Position numbers and translations under genes: made by a program
The notes under the pieces: model-generated
Told to the model about the DNA's origin: nothing
The model's input: only the letters and a program-made list of their open reading frames with translations
Database searches by the model: none
NCBI RefSeq assembly: GCF_900112205.1
Contig: NZ_FOKW01000002.1
Span: forward strand, 62,001-126,000
DNA length: 64,000 nucleotides
Direction of reading: 5' to 3'
Origin: Natronobacterium haloterrestre
GTDB taxonomy: Archaea > Halobacteriota > Halobacteria > Halobacteriales > Natrialbaceae
Shown: in pieces, positions 1 through 64,000 of the stretch
How positions within the stretch are numbered: the first letter of the stretch is position 1
Layout of the letters: every line of letters begins with the position of its first letter

Positions 1-495
1 CTCGAGTTCGTTCGCTTCGTTGTAGCTGCGCAGCAGGGTCTGTGTCAATTCGACGGTCGATCGTTCGCCGTTCGCGTGCGATCGAACTGCCTCGTGTTCG
101 CGCTCCTCGAGTTCGTCGATCCGATCCTGGATTCGCTCGTGTGCTCGCTCGGCCATCTCTCTGCGTTCGGTCGTATTGGCCTCGGCGAACGCCCCATCCG
201 ACAGAACGTAGAGTTCGTGATCGATCCGCAGGGCATCGTCGGTACTCGCGAGGCCCAGGCCGAGATCCGATCCGTGCTCGACACGCTCCGTTTCGCCGGC
301 GTTCGGGAGCGTGAGACGGTTCGTGGTGTTTTCGACCGAGACCGGATCCGAGGGTGCTTGCTGGACGGCGCTCATCTGGTCGGTCGTCCCGACTTCTCCG
401 TGGGCCCCGCCGCTGGGACCGGCCGCGACGAGGGGCATCGCGAACAGAGAGGACAGGAGAACCGCGGCGAGGACAGCGGGGATCGCGCCCTTCAT
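1..495 (-). CDS. Secreted haloarchaeal protein, N-terminal part
   Basis: The first 165 codons of a gene whose 3' end lies outside the window. The ATG at 495 opens a Sec-type signal sequence (MKGAIPAVLAAVLLSSLFAM, then PLVAA). A polar acidic stretch follows, and the visible end has heptad-like helices (around RIDELEEREHE) that suggest a coiled coil. A TATA element at 517-526 lies about 25 nt from the ATG, so the message is probably leaderless. The gene is divergent from the membrane winged-helix gene at 647; the 150-nt gap is a shared promoter region. No enzymatic motif is visible. Function unknown; a partner role with the neighbouring regulator is inference only. Confidence 0.75.
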   Translation of the reverse strand, partial: MKGAIPAVLAAVLLSSLFAMPLVAAGPSGGAHGEVGTTDQMSAVQQAPSDPVSVENTTNRLTLPNAGETERVEHGSDLGLGLASTDDALRIDHELYVLSDGAFAEANTTERREMAERAHERIQDRIDELEEREHEAVRSHANGERSTVELTQTLLRSYNEANELE

Positions 496-511
496 CGGCC
501 CACCGTACGGG

Positions 512-530
512 CTCCTGATATAAAAGACGG
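512..530 (-). promoter_or_regulatory. TATA element for the secreted-protein gene
   Basis: GATATAAAAG on the plus strand (517-526) reads as CTTTTATATC on the coding strand. It sits 22-31 nt upstream of the ATG at 495, the spacing expected for a leaderless haloarchaeal transcript. Confidence 0.6.
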
Positions 531-646
531 TCGCACCCGTCGTAATGAACGTATTCGCCACTCGATCGGCCGTCTGCCGATAGTAAATGGCGTCTTGTCT
601 TCTATGGAAAGGGTTTTTTCCCCCGGGAAACCACCCGTTGGTAGGT

Positions 647-2023
647 ATGCGGTTATCCACCGCCGTTACGCTCGCCCTCATAGCCCTCCTCGTTACGCCC
701 GCCGTGGGGGCGGTGGCCGCCGTACCGTCGGATTCGGGGTTCGTTTCCGAACCGAACCCCGACGTCGGATCCGAACTGGACCCGGACCCGGTTCCGGCCC
801 AAGCCCCGGATTCGGCGCTATCGCCGACGGTGACCGAACGGTCTCCGTCCACGCTGTCCGGGACAGGGACAGCGGATGCGACGTCTTCTCCACGCATCCA
901 AGCTAATACCGTCGCCTCCGACCGCGAACCGCTCGAGCCCGCAGATCCCGGACAGATAATTCGGCTATCCGTTCGTGACGACGGCGACGTCAACTGGTCG
1001 ATCGAGAGCCGGTTCCTGCTGGTCGGTGAGGAAGACGAAGAGACGTTCCAGGAACACGCCCAGGCCGTCGTCTCCGGTCAGCGGGGCGTCGGCTACGACA
1101 TCCAGTCGTTCGAGACCGCGCTCGAGGCGGCCGAGGCGGAGACCGACCGCGACATGGATATCGTCGACGCAGGCTGGGACGAACCGCGAACGGAGCCGTA
1201 CGAACCGTTCGAAGACGGCGGTGACGACGCCCTCTTAGGCGACAGGAATTCGGAAAACGAGACCGTCAAAGTCGGTATCATCTCTTACTCGCTGACCTGG
1301 GAGAACTTCGCTACGGTCGACGACGAGCGCGTCTACTTCGGAGACGCATTCCAGTCCCCGCAGGGGACCTGGTTCCCGAGCCTGACCGACGACCAACGGC
1401 TCGTCGTCGAGTCGCCCCCGGGATACGCCCTCGAGACGCCGACCAACCTCACCTGGGACGGCCCACACCAGTTCGAGGACGGCGAACTCGAGATCGTCTT
1501 CGTCCGCGGACCGTCTACGTCTACGGGGGCGTGGTTCGACTGGTCGGTCGCCGGTGGGCTCCTGGTCGCCATCGTCGGCGCTGTGGGCGGGTACGCCCTC
1601 TACCGCTATCTGGGGGCCGACGGGGACGGCTCGCCGCTCGAGCGACTCCCGGTCGTCGGGAGCGAATCGGACGGCGGAGCAGTAGCGGACGGGCGTCGTT
1701 CCGATACCGCCGACGGCACACCGAAGGCGGCGTCGGTCGACGACGCCACTCGAGAGCCGGACACACAGTTCCAGTACGAGGAAGATATCGACGACGACAT
1801 CGATCCCGAACTGCTGGCGGACGAGGAGCGCGTTCATCGGCTGCTCAAGCAAAACGGCGGCCGGATGAAACAGGCCAACATCGTCAAGGAAACCGGCTGG
1901 TCGAACGCGAAAGTTTCGCAACTGCTCTCGCAGATGGACGAGGACGGCGAGATCGAGAAACTCCGGATCGGCCGCGAGAACCTGATCACGCTGCCGGACG
2001 TGGATCCAACGGAGATCGACTGA
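647..2023 (+). CDS. Membrane-anchored winged-helix regulator
   Basis: 458 aa with three parts. Residues 1-22 (MRLSTAVTLALIALLVTPAV) are a signal peptide. An exported domain of about 290 residues follows, then one membrane helix (AGGLLVAIVGAVGGYALY) near residue 320, a low-complexity acidic linker, and a C-terminal winged helix (about 400-455; VHRLLKQNGG, then IVKETGWSNAKVSQLLSQM and a wing with IEKLRIGRENLI). This matches the haloarchaeal DUF7345/DUF7343-type membrane regulators as I remember them: an outside sensor with an inside DNA-binding domain. An upstream ATG at 587 would hide the signal peptide, so the start at 647 is preferred; a T-run at 614-619 is a possible TATA element. The ligand and targets are unknown. 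Confidence 0.8.
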   Translation: MRLSTAVTLALIALLVTPAVGAVAAVPSDSGFVSEPNPDVGSELDPDPVPAQAPDSALSPTVTERSPSTLSGTGTADATSSPRIQANTVASDREPLEPADPGQIIRLSVRDDGDVNWSIESRFLLVGEEDEETFQEHAQAVVSGQRGVGYDIQSFETALEAAEAETDRDMDIVDAGWDEPRTEPYEPFEDGGDDALLGDRNSENETVKVGIISYSLTWENFATVDDERVYFGDAFQSPQGTWFPSLTDDQRLVVESPPGYALETPTNLTWDGPHQFEDGELEIVFVRGPSTSTGAWFDWSVAGGLLVAIVGAVGGYALYRYLGADGDGSPLERLPVVGSESDGGAVADGRRSDTADGTPKAASVDDATREPDTQFQYEEDIDDDIDPELLADEERVHRLLKQNGGRMKQANIVKETGWSNAKVSQLLSQMDEDGEIEKLRIGRENLITLPDVDPTEID

Positions 2024-2059
2024 TCTTCCCGACCGACGGAGCCGATCCGCAGGTACCGG

Positions 2060-2818
2060 TTACGTATCGTTCGAATCCGATTCGCCGTCGGTCGGACTCG
2101 AGTTCTCGGCGCCCGTGCCCGGGTTGAACTGAACGTCTTTGCCGACGGCGTCGTAGATGTCGTCCCAGTCCTTGTCCTCGTCCATCAGGAAGACCTCGAC
2201 GGTCAGCGCCCCTTCTCCGAACTCCTCGATTCCGGCCGGGCGAACCTCGATGTGGTACGTGCCGTTTTCCGCCATGGAGACGTGTCCCGTTCGTTCGACG
2301 ATCTTCTGTTCGTCCTCGTTGATCTTGACGAAGAAGTACGGCTCCCCGACGACGTCACCGTGTTCCGGCGGGTCGACGCTTTCCATGCTGGTGTTGGCGA
2401 CGACCTCGAGGTTGAAGTTCGAGTAGCCCTCGCCGTCCTCCGCGGGCTCCTTGTCGACGAACTCGACGCGCTCGATTCGGTCCTCGCGCTTGTCCTCGAG
2501 CGGTCGGTTCGGTTCCTCCGGCGGGGTCCACTCCGCGTCCGCGGTGGTGTCTCCACCGTCCCCGCCCCCGCCACCGTCACCGTCCGTTTCGTTATCGGTC
2601 CCGTTCGGCTCGACTCCCTCGTCGATCTGCTCGGTCCCTTCGTCTTCTCCGTCCTCTCGGTCTTCCGCTTCGTCTTCCGCGTCTTCCACGTCTTCCATCC
2701 CGTTCGCGCCCGTCTCGGTGTCGTTCGACGGTTCCGCCCCGGTCCCCCCGAAGGCGCTACACCCAGAGAGGACCACGAGCAACGCAACCGCGACGACGGC
2801 GACGTTTCGAAATCGCAT
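2060..2818 (-). CDS. Acidic lipoprotein
   Basis: 252 aa. The start at 2818 gives MRFRNVAVVAVALLVVLSGC, a Sec signal ending in a lipobox (LSGC), so the protein is probably lipid-anchored on the cell surface. Residues 30-110 are low-complexity Asp/Glu/Gly/Thr. The C-terminal half is a compact beta-rich domain (about 120-230; FVDKEP, YFFVKINEDEQKIVERTGHV, YHIEVRPAG, LTVEVFLMDED). Longer upstream in-frame starts would bury the signal sequence and are rejected. It converges with the membrane regulator gene, the two stops being only 36 nt apart. No enzyme motif was seen; a binding or structural role is a guess. Confidence 0.75.
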   Translation of the reverse strand: MRFRNVAVVAVALLVVLSGCSAFGGTGAEPSNDTETGANGMEDVEDAEDEAEDREDGEDEGTEQIDEGVEPNGTDNETDGDGGGGGDGGDTTADAEWTPPEEPNRPLEDKREDRIERVEFVDKEPAEDGEGYSNFNLEVVANTSMESVDPPEHGDVVGEPYFFVKINEDEQKIVERTGHVSMAENGTYHIEVRPAGIEEFGEGALTVEVFLMDEDKDWDDIYDAVGKDVQFNPGTGAENSSPTDGESDSNDT

Positions 2819-3102
2819 CGTGGCTCCCGTTTCCGACGGGGTGCCCATTATTACAATCCCGATAAGCGCCGGCGACCGGTTCGCCGACGGACGGGTCAGT
2901 CCGGCCCTGCGATCGACGTTTCCGTGATTTGCAGCGCGCGAAACGGTCGTTATCCTGTGCACAACCGATACCGTAGAACCGATCGTCCCCGTGCGACGAC
3001 GGAGGAAAGGTCGGGGACCGCACGTCACGAGGTATCACCGACTCGAGCCTCGAAAACCACGCTCCAAAGCGTTAGGCGAGCACTGCGCCCGCGGTCCGGT
3101 AG

Positions 3103-4098
3103 CTACGCCAGGGGGGTCCGTTCGACGACCTGCCCCTCGTAATTCGGGTACTGCTCGACGATCTCGCCGTCGTCGACGTCGCCCTCCTCGATCATCTCCT
3201 CGAGCAGCCACCAGGCGACTTCGACGTGGTTCGATTTGACGGTGTAGAACTCCTCGGGGACGCCGAGTTCCTCGAAGCGTTCCGGGTCGGCGTAGGTCTT
3301 CCCGTAGACGATGGTGCCGTCGTCGGTGACGTCGTCGAACTCCCGGCGGACGTTACGGGCCATCCGTTTGAGCCGACGGCGGTGCTGGGCGGCGTCCTTG
3401 AAGACGGAGGTACAGAAATAGACCTTCTCGTGGTCGCCCATCACCTCGAGGATCTCGTCCCGGGAGCCGTCGACCGCGCTCATGTGATCCTCCTTGAGTT
3501 CGTACCCCTGCTTTTGCATCCGCCGGTAGTTTCCCTGGGACATCTCGAACTCGTTGACGTTACAGAAGTCGGCGGCGCCCTCGTCCAAGAACTCAAGGAA
3601 CTCCTCCTCGGCGCGGATGCCGGGGATTTCGAACGCCGGGGTCAGCCCTTCCTCGCGTGCGATGTAGAGGATGTCTTCCCACTCCGTGCCGTGGAGGTCG
3701 CCCCACTGTTCGTACGGCGGGTGGAACCGAATCTCGTCGAGGCCCGCCTCCGAGAGGCGGCGCATGTTCTCGCGGCCGCCGGTGATGCCGGTGTAGAGGT
3801 GGGTGTGGTGGTCCTCGCCGAACTCGTCTTTGACGAGCTCGAGGTAGTGACAGGTTCGTTCGAGCGCCTCCTGGGGTTCCCCGCCCGTGATCGACGTCCC
3901 GAGGGCGTCCATCCGGTGGGCCTCCTCGAGGACGTCCTCGTCGCTTTCGACGCGGCGCTCGTTGGCGTAGACGTCGGTGACGTTCTTGCGGTTCTCGCCG
4001 AGCGGGCAGTAAAAGCAGTCGCGCTGATCACAGTAACCGTAGACGAAAAGGACCATCTTGCCGCCCTTGGCGCACTGCTCACACCCCTTCGAAATCAT
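3103..4098 (-). CDS. Radical SAM protein
   Basis: 331 aa. Near the N terminus is a cysteine cluster C-x4-C-x2-C (YCDQRDCFYC) that fits a [4Fe-4S]/S-adenosylmethionine site, preceded by another Cys pair (CEQCAKGG), then SITGGEP, the GGE-type SAM-binding motif. The later part has alternating strands and helices of a partial TIM barrel (HTHLYTGITGG, EIRFHPPYEQW, PAFEIPG) and a helical C terminus (WWLLEEMIEEG). The spacing between the first two cluster cysteines is one longer than the usual CxxxCxxC. The start at 4098 is preferred because upstream codons read as shadow sequence. Substrate unknown. It is divergent from the DUF373-type gene. Confidence 0.85.
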   Translation of the reverse strand: MISKGCEQCAKGGKMVLFVYGYCDQRDCFYCPLGENRKNVTDVYANERRVESDEDVLEEAHRMDALGTSITGGEPQEALERTCHYLELVKDEFGEDHHTHLYTGITGGRENMRRLSEAGLDEIRFHPPYEQWGDLHGTEWEDILYIAREEGLTPAFEIPGIRAEEEFLEFLDEGAADFCNVNEFEMSQGNYRRMQKQGYELKEDHMSAVDGSRDEILEVMGDHEKVYFCTSVFKDAAQHRRRLKRMARNVRREFDDVTDDGTIVYGKTYADPERFEELGVPEEFYTVKSNHVEVAWWLLEEMIEEGDVDDGEIVEQYPNYEGQVVERTPLA

Positions 4099-4291
4099 TC
4101 GACCGTTCCTACCCGTCCGAGCCTCAAAAGCCGTGCGAAACGGGGCCGACGAATGCGGGGTGCCTTCAGCTTGCCGTCGGCCCTCTTCGGATCGGGGCGT
4201 CCGGGCGTCCGGAACCGCCGACCGCGACGACCGCTCGATAATTCCGTCGGTCCCAGAAAAGGGAAATACCACGCCGTCCAACGACGAATCG

Positions 4292-5566
4292 ATGCTGCTG
4301 GTCCTCTGTGTCGACCTCGACGACGACCTCGGTCGCAAGACCGGTTTCTCGACGCCGGTCATCGGCCGGGAACCCGTCGAAGAGGCGGCGATCGCCCTCG
4401 CGACCGCGGACCCGGAGGACTCCGACGTCAACGTGATCTTCCAGGGGCTGCACGTCTACGACGACCTCGCCGAGCGCGACGAGAGCGTCGAGGTCGCGGT
4501 CGTCACTGGCAACGACGACAGCGACGTCGCCGCCAACCGCGAAGTCGGCGAGGAGGTCGACACCGTCCTCGCGAGCCTCTCGACCGCGGAGGACGTCACC
4601 GCGCTGGTCATCACCGACGGCGCACAGGACGAGTCGGTCATCCCCATCATCCGCTCGCGGGTGCCGATCGACGGCGTCCGCCGGGTCGTCGTCCGCCAGG
4701 CCCAGAACCTCGAGTCCATGTACTACACCTTCAAACAGGTGCTGGACGACCCCGAGACCCGCGGTACGGTGCTCATTCCGCTCGGAATCCTCCTGTTGAT
4801 CTACCCGCTCGCGCTGGTCGGCAGCGCCCTCGAGATGCCGGGGTTCGTCCTCGGAACGACCTCGGCGCTCCTGGGGCTGTACCTCATCTCCCGGGGGCTG
4901 GGGCTGGGCGACCGCCTCGATTCGGCGGCCGAGCGCGCCCGGAGGTCCCTCTATGCGGGTCGGACGACGCTTCTCGCCTACGTCGTGGCCACGACCCTGT
5001 TCGTCCTCGGCGGGGTCAGCGGAATGAACGAACTCGAGGCGATTCAGGAGTCGACGCCGGGGGAAGTCGGCGTCCCGGTCATGCTTGCGGCGCTGGTCTA
5101 CGGCTCGATCCAGTGGCTCGCCGCGGCGGGCGTCACCACGAGCCTCGGCCAGATCACCGACGAGTACATCGCCGGCGACCTCGAGTGGCGATACCTCAAC
5201 GCGCCGTTCTACGTCGTCTCGATCGCCATCGTGTTGCACGCGGTCAGCGCCTACTTCCTCGGCCGGGTCGACGTCGGCTACCTGGCGACGGCCCTGACGG
5301 CGGGGACGCTGCTGGGCATCGCGAGCACCCTCGCGTTCGCGGTGGCGGAATCGCGCTTTTCGGAGACGGACCGGGGTCCGGGTTCGGATCCTGACGCTCG
5401 AGACCGCAGTGGCGGACGGAGTCGGAGTCGGAGTCGGAGTCGGAGTCGGGGTCGAGGTCGGGGCCAGGGCCAGGGTCGGGAGCAGCGGGAGCGCGATTCG
5501 GACCGTGACCACGATGCGGATTCCGACGCCGAGAGCCGGCCGGCCGCGGAAGGCGCGCGCTCGTAG
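4292..5566 (+). CDS. DUF373-type integral membrane protein with basic repeat tail
   Basis: 424 aa. The N-terminal 150 residues form a soluble alpha/beta domain (MLLVLCVDLDDDLG, VAVVTGNDDSDVAANREVG, VTALVITDGAQDE) typical of the archaeal DUF373 family. About six membrane helices follow (VLIPLGILLLIYPLALVG; GTTSALLGLYLISRGLGLG; TTLLAYVVATTLFVLGGVSG; VPVMLAALVYGSIQWLAAAG; FYVVSIAIVLHAVSAYFLG; ALTAGTLLGIASTLAFAVA). The last 45 residues are Ser-Arg and Gly-Arg repeats and then Asp-rich, encoded by an expanded GGAGTC microsatellite. Such a basic tail is out of keeping with the acidic proteome. The family's function is not established. Confidence 0.85.
   Translation: MLLVLCVDLDDDLGRKTGFSTPVIGREPVEEAAIALATADPEDSDVNVIFQGLHVYDDLAERDESVEVAVVTGNDDSDVAANREVGEEVDTVLASLSTAEDVTALVITDGAQDESVIPIIRSRVPIDGVRRVVVRQAQNLESMYYTFKQVLDDPETRGTVLIPLGILLLIYPLALVGSALEMPGFVLGTTSALLGLYLISRGLGLGDRLDSAAERARRSLYAGRTTLLAYVVATTLFVLGGVSGMNELEAIQESTPGEVGVPVMLAALVYGSIQWLAAAGVTTSLGQITDEYIAGDLEWRYLNAPFYVVSIAIVLHAVSAYFLGRVDVGYLATALTAGTLLGIASTLAFAVAESRFSETDRGPGSDPDARDRSGGRSRSRSRSRSRGRGRGQGQGREQRERDSDRDHDADSDAESRPAAEGARS
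5418..5479 (+). repeat. GGAGTC hexamer microsatellite inside a coding region
   Basis: Five perfect GGAGTC units (5418-5447) are followed by degenerate GGGGTC, GAGGTC and GGGCCA units. Being a multiple of three, the array keeps frame and codes for the SRSRSR/GRGRG tail of the DUF373-type protein. Confidence 0.9.
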
Positions 5567-5602
5567 CCACTGCTGGGATTCGTGGGTCGTGGGCCGCGTG
5601 TC

Positions 5603-6445
5603 CTACCGCTCTCGCTCCACGACGAACTCGGCCAGTTCGAGGAGGTACTCCTTCGCCTCCGGGTCGACGACGTCGACACGCTCCAGGGCGTCGATCGCTC
5701 GATCCGCTTCCGTCCGGGCGCGCGCGTTCGCTTCTTCGGGCGTGAGGTCGGTCACCTGGACGACGGAGGGGCGCTCGAGGGCGGCGTCGTGGCCCGTCGG
5801 CTTCCCCAGTTCGTCGGGGTCGGCGACGGCGTCGAGCACGTCGTCCCGGATCTGGAAGGCGACGCCGACACGCTCGGCGTATTCGCCGAGGGCCTCGACG
5901 GTGAACGGGTCGGAGTCGGCGGCGATCGCACCCAGTTCGGCGGCGGCCCGGAAGAGCGCGCCCGTTTTCCGGCGTGCGAGAGTCATGTACTCTTCCTCGT
6001 TTCCGGGTTTGGCCGACAGTTCCGTCGCCTCGCCGATGCCCAGTTCCACCATCGCCTCCGCGACGACTTGCGTCGCGCGCGGATCGGTCGAGAAGAGCGC
6101 GAACGCTTCACCGAGGAGTCCGTCGCTCGTGATGATCGCCGGCCCGTGGCCGAACTCGGCCCACGCGCTAGCGGTTCCTCGACGGAGTTCGGAGCGGTCG
6201 ATGATGTCGTCGATCACCAGCGAGGCGTTGTGGACGAGTTCGATGCCGACGCCGAACTCGACGGCCTCCTCCGCGGTGCCGCCGACCGTCTCGCAGGCAA
6301 GCAGAGTGATCATCGGTCGAACACGCTTTCCGCCGGAGAGCGTCACGTGGCGAACTTCCTCGTTGAGCGTCTCGGGCTCGAGTCCGTCAACGACGTCGGT
6401 GAGGCGCTCTTCGATCAGCGCCCGACGGCGCTCGAGAAGTTCCAT
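5603..6445 (-). CDS. idsA: Geranylgeranyl diphosphate synthase (polyprenyl synthetase)
   Basis: 280 aa, a normal length for a short-chain trans-prenyltransferase. It condenses isopentenyl diphosphate with allylic diphosphates to make the C20 chains of archaeal lipids and carotenoids. The first Asp-rich motif is DDIID (79-83), with GGKRVRP upstream (38-44) and SELRRG after it. The second is DDVLD (201-205), preceded by FQIR and followed by a GKPTGHDA segment. A TATA-like CGTATTTTTC lies at 6466-6475, about 25 nt from the ATG (leaderless). The promoter and first 12 codons are duplicated at 10809-10884 on the far side of the chemotaxis operon. Confidence 0.93.
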   Translation of the reverse strand: MELLERRRALIEERLTDVVDGLEPETLNEEVRHVTLSGGKRVRPMITLLACETVGGTAEEAVEFGVGIELVHNASLVIDDIIDRSELRRGTASAWAEFGHGPAIITSDGLLGEAFALFSTDPRATQVVAEAMVELGIGEATELSAKPGNEEEYMTLARRKTGALFRAAAELGAIAADSDPFTVEALGEYAERVGVAFQIRDDVLDAVADPDELGKPTGHDAALERPSVVQVTDLTPEEANARARTEADRAIDALERVDVVDPEAKEYLLELAEFVVERER

Positions 6446-6483
6446 TACCCGCGCTTAGGACGGGGGTGAAAAATACGTGACGG
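6408..6483. repeat. Direct repeat copy A (idsA start and promoter)
   Basis: This 76-nt stretch, covering the first 12 idsA codons and the promoter, recurs in the same orientation at 10809-10884. By eye about 65 of 76 positions match. Together the two copies bracket the transducer and binding-protein operon. Confidence 0.85.
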
Positions 6484-6607
6484 TTCGGAAAGGTTCGAAT
6501 TCCTTCGTTTCGTCCGTGTCACTGCCGACAGAGTCGTCGTGTCGTTCTCTATTATATCACTGTTCAGCCATCACTATTATAATTCATTTTACATTCTTAT
6601 CTCTCGG

Positions 6608-8971
6608 TCAGTAGTCTCCGTCCTCGCCGAGACCCGTCTCGATTACACTGGGTCGATCGCTTTCCTCTCTCGTCGCACGATGGTCCGCCCCTCTCTGTCC
6701 GAGTTCGAAGTGGTCGAGCGTTTCACTCAGCTGAGACGCTTGATCGGCGAGCGAACTGGCGCTTTCCGAGACCTCCGAGAGCGCGGACGTCTGTTCCTCG
6801 GCTGCAGCGGCGACGCTCTGTGACTCTTCGGCGGTCGATTCAGCGATTTCCGTCGCCGAGGAGATCATTGCGAGGATTTCCTGTGTCGACGCAGCCTGCT
6901 GTTGTGTGGCGGCGGAAATCTCCTGGACGCCATCGTTGGTGTTTTCGGCGCGGTCGGCGATTTCGTCCAGTGCAGTGGCTGCGTCCTCGACCGAATCGAC
7001 GTGTTCGGAGATACGAGTTGCCGTTCGCTCGACGTCCGCGACGGTTTCCGACGTCCGATCGTTGATGCGGTCCAGCCGATCCTCGATGTCTTCGGCAGTC
7101 GATCTGGTGTCCTCTGCCAACTCTTTGACCTGCGTTGCAACGACATCGAAGCCAGCACCGTCAGCGGTGTCACCGCGTGCTGCCTCGATGTTCGCGTTCA
7201 AGGCGAGCATATTCGTCTCACGAGCGATATCCGTAATCAACTCGACCAGTTCGTCGACCTGTGCCATCTTCGTCTCGAGGTCACGAATTGCCTCGACCGC
7301 CTCCTCGGATTCGGCTTCGATCTCGTGCATGCCGTCGATCGCCTCTTTGGCGGCTTCTCGCCCATTACGGCCGGTTTCAGCCATTTGCGAGGCCATGTCG
7401 GCGACCTCGCTCGAGGAGGCCGCGATCTCTTCGGTCGTCGTCGATAGGGTTTCCATCTCTCGGTCGACCGTCTGCAGGGACTCGTTCTGGTCCTCGGCTC
7501 CGTCGGAAATCTCCTGAATCGATTCGGAGACCTGCTGAGACGCTGCTTGCACTTCTTGTGCGCTCGCAGTTACCTGTTCACTGGCTGCGGCAACCTCGTC
7601 CGCGAACGCTCTGACGTCCGCCGTCGTCTCCTCGAGTTGTGCGACCATCTCGTTGAACGCGACCGCGATGTCGGTCATCGCATCGCTCTCGCTTTCGGGA
7701 TCGAGTCGCCGGGTGAGGTCACCGTCAGCACAGGCGGCCATCGTCGTGCTGAATTCCTCGGCTTTCCGCTCCAGGTGACGGGTCATCCGTTCGATCTCCT
7801 CGCGCTCCGCCTCGGCCTCGCGTTTGGCCGCTTCAGCCTCACGCTGTGCCTCGGTCGCCTCTTCCCGCTTCTGTTCGGCCTCTTCCCGGGCCCCTTCGGC
7901 TTCCTCGATTTGCTCGCGAAGCGACGTCCGCATCGCATCGAAGCCGTCGAACAACTGTCCGATCTCGTCGGTTCGGTTCGTCTCGAGATCGACTTCGAGG
8001 TCACCAGCTTCCATCGATGCTGCCCGGTCACGGAGGGTCGTTACCGGCCCGACGGTCTGTCGACCGAGAACGACCCCGATCAGACTCAGGACACCCAGGT
8101 TCAGGGCGAGCATGAGCAGGATGTTGTTTCCGACGCTGGCTGCGACACCGTAGGCTTCGTCGGTCGGGACGCTCGAGACGGCGACCCACTGGGTGTCACT
8201 CACCGGGACGTACGAGTGGACTCGCTGTTCGTCGGTCACCAACTGTGATCGACCGCCGAGAGCCGCCTCGAGGGCCTCCTCGTCGGCATCGACTGTGGCG
8301 TGGTCGGCCTGGAACACGTCGTTGCCCTCCGCGTCGAGGATGAGCGTCGACTGTGACGTGTCGTCTTCCTGTAACTGTTCGATCTGGTACTCGAGAGTAC
8401 CGATCACGACGACGACGCGGTCGTCGCGATCCTGGACTGGGCTGGCAAACGCCATCACCTGATCTTCCAGGGTGGGTGATTCGTACGCTTCCGGCGTGTG
8501 CCAGACTTCTTCGTCCAGCATGAACTCCGCGTCGAAGTCGTGATCGCTCCATGGCTCCTCGAGATCCGCGAGCGGTCTGTCGCGATAGGCGGCGGTCGTG
8601 CTGGTGACGATTTCGTCCGATTCGGTGTCGAGGTAGTGGATTGCGCGGACGTTGACGCCCATTCGAGCCTGTTCTTCGACGAGGTGGGCCTGTACTTCCT
8701 GTGGGTTACCCTCCTGGAGGACGGGCGAGGCCGACGCGGTACGGGTCTGGACGGAGAGTGACTCCATCCAGGAACTGATTTCGTCGGCCTGCATTTCGGC
8801 GGTCGTTTTCAACTGCGTGTTGGCGTCGTCCTGAACGGTGTTGTCGACGTAGACGTAGCTGCCGGCGCCGACGACGCTCATGACGAGGACGACGACCAGG
8901 ATAGCGAGGACGAACTTGGCGAGATAACTGCGCCTGATGAACGACGGGACGAGTGTTGTTGCGAGTGACAT
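6608..8971 (-). CDS. Methyl-accepting chemotaxis transducer (Htr), BasT/CosT-like
   Basis: 787 aa. A membrane helix at about 19-42 (FVLAILVVVLVMSVVGAG) is followed by an extracytoplasmic Cache-like sensor (about 43-280) and a second membrane helix (NNILLMLALNLGVLSLIGV, 282-300). A HAMP domain (about 304-356) leads to long Glu/Ala coiled coils with a second HAMP-like segment. The MCP signalling domain carries the hairpin tip motif ETNMLALNANIEAARG. It signals to CheA/CheW and the archaellum. The gene starts 4 nt after the stop of the binding-protein gene, so they form one operon and the binding protein probably delivers its ligand to this receptor, as for halobacterial BasB/BasT. Longer upstream reading in this frame is a shadow of that gene. 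Confidence 0.9.
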   Translation of the reverse strand: MSLATTLVPSFIRRSYLAKFVLAILVVVLVMSVVGAGSYVYVDNTVQDDANTQLKTTAEMQADEISSWMESLSVQTRTASASPVLQEGNPQEVQAHLVEEQARMGVNVRAIHYLDTESDEIVTSTTAAYRDRPLADLEEPWSDHDFDAEFMLDEEVWHTPEAYESPTLEDQVMAFASPVQDRDDRVVVVIGTLEYQIEQLQEDDTSQSTLILDAEGNDVFQADHATVDADEEALEAALGGRSQLVTDEQRVHSYVPVSDTQWVAVSSVPTDEAYGVAASVGNNILLMLALNLGVLSLIGVVLGRQTVGPVTTLRDRAASMEAGDLEVDLETNRTDEIGQLFDGFDAMRTSLREQIEEAEGAREEAEQKREEATEAQREAEAAKREAEAEREEIERMTRHLERKAEEFSTTMAACADGDLTRRLDPESESDAMTDIAVAFNEMVAQLEETTADVRAFADEVAAASEQVTASAQEVQAASQQVSESIQEISDGAEDQNESLQTVDREMETLSTTTEEIAASSSEVADMASQMAETGRNGREAAKEAIDGMHEIEAESEEAVEAIRDLETKMAQVDELVELITDIARETNMLALNANIEAARGDTADGAGFDVVATQVKELAEDTRSTAEDIEDRLDRINDRTSETVADVERTATRISEHVDSVEDAATALDEIADRAENTNDGVQEISAATQQQAASTQEILAMISSATEIAESTAEESQSVAAAAEEQTSALSEVSESASSLADQASQLSETLDHFELGQRGADHRATREESDRPSVIETGLGEDGDY

Positions 8972-8975
8972 GGTG

Positions 8976-10253
8976 TTAGTATGGATCGAGACGGTCGATT
9001 TCCGTGATGCCGGTGTCAGCAGTGCTGTCGAACTCCCAGTATTCGAAGGTCGTGTCGGTGGGGTCGCCGTTGTCGTCGAAGCCGGTTTCGTTGGCCGCGC
9101 CGCGGTATTCGACGGTCGAGCCCTGCGCGGCGAGTCTGATGCCCTCGGCGATCGTATCAGGGGTAATTTCTTCGCCGCCGGGGCTCGTGACGGTGTGAAT
9201 GGCGTTCTGGATCGCCTGGCCGTCGTTTTGGCCGGCGTATGCGTTTGCGAGCAAGAGCACGGCGGTCGCGTCGTAGGCGTAGAACGCGAAGAGATCGGGG
9301 TCGCCGGTGTGGGCGTCGGTGTATAGCTCGGTGAAGGTGTCGATGCCGGGGCCGTCGATGAGCGGTGCGGTTCCCCTGACCCCATCGAGTGGGTAGTCGA
9401 CCTGTTCGTGAAGGTCGCCAAGGCGGATGGCGTCTGTACACAACAGGTCGAAGGTGCCGTCGGGGTCGAGATCGGTAAACAGCGTCTGGGCCATTTCGGG
9501 GTAGATCGCCGGGATCACCAGGTCCGGATCCGCTTCGGTGAGTCGGTCGATAGCGCTGTCGTAGGAGTCTGCAGTGACTTCGACGGGGACGTGATCGGTG
9601 ATCGTGCCGTCGTGAGTGGTTTCGAACGCGCGCTCGAAGGCCTGGCTGAGTTGCCAGCCGTAGTCGTTGTTGACATACAGCGTTGCAGCGGTATCGACGC
9701 CCCGTTCGGTCGCGGCAACGTCGGCCATGACTGCCCCCTGAACGGCATCGGAGAGTGCTGTCCGAAAGACGAACCCCCCGTCGTTGAGCGTGGTGAGAGT
9801 CGGGGTCGTCGCTGCAGGCGAACAGGCGGTAATCTGGTATGGAATGAGCACCTGCTGGGTCGCCTGCAAGACGATATCGGAGTCGAGCGGCCCCGTCACC
9901 ATCGGATAGCCGTCGTCGACGAGCGATGCCGCCGCCTGGGCAGCGGTCACCGGATCGCTTTCGGTATCCGCTTCGGTGTACTCGATTTCGATCTCGAGAT
10001 CGGGATCGTCGCGGGCCTGCTGGATAGGGAGGGTGGCAGCGGCGAGGATGTCTTCGCCGACGGCGCTGCGTGGACCGCTAAGCGGGAGCAGAATACCGAG
10101 TTTGATCGTCCGATCGATGCTACGAGTTCCGACGCTAGAACCGGCTGTCCCGGAATCGATGCCGGGAATCGCGTCGGTACAACCGGCGAGGCCGGCGAGG
10201 GAAGCACCGGCAATCCCCGAAAGTAGTCGTCGTCTGGTCGAATTGCTGCCCAT
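8976..10253 (-). CDS. Tat lipoprotein, branched-chain amino acid/urea-type periplasmic binding protein
   Basis: 425 aa. The ATG at 10253 gives STRRRLLSG (twin arginine) and a lipobox LAGC, so it is a Tat-exported, lipid-anchored surface protein. The mature part is a type I periplasmic-binding fold of the LivK class: KLGILLPLSGPRSAVGED, MVTGPLDSDIVLQATQQVL, ITACSPAATTPTL, AATLYVNNDYGWQLSQAF, LVIPAIYPEMAQ, FAFYAYDATAVLLLANAY. No ABC permease or ATPase genes are nearby. Instead it is immediately followed by a chemotaxis transducer, which points to a ligand-capture role in chemotaxis rather than uptake (inference from the BasB/CosB precedent). Ligand unknown. Confidence 0.9.
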   Translation of the reverse strand: MGSNSTRRRLLSGIAGASLAGLAGCTDAIPGIDSGTAGSSVGTRSIDRTIKLGILLPLSGPRSAVGEDILAAATLPIQQARDDPDLEIEIEYTEADTESDPVTAAQAAASLVDDGYPMVTGPLDSDIVLQATQQVLIPYQITACSPAATTPTLTTLNDGGFVFRTALSDAVQGAVMADVAATERGVDTAATLYVNNDYGWQLSQAFERAFETTHDGTITDHVPVEVTADSYDSAIDRLTEADPDLVIPAIYPEMAQTLFTDLDPDGTFDLLCTDAIRLGDLHEQVDYPLDGVRGTAPLIDGPGIDTFTELYTDAHTGDPDLFAFYAYDATAVLLLANAYAGQNDGQAIQNAIHTVTSPGGEEITPDTIAEGIRLAAQGSTVEYRGAANETGFDDNGDPTDTTFEYWEFDSTADTGITEIDRLDPY

Positions 10254-10270
10254 ATTACTGGGGTAAATTT

Positions 10271-10331
10271 TGCTGCATGTAGTTCTGATGGCCATTTTGG
10301 AGCCATCTACTACATTGTGCATGTATATATG
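10271..10331 (-). promoter_or_regulatory. Promoter and operator-like palindrome of the chemotaxis operon
   Basis: A TATA element (TATATAT, 10324-10330) should place the transcription start near 10299. Exactly there lies a perfect inverted repeat GATGGC-9 nt-GCCATC (10287-10307), nested in a longer imperfect one (TGCATGTAG against CTACATTGTGCA). The leader would be about 45 nt with no clear ribosome binding site. A repressor site or a leader hairpin would both fit. Confidence 0.5.
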
Positions 10332-10436
10332 AAGCCCAGAACCAATCGAGATATTATTCCGAACATATTTTAGCCTCTTCCCGAGGAGTTTGAAGATCAC
10401 TACCTTCTGATTGCTGGTGGCTCTACAGTGGTTGTC

Positions 10437-10620
10437 CGTCGTCACGGCCGGCGGCCGAAGCCGTGACGACAGATAGAGTCTCCCGCAAGAGCGCATCGTT
10501 GCGTCGTTGAGAACTCCCCCTCGAGGTGGGAATCCACCTGTAGCGACGGCTACGGCAGTCTACGCCTGAACACCTGGCTCGAATCCGGCGCTGCGGGTCG
10601 ATTCGACCCTGCAGTCGACG
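10437..10620. other. Hairpin and possible remnant of a decayed mobile element
   Basis: A perfect 11-bp stem (GTCGTCACGGC ... GCCGTGACGAC, 10438-10470 region) is followed by a smaller palindrome AGGTGG-GAAT-CCACCT. The sequence between has short broken reading frames and no credible gene. The layout resembles the end of an IS200/IS605-group element, but I cannot identify a parent. The rest of the 10254-11091 gap holds the promoter above and repeat copy B. Confidence 0.35.
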
Positions 10621-10684
10621 CCTGCAACGGGAACGGAAACGGTACTATGAGACGGTTCGCACCGAAGTCATCGACGGGACTCGG

Positions 10685-10846
10685 TCATGTCGGTTGTGGG
10701 GATCGAGAATGAGAGAACTGCGAGCGATTGCCGACCGTAGGTCTCTGTTTCGCTGGTAGCCGAGAAGAACCGGACGGGTACTCGTCTCGCCCGTGGGGGC
10801 ACCTGTCCTCTCCGATCAGCGCCCGACGGCGCTCGAGAACCCTCAT
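10685..10846 (-). pseudogene. Orphan idsA 5' fragment fused to unrelated sequence
   Basis: A 53-aa frame whose first 11 residues (MRVLERRRALI) copy the idsA N terminus and whose remainder shows no resemblance to prenyltransferases (no Asp-rich motifs). The duplicated promoter is still upstream. It is best read as recombination debris; expression as a micro-protein is possible but unsupported. Confidence 0.5.
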
Positions 10847-10884
10847 TACCTGCGCTCAGGACGGGGACGAAAAGTACGTGAGGG
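10809..10884. repeat. Direct repeat copy B (orphan idsA promoter and first codons)
   Basis: About 65 of 76 positions match 6408-6483. On the minus strand it keeps the promoter and an ATG (10846) followed by RVLERRRALI, against ELLERRRALI in idsA. Homology stops after codon 11-12 and the frame runs on as unrelated sequence to a stop at 10685, leaving an orphan 53-codon frame. Confidence 0.85.
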
Positions 10885-11091
10885 GCGCAACGTTCCGAGT
10901 TTCCGTGCCCTTCCGCTGGGGAACGCGGTCCAATTCTTCCTTCCCGTCCTGTCGCTGTCACGTTGTTTACTGCAGCGACGGTTGCGCCGACGAACCGTCC
11001 GCCTCGCTCCTGGCGTCGCTCGTCTCGAGACGGTCGAACACGTCGGGTGCCGTACCGAACGCTTCTTTTCCGCGAATCCGTAACACATACC

Positions 11092-12183
11092 ATGGTGGAT
11101 AGCCCGTCGACCCCCGTGCGGAGTGCCCTGGCCGCCGTCAGGCCACCACCACGGTTCGTCGACTGGTCGATCTTCACGGTCGTCGTGCTCGAGGCCGTTT
11201 CCGGGCTGGTCTCGTTTACCGTCGGCTCGCCGGCCGGCTGGCCGCTGTTCTGGCTCCACCGGATCCTCGGACTGACGCTCGTCGCGCTGCTGGGGTTCAA
11301 ATTCGCTCGCGTTCGACACCGGGTTCTCGAGACCGAACGGTGGCGCCCCTCGACGCTCCTGTCGATCCTCACCGTGATCGCGGCGACGGGAGCGATCGCG
11401 ACCGGGGTCCTCTGGACGTTCGGGCTGGACGTGGGACTCTCCTACTGGACGCTGCTGAGCGTCCACGTCGGGTTCGGGCTCGTCCTCGTTCCGCTGATGG
11501 TGTGGCACCTCTCGACCCGGTTCCGGCTCCCGAAACGGCGCGACTTCGACCGTCGCCGGACGACGCTCGAGTACGCGGCGCTGCTGGCCGGTGGGGCCCT
11601 CGTCTATCGCACCCAGGAGTTCCTCAATCGCGCCCTCGAGACGCCCGGGGCGGACCGCCGGTTCACCGGGTCCCAGCCCCGTGAAGGGAGGGGCAACGGG
11701 AGTTTTCCGGTCACCTCGTGGGTCGCGGACGACCCCGATCCGATCGACCCGTCGGCGTGGACGCTAACGATCCGGGGCGAGGTCGAAACCCCGCTCGAGT
11801 ACTCCTACGACGAGTTGGCGCCCACCAGCGACGAGCGGGCGCTTTTGGACTGTACGAGCGGCTGGTACACCGTCCAGCGGTGGCGCGGCATCCGCGTGGG
11901 GGACCTGCTCGCGGCAGCCGACGTTCGGGACGGGGCGGCGTTCGTGCGGTTCGTCTCGGTGACCGGCTACCGGTGGTCGCTGCCGCTCGAGGAGGCGCGA
12001 GAGGCGTTGCTCGCGACCCACGTCGGCGGCGAACGGTTGAGCCACGGCCACGGCGCGCCGATGCGCCTTGTCGCCCCCGGACGGCGCGGATTCCAGTGGG
12101 TCAAGTGGCTCGAGCGGGTGGAGGTCCGCCGGCGGTCCGATCCGGCCCAGTGGGTCGTGACGCTGGTCAGCGGGTTCGACTGA
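11092..12183 (+). CDS. Cytochrome b-like / molybdopterin oxidoreductase fusion
   Basis: 363 aa. Residues 22-145 hold four membrane helices with His56, His125 and His139 at helix ends, as in heme-binding cytochrome b-like anchors. Residues about 205-360 are a sulfite-oxidase/YedY-type molybdopterin domain (WTLTIRGEVETPLEYSYDEL; LLDCTSGW with Cys254 as the likely Mo ligand; then SVTGYRWSLPLEEA and the MRLVAPGRRGFQWVKWL segment). It is therefore a self-contained membrane oxidoreductase that could pass electrons from a Mo-cofactor site to heme or quinone. YedY-type partners are usually separate genes. Substrate unknown. A basic cytoplasmic loop (RFRLPKRRDFDRRR) follows helix 4. Confidence 0.85.
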   Translation: MVDSPSTPVRSALAAVRPPPRFVDWSIFTVVVLEAVSGLVSFTVGSPAGWPLFWLHRILGLTLVALLGFKFARVRHRVLETERWRPSTLLSILTVIAATGAIATGVLWTFGLDVGLSYWTLLSVHVGFGLVLVPLMVWHLSTRFRLPKRRDFDRRRTTLEYAALLAGGALVYRTQEFLNRALETPGADRRFTGSQPREGRGNGSFPVTSWVADDPDPIDPSAWTLTIRGEVETPLEYSYDELAPTSDERALLDCTSGWYTVQRWRGIRVGDLLAAADVRDGAAFVRFVSVTGYRWSLPLEEAREALLATHVGGERLSHGHGAPMRLVAPGRRGFQWVKWLERVEVRRRSDPAQWVVTLVSGFD

Positions 12184-12210
12184 GGGGAACCGCTCCTCGA
12201 AAATCTGGAC

Positions 12211-12235
12211 CAAAAAAGCCGCCCGCGGGCGGTTA
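12211..12235 (-). terminator. Hairpin terminator, minus strand
   Basis: CCGCCCG/CGGGCGG (12219-12232) forms a strong stem. On the minus strand it is followed by six T residues (12212-12217). It suits transcripts coming from the right, that is etfBA, from which it is now separated by the insertion sequence. Confidence 0.55.
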
Positions 12236-12379
12236 CGGAGAATCAAGGAGAAAGCCCCGTCCTTCGGGATGGGGATGAATCCGACACTACCCTACACCAG
12301 CCACCATTCGATGGCACGGCAGGATATTCCACGCTGCGCAATCTATACCTTCAAGTAGGATTGTCTACATTAGTTACGT

Positions 12380-13715
12380 ATGGCGAAAGAGGTCGTCACC
12401 CGCACCTTCACTGCTTCCATACGGAACCAGCAACAGGTGTCCGACGACCTTGATTCGCTCGGGTTCTCAGCCTCGAAACTCTGGAACGTCGGACGGTGGA
12501 CAATCAGTCGTGTTTGGGATGAAATCAACTACATCCCTGAACACGACGAACTCACCGCGTACCTCAAGAGCCACGAACGCTACGATGACCTGCATTCTCA
12601 GTCAAGTTCGTTCGAGACGCCGAAGCCGTCTCGTGATGCCAATGAGCTTCGCTCATTGAGCACAGCGAGTCCTCCAAGAACTCTCTGAGGCGTTCAACGG
12701 CTGGTACGGCAAACGGCGCAACGGAGACACGAACGCGAACCCGCCCGGCTACCGCAAACACGGCGACGAACACCCACGTTCCACAGTCACGTTCAAAGCC
12801 GCTGGCTTCAAATTCGACACCCAGTACAACCGCGTTCGACTCTCCAAAGGGTCGAACCTCAGGGACTACTGGTCGGACTTCATCCTCTGTGAATACCAGA
12901 CCCGCCCCGACGTTGACCTCTCGACCGTAGAGAGCGTTCAACAAGTCAGGGCTGTTTGGGCAGGGGATGAATGGGAACTGCACTTTGTCTGTAAGGTCGA
13001 AATCGAAGTGTCTGAAGCACCCGGTGAGAAGACCGTCGGTGTCGATCCCGGTATCAACAACTTCGCGGCACTCGCCTACGAAGATGGTCACGCTGAACTG
13101 TACCCGCTGAACTGTCTGAAGCAAGATGACTACTACTTCAGCAAGCGGATCGCTCGGTGTGACGATTCGGACTCCGAGCAGGCCACGCGACTGGACCAGA
13201 AGAAGTCTCGCCGGCGCACTCACTACTTCCACACGCTCTCAAAACACATCGTCCAGCGGTGTGTTGACGAGGGTGTTGGAACCATCGTGGTTGGCGACCT
13301 CTCCGGTATCCGCGAAGACGATGAGAACGGTGAGGCGAAGGACTGGGGGAAGCATGGCAATCTTGACTTGCACTCGTGGGCGTTCGACCGCTTCACTGAC
13401 CTGCTCGAATACAAGGCCGAGATGGAGGGCATCACGGTCGAAGAAGTGTCCGAGCGAGATACGTCGAAGTCGTGTTCGTGTTGTGGTCGCAAACGTGACG
13501 CGAACCGTGTTGAACGCGGGTTGTACGTGTGCGACGAATGCGATATGGTGGCGAACGCAGATGTGAACGGTGCTGAGAACATTCGGCAGAAAGTATCTCC
13601 GAGTCCCGCCACGGATGGCGGCGATAGGAGTAACGGCTGGTTGGCACAGCCATCGACGTTCCTGTTTGACAAGGAAACTGGCGCGTTCGCGCCTCAAGAA
13701 CCGGTCACGTCGTAA
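12380..13715 (+). pseudogene. tnpB: tnpB (RNA-guided nuclease of IS200/IS605 elements), interrupted
   Basis: The N-terminal part (12380-12606) reads MAKEVVTRTFTASIRNQQQV with the expected helix-rich start. A 56-nt insert (12607-12662) shifts the frame and a stop follows at 12686. The proper frame resumes at 12663 (QRVLQELSEAFNGWY) and runs to 13715. It contains the RuvC first Asp (KTVGVDPGINNFA), the middle acidic position (IVVGDLSG, Asp rather than the usual Glu), a CxxC...CxxC zinc ribbon (SCSCCGRKRD, YVCDECD) and the last Asp (ANADVNGAENI). Removing the insert would restore a normal 400-plus residue TnpB, so inactivation looks recent. An internal ATG at 13008 would give only the nuclease half. 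Confidence 0.88.
12607..12662 (+). repeat. 56-nt double-hairpin insertion within tnpB
   Basis: Two back-to-back perfect hairpins: CGAGACG-7 nt-CGTCTCG (12613-12633) and CAATGAGC-TTC-GCTCATTG (12640-12658). The flanks join as a continuous TnpB frame when it is removed (SQSS|QRVLQ). The net frame shift is +1. Confidence 0.8.
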
Positions 13716-13765
13716 ACCACAATATCCCAACGCGGGAATCCTCTCCCTTCAGGGCGGGGAGGATG

Positions 13766-14719
13766 TCAATGGAACTCCTCGGTCAGCGCCGGGACCACGT
13801 CGAACAGGTCGTCCGTGATCGCGTAATCGGCGATGTCCATGATCGGCGCGTTCGGGTCGGTGTTGATCGCGACGATCGTATCGGAGCCTTTCATGCCGGC
13901 GACGTGCTGGACCGCGCCGGAGATGCCGATCGCGATGTAGACGTCGGGCGTGACGACCTTCCCGGACTGGCCGACCTGCCGGTTCTTCGGCAGCCAGCCG
14001 TTGTCGACGATCGGGCGGGAGGCCGAGACAGTCGCGTCCAGCGCGTCCGCGAGTTCCTCGATGATCTCGAGGTTCTCTTCCTCCTCGATGCCACGGCCGA
14101 CCGAGACCAGCACGTCGGCCTCGCTGATGTCGACGTCGCCGCCGCCGACCTCCTCGAAGCCGTTGACCGTCGTGCCGAGTGCGTCCTCGTCGATATCGGC
14201 GTCGAAGGCCTCGATCGCGGCGTCGCCGGTGCCCTCCGCGGCGGGCCACTCGGCGCCGCGAATCGTCACGACCGCGGGCCCCTCGAGTTCGGTCGTCGTC
14301 TCGACCTTGCCGCCGTACATCTCGCGGGTCGCTGTCAGCGTCTCGCCGTCGGTCTCGAGGGCGACGGTGTCGGTGACGATCGGCAGGTCGAGTTCGTTCG
14401 CGACGGCCGGCGCGTAGTCGAGGCCGTTGACGCTGTTGGGCGTCAGGACGTACTGGGGCGCGAGTTCGTCGTACAGCTGGGTCGTCGCCTGGGTGTAGAC
14501 GCCGTGGTTGAACTCCTCGCCGTAGTCGACGGTGTGGACGGCGTCGACGCCCTCGCGATTGAGCTTGTCGGCGAACTCGTCGACGGTGCCGCTGATGACC
14601 GCGACGTGGAGGTCGCCGCCGGTTTCGTCCGCGAGTTCGCGGCCGGCGGTGACGAGTTCGTAGCTGACGTCGCGGAGGTCTCCGCGGCGGTGGTCCGCCA
14701 CGACGAGGACGTCCGTCAT
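13766..14719 (-). CDS. etfA: Electron transfer flavoprotein alpha subunit
   Basis: 317 aa. EtfA carries FAD and passes electrons from acyl-CoA and other dehydrogenases to the quinone pool through ETF:quinone oxidoreductase. The N-terminal domain begins [23 protein letters not shown]. The C-terminal FAD domain shows [54 protein letters not shown] and APIMDIADY, all conserved for this family. It overlaps etfB by 4 nt (ATGA), so they are translationally coupled. The insertion sequence abuts its stop codon and has displaced the likely terminator. Confidence 0.95.
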
Positions 14720-15507
14720 GGTGCCACCCCCTTGTCGCGGAGGAGATCACCGAGCTCTCCGGCGGTTTCCTCTGCACTCCCCTCCCAGACGGTGACGTCG
14801 CTCTCGCTTTCGGGCTCGTACATGTCGGTCAGTTCGAGGTCCGAGTCGACGACCCCCTCGTCGACGCCGACGTCGGCCAGCGACTGGACGTCGAGTTCCT
14901 TGCGCTGGGCCTGTCGGATGCCACGCAGGCTGGCGTAGCGTGGCTCGTTGATCCCGGTCTGGATCGTCAACACGGCCGGCAGTTCGACGTCGGTCAGTTC
15001 CTCGACGCCGCCCTCGAGTTCCCGGCGGACGGAGGCGATGCCGTCCTCGAGGTCGTGCTCGAGGTGGTTGACGACGGCGGCCCACTCGAAGCCGAGGTCT
15101 TCGGCCAGCGAGACGCCGGTCGCACCCCAGCTGTCGTCGCCGGACTGGACGCCCGAGAGGACGAGGTCGGGGTCTTCCTCCTCGACGACGCCGCGCAGGA
15201 TCTCGGTCTTGGCCTCGACGTCGAGCAGGTCGACGCCCTCGAGGGCGTCGTCCCAGACGCGGATCGCACGGTCCGCGCCCTTGGCGAGCGCCTGCCGGAT
15301 GGTCTGTTCGCAGTCTTCCGGACCGATCGTGACCGTGACGACTTCGTCGGCGATACCGGCCTCCTGGAGCTGGACGGCCTCCTCGACGGCGTAATCGTCC
15401 CACTCGTTCAGGTCGGCACCGAGGTACTGATCCGCGATCTCAGTCCCCTCGATTTCGAACTCGTCTTCCACGGTCGCGACCTCTTTGACCGTAACGAGGA
15501 TTTTCAT
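14716..15507 (-). CDS. etfB: Electron transfer flavoprotein beta subunit
   Basis: 263 aa, normal length. It opens MKILVTVKEVATVEDEFEIE and carries the adenine-nucleotide fold elements of EtfB: LNEWDDYAVEEAVQLQE, VVTVTIGPEDCEQTIRQALAKGADRAIRV, DLVLSGVQSGDDSWGATGVSLAEDLG and PAVLTIQTGINEPRYASLRGI. Partner of EtfA in the heterodimer. It is the first gene of the pair and reads leftward into etfA with a 4-nt overlap. No ETF dehydrogenase (fixC-like) gene is adjacent in this window. Confidence 0.95.
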   Translation of the reverse strand: MKILVTVKEVATVEDEFEIEGTEIADQYLGADLNEWDDYAVEEAVQLQEAGIADEVVTVTIGPEDCEQTIRQALAKGADRAIRVWDDALEGVDLLDVEAKTEILRGVVEEEDPDLVLSGVQSGDDSWGATGVSLAEDLGFEWAAVVNHLEHDLEDGIASVRRELEGGVEELTDVELPAVLTIQTGINEPRYASLRGIRQAQRKELDVQSLADVGVDEGVVDSDLELTDMYEPESESDVTVWEGSAEETAGELGDLLRDKGVAP

Positions 15508-15737
15508 CGTTGATCACTCACACGCCCCTCCCGTAAACGTTTTCGAAACATTGTTTTGGGGAGTCGTCGTTCATTTATCGATTCTCCCGGTTTCCTCGAG
15601 TTCGTCGGTCGCGCTTTCGACTGCCCCGGCTGTCGGTCGACTCAACCTGTCCCCGCCCGTCCCGGGACAGGCCCCAAAGAGTCCCTACTCGGGAGTAAGA
15701 CGGAAACGGTTTAACGACGCCGCCGGTACTACGCGCC

Positions 15738-16247
15738 ATGGCAGACTGTCCGCTCGCCGACGACTGTCCGAGTTTCTCCGAACGGATCTCGGGAATGGGA
15801 TGTCAACACTACGGTGACAGGGGTGGCAAGGAGTGGTGTAACCACTACGGCCAGCCCATCGAGGATCTGAAGACACAGCCCGTCAAATCCGGCGAGGAGG
15901 TCGTCATCGACGTCGTCGACATGCACGAGAGCGGGGCCGGTGTCGGCCGGACGGACGACGGCTTCATCGTCATGGTCGACGGCGTGCTCCCGGAGGCCCG
16001 GGCTCGCGTCGAGATCACGCAGGTTCACAGCAACCACGCCCGCGCGGAGGAACTCGAGCAGTTGCCGATGGAGCCCGAGGAAGACGACGAGGAGGACACG
16101 GCGGACGACGACGAAGGGGAGGCCGACGACGCTGCCGAGGACGGCGAAGACGGCGAGGGCGACGAGGACGCCGAAGAGAGCGCCGGGGACGACGCGAACA
16201 AACACCGCGAACGACTCGGCAGTCGCGAGAACTTCTGGGGCTCGTAA
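15738..16247 (+). CDS. TRAM-domain RNA-binding protein with N-terminal Cys motif and acidic tail
   Basis: 169 aa in three parts. Residues 1-45 form a Cys-rich motif (CPLADDCPSF, GMGCQHYGDRGGKEWCNHYG) that could bind a metal. Residues 50-112 form a TRAM beta-barrel (KSGEEVVIDVVDMHESGAGVG, IVMVDGVLPEARARVEI), the small OB-like fold used for RNA binding in tRNA methylthiolation enzymes and archaeal cold-shock-like proteins. The tail is an Asp/Glu-rich linker followed by RERLGSRENFWGS. The acidic run resembles haloarchaeal solubility tails. Likely an RNA chaperone or translation-associated protein (inference). Confidence 0.8.
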   Translation: MADCPLADDCPSFSERISGMGCQHYGDRGGKEWCNHYGQPIEDLKTQPVKSGEEVVIDVVDMHESGAGVGRTDDGFIVMVDGVLPEARARVEITQVHSNHARAEELEQLPMEPEEDDEEDTADDDEGEADDAAEDGEDGEGDEDAEESAGDDANKHRERLGSRENFWGS

Positions 16248-16485
16248 GCCCTCGAGTGGACAGTCACGGTTTCGGTTGCAGCGCGGTCACGAGTACGATC
16301 ACGGTCGTCGTCCCGGAACGATTCGCGGGACGGTTCCCTTTCCTTTCTCCGCCGTTGCTAATCGTCTTGCGTCATCCATCGACGGTTCTCGTCGTGTCTC
16401 TCGAGCGGCGGCTCCGATTAGGCGTCCGACGAGTTCGACGACCGGAGTCCGATCGGGACTCGAGCGGCCGGTCGTGCCGGAACGG

Positions 16486-16500
16486 CTTCTTTTAACTAGT
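16486..16500 (+). promoter_or_regulatory. TATA element for the polytopic membrane protein
   Basis: CTTCTTTTAACTAG (16488-16499) places a TATA-like TTTTAA about 25 nt from the ATG at 16520, supporting that start over an upstream in-frame codon at 16499. Confidence 0.5.
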
Positions 16501-16519
16501 GACGGGACAACAGACAACC

Positions 16520-18058
16520 ATGTCACGCTCGCTCTCGGACGCGGTCGCCGCGGTCGTCGCGGTGTTTCGCCGCCGACCCGGGGACCTCCTCCCGCTGTAC
16601 GTGCTCGGGACCGCGATTCCGGCGGTCGCCCGGGTCGTCCCGTTCTTCACGGCCGCCGTCGCCTATCTCCACCTCGAGACGACGGGCCGACTCCGGGCGG
16701 CCCGGGACGAACTCGCCGGAATCGAGACGACACCGCCCGACCCGGAAGCCGACCCGGCGGCTTTCGAGGCGTGGACCGAGGAACTCGTCCCCGTCGTCGA
16801 ACAGTTGCTGACTCCCACGACGGGTGCTCTGGCGGCCGCCGCCGTGCTCGGACTCGTCCTCCTCGTTATCGTGCTCGTCCCGATCGTCTCCGCGGCGCAA
16901 CTGTCGGCCTGTTACGGGCGCTTGCGCGGCGAACGCGGACTGATCGCCGGCATCGCAGGCGGGAGGCGGTACGCCCTTCGATTCCTGGCGCTGTACGTCC
17001 TCGAGGTGGTCCTCTGGATCGTCGTCATCGCGAGCGTCGGGGCCGTCGTCGCGGCGCTGGTCGGCGGCTTCTCGTTCGCCGGCGCTCCGCTGGCCGGCGC
17101 GCTCGCGGCCCTCCTCGCGGCCCTCGTCGGTATCGCGGCAGTGGCCGCCGTCCGGGCCGCGTTCGCCTTCGCACCGGTCGCCGTCGTCGTCGACGACGCG
17201 AGCGTTTTCGGTTCGCTGTCGGCGACGGCCTCGTTCGTCCGCGCTCGGCCAGTCGGGGCCGCCTTCTACTACGTGATCGCGATCGGCTCGACGGTCGCGC
17301 TCTCGACCGTCGCCGGTGCGTTCGCGCTGCTCGAGGTCGCGTCGCTCGTCCCGGTCCTCTCGACGCTGCTCTTGCTCCCCGCGCTCGACCTGCTGAAGAC
17401 GGCGCTGTACTGCGACCACCGGGGTCGGCTGACGCCGCCGGCGACCCCGGACCGATCCGTGTGGGCGCAGTTCCGGGCCGGCCTCGGCCGGGGCTGGGGC
17501 GAGATGTGGTCGTTCGTCCGTGCGACGCCGTTGCTCCACGCCGCCGTCGTCGCGCTGGCGCTGGTCGGCTTCTGGCTCGGCTGGCGCGCCGCCGCGCCGT
17601 TCGTCGGCGTCGAGGCGTTCGAGGCGTCGATTTCGGGGCGACTCGAGGGTCACGTCCCGCCCGCGGCCGCGCTGGAGTTCTTCGGGAACAACTGGATGGT
17701 TGCGCTCTCGACCGCCCTCTCGGGGATCGCCCTCGCGGTGCCGGCGGTCGTCTCCGTGCTGTTCAACGGGGCGTTCTTCGGGATCTATGCTCGTCTCGAG
17801 GCCGACCCCCTCGAACTGGTCGCGTTCGTGGTCCCCCACGGAATCCTCGAAATCCCGGCGATCTTCATCGCGGGCGCGCTCGGGATCTACCTGGGCGTCG
17901 CCTTCTGGCGACGGCTCCGGGGCCGGCTCCCGCGGGTCGCGTTCGCCGACGACCTCGAGCGGGCGTTCTGGGTGCTGGTCGGCGTGGGTATCCTGCTCGC
18001 GGTCGCGGCCGCGATCGAGGGGTTCGTCAGCCCGTACTACTACCAGCCGTTCCTCTGA
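16520..18058 (+). CDS. Large polytopic membrane protein, unknown
   Basis: 512 aa with roughly eight to ten hydrophobic segments, for example LPLYVLGTAIPAVARVVPFF, AAAVLGLVLLVIVLVPIVS, FLALYVLEVVLWIVVIASVG, GAALAALLAALVGIAAVAAV-like stretches, VVALALVGFWLGWRAAAPFV, and a glycine/proline helix pair near the C terminus (IPAIFIAGALGIYLGVAFW). A SpoIIM-like end (FNGAFFGIYA, LVAFVVPHGILEIPAIFIAG) is visible around residues 400-450, hinting at the stage II sporulation M/DUF95 membrane fold. No catalytic residues stand out. Preceded by a 270-nt gap containing its promoter. Function unknown. Confidence 0.75.
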   Translation: MSRSLSDAVAAVVAVFRRRPGDLLPLYVLGTAIPAVARVVPFFTAAVAYLHLETTGRLRAARDELAGIETTPPDPEADPAAFEAWTEELVPVVEQLLTPTTGALAAAAVLGLVLLVIVLVPIVSAAQLSACYGRLRGERGLIAGIAGGRRYALRFLALYVLEVVLWIVVIASVGAVVAALVGGFSFAGAPLAGALAALLAALVGIAAVAAVRAAFAFAPVAVVVDDASVFGSLSATASFVRARPVGAAFYYVIAIGSTVALSTVAGAFALLEVASLVPVLSTLLLLPALDLLKTALYCDHRGRLTPPATPDRSVWAQFRAGLGRGWGEMWSFVRATPLLHAAVVALALVGFWLGWRAAAPFVGVEAFEASISGRLEGHVPPAAALEFFGNNWMVALSTALSGIALAVPAVVSVLFNGAFFGIYARLEADPLELVAFVVPHGILEIPAIFIAGALGIYLGVAFWRRLRGRLPRVAFADDLERAFWVLVGVGILLAVAAAIEGFVSPYYYQPFL

Positions 18059-18158
18059 GCCGACGAACCGGCGATACCCTCCGGATTTCACGCCCGCCCC
18101 GTTCCCTCCATGCGAACAGACCGAACCAATAAAGGCCGGCCGGTCCGTCGTAGGTGAC

Positions 18159-19118
18159 ATGACGACGAGGCTCGGAACGGCGAGTGCGGGGCCCGGTGAG
18201 GTCGATACGGGCCGTCTCGAGGTCGGCGAGACCCGGGACGGGAGCACGTTCGGCCTCCCCGTCGCCGTCGTGAACGGTGCGAAGCCGGGGAAGACGCTCT
18301 ATATGCAGGCGGCAAGTGACGGCGACGAACTCAACGGCGTCGGCGTCCTCCAGCGGGTCGTCCCGCAACTCGACCCCGCCGAGATCGCGGGGACGATCCT
18401 GATCGTCGGAATCGTCAACTACCACGCGTTCCAGGTCGCCGAGCACCGCAACCCCATCGACGACACGAAGATGAACCGGGCCTACCCCGGCTCGGAGAAC
18501 GGCACCTCGAGCGAACGCATCGCCGCCGCGACCTTCGAGGCGGCGACCCGCGCCGACCTCATTCTGGATCTCCACCAGGGGTCGACCAGCCGGATGATCG
18601 ACGAGGTCAGGGTCCGCTGTGGGACCCGCCACCGCCTCCACGACGAGTGTCTCGAGCTCGCGAAGGCCTTCGGCTGTGGCTACGTCCTCGACCAGAAAGG
18701 GCCGGACGGCCAGCTCGCCCGCGCCGCGCCGGACGAGGGGATCCCGACCGTCGACCCCGAACTCGGCGGCTGCGTCGGCTGGGACGAGACGAGCATCCGG
18801 AAGGGCGTCGAGGGCGTCTTCAACGTCCTCACCTACTACGACTTCCTCGAGGGGACGGTCGACCCCGAGCGTCAGACTCGCGCCAACGGGTTCGAACAGT
18901 ACGGCGCGTCCTGTGGCGGCCTCATCGACTTCGAGAAGGACCTCGGCGATGAGGTCGCCCGCGGCGAGACGCTGTACCGGATCACCACACCCTTCGGGGA
19001 GACGAAAGAGACCGTCACCGCCGACAGCGACGGGATCCTCTGGCGGACCCGCCGGCTCCCCCAGGTCGCCACCGGGGAGTACGTCTGTTCGCTCGGGACC
19101 GACCTCGACTCCTACTGA
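18159..19118 (+). CDS. Succinylglutamate desuccinylase/aspartoacylase-family zinc deacylase
   Basis: 319 aa. The zinc carboxypeptidase-like fold is visible: KTLYMQAASDGDELNG (with DGDE in the place of the usual GxHG/GDE zinc motif), VNYHAFQVAEHRNPIDDTKMNRAYPG (the R-N-x-x-D-x-x-x-N-R-x-F/Y-P substrate signature), LILDLHQGSTSR (zinc His) and a C-terminal beta domain (GGLIDFEKDLGDEVARGETLYRI). Members hydrolyse N-acyl amino acids. The first zinc ligand is Asp rather than the common His, so specificity or metal use may differ. The stop is followed after 2 nt by the threonine-synthase-like gene: one operon. Confidence 0.85.
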   Translation: MTTRLGTASAGPGEVDTGRLEVGETRDGSTFGLPVAVVNGAKPGKTLYMQAASDGDELNGVGVLQRVVPQLDPAEIAGTILIVGIVNYHAFQVAEHRNPIDDTKMNRAYPGSENGTSSERIAAATFEAATRADLILDLHQGSTSRMIDEVRVRCGTRHRLHDECLELAKAFGCGYVLDQKGPDGQLARAAPDEGIPTVDPELGGCVGWDETSIRKGVEGVFNVLTYYDFLEGTVDPERQTRANGFEQYGASCGGLIDFEKDLGDEVARGETLYRITTPFGETKETVTADSDGILWRTRRLPQVATGEYVCSLGTDLDSY

Positions 19119-19120
19119 TC

Positions 19121-20224
19121 ATGTCCTCGGATCTCACCTGTCCCGCCTGCGGGACCACGTACGCCGCCGGACCGGACGAACCGTGGCGTTGCGAGTGCGG
19201 ACGCGCCCTCGAGTACGTCGAGCGGCCGCTCCCGGAGGGCGATCCGCTCCCGCTCTCGCGGCTCGATACCAGCGACGGCCTGTGGACGTTCTTCGAGTTC
19301 CTGCCGATCGAACCGCACGTCACCTTCCACGAGGGCTTTACCCCGCTGGTCGACGCGCCCGAGTGGGACGCCGAGTTCAAACTCGAGTACGTGTTCCCGA
19401 CCGGGTCGTTCAAGGACCGCGGCGCGACGACGACCCTCTCGCGGGCGGTCGAACTCGGCGTCGAGAAGGTCATCGAGGACTCCTCGGGCAACGCCGGCGC
19501 GGCGATCGCGACCTACGCGGCCCGTGCGGGCCTCGAGGCGGACATCTACGTCCCCGCGGACGTCAAGCAGTCGAAACTGATGACGATCCAGCGCGCCGAC
19601 GCCCGTCCGGTCCGGATCGAGGGTACCAGGCAGGACGTGACCGACGCCTGCATCGAGGCCGTCGAGGAGGGCGAGGGCTGGTACGCCAGTCACGCCTGGA
19701 ACCCGGCCTTCTACGCGGGGACGATGACCTTCGCCTTCGAGGTAGCCGCCCAGCGAGGGTGGACGGTCCCGGACGCGGTCGTGCTCCCGGTCGGGCACGG
19801 CACCCTCTTCCTGGGCGCCTACCAGGGGTTCGCCCGGCTCAACGAGGCCGGGATCGTCGACGGGATGCCGAAACTGCTCGCCGGCCAGGCCCAGGGCTAT
19901 GCCCCGATCGTCGAGGAACTCGACGGCGGCGGGGTCGACGACGGGACCGAGCCCAGCGAGATCGCCGACGGCATCCAGATCACCACGCCCGCACGCGGGA
20001 CGGAGATCCTCGAGGCGATCCAGGAAACCGACGGGGACGCGATCGCGCTCGACGACGACGAGATCGAGACCGCGATCGACCGACTCCACCGCGGGGGCTT
20101 CTACGTCGAACCGACGAGCGCCGTCGCCCCGGCGGCGCTCTCCCGGTACCGCGAGGAAGGGGTCGTCGATCCGGACGACGACGTCGTCGTCCCGCTGACG
20201 GGGAGCGGACTGAAGACGTTGTAA
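19121..20224 (+). CDS. Threonine synthase-like PLP enzyme
   Basis: 367 aa. It starts with a zinc-ribbon-like CPACGTTY...RCECGR (residues 6-28). A fold-type II PLP domain follows: the Schiff-base lysine lies in PTGSFKDRGATTTLSRAVE and the phosphate-binding loop is EDSSGNAGAAIATYAARAGL. Later motifs are YASHAWNPAFYAGTMTFAFEV and VVLPVGHGTLFLGAYQGF. The C-terminal ends in PLTGSGLKTL, which is typical of threonine synthases. Canonical threonine synthases of haloarchaea look alike but carry more of the N-terminal domain, so this may be a paralogue acting on another hydroxy-amino acid. It is co-transcribed with the deacylase upstream. Confidence 0.85.
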   Translation: MSSDLTCPACGTTYAAGPDEPWRCECGRALEYVERPLPEGDPLPLSRLDTSDGLWTFFEFLPIEPHVTFHEGFTPLVDAPEWDAEFKLEYVFPTGSFKDRGATTTLSRAVELGVEKVIEDSSGNAGAAIATYAARAGLEADIYVPADVKQSKLMTIQRADARPVRIEGTRQDVTDACIEAVEEGEGWYASHAWNPAFYAGTMTFAFEVAAQRGWTVPDAVVLPVGHGTLFLGAYQGFARLNEAGIVDGMPKLLAGQAQGYAPIVEELDGGGVDDGTEPSEIADGIQITTPARGTEILEAIQETDGDAIALDDDEIETAIDRLHRGGFYVEPTSAVAPAALSRYREEGVVDPDDDVVVPLTGSGLKTL

Positions 20225-20441
20225 CCCCGCGTCGCCCCGCGAGGCTGGGCCGAATCGACGCGAGCCGAGGTCACGCCGCCGACGGGGACTCGCCGCTCAC
20301 CGCACGTGTCTCGTCGCCGAAAAACGAAAACCGAAGCCGAGGACGACCTCGTCCGACAGTTCTCCGCTCTCCTGGGACCGAGTTGCGGGTTGCGAGCCAC
20401 GCCTGCGTGCTCGCGACCGCGATGTCGAGGAGGCCGTCGCG

Positions 20442-20990
20442 TTACTCCTCTTTCGCGTCGAGGACCTTCTGGATGTACTCGTCTTCGCTGAGTTCGTTCT
20501 TGATGTAGTCGACGACCCACTCGACGTCGACCAGGACGGCGAGGACGTGGCTGCCCTCGTACTCGAGGACCCACTCGACGGTGCTGATCTCGGCCTTGAA
20601 GCTGTCGGGATCCGTGACTGCGTCCGCGATGTCGTGGGCGACGGTCTCGAGTTCCTGCGAGAGCACTTCGGGGTCGGTGGTCTCGGTCTGCGTGACGACG
20701 TAGAGCCGGTCGTCCTCACGGTCGACCTCCATGACCGTCATCACGTCGCTCTCGGAGTCCATGTCGTCGTCGAAGCCGGGGACGTCGTCGTCGCCGTCGT
20801 CGCCGTCGTCTCCGTCGTTGCCGTCGTTGCCGTCGTCACCGTTGTCATCGTACCCGTCGTCTCCGTTGTCGTCGTCCATCCCGTCGTCCCCGTCGTCGGG
20901 GTTTTCGTCGCCGGTTTCGGTACTTGAACAGCCCGCAAGCACGGTTGCGAGCGCGGCTCCACTGCCGAGGAGGATCTTACGTCGCTCCAT
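20442..20990 (-). CDS. Lipoprotein with Asp/Gly/Asn repeat linker
   Basis: 182 aa. The start is MERRKILLGSGAALATVLAGC: a twin-arginine-like pair plus lipobox LAGC. Residues 28-78 are an almost pure D/G/N repeat (DDGDDG, NGDDGNDG) made by GAC/GGC triplet expansion. The C-terminal 100 residues are an ordered domain (MTVMEVDREDDRLYVVTQTE, HDIADAVTDPDSF, WVLEYEGSHVLAVLVDVEWV). The repeat probably acts as a flexible tether from membrane to domain. Function unknown. The gap upstream (20991-21512) holds its promoter and a 30-nt tandem repeat. Confidence 0.8.
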   Translation of the reverse strand: MERRKILLGSGAALATVLAGCSSTETGDENPDDGDDGMDDDNGDDGYDDNGDDGNDGNDGDDGDDGDDDVPGFDDDMDSESDVMTVMEVDREDDRLYVVTQTETTDPEVLSQELETVAHDIADAVTDPDSFKAEISTVEWVLEYEGSHVLAVLVDVEWVVDYIKNELSEDEYIQKVLDAKEE

Positions 20991-21290
20991 GCTCGAGCGG
21001 TCGAGGGACTCCGGGATTAGTAATTAGCTCGTACTGTCATCGTGGTTGATGTTGTCGTGCAAACTCCTCGAGGACGCCGTTAGATGCTCCTCTGGCCGAT
21101 ATAACGTCACCAGAACACGCCTGTCGTACGTTCACGAACGCTTACCAGTTTCGACCGCCCACAGTCTCGAGCGATCGAGTCTCCGGATCGTGCGGTAGTC
21201 ATCGGTTTCGACAAATAATCGGTTGTAGACCCCGTAGCGGCCGTTACAGGCGGGGCCTACCCCGAGGTAACGGGCTGCTGGACGATCGAC

Positions 21291-21350
21291 GGCGGTCGAC
21301 GACGGGGATCGAGCGGGGACGGCGGTCGACGACGGGGATCGAGCGGGGAC
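21291..21350. repeat. Two perfect tandem copies of a 30-nt unit
   Basis: GGCGGTCGACGACGGGGATC followed by GAGCGGGGAC occurs at 21291-21320 and again without a mismatch at 21321-21350, in the noncoding gap between the lipoprotein and MinD-like genes. Each unit has GTCGAC at its centre. Nothing else was recognised in the gap. Confidence 0.9.
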
Positions 21351-21512
21351 GGCGTCGTCGCGGGGTGGCCGAGGACGGCGAGGAGAGAAAGAGACGGCAG
21401 GTCGGGACATCCGAACAGAAGTCGATACGAAGCCGGTCGCGAATTTTCGGCCGTTCCAACGAGGAACGGCCACACGTATGCGACCGGCGTTATATCGTTC
21501 TGTCCCGCAGTA

Positions 21513-22406
21513 TCAGGAGTCGGATTCCGCTTCCGTAATCGCGCTCGAGACTTCGTCGTGTGCGGCCTCGCCGCCGTCGCCGTCGCCGTCGCTGTCGTCC
21601 GCTTCGTCCCGGGAGTCGGATACGGGCGCGTCGGCGTCGCCTCCGGCCGACGTGTCCGTCGTCTCTCCGCGACGGCGTTTCGCACGTTCCTCGAGGTCGA
21701 TGCCCGCCAGGTCGGCGGCGATCCGGCGGTACGCGCTCGCTGCGGGTCCGTCGGGTTCGTAGACGACGAGCGGCGTTCCGGCGTAGACGCTCTCGCGGGC
21801 CGCGGGGTCGTCGGGGACGGCACCGATCAGCGGCACGCCGAGCTGGGCGGCGATCTCCTCGTAGGAGACGTCGCTGTCGGCGTGCGTGCGGGTGACGATC
21901 AGGCCTTCGACCTCGCCGCCGGCGCGGTCGGTCAACTCGATCGTCTTCCGGGAGTCCTGGACCGCTGCGGGTTCGGGCGTCGAGACGACGAGGACGCCGT
22001 CGGCCAGCCCCAGCGGGAGGACGGTTTCGTGGCTGATGCCCGCGCCGACGTCGAGGAAGACGAAATCGTAGGTCTCCCGCAGTTCCGCGACGACGTCACG
22101 AAGTCCCTCGGGGGAGGCTTTCGCGTAGTCGTCCAGCCCCGTGCCGCTGGGAACCGCGACGATGTTATCCGCCAGCCGGTAGGTGGCGTCCTCGAGCGAT
22201 GCGTCTTCGGTCAACACGTCGTGCAGGGTGGTCGCGTCGGGGGAGAGGCTCACGAACCCTGCGAGGTTCGCCATGCCGAGGTCGACGTCGACGACGGCGA
22301 CCCGCTCGCCCGCCTGTGCGAGCGCGGTCCCGAGGTTTACCGTCGTCGTCGTCTTCCCGACGCCGCCCTTCCCGCTCGCGATGGCGTACACCGTCTCCTG
22401 AGACAT
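21513..22406 (-). CDS. MinD/ParA-type P-loop ATPase
   Basis: 297 aa. The deviant Walker A is SGKGGVGKTTTTVNLG (residues 11-26), followed by VAVVDVDLGMANLAGF (switch I/Walker A' region), FVFLDVGAGISHETVLPL (Walker B) and a sensor-like VVSTPEPAAVQDSRKTI. The last 55 residues are acidic and low-complexity. No clear MinD membrane-targeting amphipathic helix is visible before the acidic tail. Haloarchaea carry several MinD homologues, with roles in positioning surface machines such as archaella; which one this is cannot be told here. It is divergent from prf1. Confidence 0.88.
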   Translation of the reverse strand: MSQETVYAIASGKGGVGKTTTTVNLGTALAQAGERVAVVDVDLGMANLAGFVSLSPDATTLHDVLTEDASLEDATYRLADNIVAVPSGTGLDDYAKASPEGLRDVVAELRETYDFVFLDVGAGISHETVLPLGLADGVLVVSTPEPAAVQDSRKTIELTDRAGGEVEGLIVTRTHADSDVSYEEIAAQLGVPLIGAVPDDPAARESVYAGTPLVVYEPDGPAASAYRRIAADLAGIDLEERAKRRRGETTDTSAGGDADAPVSDSRDEADDSDGDGDGGEAAHDEVSSAITEAESDS

Positions 22407-22574
22407 ACTCGATTACTGTCCGAACCGACGAACGGCAACACCTTAAATCGTCACTTCGCGTCCGGGGCCCGCGGATGGGAAAACAAGTCGGAATACTTCG
22501 GTTTTCGTGGGAGACTATCACGGTTCGTCGGCGTGTCAAAGAATACTTAGCCGCAGCACCGTTTTGTACGCCCA

Positions 22575-23834
22575 ATGAGCCAGGAGGGCGAGCAGGAGCA
22601 ATCCGACCGGAAAAAATACGAGTTCCGGAAGGTCATCGAGGATCTCAAGGACTACGACGGGTCCGGGACGCAACTCGTCTCGATCTACGTTCCCGAAGAC
22701 CGCCAGATCAGCGACGTCGTTCAACACGTCACCCAGGAGCACAGCGAAGCGGCCAACATCAAGTCCAAGCAGACGCGGACGGCCGTCCAGGACGCGCTGA
22801 CCAGCATCAAGGACAGGCTGCGCTACTACGACACCTACCCGCCGGAAAACGGGATGGTGCTGTTCTCGGGCGCCGTCGACTCCGGTGGCGGCCGCACCGA
22901 GATGGTCACCAAGGTCCTCGAGAGCCCGCCCCAGCCGGTCGAGTCGTTCCGCTATCACTGCGACTCCGACTTCCTCACCGAGCCGCTCGAGGAGATGCTG
23001 GCGGACAAGGGGCTGTACGGCCTGATCGTCCTCGACCGACGCGAGGCCAACGTCGGCTGGTTGAAAGGCAAACGCGTCGAACCCGTCAAGTCCGCCTCCT
23101 CGCTCGTCCCGGGCAAGCAGCGCAAAGGTGGCCAGTCTGCCCAGCGATTCGCCCGCCTGCGACTCGAGGCGATCGACAACTTCTACCAGGAGGTCGCCGG
23201 GATGGCCAACGACCTGTTCGTCCCCAAGCGCCACGAACTCGACGGCGTGCTCGTCGGCGGTCCGTCGCCGACGAAAGACGAGTTCCTGGACGGCGACTAC
23301 CTCCATCACGAGCTTCAGGACAACGTGATCGGCAAGTTCGACGTCGCCTACACCGACGAGTCGGGGCTGTACGACCTCGTCGACAGCGCGGAAGACGCGC
23401 TGGCCGACGCGGAGGTGATGAAGGACAAGAAGCAGATGGAGGAGTTCTTCGAGGAACTCAACGCGGGCGACCTCGCGACCTACGGGTTCGAGCAGACCCG
23501 GCAGAATCTCGTGATGGGCGCGGTCGACCGCCTGCTGATCAGCGAGGACCTCCGGAAGGACGTCGTCACCTACGACTGTCCCGAGTGTGGCAACACCGAC
23601 CGGGAAGTCATCGACCGCCGGAAGGCGACGCCCGACCACACGTGCAGCGACTGCGGGACCGAGATCGAGGCCGACGAGGAGGACCGCGAGGACGCGATCG
23701 ACCACCTCATCGAGATCGCCGAACAGCGCGGTACCGAGACGAAGTTCATCTCGACGGACTTCGAGAAGGGCGAACAGCTGTACAACGCCTTCGGCGGCTT
23801 CGCGGGTATCCTCCGGTACTCCACCGGCGTCTAA
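22575..23834 (+). CDS. prf1: Peptide chain release factor aRF1
   Basis: 419 aa, as expected for archaeal aRF1, which reads all three stop codons and triggers peptide release. Domain 1 has the stop-decoding NIKS motif (61-64). Domain 2 has the catalytic GGQ (185-187, GKQRKGGQSAQRF). Domain 3 includes a zinc-ribbon-like insertion CPECGNTD...CSDCGTE and ends FGGFAGILRYSTGV. A TATA element GAATACTTAG (22541-22550) is about 27 nt from the ATG, so the message is probably leaderless. Confidence 0.97.
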   Translation: MSQEGEQEQSDRKKYEFRKVIEDLKDYDGSGTQLVSIYVPEDRQISDVVQHVTQEHSEAANIKSKQTRTAVQDALTSIKDRLRYYDTYPPENGMVLFSGAVDSGGGRTEMVTKVLESPPQPVESFRYHCDSDFLTEPLEEMLADKGLYGLIVLDRREANVGWLKGKRVEPVKSASSLVPGKQRKGGQSAQRFARLRLEAIDNFYQEVAGMANDLFVPKRHELDGVLVGGPSPTKDEFLDGDYLHHELQDNVIGKFDVAYTDESGLYDLVDSAEDALADAEVMKDKKQMEEFFEELNAGDLATYGFEQTRQNLVMGAVDRLLISEDLRKDVVTYDCPECGNTDREVIDRRKATPDHTCSDCGTEIEADEEDREDAIDHLIEIAEQRGTETKFISTDFEKGEQLYNAFGGFAGILRYSTGV

Positions 23835-23918
23835 CGGTCGCTTCGCTGTCTTCCTGGCTCCCCTCGTTTTCCGACCCCCGTCGGCTATCGGTTCGGGCCG
23901 ACTCGAGGCCGCGACCGC

Positions 23919-24164
23919 TTAGAGCGTGCCGCGAAGATAGATCGCGTTCTCGGTGATCCGCTCGATGCTCCCCTCGTCGAGCGGGTGCGCCCGTTCCGTG
24001 ACGTCGCCCCAGCCCAGTTTGGCCTTGATCGTGCCCGTGATTCCGGGGTTCGGATCGACGTAGCCGTGCCCGTTCCTGACTTCGACGATGCGACCGACTT
24101 CGGTCCCGTCGGGGTTCAGTACGCGTTTTCCTTCGTCGGCTTTCGTGATCGTGTCTCTGTTCAT
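23919..24164 (-). CDS. PRC-barrel-like small protein
   Basis: 81 aa. One small beta-barrel fold: TITKADEGKRVLNPDGTEVG, RIVEVRNGHGYVDPNPGI, IKAKLGWGD and a final IERITENAIYLRGTL. The lengths and order of strands fit the PRC-barrel family seen in RimM and photosynthetic reaction centres, which in archaea usually occur as single small proteins that bind RNA or other proteins. It is convergent with prf1. Role unknown. Confidence 0.75.
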   Translation of the reverse strand: MNRDTITKADEGKRVLNPDGTEVGRIVEVRNGHGYVDPNPGITGTIKAKLGWGDVTERAHPLDEGSIERITENAIYLRGTL

Positions 24165-24396
24165 ATCGGGTCCGCCGTGTGCGTCGAGTAATCGCTCGGT
24201 AGCGCCAGTGGATCGGTGGGGGTGACGCGTAATAAACGACCGAAACCGTTGTATTCCCCCACTGAACCGTTACCGCTCGCGGAACGGACGGCGAAGGACC
24301 TGTCGGTGTTTCTGACCGTTCTCGAGCGGTGTAACGACGTCCTACTCACACACAACAGAAGGGTTATAGCGGTAGTCCCGTATTACCAGGCGATCA

Positions 24397-25143
24397 ATGG
24401 ACGCGTGCGAGTTCCCCGCCTCGATCGACGACCCCCGCGTTACCCGGCAGTTCTGTCGCCGCCTCCCTGGCGCGGACGGCGACGTCACCCTCCTCGGCGT
24501 CGTCCACGACCACCCCGCGAGCGTCGGCCGCGTCGAGCGCGTGCTCGAGGCCGTCGACCCCGAGAGGGTCGCACTCGAGTTGCCCCCCGCCGCGGTCCCG
24601 TTATACGAAGCGTACGCCCGCGACGCGGCCGCCGAGTCGACGCGGCCGCGGTTCGGCGGCGAGATGAGTGCGGCGATCCGGGCCGCTCCGGACGCCGAGA
24701 TCGTCGGCATCGACGCACCGAACTGGTCGTTCCTCCGGCGACTCCTGACCCGGCTGGTCGCGGACCGGGCCTCGGCCGAGACCGCCCGCCGCGTCGTCTC
24801 GAGTCTCGGCGCGGCGTCCCGGGAGGCGCTGACCTGCCGGATCGCCGCGACCGTGACGAACGCGACGTCGATGACGGTCGCCCGCGACGAGCACGAACCG
24901 ATCGAGTACGACTGTAGCCACGACGATCCGCCTGAGCGCCAGGCCGCTCACGAGCGGTCCCACGTCGCCGGAGTCCGCGCGCTGCTGGGCAGCGTCGCGG
25001 ACGACGGCGCGCTCGCCTACCGCGACGGGACCCGCGAGGAGTGTATGGTCGACCGACTCGAGTCGCTGCGACGCGAGGAGGGCGACGTCGTCGCTGTGGT
25101 CGGGATCGACCACCTCGAGACCATCGCCGACGAACTCGCCTGA
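24397..25143 (+). CDS. TraB/PrgY-family-like protein
   Basis: 248 aa. The N terminus has DVTLLGVVHDHPASVGRVERVLEA (the GVVHxH motif) and PERVALELPPAAVPLYEAY, with a later IVGIDAPNWSF and a C-terminal VVAVVGIDHLETIADELA (the GxxH motif). These GxxH/E positions are those of the TraB/TIKI/EreA-like predicted metalloproteases. Unlike many archaeal TraB proteins there is no C-terminal membrane domain, so this is a soluble, short version. Actual substrate unknown. An ATG at 24397 follows a TATA-like GGTTATAGC about 30 nt upstream. Confidence 0.7.
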   Translation: MDACEFPASIDDPRVTRQFCRRLPGADGDVTLLGVVHDHPASVGRVERVLEAVDPERVALELPPAAVPLYEAYARDAAAESTRPRFGGEMSAAIRAAPDAEIVGIDAPNWSFLRRLLTRLVADRASAETARRVVSSLGAASREALTCRIAATVTNATSMTVARDEHEPIEYDCSHDDPPERQAAHERSHVAGVRALLGSVADDGALAYRDGTREECMVDRLESLRREEGDVVAVVGIDHLETIADELA

Positions 25144-25256
25144 CTGCGGGCGGTCGTTTTCCGTTTCCCGGGCTACTGCCGGTAGCCACCGCTGTCCTCG
25201 AGGCCGTCGCTGAGGGCGTGAAGAATCACATCCGCGTCCGCGTCCGCGTCTGCACG

Positions 25257-25616
25257 TCAGCGCCGTCCCGTCGGCCGCCTCGAGCGCGAGTCCGCCGCCC
25301 GGTACTCCTCGGCGGGTGGTTCGATCACGACGTCGCCGTCGGCCTCGATCGTGACGCGGTAGCCGGAGACGACGAACGAGACCTGCCCGCGCGTTCTGGC
25401 CGTGCCGTCGTAGCGCGGTCGAAAGAGTTTGTCGAGCGCGTCCGGATCGACGGCCTCGTACAGCGAGATGCGACCGTCGGTCGGGTCCACTCCCATGCAG
25501 TCCGCGAGCGCGTGAACGACGGTCGTACTGAGCGTCGCCGGCCCGTCGGGGTCGTGCGTGACTCGGTAGACCTCCGGGGGTCGGGGCTGCGATGCGGGGG
25601 GTGTGCGTTCGTGCAT
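25257..25616 (-). CDS. HalOD1-type domain protein
   Basis: 119 aa. The core (residues 20-100) reads TLSTTVVHALADCMGVDPTD, ISLYEAVDPDALDKLFRP and VSFVVSGYRVTIEADGDVVI, the pattern of the HalOD1 output domain found in haloarchaeal signalling proteins, often as a single-domain protein or after response-regulator receivers. Flanking residues are low-complexity. No receiver or kinase gene is adjacent, so its input is unknown. Confidence 0.8.
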   Translation of the reverse strand: MHERTPPASQPRPPEVYRVTHDPDGPATLSTTVVHALADCMGVDPTDGRISLYEAVDPDALDKLFRPRYDGTARTRGQVSFVVSGYRVTIEADGDVVIEPPAEEYRAADSRSRRPTGRR

Positions 25617-25776
25617 GACTGTCCTTCCTGCTACTCTCGAGGTGACTGCTAAAAGCGTACTCCTTCATGGATCTATCTCCGAGGCCGTCAGTCCGGTGTT
25701 CGTGACCGTTCGAACGCTCGACAGCTACCGCTCCGGCACCCGACGTCGACCGGATGTGTCACACGCGGGGCGTGCC

Positions 25777-26100
25777 CTACCGACGGAGCGTCGAAACGCA
25801 GTGCCAGCAGTAGGTATACGCCTGGTCGGACGCGTTGTGTGCGCCGCAGTGCGGACACCTGATCGTCTCCCCCTCGAGGTCGCGGTCCTCGTCGGGAGCG
25901 TCGAACTCGTCGATCTCGCGCGAACTCGGATAGCTGTCCGGTCCCGGCGAGGACGGCGAACTGGCACGGTTCGGATCGGCGAACGACGGCGTTCCCGCCC
26001 CGTCACCGTCGCCGTCGCGGCGGACGTACACGTAGTACAGTATCAGGTGCAGGAGGGCAAACAGCACCAGGTAGCCGATGAGCCAGCCCCAGAGCTCCAT
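25777..26100 (-). CDS. Membrane-anchored zinc-ribbon protein
   Basis: 107 aa. One N-terminal membrane helix (LWGWLIGYLVLFALLHLILYY), then an acidic/proline linker, then a C-terminal zinc ribbon with CPHCGAHN and YCWHCV spaced as CxxC...CxxC. This arrangement is common among haloarchaeal small membrane proteins (DUF7577-like by memory). The ATG at 26100 puts the helix directly at the N terminus. Function unknown. Confidence 0.78.
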   Translation of the reverse strand: MELWGWLIGYLVLFALLHLILYYVYVRRDGDGDGAGTPSFADPNRASSPSSPGPDSYPSSREIDEFDAPDEDRDLEGETIRCPHCGAHNASDQAYTYCWHCVSTLRR

Positions 26101-26247
26101 CAGTGTGGTATATGTTCTCAACACACTTGGGTATTCCCCGCGTCGCTCCACGGGACCGATCAGGGAAAGAGAAAGTTACAGGACTCGAGCGTGGGAGCGT
26201 GGACGAGAGCAGAGCGCGGAAAACGAGCGACGAGGTAGGCGCCTCGA

Positions 26248-27147
26248 CTAGCGAGGCGGTTCCAGATCCCGTTCGAACTCGTCGAAGACCTCGAGGTCGT
26301 CGGGGAGGTCGTACTCGATGCGTCGCCGTTCCTGGCGGTTGACGCCGGCCTCTTCGATGGGCGTGGCGGCGTCTTCCCAGCCGGGCTTGATCTTGACGCT
26401 CTTTGCTGGCATCCCGACGGCGATGTGGTGAGCGGGCACGTCGTGCTGGACGACGCCGCGCGCGCCGACGATGGCGTTCTCGCCGACCCTGTTGCCCGCA
26501 CGGACCATCGAGTCGTAGGTGAGCCGGGCGTCGTCCTCGATGATCGTGTGATAGTTGCGGACTTCCGTCTGGTCGACGACGTCGTGGTCGTGGCTGTAGA
26601 CGTGGACGCCGTCGGAGATGGAGACGCGGTCGCCGATGGTGAGCCTCCCGCGGTCGTCCAGGTGGACGTCGTCGTGGATCACCGCGTTGTCGCCGATCGT
26701 GATGTTGTGGCCGTAGGTGAACGTGATCCCCTTGAAAAAGCGGCAGCCGTCGCCACACTCCTCGAAGAGGTGGTCCGCGAGCATCCGCCGGAACCGCAGC
26801 GCGAACTCCACGTTGTCCGCGATCGGCAGGCTGTCGAACTGCCGCCAGAGCCACTGCAGGTGTTTCGATCGTCGGAACTGTTCTTCGTCTTTCTCGGCGT
26901 AGTACTCGCTCTCGAGGGTGGTGTTACAGGGGTCGTAGCTCTGTAGCCGAACGCGCTCGGCCGGCGAGACCGACGCGCCGTTCTGCCAGCGCTCGTAGGC
27001 CTCGCGGTCGCCGGAGAGGTCGATCAGGACGTCCTCGACCACCGAGCAGGTGTCCTCGTCGCTCGAGAGCCGCCGGTCCACCTCGTCGATGAACGCTCGC
27101 ATTCCCGCCTCCGCCTCGTCCGGGAGCGAGACGTACCGCTTTGTCAT
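26248..27147 (-). CDS. Hexapeptide-repeat acyltransferase
   Basis: 299 aa. Residues 150-255 form a left-handed beta-helix of hexapeptide repeats (FTYGHNITIGDNAVIHDDVHLDD in part, LTIGDRVSISDGVHVYSH, ENAIVGARGVVQHDVPAHHIAVGMPAKSVK). HDHD in VYSHDHDVVDQT is a likely catalytic His region, as in maltose/galactoside acetyltransferases. The 130-residue N-terminal helical extension (SLPDEAEAGMRAFIDEVDRRL, LWRQFDSLPIADNV) is unlike short O-acetyltransferases. A CoA-dependent sugar or lipid acetyltransferase is likely; the substrate is unknown. The ATG at 27147 precedes the first good helix. Confidence 0.85.
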   Translation of the reverse strand: MTKRYVSLPDEAEAGMRAFIDEVDRRLSSDEDTCSVVEDVLIDLSGDREAYERWQNGASVSPAERVRLQSYDPCNTTLESEYYAEKDEEQFRRSKHLQWLWRQFDSLPIADNVEFALRFRRMLADHLFEECGDGCRFFKGITFTYGHNITIGDNAVIHDDVHLDDRGRLTIGDRVSISDGVHVYSHDHDVVDQTEVRNYHTIIEDDARLTYDSMVRAGNRVGENAIVGARGVVQHDVPAHHIAVGMPAKSVKIKPGWEDAATPIEEAGVNRQERRRIEYDLPDDLEVFDEFERDLEPPR

Positions 27148-27242
27148 ATCCCGACGTATCGCTCGCGGAGTTGATAGGGGTTCGGTTGTCCGTTCGTCTC
27201 GCCGGCTCTCGGCCGGTGACACGAGTGTTACCGCCCGCCGAG

Positions 27243-27476
27243 TTACGGCGATCGGTCCCGCTGGGCGCCCGCGTCGGCGTCCCACTTCGCGACGATGAGC
27301 GCGGGGAGCGCGATCGCACCCGTCAACAGTAACGCGGTGACGACGACCGTTCCGGCCGTGACCCGATGGGGACTCACTTCGAGCCGGGTCGCGGCGATCG
27401 GGAGGGCGACGGCGACGCCGAGGACGACCGCGAGCAGGATCCGACTCGAGTCGCGGCCGTCACGGGCTTCGACCAT
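27243..27476 (-). CDS. Small membrane protein
   Basis: 77 aa with two membrane helices (ILLAVVLGVAVALPIAATRL and VVVTALLLTGAIALPALIVA) and polar ends. Hypothetical; the hydrophobic pattern and codon use support translation, but no family is recognised. Confidence 0.6.
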   Translation of the reverse strand: MVEARDGRDSSRILLAVVLGVAVALPIAATRLEVSPHRVTAGTVVVTALLLTGAIALPALIVAKWDADAGAQRDRSP

Positions 27477-27641
27477 ACGGGCACTTCGGGAGTGGCGGTA
27501 AAGAAGGTTCGACTCGAACGGCGGGACCGACTTCGAGCCGCCGGTTCGGCCCGCTCGAGCGATCGCTTATAAGCACCTCTATATCTGGGTAATCTCGCTT
27601 TCCCGGTAGGGAACGACGTTTCACGTAGGAGGAACCCCACT

Positions 27642-27782
27642 ATGACGCCCCACGAGCGCGAATTCACCTGTCCGGACTGCGGTCGAGAGATACCCGTCAC
27701 CGAGGCGATGCTCGAGGCGACGCTGCGCCACGGCTGTCCCGTCTGCGGAGCAACGGTCGAGGGCGGCCAACCGACCGCGTAG
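27642..27782 (+). CDS. 46-residue zinc-ribbon protein
   Basis: MTPHEREFTCPDCGREIPVT is followed by GCPVCGATV, giving two CxxC knuckles 22 residues apart: a single treble-clef or ribbon zinc site and little else. A strong ribosome binding site GGAGGA lies 8-13 nt before the ATG, unusual in this mostly leaderless window, and supports real translation. Family resembles the tiny DUF7560-type haloarchaeal zinc proteins. Function unknown. Confidence 0.8.
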   Translation: MTPHEREFTCPDCGREIPVTEAMLEATLRHGCPVCGATVEGGQPTA

Positions 27783-27937
27783 CTCTTTTCCGTTGATTCT
27801 CCACCGTGGCCGGCGACGGAGACAGGACCGAACCGAACCGGGAGCATCGACGAGCGGACGGAACCGCCGGCTAGCTACGTCGGTCGCAGCGAGAGCCGCG
27901 AAGACCCCTAGACACCTTAGATTCCCTTGTGGAACGA

Positions 27938-27949
27938 GCTTATATATTG
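27938..27949 (+). promoter_or_regulatory. TATA element for the NUDIX gene
   Basis: CTTATATATTG (27939-27949) lies about 25 nt before the GTG at 27969. This spacing is the reason for choosing the GTG rather than the TTG at 27927, which lies upstream of the TATA. Confidence 0.65.
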
Positions 27950-27968
27950 TCCCGTGGTGGCACGTACC

Positions 27969-28421
27969 GTGACCGATCCCGAATACGTCCCCAAAGCGTG
28001 TGCGTACATCACCCGCGCCACGGGGGAGTTGCTCGTGTTCGAGGGGCCCGGCCACGACGGCCTCCAGATCCCGAAAGGGACCCTCGAGCCCGGTGAGTCC
28101 CCCAGAGAAGCCCTGTTCAGGGAGGTAATGGAGGAGACCGGACTCTCAACCCTCAACGCGACGTGTCATCTGACGACCGACGTCTGGACCCGCCGGGAGT
28201 CGCCGCCCAAACGGTACGTCCGCCACTTCTTCCACGCGACGGTCCACGAGCCCCGCGACGGGTGGACCCACACCGTGACCGACGGCGGGGAAGAACACGG
28301 TTCCGAGTTCGAACTGTACTGGGTCCGGCCCTCGACCGGCCGCGAGTTCGTCCTCGATCTCGACGACTACCTCCATCTCCTGCCCGCCGACGAGGGCGGC
28401 GCAGCGGCAGCGTCGGACTGA
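27969..28421 (+). CDS. NUDIX hydrolase
   Basis: 150 aa. The Nudix box is nearly canonical: G-x5-E-x7-REVxEExG reads as GTLEPGESPREALFREVMEETG. Members cleave nucleoside diphosphates linked to another moiety, using Mg2+ at the REVMEE glutamates. A leading sequence ACAYITRATGELLVFEGPGH and a trailing VRHFFHATV complete the fold. Start is GTG at 27969, placed by the TATA element. Substrate cannot be read from sequence; the short size suits a house-cleaning or cap-like pyrophosphohydrolase. Confidence 0.88.
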   Translation: MTDPEYVPKACAYITRATGELLVFEGPGHDGLQIPKGTLEPGESPREALFREVMEETGLSTLNATCHLTTDVWTRRESPPKRYVRHFFHATVHEPRDGWTHTVTDGGEEHGSEFELYWVRPSTGREFVLDLDDYLHLLPADEGGAAAASD

Positions 28422-28428
28422 CCGCAGG

Positions 28429-29892
28429 TCACTTCGAGAGCGCGCGTTCGACCGCTTCGGCCACGTTTCGTGCTTTTTCCGCGAGTTCCTCCGAGACGAG
28501 CCCCTCGTCCACCGCAGCCTCGAGTTCGTCGGCGTCGACGATCTCGACGGCGCCGTCCGGCGTCCGGATCACGTCGACGTAGAGGTCGACGTACCGTACC
28601 GCGTCGGGGAACAGTTCCACCGGCGTACAGACGTTGACGTAGGTCCCTTTCGTCTCGCCGTCGGCCGACTTGTACGTCGTCGGGTACCACCACCGACCCT
28701 CGCGGAACTTCGTGATCGCGACGTCGCCCTCCTCCTTCGGCGTCCCCAGCGCGTCGTAGGTCCCGCCGCCGCGCATCGACCGCTCGAGGGTGATCGAGCC
28801 GTCGGCGTCCCACTCGGTGACCTCGCCGTAGCCCAGCGAGATTCGGCGGCCGTCGGGCTTGCCGTGACCGATCTCGAGGCGGTCGCCGGTCGTCGGGCCG
28901 AACTGGCGGGAGACGGCGTCGAAGGGAAACGCGGCTTCCCCGTCGGCACCGGACGCGCCGACCGCCTCCGCGAAGTCGACGGCCGCGCTCGCGGCCCGAT
29001 CGGCCGCCTTGATCCGGTGGTGGCCCGGCATCGTCGTCTCGACCGCGCGGCGGTGGTCGTCGAGCGCGAACCGCGACTCGCGGCCGAACCAGCACCAGGC
29101 GGTCCGTCGCGGCGCGGCGATCCGTCCGGGTTCGCCCGGTTCGTCCGGCGCGTCTCCGATCGCCGCCTCGAGGTCCTCGGCGCGGTCGACGGCCCGTTCG
29201 ACGGCTGTCTCCATCGCCTCGAGGTCGGCGTCGGTCGCCGCGCGCTTCCAGCGCAGGCCCCACCCCTCGGGAATCGACGTCGAGAGCAGGTCCGTCATGC
29301 CGACGAGTTCGGTCCCGGCCTCGCCGCTCGCGGCCGCGGAGACGCCCGTTCGGTCCCGCGAGAGCGTACAGAGGCCGCCCCCGACCGCGAGGGTCGGCCG
29401 GACGCGCGGTTCGTCGCCGTCCCAGGGCGGCGTCGGTTCGTCGACCTGGACGCGGTACCGGTCGCCCTCGCCGACGTAGCCGTCGACGTCGTCGTACTTG
29501 AGATAGCCCCGCCGACCGTCGCCCAGGTCGACGACCGCGCCGCTCCCGCCGCCGGCCTCGAGCACTTCCGCGTCGAAGACCGCGCCGCGTGGCGTCCCGT
29601 CGTCCCAGCGGAACGTGTCGATCGCGAGGCCCTCGAGTTCCGCGAGGACCCGCTCGAGGTCGTCGGGCGCGCCCGAGACCTCGATCCCCTGCCTGTCCCG
29701 GGTCGTCTCGATCCGGATGTCCGCTGGAACGGCCGCGAACGGGTCGTCGAACCGCTCCTCGATGGGGTCGGATGCCTGGACGACCTCGATCGGCTCGTCT
29801 TCGCTTTCGGTGCCGCTCCCGTCGCTCTCCTCGAGTAGTTTGGTAAGCGCCGTCGTGTAGATGCCGCGGACGCGTACTGTCGTTCGGGTCAT
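28429..29892 (-). CDS. AU-1/FAU-1-like RNA-binding protein (RNase E/G-like domain plus DUF402)
   Basis: 487 aa. N-terminal MTRTTVRVRGIYTTALTKLL, then an S1-like OB barrel region (RGAVFDAEVLEAGGGSGAVVDLGDGRRGYLKYDDV) as in RNase E/G-type proteins. The C-terminal 150 residues are a DUF402-type domain (GEVTEWDADGSITLERSMRGG, WWYPTTYKSADGETKGTYVNVCTP, VRYVDLYVDVIRTPDG, VDADELEAAVDEG). This is the archaeal AU-1 family that binds AU-rich RNA and has been linked to 5S rRNA processing. It converges with the NUDIX gene, their stops 7 nt apart. Confidence 0.85.
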   Translation of the reverse strand: MTRTTVRVRGIYTTALTKLLEESDGSGTESEDEPIEVVQASDPIEERFDDPFAAVPADIRIETTRDRQGIEVSGAPDDLERVLAELEGLAIDTFRWDDGTPRGAVFDAEVLEAGGGSGAVVDLGDGRRGYLKYDDVDGYVGEGDRYRVQVDEPTPPWDGDEPRVRPTLAVGGGLCTLSRDRTGVSAAASGEAGTELVGMTDLLSTSIPEGWGLRWKRAATDADLEAMETAVERAVDRAEDLEAAIGDAPDEPGEPGRIAAPRRTAWCWFGRESRFALDDHRRAVETTMPGHHRIKAADRAASAAVDFAEAVGASGADGEAAFPFDAVSRQFGPTTGDRLEIGHGKPDGRRISLGYGEVTEWDADGSITLERSMRGGGTYDALGTPKEEGDVAITKFREGRWWYPTTYKSADGETKGTYVNVCTPVELFPDAVRYVDLYVDVIRTPDGAVEIVDADELEAAVDEGLVSEELAEKARNVAEAVERALSK

Positions 29893-30177
29893 TGTCGTGT
29901 CGTAGTGGATTCGGGTCGGTTCGCTCCGGTACGGTCGGCCGAACCGTCCGTGGCCGGGCCCGGGACGGTCGCCGTCGCCGGTCGGAACCGCCGATCGGTC
30001 CTCGACCGGGTGCCGAAACGCGAACCGGCGTTCGTACACGTCGGTTCGCGCACCGGGCCTTTGTGGATTCCGAGTTTCGGCGACCGTTCGGCTCGGCGGT
30101 CCTTTTCGCTCGACGTACGGTCGTCCCGGGCTGATTCTCGCCGAACGCTTACCGGTCAGGAGCGATAACCGGCGGGT

Positions 30178-31200
30178 ATGGAACGCAGGCGCGACCCGGT
30201 CGAACGGGCCGACGACGGCTCGAGCGACCTCTACGACGTCTCGACGTGGGAACCGAGATCGACGGTGGATCTGCTCGCGTACGCCCTCTACAACGGGGTC
30301 AGCTACGGGTTACAGACGATCGTCCTTCTCGTCGCGGCGGTGATCACGCTCGCCTTGCTCGTCCAGCCGGCAGTACTCGTCCTCGAGGACCCCCTGCTGG
30401 GTGCTTTCTTCGGCCTGTCGATCGTCCCCGCAGCCCTGCTGGCGGCGTTTATCTGGCGGACCGACATCACGAGCGAGGAACCGCTGACGCTGCTCGTGGC
30501 GACGTTCGTGCTGGCGATCCTCTTTGCGACGTTCGCCGCCCTCATCAATTCGGTCATGCGCCCGCGGTTCCAGACGCTGTCACTGATCGGGCCCGTGCTC
30601 TTCTTCTATCTGATCGTCGGCCCCGTCGAGGAGGCGGTCAAACTGCTCGCCGTCCGGGTCTTTGCCTATCGGAGCGACACGTTCGACGCCGTCGTCGACG
30701 GCGCGGTCTACGGCGCGGTCGCCGGCCTCGGGTTCGCCGCGATCGAGAACGCGATCTACATCTCCGGTACCGTCGCCGAGGCCGAGGCGGGGCTGTTTGC
30801 GGCCGCGACGGGGATCACCACCGTCCGCGCGCTCGCGGGTCCGGGACACGTCATTTACTCGGCGATCGCGGGCTACTATCTCGGCCTCGCGAAGTTCAAC
30901 CCACAACACGCCGGTCCCATCGTCGCGAAGGGGCTGCTCGTGGCTGCGTTCGTCCACGCCACCTACAATACGACGGTCGGGATCGTCCCCGGAATCGCCG
31001 CCGAACTCACCGCGCTCGGCCCCGACGCCGCGCTCGTCAGCTACATGATCGTCTTCGACGCCGCGGTCGGCTACTACCTCTACCGGAAGATCGCCCGGTA
31101 TCGCCGCCGGTATCGCGACGCCGAGGCCGACGTTCCCGATTCGCCGTCGCCGGAACTCACCGAGTTCGATCCGCCGCGACGCCGTCGCTGGGAGCGGTAG
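30178..31200 (+). CDS. PrsW-family intramembrane protease
   Basis: 340 aa with about eight membrane helices. The three motifs of the family are visible: GPVEEAVKLLAVR (EExxK), GLGFAAIENAIY (FxxxEN) and AGPGHVIYSAIAGY plus VAAFVHATYNT (the His positions). In Bacillus, PrsW cleaves an anti-sigma factor at the membrane; no such target is next door, and haloarchaea hold several copies. The C terminus is a basic, Arg-rich tail ending in RRRRWER. The 285-nt gap upstream holds nothing else recognised. Confidence 0.87.
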   Translation: MERRRDPVERADDGSSDLYDVSTWEPRSTVDLLAYALYNGVSYGLQTIVLLVAAVITLALLVQPAVLVLEDPLLGAFFGLSIVPAALLAAFIWRTDITSEEPLTLLVATFVLAILFATFAALINSVMRPRFQTLSLIGPVLFFYLIVGPVEEAVKLLAVRVFAYRSDTFDAVVDGAVYGAVAGLGFAAIENAIYISGTVAEAEAGLFAAATGITTVRALAGPGHVIYSAIAGYYLGLAKFNPQHAGPIVAKGLLVAAFVHATYNTTVGIVPGIAAELTALGPDAALVSYMIVFDAAVGYYLYRKIARYRRRYRDAEADVPDSPSPELTEFDPPRRRRWER

Positions 31201-31268
31201 CTCCTTCCGTCGTCCGATCGACGGGTTCGAATCAGCGCTGACGGCCTCGAATTCAGGACAGTTTCCCC

Positions 31269-31280
31269 GAAATATATAGC
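31269..31280 (+). promoter_or_regulatory. TATA element for small membrane protein
   Basis: AAATATATAG at 31270-31279 is 24-33 nt upstream of the ATG at 31303. Confidence 0.6.
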
Positions 31281-31302
31281 CGTCCCCGACGAACCCGCGG
31301 AC

Positions 31303-31650
31303 ATGGTCGCACTCATCGGTTCGCTGGTCGCGTTCGTCGTCGCGTTGCTCGTCGGCGGTCTGGCGATCTACGCCGGCGCATCGACCGTCGTCGGCTCCGA
31401 CGACTACTCACACGCCGTCTGGACGGCCCTGTTCGGTGCGATCGCGTGGGCCCTGACCGCGTGGATCCCGCTTTTCGGCCCGCTGATCGCGCTGGTCGCC
31501 TGGGTCTGGGTGATCAACTGGCGCTACCCCGGCGGCTGGACCGACGCCGCGGTCATCGGGCTGGTCGCCTGGGTCGCGGCGCTCGTGATCCTGTTCGTTC
31601 TCAACCTCTTCGGTCTCGGTATCGGCGCGTTCGGCGTTCCCGGGCTCTGA
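31303..31650 (+). CDS. Four-helix small membrane protein
   Basis: 115 aa, almost entirely hydrophobic, with about four helices (GSLVAFVVALLVGGLAIYAG, WTALFGAIAWALTAWIPLFG, ALVAWVWVINWRYPGG, AAVIGLVAWVAALVILFVLN). A hydrophobic Trp-rich loop (WRYPGGWTDA) separates the last two. It converges with riboflavin synthase across a 13-nt gap. Function unknown. Confidence 0.75.
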   Translation: MVALIGSLVAFVVALLVGGLAIYAGASTVVGSDDYSHAVWTALFGAIAWALTAWIPLFGPLIALVAWVWVINWRYPGGWTDAAVIGLVAWVAALVILFVLNLFGLGIGAFGVPGL

Positions 31651-31663
31651 TCCCCCGCTCGCC

Positions 31664-32293
31664 TCACTCGAAACGTGCCTCGAGCAGTCGCTCGACGTAT
31701 TTCGAGAGGACGTCGACCTCGAGGTGAACCGGATCGCCGGGTTCCTTCTCGGAGAGCGTCGTGAGTTCGTAGGTCGCCGGGATGATCGCGACGGTGACGC
31801 TCGCGGCCCCGGCACCGGCGTCGGCGGTTTCACCGCTATCGAGGTCGGCGACGGTGAGACTGATACCGTCGAGCGTGATCGATCCCTTCTCGACGACGTA
31901 CCGCTCGTAGCCCGCGGGAAGTTCGAACTCGAAGAACCAGTCCTCGTCGACGGACTCGATCCCCGTGACCGTCGCCACCGCGTCGACGTGGCCCTGGACC
32001 ACGTGGCCGTCGAACCGCCCGTCGGCCGGCATCGCTCGTTCGAGGTTGACCTCCTCGCCTCCCTCGAGATCGCCCAGGTAGGTCCGCTCGACCGTCTCGG
32101 TCGCCAGGAAGACCTCGAACCAGTCGCCGTCCTCGAACCGTTCGACCGTGAGACACGCGCCGCTGACGCTGATACTCTGGCCGTGCTCGAGCCCCGTCGC
32201 GACGTCGTCCGCGCCGATACGGAGCCGCAACCCGTCCTCGGTCCGCTCGCGGCCGATGATCTCGCCAGTCTCCTCGACGATTCCCGTGAACAT
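31664..32293 (-). CDS. ribE: Riboflavin synthase, bacterial alpha-chain type
   Basis: 209 aa, a two-barrel lumazine-binding protein that dismutates two 6,7-dimethyl-8-ribityllumazine molecules to riboflavin. It begins MFTGIVEETG, and the first barrel has ISVSGACLTV. The second repeat has VVQGHVDAVATVTG and ITLDGISLTVADL, both conserved substrate-binding loops. Many other archaea use an unrelated lumazine-synthase-like enzyme, so this is the bacterial form. No other rib genes are adjacent. A short acidic insert lies before the final VTVAIIPATYELTTL. Confidence 0.93.
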   Translation of the reverse strand: MFTGIVEETGEIIGRERTEDGLRLRIGADDVATGLEHGQSISVSGACLTVERFEDGDWFEVFLATETVERTYLGDLEGGEEVNLERAMPADGRFDGHVVQGHVDAVATVTGIESVDEDWFFEFELPAGYERYVVEKGSITLDGISLTVADLDSGETADAGAGAASVTVAIIPATYELTTLSEKEPGDPVHLEVDVLSKYVERLLEARFE

Positions 32294-32423
32294 GCTCTAG
32301 TCGAACGTGGTACGCTCGGGGCAAAGCCGTTCCGTTCCGCTCCGCTCCCTTTTCGTCCCCTCCGGACCTCCGCGACGGCGACGAACGCAACTCCTTTTGA
32401 GGTGGACCCGCAGATTGAGAGCA

Positions 32424-33824
32424 ATGGATACGGACCCGAATCCGGGCCCGGACGATCGAGTCTACTACGTCGTCAGCGATCTCCACATCGGCGGCGACGA
32501 GCAACTCGAGGAGGCCGCGTTTCTCGGGGAGTTCCTGGACTTCCTCGAGCGCCTCGAGCGGACCGACGAGGACGCCGAACTGATCATCAACGGCGACGCG
32601 TTCGGCCTCTGGGAGTTCACGACGGTCGAGGGGATCGAGAAGTTCGACGTCCTCGAGGAGACGTACCCGGAGCTGTTCGACCAGCTCCGAGCGACGGGCG
32701 AGAACGTACGGATCACGCTGTTGCCGGGCAATCACGACCACGAACTGGCGGCTTACGACGAGTACGTCGACCGCCTGGCCGAGTACAACGTGGAGTTGAT
32801 CCCCGAGCAGTCGATCACTCGCCGGGTCGGCGACCAGGTGATCCACTTCGAGCACGGCCACCAACGCGATCCGAACAACCGGATCGAGGACTGGGGAAAC
32901 CCCCACGCGACGCCGCTTGGCTACTACTACAACACTCTCGTCACGAGCCGCGCGGGCAAACTCTCCGACCGCGGGCGGTACAACTGGCTGAAAGACGTCC
33001 AGGCTGTCACGCCGACCGAGCGGATGCCGGTCTGGCTCCTCTCGAAGTACTTCTACCGGGAGATGAACCCACTGTTGCGGTACTCGCTGGTCCCGTTTCT
33101 CTTGCTTTTCAACATCAGCGCCATCCTCGCCATCCTGACGGGGCTTGACGTGGCGGGCGTCTGGTCGATCCCGATCGACCGGACGGCGTCGTTTTTCGGC
33201 CAGTTCGGTCGGGCCGGGGAAGCGGCGTGGTTCTTCCTCTCGCTCAACGTGACCGTCGCCGGCCTGCTCGTCCTCGTCGGCATCCCGCTGTATTTCATCC
33301 GCCGGGACGTCAGGCAGACGATCGATCGGTTCGGCATCTTCGAGACCGAACTCACCGTCGATCCCGAAGCCCCATACGAGGAGGCCGCCGAGGCGGTCTT
33401 CGACGAGCGACCGGAGACGACGATCTTCTGCTACGGGCACACCCACCGTCCGGGGATCCGAGAACTCGAGGGCGGGATCATGGTCAACAGCGGCACGTGG
33501 CTCAAGCGCCTTCATCGCCGGGACGGGATCATCGGCATCCTGCCGCCGGTGTTTTACCCGTCCTACCAGCTCGCGGCGGTGCGGATCGAGCCGGTCGATG
33601 CCTCCGCCGAGCGATCGGAGCCGGCGACCGACGCCGCCTCCGACGTCTCGGGCGTCGCCGTCGAGTTCGAGCGCATCAGGAAACCCAGCCCTGCGACGGA
33701 GGAACTCACCCGGACCGAGCGGTTCTTCACGGTCGGCCGGGAGCCCGAACCCGACCTGCCCGACCGCCACGTCGTCGAGTCGCTGTCCGAGAGGACGGCA
33801 GCGACCGTCGAGACGAGCGACTGA
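32424..33824 (+). CDS. Membrane-anchored metallophosphoesterase
   Basis: 466 aa. The calcineurin-like motifs are YYVVSDLHIGG (D-x-H), IINGDAFGLWE (GD), LPGNHDHE (GNH), HFEHGHQ (H) and IFCYGHTHRPG (GHxH), so all five blocks are present. Two membrane helices (SLVPFLLLFNISAILAILTG; FLSLNVTVAGLLVLVGIPLYF) interrupt the domain between the fourth and fifth motifs. This layout matches UDP-2,3-diacylglucosamine hydrolase-like family members with an inserted membrane segment. Substrate unknown. The start at 32424 avoids an upstream shadow frame. Confidence 0.87.
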   Translation: MDTDPNPGPDDRVYYVVSDLHIGGDEQLEEAAFLGEFLDFLERLERTDEDAELIINGDAFGLWEFTTVEGIEKFDVLEETYPELFDQLRATGENVRITLLPGNHDHELAAYDEYVDRLAEYNVELIPEQSITRRVGDQVIHFEHGHQRDPNNRIEDWGNPHATPLGYYYNTLVTSRAGKLSDRGRYNWLKDVQAVTPTERMPVWLLSKYFYREMNPLLRYSLVPFLLLFNISAILAILTGLDVAGVWSIPIDRTASFFGQFGRAGEAAWFFLSLNVTVAGLLVLVGIPLYFIRRDVRQTIDRFGIFETELTVDPEAPYEEAAEAVFDERPETTIFCYGHTHRPGIRELEGGIMVNSGTWLKRLHRRDGIIGILPPVFYPSYQLAAVRIEPVDASAERSEPATDAASDVSGVAVEFERIRKPSPATEELTRTERFFTVGREPEPDLPDRHVVESLSERTAATVETSD

Positions 33825-33988
33825 GACGGATCGTTGTAGCGTTTTACCGGTGATCGCTCCGGCGGGACGGCGATCATGGGTAAAGAACTACACTGGACCG
33901 GATGACACGGCACGGTTCACGTCGCTCGAGGTCGTCTCTCGTCCCCGGTCGCCGCCCTTTTTACCGCGTCGGACGTACCCCACTCGAC

Positions 33989-34270
33989 GTGGCAGGTATC
34001 ATCGATACGGTCAAACTCGCGGGCGTGCTCGTCCTCGCGCTCCCCGCGGCGATGGCGGGGATCGAACTCCTCGTCGTCCGGGGGCGCACGGGTCCTGGAG
34101 CGGCCCTGCTCTTTCTCGCCGTCGGGCTCGTGGTCGTCCAGCAGCGGTTGACGACGCCCGGCGACGTCCCCGAACTCGTCGTGAAACGGCTCGGCGCTGG
34201 CCTCCTCGGTGGCGGCGATTCGTCCGACGGAAAGTCACGCGAGAACACGAACCGGAACGACGAACGGTAG
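33989..34270 (+). CDS. Small two-helix membrane protein (DUF7533-like)
   Basis: 93 aa from a GTG start (AGIIDTVKLAGVLVLALPAA as residues 2-21). Two membrane helices, then a conserved-looking QQRLTTPGDVPELVVKRLG segment and a polar tail. A TATA-like CTTTTTACC lies about 26 nt upstream of the GTG, so it is preferred to the ATG at 33902. The middle segment recalls a haloarchaeal family of unknown function. Role unknown. Confidence 0.65.
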   Translation: MAGIIDTVKLAGVLVLALPAAMAGIELLVVRGRTGPGAALLFLAVGLVVVQQRLTTPGDVPELVVKRLGAGLLGGGDSSDGKSRENTNRNDER

Positions 34271-34303
34271 CGCGAGCGCGAGCGCGAGCGATCAGGAACC
34301 CCG

Positions 34304-35506
34304 TCAGGGCGACTCGAGCAGTGCCGTCGGCTCGAGCGAGCGGGACGGTGCGGCGAGCCACTCGGCGGGTTCGGTTTCGTCCTCGCCGCCGGGAACCGCC
34401 AGCAGATCCGCGATCCGCAATCGGCCCTCGCCGACCTCCACCGCGGCGTCGATCCGGACGACCGCGCCCGGTCCGATCTCCGTTCCCGGGGTGAGCGGCC
34501 GCTCCGCCGGCTCGAGGCCGACGCCGGTGACCCGGGTCTCGACCGCGCCGTCCTCGCCGAACGCGCGGATCTCGGCCTCGAGGTCGCCCTCGACGGCGGC
34601 GACGGTCTCCGGGCCGGCGGTGAGCATCGCTCGGGTCGAGCCGAACGCCTGCGTCAGGGCGACGTGTGCGCGCCGTTCCCGGCCGCCGTCGCTGTCGACG
34701 ACGACGGTCCGGGCGAGCGCGCCGTAGTAGCCATCGGGGTCGCGGGGGGCGACGGCGACGACGATCGGTTCGCCGGGCCGCAGTCGGCCGTCGCCGGGCA
34801 CGGAAATCGCGGTGTTGCCGTCCGGGAACCCGCCCGCCGCGGCGATTCCCTCGTCGACCGCAGTTCGGAGTCGGTCGTCTGTCAGCGCCTCCGCTCGATC
34901 GTCCTCAGCCTCGAGAACGAGCCGATCGTCCTCGACCGTCGTCCCCGCGAGCAGTTCTGCTCCCCGATGAAGCCCCGCTCGAGCGGCCCGCTGGGCGCGT
35001 TCGATGCGCGCACGCTCGGCGTCGGTCTTTTTCGTTCGGGCCCGCTCGAGGGCGTCCGTCGAGGCGAGGTCGAACCCGCGTTGCTCGAGGTAGAGGGCGG
35101 CGTCGTGGGGGACGCTCGGGGGCGTCAGTACCGTCGGCTCTGCGGAACCGTCGTTCACGGTCGGGTCGACGGCATCCGCGAGCGCGTCGGCCAGCCGTGC
35201 CGCCGGATGCCGGTCCGACGGGGCACTCGGGCGTTCGCTCTCGAGGTGCCACTCCTCGCCGTCGTAGCCGATCGCGTAGGTGGGTCGCCCGCGGGCGAGA
35301 TCGTGGTCGTCCTCGATCGAGGCGACCGCGGCCACAGCGTACCGGACCCCCGGATCGCGGTCGGTCCCGACGTGGACGAACGCCGCCGCGTTACGGGACT
35401 CGAGACAGTCGTCGAGGACCGACTCGAGGGCGTCGGCGTCGCTCCTCCGGTCGGACGACGAACGCTCGCGTCCGTCCGCGTCGGCTCGTGGCGTCCCGTC
35501 GGTCAC
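34304..35506 (-). CDS. Degenerate M24 (pita-bread) peptidase-like protein
   Basis: 400 aa. The C-terminal half keeps the shape of X-Pro/methionine aminopeptidases: VAPRDPDGYYGALARTVVV aligns with the D-x-G-x-Y-x-G-Y-x-S-D-x-T-R-T strand, and RPLTPGTEIGPGAVVRIDAAV plus RLRIADLLAV with the end of the fold. The catalytic Asp, His and Glu metal ligands are replaced or absent (for example VGLEPAERPL where GHG-type His is expected). It is therefore probably a pseudoenzyme that binds rather than cleaves. The start is GTG. The preceding helicase gene ends 2 nt... rather, this gene's GTG lies 2 nt before the helicase stop region on the same strand, so they form one operon. Confidence 0.75.
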   Translation of the reverse strand: MTDGTPRADADGRERSSSDRRSDADALESVLDDCLESRNAAAFVHVGTDRDPGVRYAVAAVASIEDDHDLARGRPTYAIGYDGEEWHLESERPSAPSDRHPAARLADALADAVDPTVNDGSAEPTVLTPPSVPHDAALYLEQRGFDLASTDALERARTKKTDAERARIERAQRAARAGLHRGAELLAGTTVEDDRLVLEAEDDRAEALTDDRLRTAVDEGIAAAGGFPDGNTAISVPGDGRLRPGEPIVVAVAPRDPDGYYGALARTVVVDSDGGRERRAHVALTQAFGSTRAMLTAGPETVAAVEGDLEAEIRAFGEDGAVETRVTGVGLEPAERPLTPGTEIGPGAVVRIDAAVEVGEGRLRIADLLAVPGGEDETEPAEWLAAPSRSLEPTALLESP

Positions 35507-35508
35507 GG

Positions 35509-37416
35509 TTACGGCGCTTCGGCCTCGACTTCCTCGTCTTGCCCCTCGTCCTCGCCCTCGGCGTCGCCCTCGTCTTCGTCCGCCAGCGGCTGCTGGGCCT
35601 CTTCGATCAGTTCCTCGAGGGTGACGTCGGTGAGGTGGCCGTTGAGCAACACGTCGATCGGCAGCGTCGGCGCGCCGTCGACGAGGTTCTCGAGCAGGAC
35701 GAGCCGTTCGCGGGCACGGGACATGCCGACGTAGAAGACGCGCCGTTCGTTGTCCGTGAGGACGGGGACCGGCGAGGTGGACTTGGTGAACTCCTCGACG
35801 CCGGGGACGTCCTCGGGGTCGTCGACCGTCGCGACCATCTGCTCGACGACCTTCTCCGTGAGGTCGGTGCCGACGATGACGTGGTCGGCTTCGCGGCCCT
35901 TCGCGGAGTGGATCGTACCGACGCGGACCCGGTCGGTGTCCATCCCGACGTACTCGCCGATGCCGAAGTACGAGCGAATGCTCTTCTTCTGGAAGTTGGT
36001 CACCTTCCGGACCATGTCGGCCGCGGAGGCCGGGTCGGGCATGAACGGGACGTGGTCATCGACGACCTCGGCGGGGATCAGCAGTTCCTGGAGGTCGTCG
36101 ATGCCGGCCTCCTCCTGGCGCTCGTCGATCTCGTCGAAGAGGTCGTCGCGCTCCTCGGTGCCGAACGCCGACTCCTGGAGCATGTCCGCGAGTCTGCGGG
36201 CCTGCAGGCCGGTCACGTCGTCGCCGCGGTCGATCGCCTCGATCGCGCGGACGTACTGGGTGAGCCGGTCGGTCCACATCCGCTGGTCGGTCAGCGACGT
36301 GAACGGGATCCCCTCGGTGATGAACTCGTCGATGAACTGGAACATCTGGTAGCGGGCCCGGAACAGGACCATGATCGTCCCGTCGGGGTCCTCGACCAGC
36401 GTCCGCCGGACCATCCGGACCACGTCGAGCATCGAGGCGTTCCGGCGGGCCTCGACGGCACCGCCCTCCTTGCGGGGCTTGAGGTCCTTGTCCTGGCGCT
36501 TCTCGATGTGGCGGATCTCCTTGTTGACCGCGTTGAGGACGTTCGAGGGCAGTCGGTAGGAGTTCGGGAGAATGACGTCCTCGTCGACCTCCTCCTCGAG
36601 CAGCAGGGCGGGATCGGCACCCTGCCACGAGTAGACGACCTGGTCGTCGTCGCCGGCGATCAGCACCTGGTCCATGTGGGGTTTCCACTCGTCGTAGACG
36701 TCGTACTGCAGCGTCGTGATGTCCTGGAACTCGTCGATCACCAGGTAGTCGACGCTCGGAAGCAGCGAGCGCTGTCGCACGCGCTCGAGCATGTCTGCGA
36801 AGCCGATCTTGCCCTCCTCGCCCTTGTAGGAGCGCCAGGCGCGGATCGCTTCGGGGACGTCGATCCGGTCGTCGTCGCTGGGCCAGGTCGGGGTGTACTT
36901 GTTACCCTCCTGGGCGTTGGGGTCGATCTCCGGCGGGAGTCGAACCTCCTCCTCGTCCCACTGGAAGGGGACGTCGTACCAGTCGGCGACGTCGCGGCGG
37001 GTCCGCTGGAGCCACTGGCTGGTCGCGATGACCTTGTTCCCGATGGTCGTCGAACGGGCGGTCCGGCGACCCGCGCCGGAGTACTCGTCCTCGAACTCGA
37101 GGCCGTACTGTTCGCAGAACTCCTCTTTTTCGGTTTCGCCGATGACGTCGCTCCGGGAGAGATCCAGCAGATCGTACGCCTTGGCGTGCATCGTACAGAC
37201 GTTGCCCTGCAGCGCACGGGGGCTCTCACCGAGTCGGTCGGCGAGTCGTTCGCGAACCTCCTGTGCGGCCGCTCGCGTGTACGAGACGACGAGGATATCC
37301 CGGAACGTGACGCCGTCCTGCTCGAGGATTTCTTCGACGTGGTCGAGAAGCGCGGTCGTCTTCCCGCTCCCCGGACCACCGAACAGCCGGGTCACCTTCG
37401 TCTCCGTGGTAGCCAT
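35509..37416 (-). CDS. UvrD/Rep-type superfamily I DNA helicase
   Basis: 635 aa from the ATG at 37416 (an in-frame ATG three codons upstream is also possible). Motif I: LFGGPGSGKTTALLDHVEEI. Motif Ia: VVSYTRAAAQEVRERL. Motif II: YLVIDEFQDITTLQYDV. Motif III: LIAGDDDQVVYSWQGAD. Motif IV: IMVLFRARYQ. Motifs V-VI: VRVGTIHSAKGREADHVIVG and FYVGMSRARERLVLL. A 3'-5' DNA translocase of the repair type. It ends in an acidic tail (DEDEGDAEGEDEG). A TATA-like CTTATGAG at about 37437-37445 supports the shorter start. The downstream M24-like gene follows after 2 nt. Confidence 0.9.
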   Translation of the reverse strand: MATTETKVTRLFGGPGSGKTTALLDHVEEILEQDGVTFRDILVVSYTRAAAQEVRERLADRLGESPRALQGNVCTMHAKAYDLLDLSRSDVIGETEKEEFCEQYGLEFEDEYSGAGRRTARSTTIGNKVIATSQWLQRTRRDVADWYDVPFQWDEEEVRLPPEIDPNAQEGNKYTPTWPSDDDRIDVPEAIRAWRSYKGEEGKIGFADMLERVRQRSLLPSVDYLVIDEFQDITTLQYDVYDEWKPHMDQVLIAGDDDQVVYSWQGADPALLLEEEVDEDVILPNSYRLPSNVLNAVNKEIRHIEKRQDKDLKPRKEGGAVEARRNASMLDVVRMVRRTLVEDPDGTIMVLFRARYQMFQFIDEFITEGIPFTSLTDQRMWTDRLTQYVRAIEAIDRGDDVTGLQARRLADMLQESAFGTEERDDLFDEIDERQEEAGIDDLQELLIPAEVVDDHVPFMPDPASAADMVRKVTNFQKKSIRSYFGIGEYVGMDTDRVRVGTIHSAKGREADHVIVGTDLTEKVVEQMVATVDDPEDVPGVEEFTKSTSPVPVLTDNERRVFYVGMSRARERLVLLENLVDGAPTLPIDVLLNGHLTDVTLEELIEEAQQPLADEDEGDAEGEDEGQDEEVEAEAP

Positions 37417-37499
37417 TGTAGCCATTCAGGAGCGCGATACTCATAAGTGACGTGGGTTTTCGACGACGGGAACGGACCGTTGACGGGCGGTTCAGGGCG

Positions 37500-37658
37500 T
37501 CAGGGGTTTCGCGGGGAGCGAGCGGTTCGGACCTCGGCGCCGTCTCGGATCTTGTCCTGGCAGTCCGGACAGACGCGCGGGTCGTCGACACCTCGCGGCG
37601 TGAACACCCGCGCGTACGCGTCGGTCACGAACGCACCGCAGTTCTGGCATTCCGGCAT
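37500..37658 (-). CDS. 52-residue zinc-ribbon protein (DUF7563-like)
   Basis: MPECQNCGAFVTDAYARVFT then VCPDCQDKIRDGAEVR: two CxxC knuckles (C4/C7 and C30/C33). The ribosome binding site GGTGAGGAG ends 2-3 nt before the ATG, and an AT-rich CTATAGTGTATTAATT lies upstream. It matches a very conserved tiny haloarchaeal family (by memory). The longer frame at 37492-37683 in another register is a shadow. Function unknown; possibly a nucleic-acid or protein-binding module. Confidence 0.82.
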   Translation of the reverse strand: MPECQNCGAFVTDAYARVFTPRGVDDPRVCPDCQDKIRDGAEVRTARSPRNP

Positions 37659-37770
37659 ATCTCCTCACCGCTACTGTTTGCAATTAATACACTATAGTTA
37701 TGTCGAATGTTCCGGGCGAAAACTGTACCGGCACCGCTCGTCGGTGGAGGAAAACGATGGGCGGAGCCGC

Positions 37771-37956
37771 CTACGCCGTCGGCTCCCAGCCGCAAACTGT
37801 ACACAGCGTCGCCGAGTCCTCGTGGAGGCCGCCACACTCCGGACACTGCTTTTTGTTATACTCCTGTTCCCACCCTACTCGTTCGACCGTGTGACCGCGG
37901 TCAGTGAGGAACTGATCGAAGACGTCGTCACCGGCATCGTTGGGTGAGGTACCCAT
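37771..37956 (-). CDS. HVO_0416-family zinc finger microprotein
   Basis: 61 aa. N-terminal DVFDQFLTDRGHTVERVGWE is followed by KKQCPECGGLHEDSATLCTVCGWEP, one zinc ribbon with CPEC and CTVC. It matches a widespread haloarchaeal microprotein I know as HVO_0416-type. The ATG at 37956 is 25-30 nt after a TATA-like GATTTATTAC, and a perfect palindrome (37958-37975) lies just upstream. Function unknown. Confidence 0.82.
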   Translation of the reverse strand: MGTSPNDAGDDVFDQFLTDRGHTVERVGWEQEYNKKQCPECGGLHEDSATLCTVCGWEPTA

Positions 37957-37957
37957 A

Positions 37958-37975
37958 GGTGTGTCAATGCACACC
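37958..37975 (-). promoter_or_regulatory. Palindrome at the start of the HVO_0416-like gene
   Basis: GGTGTG-6 nt-CACACC is a perfect inverted repeat that ends 2 nt from the ATG and sits between the TATA-like element and the start, where a bound repressor would block initiation. Confidence 0.5.
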
Positions 37976-38126
37976 ACAGTAATAAATCGTAGGGTTGCCT
38001 CTAGATCCTACCTCAGAGTTTCCGACAGGTAAGGTACCGTACTCGTCACGAACGGGGGATTTGCGGCGTCGAAGCGGGTACGTGCCGACCCTCGAGTTTT
38101 TGCCGGTCTCGCTCCAACGTAGGCGT

Positions 38127-38963
38127 ATGACGGATCTGCGCCTCGACGCGACGCAACTCGATCGGTACTCGAGACACGTAATCATGGACGAAGTCGGGCC
38201 CGAAGGACAAAAGCGGCTGCTCGAGGGGTCGGTACTCGTCGTCGGCGCGGGCGGGCTCGGTTCGCCGGCGATCCAGTACCTCGCGGCCGCCGGGGTCGGC
38301 CGGATCGGCATCGTCGACGACGACGTCGTCGAGCGGTCGAACCTGCAGCGACAGATCGTCCACGGCGACGGCGACGTCGGCCGGCCGAAAGTCGACAGCG
38401 CGGCCGACTACGTGGCGGCGCTGAACCCCGACGTCGACGTCGAGACCAACGAGCTACGGCTCACCGCCGACAACGTCGGCAACCTCGTCGCCGACTACGA
38501 CGTCGTCCTCGACGCCAGCGACAACTTCGCGACGCGGTACCTGCTCAACGACCACTGCGTGCTCACCGAGACGCCGCTGTCCCACGGCGCGATCTACCGG
38601 TTCGAGGGCCAGGTGACGACGTTCACCAACGAACGTACCGGCGAGGACGACCCGCCGTGTTACCGCTGTATCTTCCCGGAGGCCCCCGAACCCGGCACCG
38701 TCCCCGATTGCGCGACGACCGGGGTCCTCGGCGTCCTCCCGGGTACCGTCGGCTGCATCCAGGCCACGGAGGTCGTCAAATACCTGCTCGGGAAGGGTGA
38801 CCCGCTCGAGGGCCGACTGCTCATGTACGACGCGATGGACATGAGCTTCGAGGAGGTCCCCGTCCGGCCCAACCCGGACTGTCCCGTCTGTGGCGACGAC
38901 CCCGAGATCGAGTCCGTCTCGGACGTGGCCTACGAGGGGACCTGCGAGATCTCGGCGGACTGA
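38127..38963 (+). CDS. ubaA: SAMP-activating enzyme E1 (ThiF/MoeB family)
   Basis: 278 aa. UbaA adenylates the C terminus of ubiquitin-like small archaeal modifier proteins for protein modification and for sulfur transfer to tRNA and molybdopterin. The nucleotide loop is VVGAGGLGSPAIQYLAAAGVG (partly, residues 38-58). Further motifs: VERSNLQRQIVH, DASDNFATRYLLND, and TVPDCATTGVLG with the probable catalytic Cys195. Zinc ligands are CYRC (178-181) and CPVCGDD near the end. No SAMP gene is adjacent here. Confidence 0.92.
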   Translation: MTDLRLDATQLDRYSRHVIMDEVGPEGQKRLLEGSVLVVGAGGLGSPAIQYLAAAGVGRIGIVDDDVVERSNLQRQIVHGDGDVGRPKVDSAADYVAALNPDVDVETNELRLTADNVGNLVADYDVVLDASDNFATRYLLNDHCVLTETPLSHGAIYRFEGQVTTFTNERTGEDDPPCYRCIFPEAPEPGTVPDCATTGVLGVLPGTVGCIQATEVVKYLLGKGDPLEGRLLMYDAMDMSFEEVPVRPNPDCPVCGDDPEIESVSDVAYEGTCEISAD

Positions 38964-39031
38964 GCCGCGAATCGGACGACGACGGAGACGGACCGCCAAA
39001 CCCGGACGGCCCCCTCGAGTCCGTCTCCCCG

Positions 39032-40087
39032 TCACTTCGCCGGGCTGTCGCGACCGCTCGAGGGCAAAAGGCCCGACAGTTCCAGCACGCCGGCGACGGC
39101 GAGACAGGAGACGAACGCGGTGGTGCCGAGTTTTCCGCCCGCACCGGCCAGCGACGGGGCGACGGCGAGATAGACGAGTCCACAGAGGAGCCCGGCGGCC
39201 GCGACCTGTCCCGTCGTCGCCAGCCGGTCGTCGCTCGACATCCCGACGAACGAGGCACAGAAGGCGACCGCGGCGAGCGTCGTCCCGAGTTCCGGGAAGA
39301 GCGAGGGGAACGCGACCCCGGCGACGACCCCGACCGCTGCGGAGGCGACGACGGAACTCGCCCCGCCGCGAGTCCGGAGGGCCACGGTCGCGACTGCCGC
39401 AACGACGGCGACGAGGACGACCGGCGCCACGAGTCGAGAGTCGAGAGCGCCGGCGGCGGCGTAGTCGACGCCGAGCAGCGAACCCGCCACGATGCAGCCA
39501 AAGAGCGCGACGGTGCCGTACTTGCCGCCGAACCCGGCGAACGAGTCGGTCGTCGCGACGAACGCGAGCCCGGCCACCGTCCCCGCGAGCGCGACCGCCT
39601 CGAGCGACGGGAAGACCGCGGGCGAGGCCATCCCGACGAACGTACCGCAGTAGGCCGGGCCGTCGATCCGGGGGAGCCCGCCGCCGACGAGCAGGCCGAC
39701 GACCGCGGCGGCCAGTACCGGGCCGAGACCGCCGTGAACGCTCAGTCCGTAGGTCACGACCGCCGCGGCGGGGACCGCAAGCGCGTCGACGGCATCCGCG
39801 CGAGCGAGTCCGGGGCCGTCGAGCCGCGAGAGTCGCGGCCGTTCCGTCGCGGCGACGACGGTCCCGACGAGCGCGACGCCGAGCGGGAGACCCACGGCCC
39901 CGACCCGGAGTTCGGGCGGCCCGCGGACGGCACCGAGAAGCAACGTAGCCGGCGTCACCAGCAACGCGAGGTAGCCGGCGAACTGAATCGAACCGTACAC
40001 ACCCCCACTCACCCGAGGGGGATCGAGAGGGTTACGCTTCGGAAACTCGGCGTGTGCTGTCGGATCGTCGGCGCGACGATCAGCCAA
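39032..40087 (-). CDS. Polytopic membrane protein with internal duplication
   Basis: 351 aa, about ten membrane helices. Two halves share a motif set: CGTFVGMASP...FAGFGGKYGTVALFGCIVAG (residues about 148-205) and CASFVGMSSD...LAGAGGKLGTTAFVSCLAVAG (about 280-338). The repeated FVGM and AGxGGKxGTxAF segments sit at helix ends in positions suggesting a two-fold pseudosymmetric transporter or channel. No known family recognised. It converges with ubaA. The N terminus is soluble and proline-rich. Confidence 0.75.
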   Translation of the reverse strand: MADRRADDPTAHAEFPKRNPLDPPRVSGGVYGSIQFAGYLALLVTPATLLLGAVRGPPELRVGAVGLPLGVALVGTVVAATERPRLSRLDGPGLARADAVDALAVPAAAVVTYGLSVHGGLGPVLAAAVVGLLVGGGLPRIDGPAYCGTFVGMASPAVFPSLEAVALAGTVAGLAFVATTDSFAGFGGKYGTVALFGCIVAGSLLGVDYAAAGALDSRLVAPVVLVAVVAAVATVALRTRGGASSVVASAAVGVVAGVAFPSLFPELGTTLAAVAFCASFVGMSSDDRLATTGQVAAAGLLCGLVYLAVAPSLAGAGGKLGTTAFVSCLAVAGVLELSGLLPSSGRDSPAK

Positions 40088-40105
40088 CCGGCTGCCCGGC
40101 CGGCT

Positions 40106-40897
40106 TCAGCGCCCCGCCGGCCCGCCGTCGACCGGTATCTCCGCCCCGTTGACGAAACTCGCCTTCGGGCTCGAGAGGAAGGCGACGACGTCGCCGAGTT
40201 CCCGCGGCTCGCCGACGCGCTTCATCGGGATCCCGTCGGCCATCGCCGCCAGCCCCGCCTCGTAGTCGTCGTGGGTCCCTCGTTCGACTCGAGCCTCGAG
40301 GCGTTCCTCGGTTCGTGCCGTCTCGATCGCCCCCGGGCGGACGGCGTTGGCCCGGATCTCGGGCGCGAACTCCCGCGAGACGGTCGTGACCAGTTCGACG
40401 ACTGCTCCGCCGACGGCGTTCGACGGGGCGACCCCCTCGGAACCCGAACCTCCGCGGCTCGCCCGCGGCGTGAGACAGGTGATCGTCCCGTGCTCGGACG
40501 CGAGCAGGTGCTCGTGGCTCTCCTCGATCGCCCAGACGACGCTCATCACGAGCGCGTCGTAGGCCCGGTACCAGTCGCGCTCGTCGGTCTCGAGGAAGGT
40601 CGTCCGCGGCGGCTCCGCGCCGCCGGCGACGAGGCCGTCGAGTCCGCCGAACGTATCGACCGTCTCGCGGACGGCGCGGCTGACGTCGTCGGGATCGGTG
40701 ACGTCCGCCCGGACGGCCAGGACGTCCCCCCTCGTCCCGTCGGCGATCCGTTCGCGGACGCGCTCGAGTCGCTCCCGGTCGCGGCCACAGAGCGTGACGT
40801 TCGCCCCCTCGTCGGCGAGCGCTCGAGTACACGCAGGGCCGAGTCCGCTCGCGGACGCCGTCACGAGCGCCGCGGTGTCGGCTAACTCGAGGTCCAT
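40106..40897 (-). CDS. Atypical short-chain dehydrogenase/reductase
   Basis: 263 aa from the ATG at 40897 (an upstream in-frame ATG at 40924 would add nine residues). The Rossmann start is ALVTASASGLGPACTRALADEGA (TxxxxGxG variant), then VTLCGRD, VLAVRADVTDPDDV and a C-terminal SREFAPEIRANAVRPGAIET with the usual FVNGAEIPVDGG end. The catalytic YxxxK is missing: the aligned segment reads GVAPSNAVGGAVVELV. Haloarchaeal relatives I recall also have SNAV here. Either a different residue acts or the protein only binds. Confidence 0.85.
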   Translation of the reverse strand: MDLELADTAALVTASASGLGPACTRALADEGANVTLCGRDRERLERVRERIADGTRGDVLAVRADVTDPDDVSRAVRETVDTFGGLDGLVAGGAEPPRTTFLETDERDWYRAYDALVMSVVWAIEESHEHLLASEHGTITCLTPRASRGGSGSEGVAPSNAVGGAVVELVTTVSREFAPEIRANAVRPGAIETARTEERLEARVERGTHDDYEAGLAAMADGIPMKRVGEPRELGDVVAFLSSPKASFVNGAEIPVDGGPAGR

Positions 40898-40997
40898 GCG
40901 GGGATCGACCACGGCGAGACGCATAGTTTCGACCCTGCGACGGCCGCGGTGCTCGTGGTGGTCGCGGGCGCTCGTGGACGGCCGTTGGCGGTCGAGC

Positions 40998-41465
40998 CTA
41001 CTCCTGGTGACGGACCCGGACCATCCCGTCCGAAGTCACGCCGACGATCAGCGGGGTCGAGACCTCCCGGCCCGTGATCGCCGCGCCGGCGGCGTCGCTG
41101 ACGGCCTTCATCAGGTCGGGTGCGGTGTAGTCGACCTTGACGCCGGCCTCGTCGCAGGCCTCGTAGACGCGGTTCGGCACGTCGTAGAGGTCGGTCCCCT
41201 CCGGGACGCGGACACGGACCGGCGCGCGAAGCGCCTCCGCGAACGCGACGGTTTCGCGGGCCTTCTCGAGGTTTTCGCGGGCACTGGCCTCGATCGAGGA
41301 GACGTTCGCACGCGAGGTACCCAGCTCGTCGGCGATGTCGGCCTGCGAGATGTCTCGTTCGCGCAGGGCCAGCACCTGGGCCTGTCGATACGTGAGGACG
41401 CTCGATTCGGGTTCGAACCCGATGTCGTCGAGCAGTTCGTCGACTTCATCGAGCACGACGGTCAC
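40998..41465 (-). CDS. Tfx-family DNA-binding protein
   Basis: 155 aa. The N-terminal half is a sigma-70-region-4-like helix-turn-helix (LTYRQAQVLALRERDISQADIADELGTSRANVSSIEASARENL) typical of Tfx, first described as an activator of a methanogen molybdenum formylmethanofuran dehydrogenase operon. The C-terminal half (VRVRVPEGTDLYDVPNRVYEACDEAGVKVDY, ending STPLIVGVTSDGMVRV) is the family's effector part. The start is GTG, preceded by a (CCGGAA/CCGGAG) hexamer array. Targets unknown. Confidence 0.88.
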   Translation of the reverse strand: MTVVLDEVDELLDDIGFEPESSVLTYRQAQVLALRERDISQADIADELGTSRANVSSIEASARENLEKARETVAFAEALRAPVRVRVPEGTDLYDVPNRVYEACDEAGVKVDYTAPDLMKAVSDAAGAAITGREVSTPLIVGVTSDGMVRVRHQE

Positions 41466-41466
41466 C

Positions 41467-41499
41467 CCCGGCTCCGGCTCCGGTTCCGGTTCCGGCTCC
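41467..41499. repeat. CCGGAA/CCGGAG hexamer array before the Tfx gene
   Basis: Five near-perfect hexamers, read on the minus strand as CCGGAACCGGAACCGGAG and CCGGAGCCGG, directly precede the GTG start of the Tfx gene. Repeats of this type expand and contract easily. Confidence 0.8.
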
Positions 41500-41722
41500 C
41501 GTCCGGATCGAGTCCGGTCGGACTCGGACGTTCATATCCGAGTACTAGCAGGCGACGGGATGAAAGCTTCCCCGATCCGACCGCGACCGAGTCGATGCTC
41601 GAGCCGTCACGACGATATCGGGAGGGACACGGGAGAACGTGCGGAAACGCTCGAAAGCGAAAGCGCGTGAGGAGGAAAGCGGAGCGGGACTCCGTCGATC
41701 CCGGGCTACGCCGTCGCACGGC

Positions 41723-42277
41723 TCAGCCCAGGAGATAGCGGAGCTTGGGGTAGCGGTCGATCAGCTTCTCGCCGCCGACCTGGATGCGCTCGAGGTAGGC
41801 GTCGAGGCCGGCGATGCGGCCGGCAGCGAAGGCGCCGAGCGCGAGGAACGCGACGGCGTAGATCAGCGTCGAGTCGAACAGCGCGAGCCACTCGCCTTCC
41901 CAGCCGCCGAGGTAGAAGGCGGTCATCTGTATCGCGCCGCCGAGTGCGGCCAGGCGGACGAACGCGCCGGCGATCAGCGCGACGCCGATCAGCAACTGCG
42001 TCGCGGGCACGACGACGTTGATGACCTCCATCAGCGCGGGGTTGGCGGCCATCGCGCCGTAGAGCCCGCTCACGGGGCTCGCGGGGTCGACGTGGGCGAG
42101 GTAGCCACTGGCGTCGAACGGCCAGTCGGAGACCTTCCCCAGGCCCGCAAACAGGATCATCCCGCCCATCACGAACCGCAGTGCGACCACGAACCACGCG
42201 CTCAGGGCGTGCGGTTCGCCGGTGAGGGTGATCCCGCCGTAGCGGCTTTCGAGCCGGTTTGGAGTTGTAGTGGACAT
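41723..42277 (-). CDS. DoxX-family membrane protein
   Basis: 184 aa with four helices (AWFVVALRFVMGGMILFAGL, INVVVPATQLLIGVALIAGAF, ALGGAIQMTAFYLGGW and TLIYAVAFLALGAFAAG) and the RFVMGGMILFAGLGK signature of DoxX. In Acidianus, DoxD/DoxA form thiosulfate:quinone oxidoreductase; other DoxX proteins function in redox or electrophile stress. Divergent from a rhodanese/persulfide-dioxygenase fusion, which suggests sulfur redox work. Its ribosome binding site GAGGTGA lies inside a small hairpin (42284-42300). Confidence 0.85.
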   Translation of the reverse strand: MSTTTPNRLESRYGGITLTGEPHALSAWFVVALRFVMGGMILFAGLGKVSDWPFDASGYLAHVDPASPVSGLYGAMAANPALMEVINVVVPATQLLIGVALIAGAFVRLAALGGAIQMTAFYLGGWEGEWLALFDSTLIYAVAFLALGAFAAGRIAGLDAYLERIQVGGEKLIDRYPKLRYLLG

Positions 42278-42283
42278 CGTCTG

Positions 42284-42300
42284 TCACCTCTTACAGGTGA
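42284..42300 (-). promoter_or_regulatory. Hairpin containing the ribosome binding site of the DoxX gene
   Basis: On the minus strand TCACCT-GTAAG-AGGTGA is a perfect 6-bp stem whose 3' arm is the Shine-Dalgarno sequence (GAGGTGA, 6 nt before the ATG). Formation of the hairpin would hide the site, an arrangement used in translational switches. In DNA the same palindrome could be an operator. Confidence 0.5.
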
Positions 42301-42455
42301 AGGTAGGACGGTCGTATACTTGAACGGAGATCGTAATTCTCGCCGCTCAGGAGATGTTCCGAGCGGCCGAGAATCGCGGACGAACATGTTCGCCTAATTT
42401 ATACTGCCGGCGGCTGCGCGACGACGTTTACGTCCGTCGGCGTCGTACGAGCGGT

Positions 42456-43610
42456 ATGGTCACGACCATCTCCCCCGACCGGCTCGCGGAGTTGATCGAC
42501 GGGGACGAGGAGTTCGCGCTCGTCGATACGCGCCCGGCGGAGAGTTACGAGGCCTGGCGCGTTCCCGGGGCCAGACACTTCCAGTTCGGCCCGGAGGAGG
42601 ACCTCGACGAGGACGGGCAACTCGAGGACCTGCGCGAGGTCGTCGGGGACGCCGACCGGGTGATCGCCATCTGCGCGAAAGGGCTCTCGTCCGGCAACCT
42701 GGCGACGCAACTCGAGTCGGCGACCGACGAGTTCGACGCCCAGGCCGTCGACGGCGGGATGAAAGGCTGGAGCGGCGTCTACGATCGTGCGCGGGTCGAC
42801 GTCGACGTCGACGACGGGCTGACGGTCGTTCAGGTCCAGCGCCGCGCGAAGGGCTGTCTCGGCTACGTGGTCGGCTGTGAACGCACGGGCGAGGCGGTCG
42901 TCGTCGATCCGACCGCCGACGGCGACGAGTTCGCGGTCGCCGCGGAGGAGGCCGCCCTCTCGATCGAGGGGGTGATCGACACCCACGTCCACGCCGATCA
43001 CGTATCCGGCGGGCGGGAACTCGCCGACGACCTCGAGGTCCCCTACTACCTCGGCGAGCGGGCCACGGAGCGCGACGTCGAGGTCGAGTTCACGCCGCTC
43101 GAGCGCAACGAGGTGCTCGCGGTCGGCGACCGGGAGGTGAAGGCGCTGGCCGCGCCGGGCCACACCACCGAGACGATCAACCTCCTTGTCGACGACCGGG
43201 CGCTGTTGACCGCGGACACGCTGCACGTCGACTCGACTGGGCGGACGGAACTCGAGTTCAGCGACGACGAGGGCGAGGAGGGCGCAAAGATGCTCTACGA
43301 GACGCTCCACCGGACGATCCTCGCCGAACCCGAGTCGGTCGTCGTCCTCCCCGGCCACGTCACCGTCACCGAGGCGGGGGAGTTCGCCCACGGCTCGCCC
43401 GGCGAACCGATCACGACGACGATCAGGGACGCCCGGACGGAGATCGACCTGCTGGACCTCGAGCGCGAGGCGTTCGTCGAGCGGATGGCCGACGCCGGGG
43501 AGAAGCCGGCCAACTACGAGGAGATCATCGACCGCAATCGGGGTGCACTCGAGATCGCACCGGAGGAGCGGGTCGAACTCGAGATGGGGCCGAACAACTG
43601 CTCGGCCTGA
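42456..43610 (+). CDS. Rhodanese / metallo-beta-lactamase fusion, persulfide dioxygenase-like
   Basis: 384 aa. Residues 1-115 are a rhodanese domain with the active-site loop ICAKGLSS and the usual FALVDTRPAESYEAWRVPGA start. Residues 120-384 are a metallo-beta-lactamase domain (THVHADHVSGG; LAAPGHTTETINL; LLTADTLHVD; VVLPGHVT), the fold of ETHE1 glutathione persulfide dioxygenases. Fusion in this order couples sulfur transfer to persulfide oxidation or to thiol-ester hydrolysis. ETHE1-type metal ligands H-x-H-x-D-H, H and D are present. Divergent from DoxX. Confidence 0.88.
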   Translation: MVTTISPDRLAELIDGDEEFALVDTRPAESYEAWRVPGARHFQFGPEEDLDEDGQLEDLREVVGDADRVIAICAKGLSSGNLATQLESATDEFDAQAVDGGMKGWSGVYDRARVDVDVDDGLTVVQVQRRAKGCLGYVVGCERTGEAVVVDPTADGDEFAVAAEEAALSIEGVIDTHVHADHVSGGRELADDLEVPYYLGERATERDVEVEFTPLERNEVLAVGDREVKALAAPGHTTETINLLVDDRALLTADTLHVDSTGRTELEFSDDEGEEGAKMLYETLHRTILAEPESVVVLPGHVTVTEAGEFAHGSPGEPITTTIRDARTEIDLLDLEREAFVERMADAGEKPANYEEIIDRNRGALEIAPEERVELEMGPNNCSA

Positions 43611-43685
43611 GCGTCGCTCGAGGAGACCGGGACGAGGGACGGTCTCGAGACTCGTCCGGGTTTCAGCGACGAAAGCGGTCACCCG

Positions 43686-44720
43686 TCACGGCGACCGTCG
43701 GGCTGGGGAAACCGGTTCGCGTATTTCCGATCGCATCCCCAGCTGTGTCAGCTCCCAGTCGAGATATTCACGGAGGCCGTCTTCCACGGGCCGGTGTTCG
43801 ATCCCGAGTTCACGTCGGGCTCTCGAGTTGTCGACGAGCACTTCGCCGCTGTCGAAGAACGCCAACAGCTCGCTTTCGAACCCCTCGGGGGGCCTGGTAA
43901 CGAGTTCGACGGCGGAGACGACACGGCTCAACGCGCCGAAAACCGCGCTCGGAACCGCTCGCGGTGCTGGAATGCCCGTCAACTCCTCTACGATCCCGAG
44001 CATTTCGGGGACGCTCCTGGGTTCGCCCGCGAGTATGTACTCCTCCCCGGGGGATCCCTCGTCCATGGCCCGGATCAGGTTCGCGGCCGTGTCCTCGACG
44101 TAGCTCCAGGGAAGCGTGAAGTCGTTCGGAACCATGGGAAGCTCCCGTTTGAGGTGGCCCCGGAACGCAGTCCGAGGTGTGCCGCCGTATGCCTTGTCAC
44201 CGGGTCCGTAGATAGCGCCGAGCGTGGCGATTACGAGCGGGAGCCCGTCGTCGATCATCGGTTCCGCGACCTCGTAGTGGGCGCGCCACTTCGTACGCTG
44301 GTACACCGAGGGAAACGAGTTCGGCGACCGGTAGGACTCGTCGACGTACTCGCCGCCAGTATCGCCGTACACGCCGGCGGTGCTGACGTAGACGCCTTTC
44401 GGTACGTCGTACTCGTCCAGCAGTTCCAGCACGTTCCGCGTTCCCTCGACGTTGACGCGCTCGGCTTTCCCTTCGTTCCACGGGCCCGGCCCGACCTGGT
44501 ACCAGGCGGCGAGGTGGAAGACACCGTCGGTCCCGTCTATCGCGTTTCCCAGACTCTCCCGTTCCGTGACGTCCCCCTCGACGACCGTGACGGACTCGGG
44601 GAGGTGCTCGGCGTTCGACTCGTCGCGGGTGACCGCAGCCACCTCGTGTCCATCGTCCACGAGTCGCTCGACGAGGTGGGTCCCGATGAACCCGGTCGCG
44701 CCAGTGATGGCGTACCTCAT
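43686..44720 (-). CDS. NAD-dependent epimerase/dehydratase (extended SDR)
   Basis: 344 aa. Rossmann motif MRYAITGATGFIGTHLVERLVDDGHEVAAVTRD; YxxxK as YQRTKWRAHYEV; downstream IATLGAIYGPGDKAYGG, the substrate loop of extended SDRs. No active-site residue is missing. The 3' tail encodes RREPVSPARRSP-like sequence with less order. Substrate could be a nucleotide sugar or a hydroxysteroid-like molecule; closest by memory to haloarchaeal NAD-dependent epimerases of unknown substrate. Preceded by a 225-nt gap without recognised features. Confidence 0.88.
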   Translation of the reverse strand: MRYAITGATGFIGTHLVERLVDDGHEVAAVTRDESNAEHLPESVTVVEGDVTERESLGNAIDGTDGVFHLAAWYQVGPGPWNEGKAERVNVEGTRNVLELLDEYDVPKGVYVSTAGVYGDTGGEYVDESYRSPNSFPSVYQRTKWRAHYEVAEPMIDDGLPLVIATLGAIYGPGDKAYGGTPRTAFRGHLKRELPMVPNDFTLPWSYVEDTAANLIRAMDEGSPGEEYILAGEPRSVPEMLGIVEELTGIPAPRAVPSAVFGALSRVVSAVELVTRPPEGFESELLAFFDSGEVLVDNSRARRELGIEHRPVEDGLREYLDWELTQLGMRSEIREPVSPARRSP

Positions 44721-44945
44721 ATGCTGACTCGTGTTAACAAACAGCATAAGGCTTCGTTCTTTCCAGGCGTACTGTTCGGTTCCGGACCCTGTCCGCGAGT
44801 GTAGTCGCCCGGAAGGTACCACGCGTAGCTGTCGGACCGGCGGTCGGTTCGCACGCGCAGGGATCGGACTTCCTCCCGTCTTACCGCCATTTTGAGAGAG
44901 TCGACCGCGACCAGCCCTCGGGTCCGGGGGAGCCGTCCCGCCGTC

Positions 44946-45284
44946 TCACCGCGAGTACGTCTCGAGGCGGACGATCCGTCCCTCCTCGAGTTCGAAGAAG
45001 TCGGCGAACTCGAACAGTTCGGTCGTCTCGCCGTCCGCCTGCTCGAGTACGCGGCCGCGGGCGGCGACTGCCGCCTCCTCGTCGGCGACGACCGAACACA
45101 GCGCGTGGCGCGTGTCCGGGTTCGGGCGCTCCTCGCGCATGAACCGGACGAACGATGTCCGGTCCTCGAAGGTCCTGTCGGGTCTGCGCTGGACGAACTC
45201 GGGCGCGAGGACCGACTCGAGGGCGTCGTAGTCGTGGTCGTCGAGCGCGTCGTAGTACCGCCGAACGAGGGCAACCGGGTCCAT
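44946..45284 (-). CDS. SnoaL-like (NTF2-fold) protein
   Basis: 112 aa. MDPVALVRRYYDALDDHDYDALESVLAPEFVQRRPD, then DRTSFVRFMREERPN, ending LFEFADFFELEEGRIVRLETY: the cone-shaped alpha+beta barrel of SnoaL/ketosteroid-isomerase-like proteins. A single pocket protein. Such proteins may be cyclases or small-molecule binders; none can be assigned here. Confidence 0.78.
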   Translation of the reverse strand: MDPVALVRRYYDALDDHDYDALESVLAPEFVQRRPDRTFEDRTSFVRFMREERPNPDTRHALCSVVADEEAAVAARGRVLEQADGETTELFEFADFFELEEGRIVRLETYSR

Positions 45285-45405
45285 GCCCGGACGGTTTCGG
45301 GTGGAGGGGCAAAAGCGTGGTACTCGCCCGTCGACCGTATGTCGGCGGTTCTACAGGAACTGAGTTCAGCGAACGCTTACACGACATCGCGTCGTGTGTG
45401 AGCCT

Positions 45406-47196
45406 ATGGCAACAGCCGACGACTTCCACGAGGCCGTCCCGCTCGCGGACCTCGAGGAGAGCGGCCGCAAACTGACCAGCGTCGACGGGGTACCGATCGC
45501 CCTCTTCCACCACGAGGGCGAGGTCAGGGCGGTGAACAACTGCTGTCCCCACATGGGGTTCCCGCTCGTCGAGGGCACCGTCGACGACGGAATCCTCACC
45601 TGCCACTGGCACCACGCCCGGTTCGAACTCTCCTGTGGCGACACGTTCGACCCGTGGGCCGACGACGTCCAGACCTACCCCGTCGAGGTGCGCGACGGGA
45701 CCGTCTACGTGAACCCGAACCCGGTCCGGGAGCTGCCGCCGGAGGAGCACTGGACCGACCGCCTCGAGACGGGGCTCGAGGAGAACCTGCGGCTGGTCGT
45801 CGCGAAGTCGACCATCGGCCTCCTCGACGCCGGCGTCGACTACCGCGAGCCGGCCGCACGGACCCTCGAGTTCGGCACCCAGTACCGGGACGCCGGCTGG
45901 GGCCGCGGGCTCACCGTCCTCGGCTGTATGGCGAACGTGATCGACGACCTCGAGGAGCGGGACCGAAAGCGGGCGCTTTACACCGGCGTCCGGTACGTCG
46001 CGAACGACTGCGCCGGCGAGACGCCGAACTTCGACCAGCCGTCGCTGTCGACCGACGACGTCGGGTTCGACCGGCTCAAGACCTGGTTCCGGGACTGCGT
46101 CGAGTTGCGCGACGCCGACGGCGCGGAACGCTGCCTGCGGACCGCCGTCGAGTCGGGCCGGTCGGAGGCCGAACTCGCGGAACTGGTTTTTTCGGCCGCG
46201 ACGGATCACCCCTACCTCTCGACCGGCCACGTCCTCGACTTCGCGAACACGGCCTTCGAGACGCTCGATCACGTCGGTGCCGAGCACACCGCGGACGCCC
46301 TCGCGAGCCTCGTCGAACCGCTCGTCACCGCCGACCGCAGCGACGAGCAGTCGGCCTGGCGACAGCCCGTCGACCTGGTCGCGCTCCTCGAGGACGTCTA
46401 CGGCGGCGACGTCACCGAGACGAGCGGGCTCGAAGAACTGGCGAACGAGGGTGACGGCGAGTCGTGGTCTCCCCCGGCCGACTTCCAGGCGACGCTGCTG
46501 GGGGACGACCCCGAAGCGATCGTCGACGCGCTCGCCGACGCGGTCCGGGCCGGCGCGACGACCGAAGAGCTCGCTGCGGCGGTCGCCCACGCCGCCGCGA
46601 CGCGGGTCGCGCAGTTCGGTACGGGAAACGAGTTCGGCGACTGGGACACCGTCCACCACACGTTCACCTACGCCAACGCGGTCCAGGGGGCGACCCGCCG
46701 GACCGACGCGATCGAACTCTACCGGGCCGTCTTCGACGCCGCCATAAGCGTCTACCTCGATCGGTTCCTCAATACGCCGCCCGCGCGAGTCCCCGAGCCC
46801 GGCGAGGACACCGGCCGCGACCCGGACACGATCCGCGAAGAACTGCTCGAGACGTTCGACACTGACGGGGAGGTCAACCGGGCCGGTCGGCTGGTCGGGG
46901 AGTTCTTCGACTGCGGCGGCGATCCGGCGGCCCTGAAGCGGACGCTCGGACACGGGCTGCTGCGCGAGGATGCCGACTTCCACACCCTCCAGAACGTCGA
47001 GGCGGCGTTCCGGCGGTTCGATCTGGTCGAGGAGCGGCCGGACGGCGGGGAGAACGTCGACCTCGAGCGGCGCCGCCGCATCCCGCTGATCGGGACGGCC
47101 CGGTACATGGCGGCCCACTTCCCGACGCGCCGGGAGGCCGAGCAGACGTTCTCGATCGCGACGCGGCTCGGTCGCGGGGAACGGATCCACGAGTGA
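45406..47196 (+). CDS. Rieske [2Fe-2S] protein with long C-terminal helical domain
   Basis: 596 aa. Residues 10-110 are a Rieske domain with CCPHMGF (Cys47, His49) and CHWHH (Cys66, His69), so both ligand pairs are present. The remaining 480 residues are mostly helical and contain several paired His motifs (DHPYLSTGHVLDFANTAFETLDHVG; DTVHHTFTYANAVQGA; DFHTLQNVEAAF; YMAAHFPTRREAE). This region is not an aromatic-ring hydroxylase catalytic domain and I do not recognise a known fold. A metal or heme site is possible from the His pairs. Adjacent to Tsr3 downstream but no coupling is evident. Confidence 0.82.
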   Translation: MATADDFHEAVPLADLEESGRKLTSVDGVPIALFHHEGEVRAVNNCCPHMGFPLVEGTVDDGILTCHWHHARFELSCGDTFDPWADDVQTYPVEVRDGTVYVNPNPVRELPPEEHWTDRLETGLEENLRLVVAKSTIGLLDAGVDYREPAARTLEFGTQYRDAGWGRGLTVLGCMANVIDDLEERDRKRALYTGVRYVANDCAGETPNFDQPSLSTDDVGFDRLKTWFRDCVELRDADGAERCLRTAVESGRSEAELAELVFSAATDHPYLSTGHVLDFANTAFETLDHVGAEHTADALASLVEPLVTADRSDEQSAWRQPVDLVALLEDVYGGDVTETSGLEELANEGDGESWSPPADFQATLLGDDPEAIVDALADAVRAGATTEELAAAVAHAAATRVAQFGTGNEFGDWDTVHHTFTYANAVQGATRRTDAIELYRAVFDAAISVYLDRFLNTPPARVPEPGEDTGRDPDTIREELLETFDTDGEVNRAGRLVGEFFDCGGDPAALKRTLGHGLLREDADFHTLQNVEAAFRRFDLVEERPDGGENVDLERRRRIPLIGTARYMAAHFPTRREAEQTFSIATRLGRGERIHE

Positions 47197-47261
47197 CCGC
47201 CACGGGCTGATCGCGTCCGCCCATCGACTGCCTTTTTTCCACCCCGACCGTACGACTCCGC

Positions 47262-47813
47262 GTGGAGTGTCACGTCTACTACGAGGGGGACGACGACCCC
47301 GAAAAGTGCACCGCGCGACGCCTCGAGCAGTTCGACGAGGCGATCCTCTACCGGAAGATGTCGCAGGTGCCCTACGGCGTCGTCCTCAACCCCCACGCCG
47401 ACCGGGCGCTCTCGCCGGCCGACGCCGAGGAGGGGCTCGGCACGCTGGTCGCCCTCGACTGCTCGTGGGAGTCCGCGGAGGCGGCCTCCTTCCGGATGAA
47501 CGGCGTCCATCGCGCCCTGCCCTTCCTCGTCGCCGCGAACCCGATCAACTACGGCCGGCCGTTCCGGCTGACCACCGTCGAGGCGCTGGCCGGCGCCTGT
47601 TGTATCTTCGGCGAGCGGGACCGCGCCGAGGAACTCCTCGAGCCGTTCCGCTGGGGCGAGACCTTCCTGACGCTCAACGAGGAGCCCCTGCGACGGTACA
47701 GCGAGTGTGCGGACTCGAGCGAGGTCGTCGCGGTGCAGGAGGAGTATCTGGCCGACGCTGAGGAAGACGAAACCGAGACCGCGAACGACGGCGACGGCAC
47801 CACCGCGGAGTGA
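47262..47813 (+). CDS. tsr3: 16S rRNA aminocarboxypropyltransferase Tsr3
   Basis: 183 aa from a GTG start. Tsr3 transfers the aminocarboxypropyl group from SAM to a modified uridine/pseudouridine of small-subunit rRNA. The family signature is visible in [59 protein letters not shown] and [15 protein letters not shown]. The protein starts directly with a [11 protein letters not shown] segment and has a short acidic tail. Confidence 0.9.
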
Positions 47814-47839
47814 CTGCCCGGTAGTCGCACAATCACAGC

Positions 47840-47848
47840 GGTTATATG
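47840..47848 (+). promoter_or_regulatory. TATA element for rpl40e
   Basis: GTTATATG (47841-47848) lies 23-30 nt before the ATG at 47871, indicating a leaderless message. Confidence 0.6.
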
Positions 47849-47870
47849 CGCGTCCCCCCAACGGGGCGAT

Positions 47871-48020
47871 ATGCCAAGCTTCGACGCCGCCGAGAACCGG
47901 TCGCTCGAGAAGATGATCTGCATGCGCTGTAACGCCCGCAACCCGAAGCGAGCCGACTCCTGTCGGAAGTGTGGCTACGGGAACCTTCGCCCCAAGGCGA
48001 AAGAGCCCCGCGCAGCGTAA
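47871..48020 (+). CDS. rpl40e: 50S ribosomal protein L40e
   Basis: 49 aa. [20 protein letters not shown], then [22 protein letters not shown]. The zinc ribbon CMRC...CRKC is intact, and the basic tail is typical of eL40. In eukaryotes L40 is made fused to ubiquitin; in archaea it is free. The first half is acidic in line with halophilic adaptation. Confidence 0.93.
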
Positions 48021-48239
48021 TCGCGTTCTCCGGTCGTTCTCCGATCTCTTTCCCCCGGCGGAGCGATCCGGACCCCGTCCATCCGCAATCGTGACACCGT
48101 GAGACCGTCCATAGCCCGTCGTATCGGGCGAGGGGGCACGGTTGCCGCCTCCGCATAAACGGAGAAGATCGGGGCGTCGTTTTGCCGGCGAATACTGTTC
48201 CTGTCTCGGAGCTTCACTGTTCTCTACGATTCACTATCG

Positions 48240-48362
48240 GGTTGGAAGTCGGCTTTTTCCCTCCTATGTGCGAATAATATCTTAGTTTGAAATGGTCACT
48301 TCAAACCAAAAATAATAAAAATAGCGGCTGGAATTATATAATATGGTTTGTTATACCAACGA
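48240..48362. promoter_or_regulatory. AT-rich upstream region with palindrome
   Basis: Within the 387-nt gap between rpl40e and the MscS-like gene, about 120 nt are strongly AT-rich. It holds a perfect inverted repeat GTTTGAA-8 nt-TTCAAAC (48285-48306) and TATA-like ATTATATAATAT (48333-48344), some 65 nt upstream of the ATG at 48408. A regulator site and a leader are plausible. The remainder of the gap shows nothing recognisable. Confidence 0.5.
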
Positions 48363-48407
48363 CGATACACGGACTACTGAACGACGACAGTTAGGGGGCG
48401 ATTCCCG

Positions 48408-49151
48408 ATGACGGGACCGATGCTCGCCACCAGAATCCGCGCGTCGATCGAGTCCAATCTCGTCGGATTCGTCGATTTGGTTCCGACGTTATTCGGCGCT
48501 GTGCTGGTCGTCTCGTTCGGCGTGTTCCTCGGCCGGAAACTACAGCCAAAGGTGGCGGATGCCGGCCGTCGGGTCGAAATCGACGAAACCGTTCGAGCTA
48601 CCCCCTTCGAAGCTCTGTTCCCCGATGGGTCCGACGGCGTCTCCCGGACGTTTGCAGTCTTTCTCAAGTACTACGTCGCGTTGGTCGGGGTGTTCGCCGC
48701 GATCGAGTGGGTTGCCGCGCGGACTGCGATGTCCTCGACGTGGCTCGTCTCGACCTGGGGGCAGGATCTGCTGGCGTACGTTCCCCCGATCGTCATCGGC
48801 ATCGTGGTCCTGTTTGTCGGCTTCTACCTGGCTAATTGGGGGACGGAACAGGTTCGTCACTCACCCGCAACCGAACAACTCGGCTTCGCCCCGGTTCTCG
48901 CGGGCGCGACGAAGACGATCCTGTACTTTCTGGTCCTCGTTATCGGCCTCGAGACGATGCCGATCGATGCGGGGATTCTCCACACGTTCGGCCAGGCGTT
49001 CGCGTACGCGATCGGCCTTGCCGCCGCGCTAGCGATCGGCATCGCTGTCGGCTGGGGTGGCAAGGACTACGTCGCCGAAAACATCGACGACTGGTTCGCG
49101 CAAACGCGTGACGCTGCCGGGGAGACGAAAGCCGTGACCGGCGACGACTAA
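48408..49151 (+). CDS. MscS/CmpX-like membrane protein
   Basis: 247 aa with five or so hydrophobic segments. The repeated pattern ATRIRASIESNLVGFVDLVP + LFGAVLVVSFGVFLG, later GQDLLAYVPPIVIGIVVLFVGFYLA, and TKTILYFLVLVIGLETMPIDAG + FAYAIGLAAALAIGIAVGWGG is that of the TM-helix repeat of CmpX/MscS-related proteins, where two or more copies form a channel-like core. The cytoplasmic MscS vestibule domain is absent. A mechanosensitive or osmotic role fits a halophile but is inference. Confidence 0.8.
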   Translation: MTGPMLATRIRASIESNLVGFVDLVPTLFGAVLVVSFGVFLGRKLQPKVADAGRRVEIDETVRATPFEALFPDGSDGVSRTFAVFLKYYVALVGVFAAIEWVAARTAMSSTWLVSTWGQDLLAYVPPIVIGIVVLFVGFYLANWGTEQVRHSPATEQLGFAPVLAGATKTILYFLVLVIGLETMPIDAGILHTFGQAFAYAIGLAAALAIGIAVGWGGKDYVAENIDDWFAQTRDAAGETKAVTGDD

Positions 49152-49199
49152 CGCGAGCGGGTTCGTCGGGGTCGGTTCACGAGGGCTGCCACGGTCGAC

Positions 49200-49838
49200 T
49201 CATTCCGTTTCGGGGTACTTCGGCTCACGTCGTTCCGCGCGCTCGAGGGCGGTCTCGACGACGTCGCGGACGTCCCCGTGGAAGACCTCGCCGTGGCCCG
49301 CGTACATGTGTTCGACGCCGGCGGACTCGCTTCCCTCGTCCCCCGAGGGCATGCGCTCGAGCAGGTCCCGAATGCTCTCGATGAGCCGCTCGCGGGACTG
49401 GCCGGCCATGTCGGTGCGGCCGAAGCTCCCGTAGTCGAACGCGCCGTCGTCGTGGACGACCACGTCGCCGGAAAACAGCGTCGTCTCGGAGACGAACGAG
49501 ACGTGATCGTCGGCGTGGCCGGGCGTGTAAACCACGTCGAACTCCTCGTCGCCGATCCGGACCGAGTCGCCGTCCTCGAGCGCGTGGGTCCGTGCCGGAT
49601 GGTCGCCGTAGGCGTAGACATCGGGGTCGAAGGCCTCGACGACGCTCTCGAGTTGGGCGACGTGATCGCTGTGCTGGTGGGTCAGGACGACCGCATCGAG
49701 GTCGTCGACGTGCCTGCGGATGACGTCGACGACGCCTTCGTATGCGCCGGCGTCGACGAGCGTGACGGTGTCGCCGACCGCCAGGAAGGCGTTGCAGGTG
49801 AACGTCTCGGCCTCGTCGGTAACGTGGTACACGTCCAT
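49200..49838 (-). CDS. Metallo-beta-lactamase-fold hydrolase
   Basis: 212 aa from the ATG at 49838 (longer in-frame starts exist to 49958 but run past a TATA-like GATTTTAC that fits a leaderless start at 49838). Motifs: TLVDAGAYEGV, VVLTHQHSDHVAQLESV (HxHxDH), VVYTPGHADDHVSFV, LFSGDVVVHDDG and YAGHGEVFHG. This is the binuclear-zinc MBL fold of the glyoxalase II group. Substrate unknown. Confidence 0.85.
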   Translation of the reverse strand: MDVYHVTDEAETFTCNAFLAVGDTVTLVDAGAYEGVVDVIRRHVDDLDAVVLTHQHSDHVAQLESVVEAFDPDVYAYGDHPARTHALEDGDSVRIGDEEFDVVYTPGHADDHVSFVSETTLFSGDVVVHDDGAFDYGSFGRTDMAGQSRERLIESIRDLLERMPSGDEGSESAGVEHMYAGHGEVFHGDVRDVVETALERAERREPKYPETE

Positions 49839-49976
49839 ATCGGGGGTCTCGTCGGCCGCGAGTAAAATCCTGGCGTCGTTGCCGCCAGTTCGCGGAATTT
49901 CCACTGAGCGACCGGTAGCGACCCCGATGGACACAACCATGGAATTTTTCACTTCCAAACCCGTACTACTACCTGT

Positions 49977-50153
49977 ATGGGATTCGGGAGTTACGACGAA
50001 TCCGAACAGCAGGAGGTCGACGCTGATTTTGACGACGACGACGCCGTTCAGTCATCGGAAACCGACCACAACGGAACGATCGAGTTCGAGAACGGAGCTT
50101 CCAGCGACGAACTCTTGGATCGCCTCAAGGAGATCAAGGACGACGAGTCCTGA
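49977..50153 (+). CDS. DUF5786-family microprotein
   Basis: 58 aa. MGFGSYDESEQQEVDADFDD, and after an acidic stretch IEFENGASSDELLDRLKEIK. The N-terminal GFGSYDESEQQ and the C-terminal SSDELLDRLKEIKDD are the conserved parts of a small acidic haloarchaeal family known to me as DUF5786. Probably partly disordered. Function unknown. It is divergent from the MBL gene. Confidence 0.82.
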   Translation: MGFGSYDESEQQEVDADFDDDDAVQSSETDHNGTIEFENGASSDELLDRLKEIKDDES

Positions 50154-50220
50154 CCGTGATAGCTAACCCCCGCGGTCGGTGCCGGTCTCGGTCCCGGCGC
50201 CGATTCCGGTGGCGATACCG

Positions 50221-50811
50221 ATGAAAGCCGGGGTGCGGGCGCTCGGCGTCGCGGAGTCCTATCGCGACGGCGGGGCACGGAGTACGTTCGCCGCCGCCGT
50301 CGTCCGCGCCGACCGCGTCGTGGACGGGCTGGCCTACGACTCCTGTACCGTCGGCGGCACCGACGCGACCGACGCGGTCGTCTCGCTGCTTGCCGATCTG
50401 GACCGTCCCGACGTCCGGTACGTGTTGCTCGGTGCCGTCGCCCCGGCGTGGTACAATCTTCTCGAGCTGTCGCGGATCCACGAGGCCGCCGACCGGCCCG
50501 TGATCGCCGTCACCTTCGAGGAGAGCGACGGTCTCGAGAGCGGGATCCGCGACGCCTTTTCGGGCGAAGAACGCCAGCGGCGTCTCGAGCGGTATCGCTC
50601 GCTGCCGCCCCGCCGAGAACTGTCGGTCAACGACGAGACGGTGTACGTCCGGGCCAGCGGCCTCGAGGCCGAGCGGGTCGACGAGGTCGTACGCGGATTC
50701 ACGCCCGAGGGTGGCCGTCCGGAGCCGGTCAGGGTGGCCAGCCTCGCGGCGCGGGCGGCGGACGGCTACCGCGCCGACGAGGGGAAGCCGCCGGACGAGT
50801 CCGACGGCTAA
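50221..50811 (+). CDS. DUF99 / endonuclease dU-like protein
   Basis: 196 aa. The N-terminal MKAGVRALGVAESYRDGG, and then YVLLGAVAPAWYNLLELSRIHEAADRPVIAVTFE, fit the archaeal UPF0215/DUF99 family, an RNase-H-like fold related to endonuclease V and sometimes annotated as endonuclease dU (cleavage at deoxyuridine). The gene lies 0.5 kb from a uracil-DNA glycosylase gene, which fits a uracil-repair theme. Start at 50221; an in-frame codon at 50179 would add a proline-rich stretch without homology signals. Confidence 0.82.
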   Translation: MKAGVRALGVAESYRDGGARSTFAAAVVRADRVVDGLAYDSCTVGGTDATDAVVSLLADLDRPDVRYVLLGAVAPAWYNLLELSRIHEAADRPVIAVTFEESDGLESGIRDAFSGEERQRRLERYRSLPPRRELSVNDETVYVRASGLEAERVDEVVRGFTPEGGRPEPVRVASLAARAADGYRADEGKPPDESDG

Positions 50812-50832
50812 GGTTCGTTCCGGCCGCCCAAC

Positions 50833-51243
50833 TCACGCCGACCGCCGCTCGAGCGCCGCCACGCCGAGAAGCCCGGCGGTCACGAGGACGAACGCGACCA
50901 GCGACAGCCGTGGAATCGTGAAGACGCCGAGCCCACGCCAGTAGACGGAGCCACAACCGCCGCCGACCCCGCAGGTCGCGCCTGAGGAACCCGTCGCCTG
51001 GATCGCGACGTGATACGCCGCGACGAGGAGGCCGACCCCCGAGAGGGGGAGGGCGGTCCTCCACGCTCCCGTGCGGTCCTCGAGGGCGGCGACGCCGAGG
51101 ACGACCGTGAGCGGGTACATACAGATCCGCTGGTACCAGCACAGGTCGCAGGGCGGATACCCCCGGATCTCGCCGAAGTAGAGGCTACCGAGGGTCGCGA
51201 CGGCCGCGACGACGACGGTGGCGACGAGGAGGCGACGGCGCAT
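50833..51243 (-). CDS. DsbB-family disulfide bond formation protein
   Basis: 136 aa, four membrane helices. Two Cys pairs are present: PCDLCWYQR (Cys32, Cys35) and CGVGGGC (Cys91, Cys97), with the QRICMYP that follows the first pair in DsbB/BdbC. It would reoxidise a thiol oxidase by passing electrons to quinone. Convergent with the DUF99 gene. A thioredoxin is 4.6 kb away, but no dsbA-like gene is adjacent. Confidence 0.88.
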   Translation of the reverse strand: MRRRLLVATVVVAAVATLGSLYFGEIRGYPPCDLCWYQRICMYPLTVVLGVAALEDRTGAWRTALPLSGVGLLVAAYHVAIQATGSSGATCGVGGGCGSVYWRGLGVFTIPRLSLVAFVLVTAGLLGVAALERRSA

Positions 51244-51328
51244 ACCCCCGGATGGGTGCGACGGGGGGTTCAATCGTTCGGTCCCGACAAACGGAAAAAC
51301 GTAGGTGGCCCTCGGCTGAGCACCCACC

Positions 51329-51925
51329 ATGGGAACGATGGAGGATCTCCGGGTCACCGAGTGCACGCAGTGTCCGAAACTCGTCGACTGTCGGAGCCGG
51401 ATCGTCAACGGCACCGGCCCCGAGGACGCCGACGTGCTCTTCGTCGGCGAGGGGCCGGGCGCACGGGAGGACGAGCAGGGCGAGCCGTTCGTCGGCCGTA
51501 GCGGCTCCGTGCTCGACGACCAGCTCCGGATCGCCGGCCTCGACCGCGAGACGATTCGGATCACCAACTGCGTACGCTGTCGCCCGCCGGAGAACCGCGA
51601 CCCGACCACGGAGGAACTCGAGAACTGCCGAGGATACCTCGAGACCGAGATCGAGCGGCTCGACCCCGAGGTGATCGTCACGCTCGGGAAGGTGCCCAGC
51701 GAGCACCTGCTGGACCGTTCGGTCGCGGTCACGAAGGAGGCGGGAACGGTCGAGGACGTCCGCATCCGGGGCTCGCCGTACCGACTGCTGATCTGTGTTC
51801 ACCCGGCGGCGACGCTGTACGACCGCAGCCAGGAGGAGACGTTCGCGGAGACGATCGAACGTGCGGCCGACCTCGCCGGGGCGGACGGCAGCGAGGGCGG
51901 GCAGACGCGGCTCGACGGCTTCTGA
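51329..51925 (+). CDS. Uracil-DNA glycosylase, family 4 (Fe-S)
   Basis: 198 aa. ECTQCPKLVDCRSRIVNGTGP (cluster cysteines), VLFVGEGPGAREDEQGEPFVGRSG (motif A, catalytic E/D), ITNCVRCRPPENRDPTTEEL, VIVTLGKVPSEHLL and VHPAATLYDR (motif B, H-P-S/A). Family-4 UDGs remove uracil from DNA at high temperature or in archaea. The final residues GGQTRLDGF form a good PCNA-interacting (PIP-box) end. An ATG at 51338 is an alternative start; 51329 lies about 30 nt after a GAAAAAC run. Confidence 0.92.
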   Translation: MGTMEDLRVTECTQCPKLVDCRSRIVNGTGPEDADVLFVGEGPGAREDEQGEPFVGRSGSVLDDQLRIAGLDRETIRITNCVRCRPPENRDPTTEELENCRGYLETEIERLDPEVIVTLGKVPSEHLLDRSVAVTKEAGTVEDVRIRGSPYRLLICVHPAATLYDRSQEETFAETIERAADLAGADGSEGGQTRLDGF

Positions 51926-52015
51926 CCGGTGTGCGGACCAGGCGGACGGTAACTCGTCGGCGGAGGTTTCGCTCGCCGGCAGTCACTTGAACCGCCCGGC
52001 CGCCCCAGGACGACC

Positions 52016-52273
52016 ATGACCGATCTCACGCTTGACGACGTCGAGCGGAGCCTCGAGCGGGCGACCGACCTCGAGACGGAGGAGGCGGTCGCTGTGTTGC
52101 GAAGCGCCCGCGAGGACCTCGAGGCACTGGGGAGCGATCCGGACGTCGACGAGACGCGCCGCCGGGAACTCGAGGACACGCTCGACCAGCGCATCCGGGA
52201 GGTCGAGAACCGCGACGCCTACCGGGGAGAACTCGGCGCGGCGATGAACCCGGACGAGGACGACGCTCCTTGA
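52016..52273 (+). CDS. Small acidic coiled-coil protein
   Basis: 85 aa, almost all helical: LTLDDVERSLERATDLETEE, AVLRSAREDLEALGSD, then RRRELEDTLDQRIREVENRD. Heptad-like hydrophobic spacing suggests a coiled coil or helical hairpin. Adjacent to the UDG gene. Function unknown. Confidence 0.7.
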   Translation: MTDLTLDDVERSLERATDLETEEAVAVLRSAREDLEALGSDPDVDETRRRELEDTLDQRIREVENRDAYRGELGAAMNPDEDDAP

Positions 52274-52446
52274 GTACCCGGCGACGGACTCGCGGACCTC
52301 CTCTCGTCCGGAAAACGGTAACCACGTCGTACAGCCGCCGTCGAACGGCACCGCCAGTCGCTCTCTCCGGCACTCACTCGAAACCGCTCGTTGGATCCCG
52401 AAACGGTAGGACCGGTTTTTGCGCGACTCGTCGCTAAGCCCTCATT

Positions 52447-53844
52447 ATGAGCGGACCGAGTCGACGACGGGTGCTGTACGGTGCCTCGAGTGGTGCGGTC
52501 TGTATCGGGGTCGCCGGCGCGCTCGCGCGGAGGCGACGGCGGGAGCACGGTAGAGGCGGAGACGAAGACGACTCCGGTTCGGACGAGTTCGAACCGCTCG
52601 AGTCGACCGATCGAGGGTCCGGCGCCAGTCCGGACCTCGAGGTCTCGATCGCCGACACCTCGTCGCCGGTCGGTGCGGGCGACCGCCTGCGGGTCGTCGC
52701 CGAGATCACGAACCGGGGCGCGGCCGACGTCCGAACGCCGGTCGAGTTTCTCGTCGGCCACGACGCCGAACGCGTCGAACGGCGGGAGATGCCGGTCGCG
52801 GCCGGCGAGACGCGGACAGCCCGGTTCGACTTCTATACGTATCCGGTACCGACCGACGACGAGTTCCCGGTCGGCGTGGCGATCGAGGGCGACATCGCCG
52901 AGACCACCGTTGGCGTGATCGGCGCGTCGGAGCTTCCGACATCGCGCCCTGACCCGGAAATCTCGATCCGCGAGGCAACGGAGGTGCTCTTCGAGGCCGG
53001 GGCCCTCGAGCCCGACGAACGGCAGACGACCGTCTGGTGGGTCGACGGCGAGCGCGTCGGCAGTCCAGTCGGGGGCCCGTGGGAGGCGGCGTACTACGGG
53101 GAGTTGGACGCCCACTACCACCGGGAGACGTTCGAGGAGGATGGCACCCACGAGGTGGCCGCGGCCGTCGTTCCGGCAGACGACGAGGAGGAAACCTACG
53201 CCGCCCGGTGGACGGTCGAGGTCGCCGAGGACGGGCTTCCGTCCCCGGCGGTCGAGCCGCTGCGGCCGGACGGGGACACCGTCTCGGTCACGCGAGGCGA
53301 GTCCGTCGAGTTCGAACTCGAGGCGACCCGCGAGGACGGCGGGCTGGATCGCGTCGTCTGGTGGCTCACGCAGGCCGATACGATCCTCGGCGTCACCGAC
53401 CTCGAGGGCGAGACCGACACCGCGCGGCTGACGACGGACTCGCTCTGTCACACCTGCCGGGTCCTCCCGTGGGTGATCTGTGAGGACGGCACCGTCGCCA
53501 GCCCGGAGTCGGCGTGGGTGATCGACGAGGTTCGCGAGCGATCGGCGGACGGGATGACGGTCTCGATCCGCGGGACTAACTCGCCGGTGCCGGCGGGCGA
53601 CACCCTCGAGGTGATCGTCGACCTCGAGAACACGGGATCGACGTACCGCGAGGACGAACTCGAACTGATCGTGGGCCACGACCCCGAGCGCGTGGACACG
53701 CAACCGGTCTCGCTCGAGGGCGGCGCGACGGGTTCGGCGACGCTCGAGTTCGAGACCTACCCCGTCCGGCAGGACGAGCGGTTCCCCGTGCGGATCGTCG
53801 GCGCGGACGACGAGGACGAGGTGACCGTCGAAGTCGTGGCCTGA
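52447..53844 (+). CDS. Secreted protein with two CARDB-like repeats flanking a PKD-like middle
   Basis: 465 aa. N terminus GPSRRRVLYGASSGAVCIGV is a Tat-type signal without a clear lipobox. Residues about 58-148 and 372-460 are similar domains (SIADTSSPVGAGDRLRVVAE / SIRGTNSPVPAGDTLEVIVD; VGHDAERV / VGHDPERV; YTYPVPTDDEFPVGV / ETYPVRQDERFPVRI), each an Ig/CARDB-like sandwich. A middle region (160-360) holds further Ig/PKD-like strands (TVWWVDGERVG, VVWWLTQADTILGV). A surface adhesion or binding role is likely. Confidence 0.8.
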   Translation: MSGPSRRRVLYGASSGAVCIGVAGALARRRRREHGRGGDEDDSGSDEFEPLESTDRGSGASPDLEVSIADTSSPVGAGDRLRVVAEITNRGAADVRTPVEFLVGHDAERVERREMPVAAGETRTARFDFYTYPVPTDDEFPVGVAIEGDIAETTVGVIGASELPTSRPDPEISIREATEVLFEAGALEPDERQTTVWWVDGERVGSPVGGPWEAAYYGELDAHYHRETFEEDGTHEVAAAVVPADDEEETYAARWTVEVAEDGLPSPAVEPLRPDGDTVSVTRGESVEFELEATREDGGLDRVVWWLTQADTILGVTDLEGETDTARLTTDSLCHTCRVLPWVICEDGTVASPESAWVIDEVRERSADGMTVSIRGTNSPVPAGDTLEVIVDLENTGSTYREDELELIVGHDPERVDTQPVSLEGGATGSATLEFETYPVRQDERFPVRIVGADDEDEVTVEVVA

Positions 53845-53903
53845 CTGGTCGGGGATCGAGATAGTTCGGAACGCTAATACGACGGGCGGGCGACCGCTCG
53901 TTC

Positions 53904-54149
53904 ATGTCGCCCTCCGGCCCCTTCTTCGACGACAGCGGCGCGCTCAACGTCGGTCGGCTAAACGCCGAACTGGTTCCGATCGCAAAACTCGTCGCCGTGT
54001 TCGGTGCGATCGCGGCCGTCCCGTTCCTGCTGGCGGTCGCGTCCGGTGCCCTCGTGTTCACGCTGCTCTCGCAGTTCGTCCTCGCCGTGGGGAGCGCCGT
54101 CGTCCTGATTCACGTCGTGGCACGGGGAATCGAACTCGCCGACGAGTAG
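53904..54149 (+). CDS. Small two-helix membrane protein
   Basis: 81 aa with two strong membrane helices (VAVFGAIAAVPFLLAVASG and LLSQFVLAVGSAVVLIHVV) and a short soluble N terminus. Function unknown. Confidence 0.65.
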   Translation: MSPSGPFFDDSGALNVGRLNAELVPIAKLVAVFGAIAAVPFLLAVASGALVFTLLSQFVLAVGSAVVLIHVVARGIELADE

Positions 54150-54186
54150 CGTCTCTCGAGAAAGGTCGTCGGACGTGTCGTCCCTG

Positions 54187-54582
54187 TCACTGATCGGTCG
54201 TCCACTGCCCTTCCGGTAGGGCGGAAACCGTTTCCGGCCGGCCCTCCCGGTGATCGGCCACCCGTTCGAGGAACGGGCGCAGTTCGTCGAACCGGGGTCC
54301 TTTCGTGACGACGCGAGCAGCCCGATACCATTCGATGAAGCCGTAGTCGGCGAGGTTCGGGAGGTGAACGCAGTGCAGGCGAAGAAGCGCTTCGTCCACC
54401 CCCGGCAGATCTCGAGAGTCCGACAGGTGCTCCTCGAGAAGTGCCTCGTTCGCCTCGGCCACGTCCCGCGACGCGTCGGGCAACTCCGATACCGTCTGCA
54501 GATCGTGCCTCAGTAAGCCGAGTAACACCTCTCGCCGCTGTGGGTCCGCTAACGCGTCGAAAACGTCGTCTCTCCTGCTCAT
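54187..54582 (-). CDS. DUF7344-type winged-helix regulator
   Basis: 131 aa. DDVFDALADPQRREVLLGLLRHDLQTVSEL, LLRLHCVHLPNLADYGFIEW: the ArsR-like winged helix that opens with DALADPQRREVL, common in haloarchaeal regulators. The ATG at 54582 follows a GAGGTG ribosome binding site by 7 nt; a GTG at 54591 is a weaker alternative. A following segment (ERVADHREGRPETVSALPEG) is unstructured. Targets unknown. Confidence 0.82.
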   Translation of the reverse strand: MSRRDDVFDALADPQRREVLLGLLRHDLQTVSELPDASRDVAEANEALLEEHLSDSRDLPGVDEALLRLHCVHLPNLADYGFIEWYRAARVVTKGPRFDELRPFLERVADHREGRPETVSALPEGQWTTDQ

Positions 54583-54720
54583 ACTGTCCACCTCTCTCGG
54601 GCGACGTGCCCCAAACCATTAACTCACACACATTTTCACGGCGGTCGTGGTTTTGATTAAGTGAGTGACTGATCCGACGGCGCGGTTTGGCCGAGTCGCG
54701 GCGAGGTCGGCCGGACCCCC

Positions 54721-54733
54721 TCCCTTTTATTCT
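54721..54733 (+). promoter_or_regulatory. TATA element for npdG
   Basis: CCCTTTTATTCTG (54722-54734) lies about 25 nt upstream of the ATG at 54756. Confidence 0.6.
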
Positions 54734-54755
54734 GGTGCCGTACACAGTGGCCCCT

Positions 54756-55424
54756 ATGCGAATCGCACTACTCGGCGGCACTGGCGATATCGGCGAAGGG
54801 CTCGCGCTGCGTCTCGCTCGAGACACGGACCACGAGATCCTCGTCGGCTCCCGCGACCCCGAGAAGGCCCGGGAAGCGGTCGAAGAGTACGAGGGGACTC
54901 TCGCCGAGCACGGCGTCGACGCGGACCTGAAGGGGTTCGCAAACGAGATGGCAGCCGACCGGGCGGACGTGGTCGTGCTCTCGGTGCCGCCCTACCACGT
55001 CGGCGACACCGTCGACGCGGTCGCGGACAGGGTAGACGAGGACACGGTCCTGGTCACGCCCGCGGTCGGCATGCAGGGTGACGAGGACGGGATGCACTAC
55101 CACCCGCCGGGCGCTGGCAGCGTGACGGAACTGGTCGCCCAGCGTGCCCCCGACGGGGTCCCGGTGGTCGGCGCGTTCCACAACCTCGCGGCCGGCAAAC
55201 TGGCCGACCTCGAGATCGAGTTCGACCTCGATACGCTGCTGGTCGCCGACGACGCGGACGCGAAGAAACGCGTCCGGGACCTCACGAACGAGATCGAGGG
55301 GCTGCGCCCGCTCGACGCCGGCCCGCTCGCGAACGCGGCGGAGGTCGAGAGCGTCACGCCGCTTGTCATCAACATCGCTCGGTACAACGACGACCTGGAG
55401 GACGTGGGCGCGAAGTGGATCTGA
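54756..55424 (+). CDS. npdG: NADPH-dependent F420 reductase
   Basis: 222 aa. NpdG moves hydride between NADP(H) and coenzyme F420. The dinucleotide fold opens RIALLGGTGDIGEGLALRLA, with GSRDPEKA for NADP phosphate binding. Later VVVLSVPPYHVGDTVD and AFHNLAAGKLADLE are conserved in the family, and INIARYNDDLEDVGAKWI forms the end. Normal length. No F420 biosynthesis gene is adjacent. Confidence 0.92.
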   Translation: MRIALLGGTGDIGEGLALRLARDTDHEILVGSRDPEKAREAVEEYEGTLAEHGVDADLKGFANEMAADRADVVVLSVPPYHVGDTVDAVADRVDEDTVLVTPAVGMQGDEDGMHYHPPGAGSVTELVAQRAPDGVPVVGAFHNLAAGKLADLEIEFDLDTLLVADDADAKKRVRDLTNEIEGLRPLDAGPLANAAEVESVTPLVINIARYNDDLEDVGAKWI

Positions 55425-55609
55425 TCGCGGTCGCGATCCGGTACCCGGCCGCGTCGGATCCCCCCTGCGGTCGAGCCGTCGGCTCGAGTCGACGTCCATT
55501 CGAAAACGCTGGAGGAGGGAAACGACAGACCGGGAAACCCGGCATACCGAGCCAGCAAGCAGTCAGGACGGCGATACGGTCCGCGCCGAGAAACGGAACG
55601 AACGGGACC

Positions 55610-55879
55610 TTACGCGCCGGCTTCTTCGAGCGCGTCCTCGAGGTCCTCGCGCTGGGTGACGCCGACGAAGCGTTCGACGATACCGTCGTCGTTCTCGATG
55701 ATCAGCGTCGGCAGGGAACGGACCTGATACTCGTTGGCCACGTCCTGCTGTTCGTCGACGTTTACCTTCTCGACTTCGAAGCGGCCCTCCCAGTCCTCCT
55801 CGAGTTCCTCGAGGATCGGGTCCTGGGTCTTGCAGGGGCCACACCAGTCCGCGTAGAAGTCCTTGAGCGTGACAGTCAT
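55610..55879 (-). CDS. Thioredoxin-family protein
   Basis: 89 aa, short. LKDFYADWCGPCKTQDPILEELEEDW carries the active site WCGPCK (residues 12-17), then VDEQQDVANEYQVRSLPTLII with the cis-proline. The fold lacks the first beta-alpha unit of longer thioredoxins. Reduces disulfides in the cytoplasm. The reductase is not in this window. Confidence 0.9.
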   Translation of the reverse strand: MTVTLKDFYADWCGPCKTQDPILEELEEDWEGRFEVEKVNVDEQQDVANEYQVRSLPTLIIENDDGIVERFVGVTQREDLEDALEEAGA

Positions 55880-56043
55880 GCGGTCATCGCTACGTAGCTA
55901 CCCGCCGCGCATAAGGGTTTCCCAGTCGTGATCGTTTGCCGCTGCATCGGCACGGTTCTCGCGACGACCGCCAGCAGGGGCCGCCGTGATCGGCGGTCGC
56001 AACGGCCGGCGTTCGTTCCCACTCGCTGATCATTCGCCTCGGT

Positions 56044-56052
56044 TCTTTATAC
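56044..56052 (+). promoter_or_regulatory. TATA element for the UspA-type gene
   Basis: TCTTTATAC (56044-56052) lies 22-30 nt before the ATG at 56074 and supports it over an upstream in-frame codon at 56053. Confidence 0.55.
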
Positions 56053-56073
56053 GTGTCCGTCGAATTTCACGGT

Positions 56074-56718
56074 ATGTACCGACACATCCTGGTGCCGACC
56101 GACGGCAGCGATCCCGCCACGCGGGCGGTCGAACAGGGGATCGAACTGGCGGACCGGTTCGATGCCACGCTGCACGTCCTCTTTGCCGCCGACGTCGACG
56201 AGCGGACGCCCCTGGATCTCTCGGGGAGTCAGCCGGTCGAATCGGTACGCGAACACGGTCGACAACTGGTCGACGGCGTCGCCGAACGCACCCCGGACTC
56301 CGTCGACGTGACGACGAGCGTCGAGGACGGCGACCCGCGGGAGGTCATCCTCGAGTACATCGACGACAACGCGATCGACGTCGCCGTCATGGGGACCCAC
56401 GGTCGCCGCGGCATCGATCGACTCCTGCTCGGCAGCGTGACCGAGCACGTGATGCGTAACGCGGACTGTTCCGTCCTCGTTACCCGGGCGGACGAAGACG
56501 AGGAACCCGTCGGCGACGCCATCACGGCGGTCGACGTCGCCCGTGAGGCCCTCGAGGACGCCGAGGGGATCGACGTCGCCGACCTCGACATCGAGGACGA
56601 TCCCCACGAGATGGGTGGCTACTGGATCGTCCACGCGGAAAACGACGATCGGGCGTTCAACGTCCACATCTCCCGGGCGACCGGAACGACGCGTATCGCC
56701 GAACTGCGGGGAGAGTGA
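56074..56718 (+). CDS. Universal stress protein with C-terminal extension
   Basis: 214 aa. N-terminal UspA domain with MYRHILVPTDGSDPATRAVEQ and the ATP-binding pattern VAVMGTHGRRGIDRLLLGSV (G-x2-G-x9-G-S/T), then NADCSVLVTRA. After residue 150 an extra segment, VDVAREALEDAEG and GGYWIVHAENDDRAFNVHISRAT, adds a small domain (perhaps PepSY-like). Most Usp proteins end before this. Confidence 0.85.
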   Translation: MYRHILVPTDGSDPATRAVEQGIELADRFDATLHVLFAADVDERTPLDLSGSQPVESVREHGRQLVDGVAERTPDSVDVTTSVEDGDPREVILEYIDDNAIDVAVMGTHGRRGIDRLLLGSVTEHVMRNADCSVLVTRADEDEEPVGDAITAVDVAREALEDAEGIDVADLDIEDDPHEMGGYWIVHAENDDRAFNVHISRATGTTRIAELRGE

Positions 56719-56850
56719 CCGCAGCGGCGCTGACGCCTCCCCGCGTCGCCCTCCCGTTTTTCGAGACCCCGACGTTGGGGGGAGGGGGCTCGCCGGTTCC
56801 CCGTCGGTTTGGATCTGAGTCAACGATAGATCGGATGTTTGGTGACAGGA

Positions 56851-56860
56851 CAAAATATAT
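56851..56860 (+). promoter_or_regulatory. TATA element for the class III aminotransferase
   Basis: CAAAATATAT (56851-56860) lies 25-34 nt before the ATG at 56885, suggesting a leaderless transcript. Confidence 0.6.
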
Positions 56861-56884
56861 CTCTCACGATGGGAAGATTACAAT

Positions 56885-58240
56885 ATGACTGTAGGCCCAG
56901 CACTGGACGAACTCCACTTCGCGGACGCACCGTCGGTCGACGACGTCCCGGGTCCGAACTCGGAGCGACTCCTCGAGACACAACGCGAGATCGACAGTAA
57001 CGCGGTCGCGTACCCCAGACGGATCCCGATCGCGCTCGAGGAGGCCCGCGGCGCGACCGTCCGCGACGCCGACGGGAACACGTTCCTCGACTTCTTCGCC
57101 GGGATCGGCGTGCTCAACGTCGGCCACTCCAACCCGTACGTCCTCGAGGCGGTCCAGGACCAACTCGAATCCTTCACCCACACGATCGACTTCCCGACGG
57201 AGCCGCGGCTGGAACTCATCGAGCGCCTGCGCGAAATCGCGCCCGGCGACCTGCAGGGGGCGAGCAACGTCGTCTTCGGCGGGCCAAGCGGCAGCGACGC
57301 GATCGAGGGCTCGATCAAACTCGCGAAACACAACACCGGCCGCCACGGCCTGCTCGCGTTCGAGGGGGCCTACCACGGGACGACCGCCGGCGCGCTCAGC
57401 CTCACCGCCGGCAAGAAGTACAAGGAGGGGTACGGGCCGCTCCTGCCGGACGCGATCCACGCACCCTATCCCTCCGCGAGCGGCGACGACGTCTCGGTAT
57501 CGACGGCGCTCGAGGCGGTCAAACGGAAGTTCGAGGACCCCTACGGCGGCCACGAGACGCCCGCGGGGATCTGGGTCGAACCGATCCAGGGCGAGGGCGG
57601 CGTCGTCGTCCCGCCCGAGGGGTTCCTCGAGGGCCTTCGCGACATCGCCGACGACAACGACGCACTCCTGATCGTCGACGAGATCCAGACCGGCCTCGGC
57701 CGGACCGGGGAGTGGTTCGCCGCCGACCACTTCGACGTGACCCCCGACGCGATCACGATGGCCAAGGCGCTGGGCGGGACCGGGCTCCCGATCGGCGCGA
57801 TGCTCTATCACGAGGACCACGACACCTGGGGGCCCGGTGGCCACGTCGGCACGTTCCGCGGGAACGTCCCGGCGATGGTCGGCGGGATCCGGGCCATCGA
57901 GTACATCGAGTCGCACGACCTGCTCGCGCACGCGACCGAAGTGGGCAGCTACCTGCGGGACCGGTTCCGCGAGGTCGCTGCCGAGACGCCCGCACTGACG
58001 GACGTCCGCGGCAAGGGACTGTTCGTCGGCCTCGAGTTCGTCACGGACGGCGAACCAGACAAGGAACTCGTGAAAGAAATCCAGCGGAACTGTTACGAGA
58101 ACGGCGTACTCGTCTGGAGCGCCGGCAGACACGGCAACGTCCTGCGGCTGATCCCGCCGCTCGTTCTGACCGAAACACAGGCCCGGATCGGCGCGGACGT
58201 GATCTGTGACGCGATCGAGACGGCGGCCGGCGATCGGTAA
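56885..58240 (+). CDS. Class III aminotransferase
   Basis: 451 aa PLP enzyme of the ornithine/4-aminobutyrate/diaminobutyrate group. [18 protein letters not shown] opens the fold. Further motifs: [50 protein letters not shown], and [19 protein letters not shown] before the Schiff-base Lys in [16 protein letters not shown]. The long N terminus and this motif set look like haloarchaeal 4-aminobutyrate or diaminobutyrate aminotransferases. Substrate unproved. It converges with an Lrp-family regulator. Confidence 0.88.
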
Positions 58241-58266
58241 CGGGGCCCGACAGACGACGCGAGCGG

Positions 58267-58797
58267 TTAGTCCGACTCTTCGGTCTCGTCGCCGCGGATC
58301 CCCTGCCTGGCCAGCAGCACCTCCGGATCGTAGTCCTGGAGCATGCTGATCCCGACGTCTTCCTTGATCGTCGAGATGGCGAACTTCGAACTCGTGCGCC
58401 TGATCTCGTCGATCGACTCGTACTCCTCGACGAGTTTCTCGACCATGTCACGCGAGGTGAGCCGAGCGATGACGATGAAATCCGTATCGCCCATCGTGAA
58501 GTACACCTGGTTGACTCCCTCGATGTCGCCGAGCTTTCGGCCGACGGCCTCGTGGTATCCTTCGTCGTATTCGGCCCACACCTCCGAGATGACGGTGATC
58601 TCGAGGCCGAACTTCTCGCGGTCGATGTCGAACAGGTCGTTGGTGATGACGCCGGCTTCCTTCAGGTTCTGGATGCGGTAGTGGACGGTCGATTTCGGGA
58701 TTCCGGTCACCTCGTGGATGGTCTCCGTATTGAACGACTCTTCTTCGGCGATGGCGAACATGATCCGAACGTCGCGCTCGTCGAGTGACTCGCCCAT
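58267..58797 (-). CDS. Lrp/AsnC-family transcriptional regulator
   Basis: 176 aa. Winged helix LDERDVRIMFAIAEEESFNTETIHEVTGIPKSTVHYRIQNLKEAGVI, then the RAM/AsnC effector domain (EITVISEVWAEYDEGYHEAV, YFTMGDTDFIVIARL). Likely sensing an amino acid. It lies tail-to-tail with the aminotransferase gene (26 nt between stops), so control of that gene is possible but not shown. Confidence 0.92.
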   Translation of the reverse strand: MGESLDERDVRIMFAIAEEESFNTETIHEVTGIPKSTVHYRIQNLKEAGVITNDLFDIDREKFGLEITVISEVWAEYDEGYHEAVGRKLGDIEGVNQVYFTMGDTDFIVIARLTSRDMVEKLVEEYESIDEIRRTSSKFAISTIKEDVGISMLQDYDPEVLLARQGIRGDETEESD

Positions 58798-58923
58798 TGG
58801 GGTTTCATTGGGCGGAGGGACACTTGATTGTACCTGGCGGGGAGACGTAACCGAGAGTCGAACCGTTCGATCGACCCGAACGCGGGTCGAAAGATTTAGT
58901 TCCGGTGGTGCGTAGGAACGCGT

Positions 58924-59085
58924 ATGGACAGAGGACAGAACACCGGCGGACTGATGTCCAGTGCCGGGCTCATCCGGTACTTCGACTCGGAGGACTCGAA
59001 CGCGATTCTCATTAATCCGAAGACGGTCATCGCGACCGGCGTCATGCTGGGCGTCGTCGTCCAGTTGCTGACGTTCGTCTCCTGA
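58924..59085 (+). CDS. Sec61-beta/SecG subunit of the protein translocase
   Basis: 53 aa. [20 protein letters not shown], then one membrane helix [20 protein letters not shown]. The GLIRYF...NPKTVI pattern is the archaeal Sec61-beta signature. It forms the third subunit of the SecYE channel. Short gene with an ATG at 58924. Confidence 0.9.
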
Positions 59086-59337
59086 TCGAGGACTGGCTGC
59101 CGGTTTCTCCCTTCGGCCTCCGACCTCAGACCCCCCTCGAGCGGTCGGGCCGTCGTTCCCTACGTGTGCTTTCCCGTCGAGTTCCCCTCTCGAAGCCCTG
59201 GAGTCGCCCGTCGTGTCGCCGATACATTCTGGAGACGGTGAGCGAACCGGACACCGCGGACGCGGCCGTTTTCGGACGCCGACAGTCCGCCGATCGCATG
59301 CGCGTCATTTTTGAACGCACTCTCCCTACGGGCCTGC

Positions 59338-60048
59338 ATGACACTCGAGGCAGGCGTCGTCGCCGTCCAGGGCGACGTCGAGGAGCACGCCGCCGCCATC
59401 GAACGCGCTGCGCGATCCCGGGGCCGAGAGGTGACCGTCCACGAGATCCGCGAGTCCGGTATCGTCCCGGACTGTGACCTGCTGGCCATGCCGGGCGGCG
59501 AGTCGACGACCATCTCGCGGCTGCTCCGCGAGGAGGGGATCGCACCCGAAATCCGGGACCACGTCGAGGCCGGTAAACCCCTGCTCGCGACCTGTGCGGG
59601 GCTGATCGTCGCCTCGAGCGATGCCCGCGACGACCGGGTCGACGAACTCGGCCTGCTCGACGTCAGCGTCGAACGCAACGCCTTCGGACGACAGAAAGAC
59701 AGCTTCGAGGCTCCGCTCGAGGTGACGGGTCTCGTGGGGGAAAACGGCGACGGCGACGGAGACGGAGACGGGGACGAGGACGAGTCCCCGTTCCCCGCGG
59801 TGTTCATTCGCGCGCCGGCGATCGACGACGTCACCGGCGACGTCGACGTGCTCGCGACCTGGGAGGACCGCCCAGTCGCCGTCAAACAGGGACCGGTCGT
59901 CGGTACGGCGTTCCACCCGGAACTGACCCCCGACAGTCGGATCCACGGACTCGCGTTCTTCGAGAACGAGGCGGCGTCGGTTCCGGAGGGGGGCACGCTC
60001 GAGTCCGAGGCCGAATCAGAAGCCCAGACCGGGGCGGGCGTCCGGTAG
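59338..60048 (+). CDS. pdxT: Pyridoxal 5'-phosphate synthase glutaminase subunit
   Basis: 236 aa. VVAVQGDVEEHAAAIERAA and LLAMPGGESTTISRLL are the oxyanion elements. LLATCAGLIV holds the catalytic Cys, and VVGTAFHPEL the catalytic His-x-Glu. It supplies ammonia to PdxS. A Gly-Asp repeat (GENGDGDGDGDGDED, residues about 136-150) interrupts the protein, and the C terminus has extra residues after the usual end. pdxS is not in this window. Confidence 0.93.
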   Translation: MTLEAGVVAVQGDVEEHAAAIERAARSRGREVTVHEIRESGIVPDCDLLAMPGGESTTISRLLREEGIAPEIRDHVEAGKPLLATCAGLIVASSDARDDRVDELGLLDVSVERNAFGRQKDSFEAPLEVTGLVGENGDGDGDGDGDEDESPFPAVFIRAPAIDDVTGDVDVLATWEDRPVAVKQGPVVGTAFHPELTPDSRIHGLAFFENEAASVPEGGTLESEAESEAQTGAGVR

Positions 60049-60185
60049 GTTGCGGTCCGTTCGCACGGGACCGCGCCGGTCCCCAGTCCCAGTTTCTCGA
60101 CTCTCCGTTCGGCCTCCGGCCGTCGCCCTCGTGCATGCATTCGCGACCGAACACGTTTTTCTCCCTTGCACCCGTCGGTAGCGAT

Positions 60186-60653
60186 ATGCAGGCAACCATC
60201 GACGCGGTCCGCGTCGCGGGGACACCGCAGGGTCCAGTTCCGGTGGTGGTTCTCGCAGTCGACGGCGAAGAGGACGTCGTTCCCATCTTCATCGGGTTCG
60301 AGGAGGCGACCAGCATCGCTCGCGGCCTCGAGGCCGACGACATCGGTCGCCCGCTGACCCACGACCTGTTGCTCGACGTGATGGAGGAACTCGGGAGCCG
60401 GATCGACCGCGTCGTCGTCAGCGAGATCCAGGAACGCGACGACGGGCAGGGCGGCACCTACATCGCCGACCTCCACCTCGAGACGCCCCGCGGGGGGGCG
60501 GTGGTCGACGCCCGACCGAGCGATTCGCTGGCGCTTGCCGCCCGGACGAACGCCGACATCGAGGTGACCGAGGAGGTATACGAGAACGGCCGAGACGACA
60601 GGAGCAAGTTCGAGGAACTCCAAGACATCCGCGACGTCTCCGGTGAGATGTAG
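60186..60653 (+). CDS. Bifunctional nuclease family protein
   Basis: 155 aa. MQATIDAVRVAGTPQGPVPVVVLAVDGEEDVVPIFIGFEEATSIARGLE, with later RPLTHDLLLDVMEELGSRIDRVVVSE and DARPSDSLALAAR: all conserved for the DUF151/BFN family (DNase and RNase activity reported for plant and bacterial members). The stop abuts the ATG of hisE directly, so the two are co-transcribed and probably coupled. Confidence 0.88.
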   Translation: MQATIDAVRVAGTPQGPVPVVVLAVDGEEDVVPIFIGFEEATSIARGLEADDIGRPLTHDLLLDVMEELGSRIDRVVVSEIQERDDGQGGTYIADLHLETPRGGAVVDARPSDSLALAARTNADIEVTEEVYENGRDDRSKFEELQDIRDVSGEM

Positions 60654-60938
60654 ATGGAGGATACGCTCGAAGACCTGTTCGCCGTGATCGAGGATCGCAA
60701 GGAAACGCTCCCCGAGGACTCCTACACCGCCTCGCTTTTCACCCACGAGAAAGGCGAGAACGCGGTCCTGGAGAAACTCGGCGAGGAGTCGACCGAACTC
60801 GTCCTCGCGGCCAAGGACGACGACCACGAGGAGATCGCCTACGAGGCCGCCGACATCGTCTATCACCTGCTCGTCCTGCTCTCGATGAAGGACATGGACC
60901 TCGAGGACCTCGAGGCCGAACTCGAGGCGCGCCGGTAG
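60654..60938 (+). CDS. hisE: Phosphoribosyl-ATP pyrophosphohydrolase
   Basis: 94 aa. Second step of histidine synthesis: PR-ATP to PR-AMP. LFAVIEDRKETLPEDSYTASLF, KLGEESTELVLAAKDDD and EIAYEAADIVYHLLVLL contain the E-E-x-x-E and D-x-x-x-H-type metal sites of the MazG-like fold. It begins immediately after the stop of the nuclease gene. Confidence 0.95.
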   Translation: MEDTLEDLFAVIEDRKETLPEDSYTASLFTHEKGENAVLEKLGEESTELVLAAKDDDHEEIAYEAADIVYHLLVLLSMKDMDLEDLEAELEARR

Positions 60939-61079
60939 TCGGTGTTCGCGGTCCGGTTCGAGTCCGGCGGTGTTTTCGCCGCGCCGGTCGGGACGGCCCG
61001 CGAACGAACAGCGAGCCCGGAGCCCTGCTTGCAACCGCCCGTCACGGATTCATTGTACCGAACGACGTCGTTGACCTCG

Positions 61080-61427
61080 ATGGCGCTCCAAGAACTCGAA
61101 CACGCGGACGACCAGATGCAGGAGTGTATCGACAACTGCCTCGAGGCCGCCCAGGTCTGTGAGTGGTGTGCCGACGCCTGTGCGGACGAGGGCGAAGGAA
61201 TGGCCCGGTGTATCCGGCTCTGCCGGGACGTAGCCGACATCGCTTCGCTGCACGCACGATTCATGGCCCGTAACTCGGGCTATCACGGGCAACTGGGCGA
61301 ACTCTGTGCCGACCTCTGTGAGGAGTGTGCCGAGGAGTGCGAACAGCACGACCACGATCACTGTCAGGCCTGCGCCGAAATCCTGCCGACGTGTGCCGAG
61401 AGCTGTCGGGAGATGGCGTCGGCCTGA
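61080..61427 (+). CDS. Cys-rich four-helix copper-binding protein
   Basis: 115 aa with sixteen cysteines arranged as C-x3-C and C-x2-C repeats along helices (CIDNCLEAAQVCEWCADAC, LCADLCEECAEECEQHDHDHCQAC). This is the pattern of the DUF326/copper storage protein (Csp) four-helix bundle, in which inward-facing cysteines bind many Cu(I) ions. An HDHDH stretch adds further metal ligands. No signal peptide, so cytosolic. No copper exporter gene is adjacent. Confidence 0.87.
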   Translation: MALQELEHADDQMQECIDNCLEAAQVCEWCADACADEGEGMARCIRLCRDVADIASLHARFMARNSGYHGQLGELCADLCEECAEECEQHDHDHCQACAEILPTCAESCREMASA

Positions 61428-61503
61428 TTCCGGGCCGTCGCGCCGTTCGAGCGCGACGAGCGAACTCGCTACTCGGACACAGTTCCCTCGACTCCGGTTC
61501 GGA

Positions 61504-62376
61504 TCAAACCGACGCTCCGCCGGGGCGGAGATCGAACCCCCGCGCCAGCGTCGCGTACCACTCGTCCTCGGTAACGGACCGTTTGCGCTCCTCTCCGTCG
61601 ACCGTCTCGAGGAGGGTGTCGCCGGTGAGCTTCAAGTGGCCGTCGGCGGTGGCGATCGAGACGATCGGATCGCCCGTGAACGGCGATTCCGGCGCCCGCT
61701 GGAGGTAGTCGTTGGTCGCCGCGAAGTAGTCCAGGTCACGCGGTTCGTCGCTGAAGACGTACCGGGTGGCCCACTCGTCCGCGCCCGGCGGGCGGTACTC
61801 CGTCCGGTAGGGTTCGCCCGGCCGGTCGCAGTCGGCGACGCGCCACGCGACCCCGGCCCCGTCGGTCCGGGCGGTGCCGTCGAAGGGGGTCGGGCGGCGC
61901 ATCGCCGGGGTCCCCATCCCCACGTCGACGACGTAGCGACGGTCCGGGTCCAGATGGACCACGTTCGCGTGGTGGTTCGCGGGCGGCGAGGGCTCGCCGT
62001 CGGTGACGACCCGTCCGGCGACGCGGTCGACCTCGAATCCCACTTCCGAGAGCAGCCAGTGAAACAGCCCGTTGAGCTCGAAACAGTAGCCGCCGCGGTT
62101 CGACGCGACGATCTTCTCGTAGAGCGCCGAGACCGAGAGGTCGATCGGCCGTTCGGGCCACCGACCGCGCGGATCCCCGACGATGTCCAGGTTCTCGAAG
62201 GGGACCGACCGCACGTGGGCGCGCTGGAGTCGCTCTAGCGACTCGAGGTCCTGCGTTTCGATTGCGTCCGGTTTGAGCCCGATGCGGTCGAGATACGCCT
62301 CGACGGCGGGCCGAGGGTCACCCTCTCCAGGGGGATCGCTTCCGACTCGAGTCCGCGGTGGCAGATCCGGCGACAT
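61504..62376 (-). CDS. nat: Arylamine N-acetyltransferase
   Basis: 290 aa. The catalytic triad is visible: RGGYCFELNGLF (Cys), HHANVVHLD (His) and YVVDVGMG (Asp). The N-terminal helical part shows RAHVRSVPFENLDI. NATs transfer acetyl from acetyl-CoA to arylamines, and in some bacteria act in amide formation of secondary metabolites. Rare among archaea, so horizontal transfer in the ancestor is likely (inference). Confidence 0.92.
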   Translation of the reverse strand: MSPDLPPRTRVGSDPPGEGDPRPAVEAYLDRIGLKPDAIETQDLESLERLQRAHVRSVPFENLDIVGDPRGRWPERPIDLSVSALYEKIVASNRGGYCFELNGLFHWLLSEVGFEVDRVAGRVVTDGEPSPPANHHANVVHLDPDRRYVVDVGMGTPAMRRPTPFDGTARTDGAGVAWRVADCDRPGEPYRTEYRPPGADEWATRYVFSDEPRDLDYFAATNDYLQRAPESPFTGDPIVSIATADGHLKLTGDTLLETVDGEERKRSVTEDEWYATLARGFDLRPGGASV

Positions 62377-62458
62377 TCCGTGCTAGTCGAGAACGGCCGG
62401 GATAGTCACTTTTTCCGGGAGCCAATTTTTGTATCCTGCGTCACAGGACTGCTCGCGA

Positions 62459-62875
62459 CTACCGGTACGGTTCCCGTCCGCGACCGGTCCGGTCCGGGCC
62501 GGGACGCGGGTTGAGCACGCCGCCGAGGGCGCCGGCGACGGCGCTCTCGAGTGCCATCACGAACGCGAGCAGGACTGCTGCGGCGAAGATGCCCAGTCCG
62601 GCGATGCCGGTGACCATGCCGCCGACGGGGCCGGCGGCCCAGCCGGCGACGGCGACCAACAGCGCGATCAGCAGTCCGGCGAGGATTCCGCCGAACGCCC
62701 CCGCGAGCAGCCCGTGCCAGAGACCGCGCAGGAGGCCACCGCCCGCGATGTAGCCGGCGACGAAGCCGCCGACCAGGCCGGCCGCCAGCTGGCCGATCCC
62801 GGGGAGCGTGAGTCCGACGAGTCCGAGCACGGCCCCGACGAGGAAGCCGATGAGTACCGCTCGCCAGTCAGTCAT
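62459..62875 (-). CDS. Glycine-rich membrane protein (DUF5518-like)
   Basis: 138 aa with four glycine-zipper-like membrane segments (VLIGFLVGAVLGLVGLTL; LAAGLVGGFVAGYIAGGG; LLAGAFGGILAGLLIALLVAVAGW; ITGIAGLGIFAAAVLLAFVM) and an arginine-rich short tail. The pattern matches the haloarchaeal DUF5518 family. Function unknown. Confidence 0.82.
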   Translation of the reverse strand: MTDWRAVLIGFLVGAVLGLVGLTLPGIGQLAAGLVGGFVAGYIAGGGLLRGLWHGLLAGAFGGILAGLLIALLVAVAGWAAGPVGGMVTGIAGLGIFAAAVLLAFVMALESAVAGALGGVLNPRPGPDRTGRGREPYR

Positions 62876-62957
62876 GCCGGACGGTACGTGCGCCGCGCTG
62901 ATAAGGGCTCGGCGGATAACGAACGACCTTTTAAGACCGCACGTTCTAGTTCACGCT

Positions 62958-63995
62958 ATGATTTTCGAAGACCTTCCGACGACGCCCACGTCGGAAGAGT
63001 TGATCGACAAGGCGTTTTCGCGGGCGGCGCGGGCCGGCAAGGCCAAAGGCGGCCTCGAGGCCCAGCAGTCGATGCTCCAGACCGCGGCGAACATCATCTC
63101 GGACAACCTCGAGAACGTCGTCACGGCGTGGCCGGACTTCGAGTACGACGCCCACCCGTTCTACTACGAACTCGCGGACGCGATCGTCGACGTCTCCGAG
63201 CCACGCTCGGAGGGTACGGCAGACGCGCAAGCGTCTGGCGGAGTCGACGAGCTCCGCCAGAGCCTCTCGGAGGTGATGTGGGCCAGCCGGAAGGCCCGCG
63301 AGATCCACCAGGAGTACCAGCCCCGCCTGCGGAAGACGGACGTCGACACCGCCCGGAAACACCGCAAACAGGCCTTCGCCCGCCTCGCGGACATCGTCGA
63401 ACAGGTCGACGACGACCTCCTGCGGATCAACGAGGCGCGCAACGACCTCCGGGATCTGCCCGATATCGATCCCGAGGAGCCGACGATCGTCGTCGCGGGC
63501 TACCCCAACGTCGGGAAGTCGTCGTTCGTCAACGACGTCACGAACGCCCGCGGGGAGACCGCGTCTTACCCCTTCACGACGAAGGGGATCGGCGTCGGCC
63601 ACGTCGAGCAGGATCACATCCGCTACCAGCTCGTCGACACCCCGGGGCTGCTCGACCGCCCGCCGGAGGAGCGCAACGAGATCGAATCTCAGGCCGTCAG
63701 CGCGATCGAACACCTCGCGAACTGCATGCTCGTGATGGTCGATCCCAGCGGCGAGTGTGGCTACCCGGTCGAGTCCCAGCTCGAGCTTCGGGACTCGATC
63801 GTCGACCAGTTCGAGTCGGTGCCGGTGCTGACGGTCGCGAACAAGAGCGACCGCGAGGAGGTCTGGAACGCCGACCTCGAGGAGATGGACGCCGACTACA
63901 CGATGAGCATCGAGACCGGCGAGAACGTCGAGGCGGTCCTCGAGGCGGCCATCGAAGCCGTCGACTACGAGCCGGAACTGCCGTTCGAGGAGTGA
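62958..63995 (+). CDS. Nog1-like GTPase with hairpin-encoded insert
   Basis: 345 aa. The N-terminal helical domain (1-160) precedes the GTPase core: G1 AGYPNVGKSSFVN, G3 YQLVDTPGLLDRP, G4 ANKSD. The protein is of the OBG/Nog1 group, GTPases of large-ribosomal-subunit assembly. Residues about 80-95 (SEPRSEGTADAQASGG) are an extra segment where relatives pass directly to VDELRQSL. It is encoded by three overlapping perfect hairpins (63194-63261). Begins with a start at 62958 about 28 nt after CCTTTTAAG. Confidence 0.9.
   Translation: MIFEDLPTTPTSEELIDKAFSRAARAGKAKGGLEAQQSMLQTAANIISDNLENVVTAWPDFEYDAHPFYYELADAIVDVSEPRSEGTADAQASGGVDELRQSLSEVMWASRKAREIHQEYQPRLRKTDVDTARKHRKQAFARLADIVEQVDDDLLRINEARNDLRDLPDIDPEEPTIVVAGYPNVGKSSFVNDVTNARGETASYPFTTKGIGVGHVEQDHIRYQLVDTPGLLDRPPEERNEIESQAVSAIEHLANCMLVMVDPSGECGYPVESQLELRDSIVDQFESVPVLTVANKSDREEVWNADLEEMDADYTMSIETGENVEAVLEAAIEAVDYEPELPFEE
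63194..63261 (+). repeat. Three tandem hairpins inside the Nog1-like gene
   Basis: CTCCGAG-5 nt-CTCGGAG (63194-63212), CAGACGC-GCAA-GCGTCTG (63220-63237) and a 10-bp stem TCTGGCGGAG-8 nt-CTCCGCCAGA (63234-63261). The reading frame is kept. The third stem uses host codons (CTCCGCCAGA) as one arm. Confidence 0.85.
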
Positions 63996-64000
63996 ACTCG

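Follow-up and report, generated by a model that had tools for sequence, protein, structure and literature searches.

The window analysed here, 64,000 nucleotides of the Natronobacterium haloterrestre genome, contains a two-gene chemotaxis operon (bas) between the isoprenyl diphosphate synthase gene idsA and a molybdopterin oxidoreductase gene, beyond which lie a transposon-like element and the genes etfA and etfB. We compared this genome (G000) with its sister species (G001) and the congeners G002, G003 and G004, using a search set of the five species of the genus and 125 family genomes, and examined idsA and its surroundings in 41 genomes, the window's own included. The features are as follows, in window coordinates.

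5603 to 6445, minus strand: idsA, intact, encoding a polyprenyl (short-chain isoprenyl) diphosphate synthase (Pfam PF00348, E 3e-56)
6407 to 6483, minus strand: left repeat copy, the live idsA promoter with codons 1 to 13 (repeat search)
6608 to 8971, minus strand: basT-like transducer, an MCP with a dCache-like sensor (below cut-off), HAMP and MCP signal domains (Pfam HAMP, MCPsignal)
8976 to 10253, minus strand: basB-like lipoprotein, a binding protein of branched-chain amino-acid type (Peripla_BP_6; Pfam PF13458, E 4e-33)
10254 to 10420, no strand: AT-rich region upstream of basB, where homology to congener G002 stops at 10299
10438 to 10470, no strand: 33-bp hairpin at the eroded joint, GTCGTCACGGC...GCCGTGACGAC, within the genus only in G000 and G001
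10473 to 10843, no strand: segment missing in G001 (G000–G001 comparison), made up of a degraded palindromic repeat, about 155 bp without an assigned source and idsA' codons 2 to 13
10554 to 10630, no strand: degraded copy of a palindromic interspersed repeat that is CTAG-flanked elsewhere, with dozens of copies in G002
10808 to 10884, minus strand: right repeat copy, the decaying stub of a second idsA (idsA'; repeat search, G001 comparison and family search)
10885 to 11056, no strand: spacer from the stub to the oxidoreductase gene, shared with G001 (83% identical), with no convincing relatives elsewhere
11092 to 12183, plus strand: membrane-anchored molybdopterin oxidoreductase with an Oxidored_molyb domain and, below cut-off, a cytochrome b561-like N-terminal part
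12237 to 13769, plus strand: IS200/IS605-type TnpB element with a frameshifted tnpB (sot0042 RNA family match, 192.5 bits)
13766 to 15507, minus strand: etfA and etfB, which bound a variable slot on its conserved far side (gene-order comparison)

The first-pass annotation had seen the 5' end of idsA at both ends of the block, and our repeat search recovered it there as a 77-nt direct pair (6407–6483 and 10808–10884, spacing 4401 bp) with 66 of 77 bases the same (86%); the 11 mismatches counted bear out the earlier figure of about 11 between diverged copies. The repeat spans idsA codons 1 to 13, counted from the minus-strand start at 6445, together with some 38 bp of promoter, and comparison through the sister species extends the homology of the copies to about 6508, roughly −63 from the start codon. 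This is a true duplication, and recombination, as had been proposed, is its best explanation. The pair is the only one of its kind in the 4.5-Mb assembly (E 4e-19; next-best match E 0.2), and the further attachment-like copies that had been expected were not found: nothing comparable occurs in the same genome, and a second idsA start was detected only in G000 and G001 among the 125 family genomes. Two cargo genes flanked by direct repeats could represent a site-specifically integrated element with the repeats as attL and attR, but no tRNA lies within the window, neither of the block's two genes encodes a recombinase or integrase, the genome has no other repeat copy, and the cargo is present without repeats in other genera, making this reading barely credible.

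The left copy belongs to a live gene whose protein is 100% identical in amino acids between G000 and G001 and whose best NCBIfam match, IdsA_Meth (E 8e-57), falls below its cut-off. The live promoter carries a TATA-like TATTTT(T) in these two species only; other species and both stubs have TACTT. Across idsA and its upstream DNA (window 5597–6570), G000 and G001 differ at 4 of 174 fourfold sites, versus 12.7% in four neighbouring genes. This very low divergence suggests a recent recombination tract; a few other window genes are nearly as low.

The right copy is a stub. Its reading frame runs from the ATG for 53 aa and departs from idsA after codon 13 in G000; the G001 stub stops after its second codon, adjoining the hairpin, where G000 carries 335 bases more; the stretch next to its stub that G001 lacks measures 370 bp. 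Apart from these two species, family matches were either idsA itself or short chance matches in spacers. Over 96 aligned columns both stubs agree against the live copy in 29, mostly beyond −63 where homology had ended, and private changes number 7 and 5 in the two species; within the homologous part we counted by eye 6–7 stub-shared differences in about 62 sites. Because the stubs share differences from the live copy and each has changes of its own, the stub is older than the divergence of the two species, and it shows no obvious constraint. Stub and live copy are also similar at −40 to −63, and since this similarity is peculiar to them and absent from other species, the stub derives from their own lineage or from a closely related strain. 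A foreign donor was sought through the first 13 codons, which proved uninformative, G001, G004, G028 and G066 being identical there to the live copy. Orthology of the stub's upstream DNA to the idsA–etfA interval of G004 was rejected, as local alignment was no better than for shuffles (p 0.21–0.32).

Between the repeats, as the first-pass annotation described, the transducer and the binding protein are the only genes, lying on the same strand with 4 bp between them. The pair has the make-up of a BasB/BasT-type system, in that a Peripla_BP_6-type binding protein adjoins a transducer carrying both HAMP and MCP signal domains; the binding protein also matches NCBIfam PRK15404, below cut-off. In Halobacterium salinarum, BasB and BasT form a chemotaxis pair, and BasT mediates responses to Leu, Ile, Val, Met and Cys (Table 2 of PMC3579733). 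The window operon resembles that system in encoding a branched-chain amino-acid type binding protein beside such a transducer, and on its domains and gene pairing it is a putative pair of this type.

The AT-rich flanks noted earlier do exist (58–59% AT at 6484–6607 and 10254–10420, versus 37–39% in both bas genes), but both fall in the operon's intergenic and promoter DNA and are not in themselves a mark of foreign origin. Nor did the operon prove to be a foreign or integrated module. The order idsA-basT-basB-etfA was found at 14 of the 41 idsA loci, in eight genera and with unchanged orientation, and transducer and binding protein each occupy the same place in related genera; in one further locus (G112) the bas pair lies 2.5 kb from idsA, with etfA not seen. 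It had been supposed that relatives would lack the block and retain one repeat; instead, the block genes are in place in eight genera without a second repeat. This distribution points to an old occupant of the interval and not to an insertion peculiar to this genome. Relatives lacking bas also exist, and the overall pattern is one of scattered losses and replacements. On gene order and divergence together, the bas operon is a long-standing resident of the locus.

Silent sites agree with this placement. Fourfold-site divergence between G000 and G002 is 32.8% for the transducer and 40.6% for the binding protein, against a median of 37.5% (IQR 32–43) for 28 window genes. This is an ordinary level for orthologs, so bas is not a recent import; the operon has been diverging over roughly the same time as the genes around it, which fits vertical descent. 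The bas tree places G002 as sister to G000 and G001, and the core-gene tree of the genus is ((G003,G002),(G004,(G000,G001))). Amino-acid divergence of bas between G000 and G002 is 13%, lower relative to core genes than in other species pairs, which leaves room for a later exchange of bas. In G003 the bas pair at the same place is only 50–55% identical to that of G000 and G002, with flanks of about 90%, and is likely a xenologous replacement.

These data bear on an alternative in which bas itself is the newcomer. An ancestor of G000 and G001 that had lost bas, arranged idsA-oxidoreductase-etf, would have received an idsA(5')-basT-basB fragment from a relative by recombination within idsA, with illegitimate closure or a Campbell-type circle, moving the old idsA start to the right. 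The anatomy produced would be the same, the nearest congener (G004) lacks bas and has etfA directly after idsA, the amino-acid divergence from G002 is low for a species pair, and the ancestral TACTT box survives in the right copy. Yet bas would have to be lost and then regained in the same place and orientation, its silent-site divergence from G002 is that of vertical orthologs, and in the idsA tree G000 and G001 group with G004 as they do in the core tree. We regard this alternative as unlikely, although it is the main rival to our preferred account; parsimony and silent-site divergence favour bas as the resident.

On comparative grounds, the newcomer is the oxidoreductase gene just outside the block, in G000 and G001. 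It adjoins etfA in these two species only, and its homologs from other genera, with aa identity of up to 79%, lie at unrelated loci, at least 60 kb from idsA where both are on one contig. DNA homology begins about 35 bp ahead of its ATG. It had been expected that relatives would have idsA beside the oxidoreductase gene without the block; this order appeared in no genome examined, and idsA was not near the oxidoreductase gene at any of 80 further haloarchaeal loci, mostly from Halorubrum, Natrinema, Haloferax and Halobellus.

The joint between the operon and the oxidoreductase gene is eroded. What had been read as a single remnant at 10437–10620 does correspond to real features there, but they are two: the 33-bp hairpin at 10438–10470 and the degraded palindromic repeat at 10554–10630. 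Copies of the repeat, about 85 bp and CTAG-flanked, occur in G002 and G003, and the family looks like a MITE or REP-like one. Within 10473–10807 the interspersed repeat alone matches anything in the family genomes, and 10380–10810 gave no match to plasmids. Further right, a G001-conserved peptide at 10960–11080 resembled the transducer C-terminus, and a remnant of a second basT was considered and rejected because tblastn found nothing convincing outside the two loci themselves, the best other hit (E 0.007) falling in an unrelated place. The only Rfam match in the spacer was isrG, at 13.6 bits versus a cut-off of 100.

We propose, with a probability of roughly 60%, that a single non-homologous joint fused two contents of the same slot, idsA-bas-etf and idsA-oxidoreductase-etf, and left the stub of a second idsA; the fusion, the donor allele and the direction of transfer are read from the anatomy. 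In the ancestor of G000 and G001, a resident allele idsA-basT-basB-etfA would have met an allele with the oxidoreductase gene in the idsA–etfA interval. One side would have been anchored by homology in the etf genes, and on the other a non-homologous joint would have linked the region upstream of basB to the inside of the second allele's idsA. The product would be idsA-basT-basB-[stub of idsA']-oxidoreductase-etfA, and the redundant stub would then have decayed, to 13 codons in G000 and 2 in G001. On the etf side the locus is clean, its sequences grouping within the genus; the joint on the other side is eroded. Trees of idsA, the gene left of idsA and etfA/etfB all place G000 and G001 inside the genus, without any indication of foreign flanks. 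The donor allele is hypothetical because idsA-oxidoreductase-etfA occurs in no extant genome found, and the degraded repeat and about 155 bp of unassigned DNA in G000, together with the deletion in G001, make the exact joint unreadable.

Two other routes could also place an idsA start to the right of basB. Template switching during repair may have inserted about 100 bp of idsA start sequence at the break into which the oxidoreductase gene was joined; the surviving copy is that short, it sits at the edge of the new gene, and stub and live copy share one lineage. Against such a templated insertion, the stubs differ in length between the sisters and the joint itself carries a deletion or insertion, which means that the ancestral copy may have far exceeded what survives, and we consider this route quite improbable. 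If idsA-bas had been duplicated in tandem and the second bas copy then lost, the position would be the same, but nothing resembling bas was recognised from the stub to the oxidoreductase gene, and the stub's similarity to the left side stops at about −63, which leaves this origin highly improbable.

The proposed fusion has parallels in bacteria. Homology-facilitated illegitimate recombination (HFIR), which combines one homologous and one non-homologous joint, has been reported from three naturally competent bacteria and put to the test in conjugation experiments with E. coli (PMC3240628). It would leave a truncated copy of the anchor or neighbour gene beside new DNA, as at this locus; here, however, the process is deduced from anatomy in an archaeon, the joint is eroded, and no donor allele turned up, an absence compatible with the mechanism. 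An HFIR-like mechanism has also been proposed for the T6SS effector-immunity arrays of Vibrio cholerae, in which older content has been displaced and its remnants persist (PMC5361080). Both cases have new cargo at a fixed slot beside conserved genes, with older content shifted and remnants kept, but the Vibrio arrays stack immunity genes through repeated events, whereas our locus would record one event and the stub of a housekeeping gene. If the fusion is correct, the locus offers an archaeal example of one-sided non-homologous recombination with stub decay, datable by two sister species.

In most of the 41 loci idsA is linked to etfA, with many different contents between them. Besides the loci with bas, the interval holds a lone different transducer in 4, is shorter than 500 bp in 9, and contains other genes or 0.8–2.9 kb of other DNA in 8; etfA was not seen within the fetched stretch in 5. 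The other genes, named by eye from translations, include serpin-like, MFS transporter, cupin and coiled-coil proteins. The 17 loci with a near-empty interval or other genes indicate that alternative alleles exist, and the interval may be a general cargo slot. If the fusion is correct, the locus identifies a slot in which sensory and metabolic genes are exchanged among members of the family. A broader and rather doubtful suggestion is that idsA–etfA is a haloarchaeal exchange slot driven by recombination without a dedicated enzyme, with conserved neighbours serving as homology arms and idsA'-type stubs recording past swaps; on this view the stub might also still serve as a promoter facing basB. 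The locus represents ordinary haloarchaeal genome remodelling, and it illustrates how a repeat around an operon can mislead: here the enclosed genes are old, and the new gene is their neighbour.

The idsA–basT spacer of G002 contains a CTAG-flanked palindrome similar to the interspersed repeat. The TnpB element is inserted in G000 only, with G001 keeping a clean empty site (TTAC|TGGAAC), and its insertion replaces the etfA stop, changing the last residue to H and supplying a new TGA.
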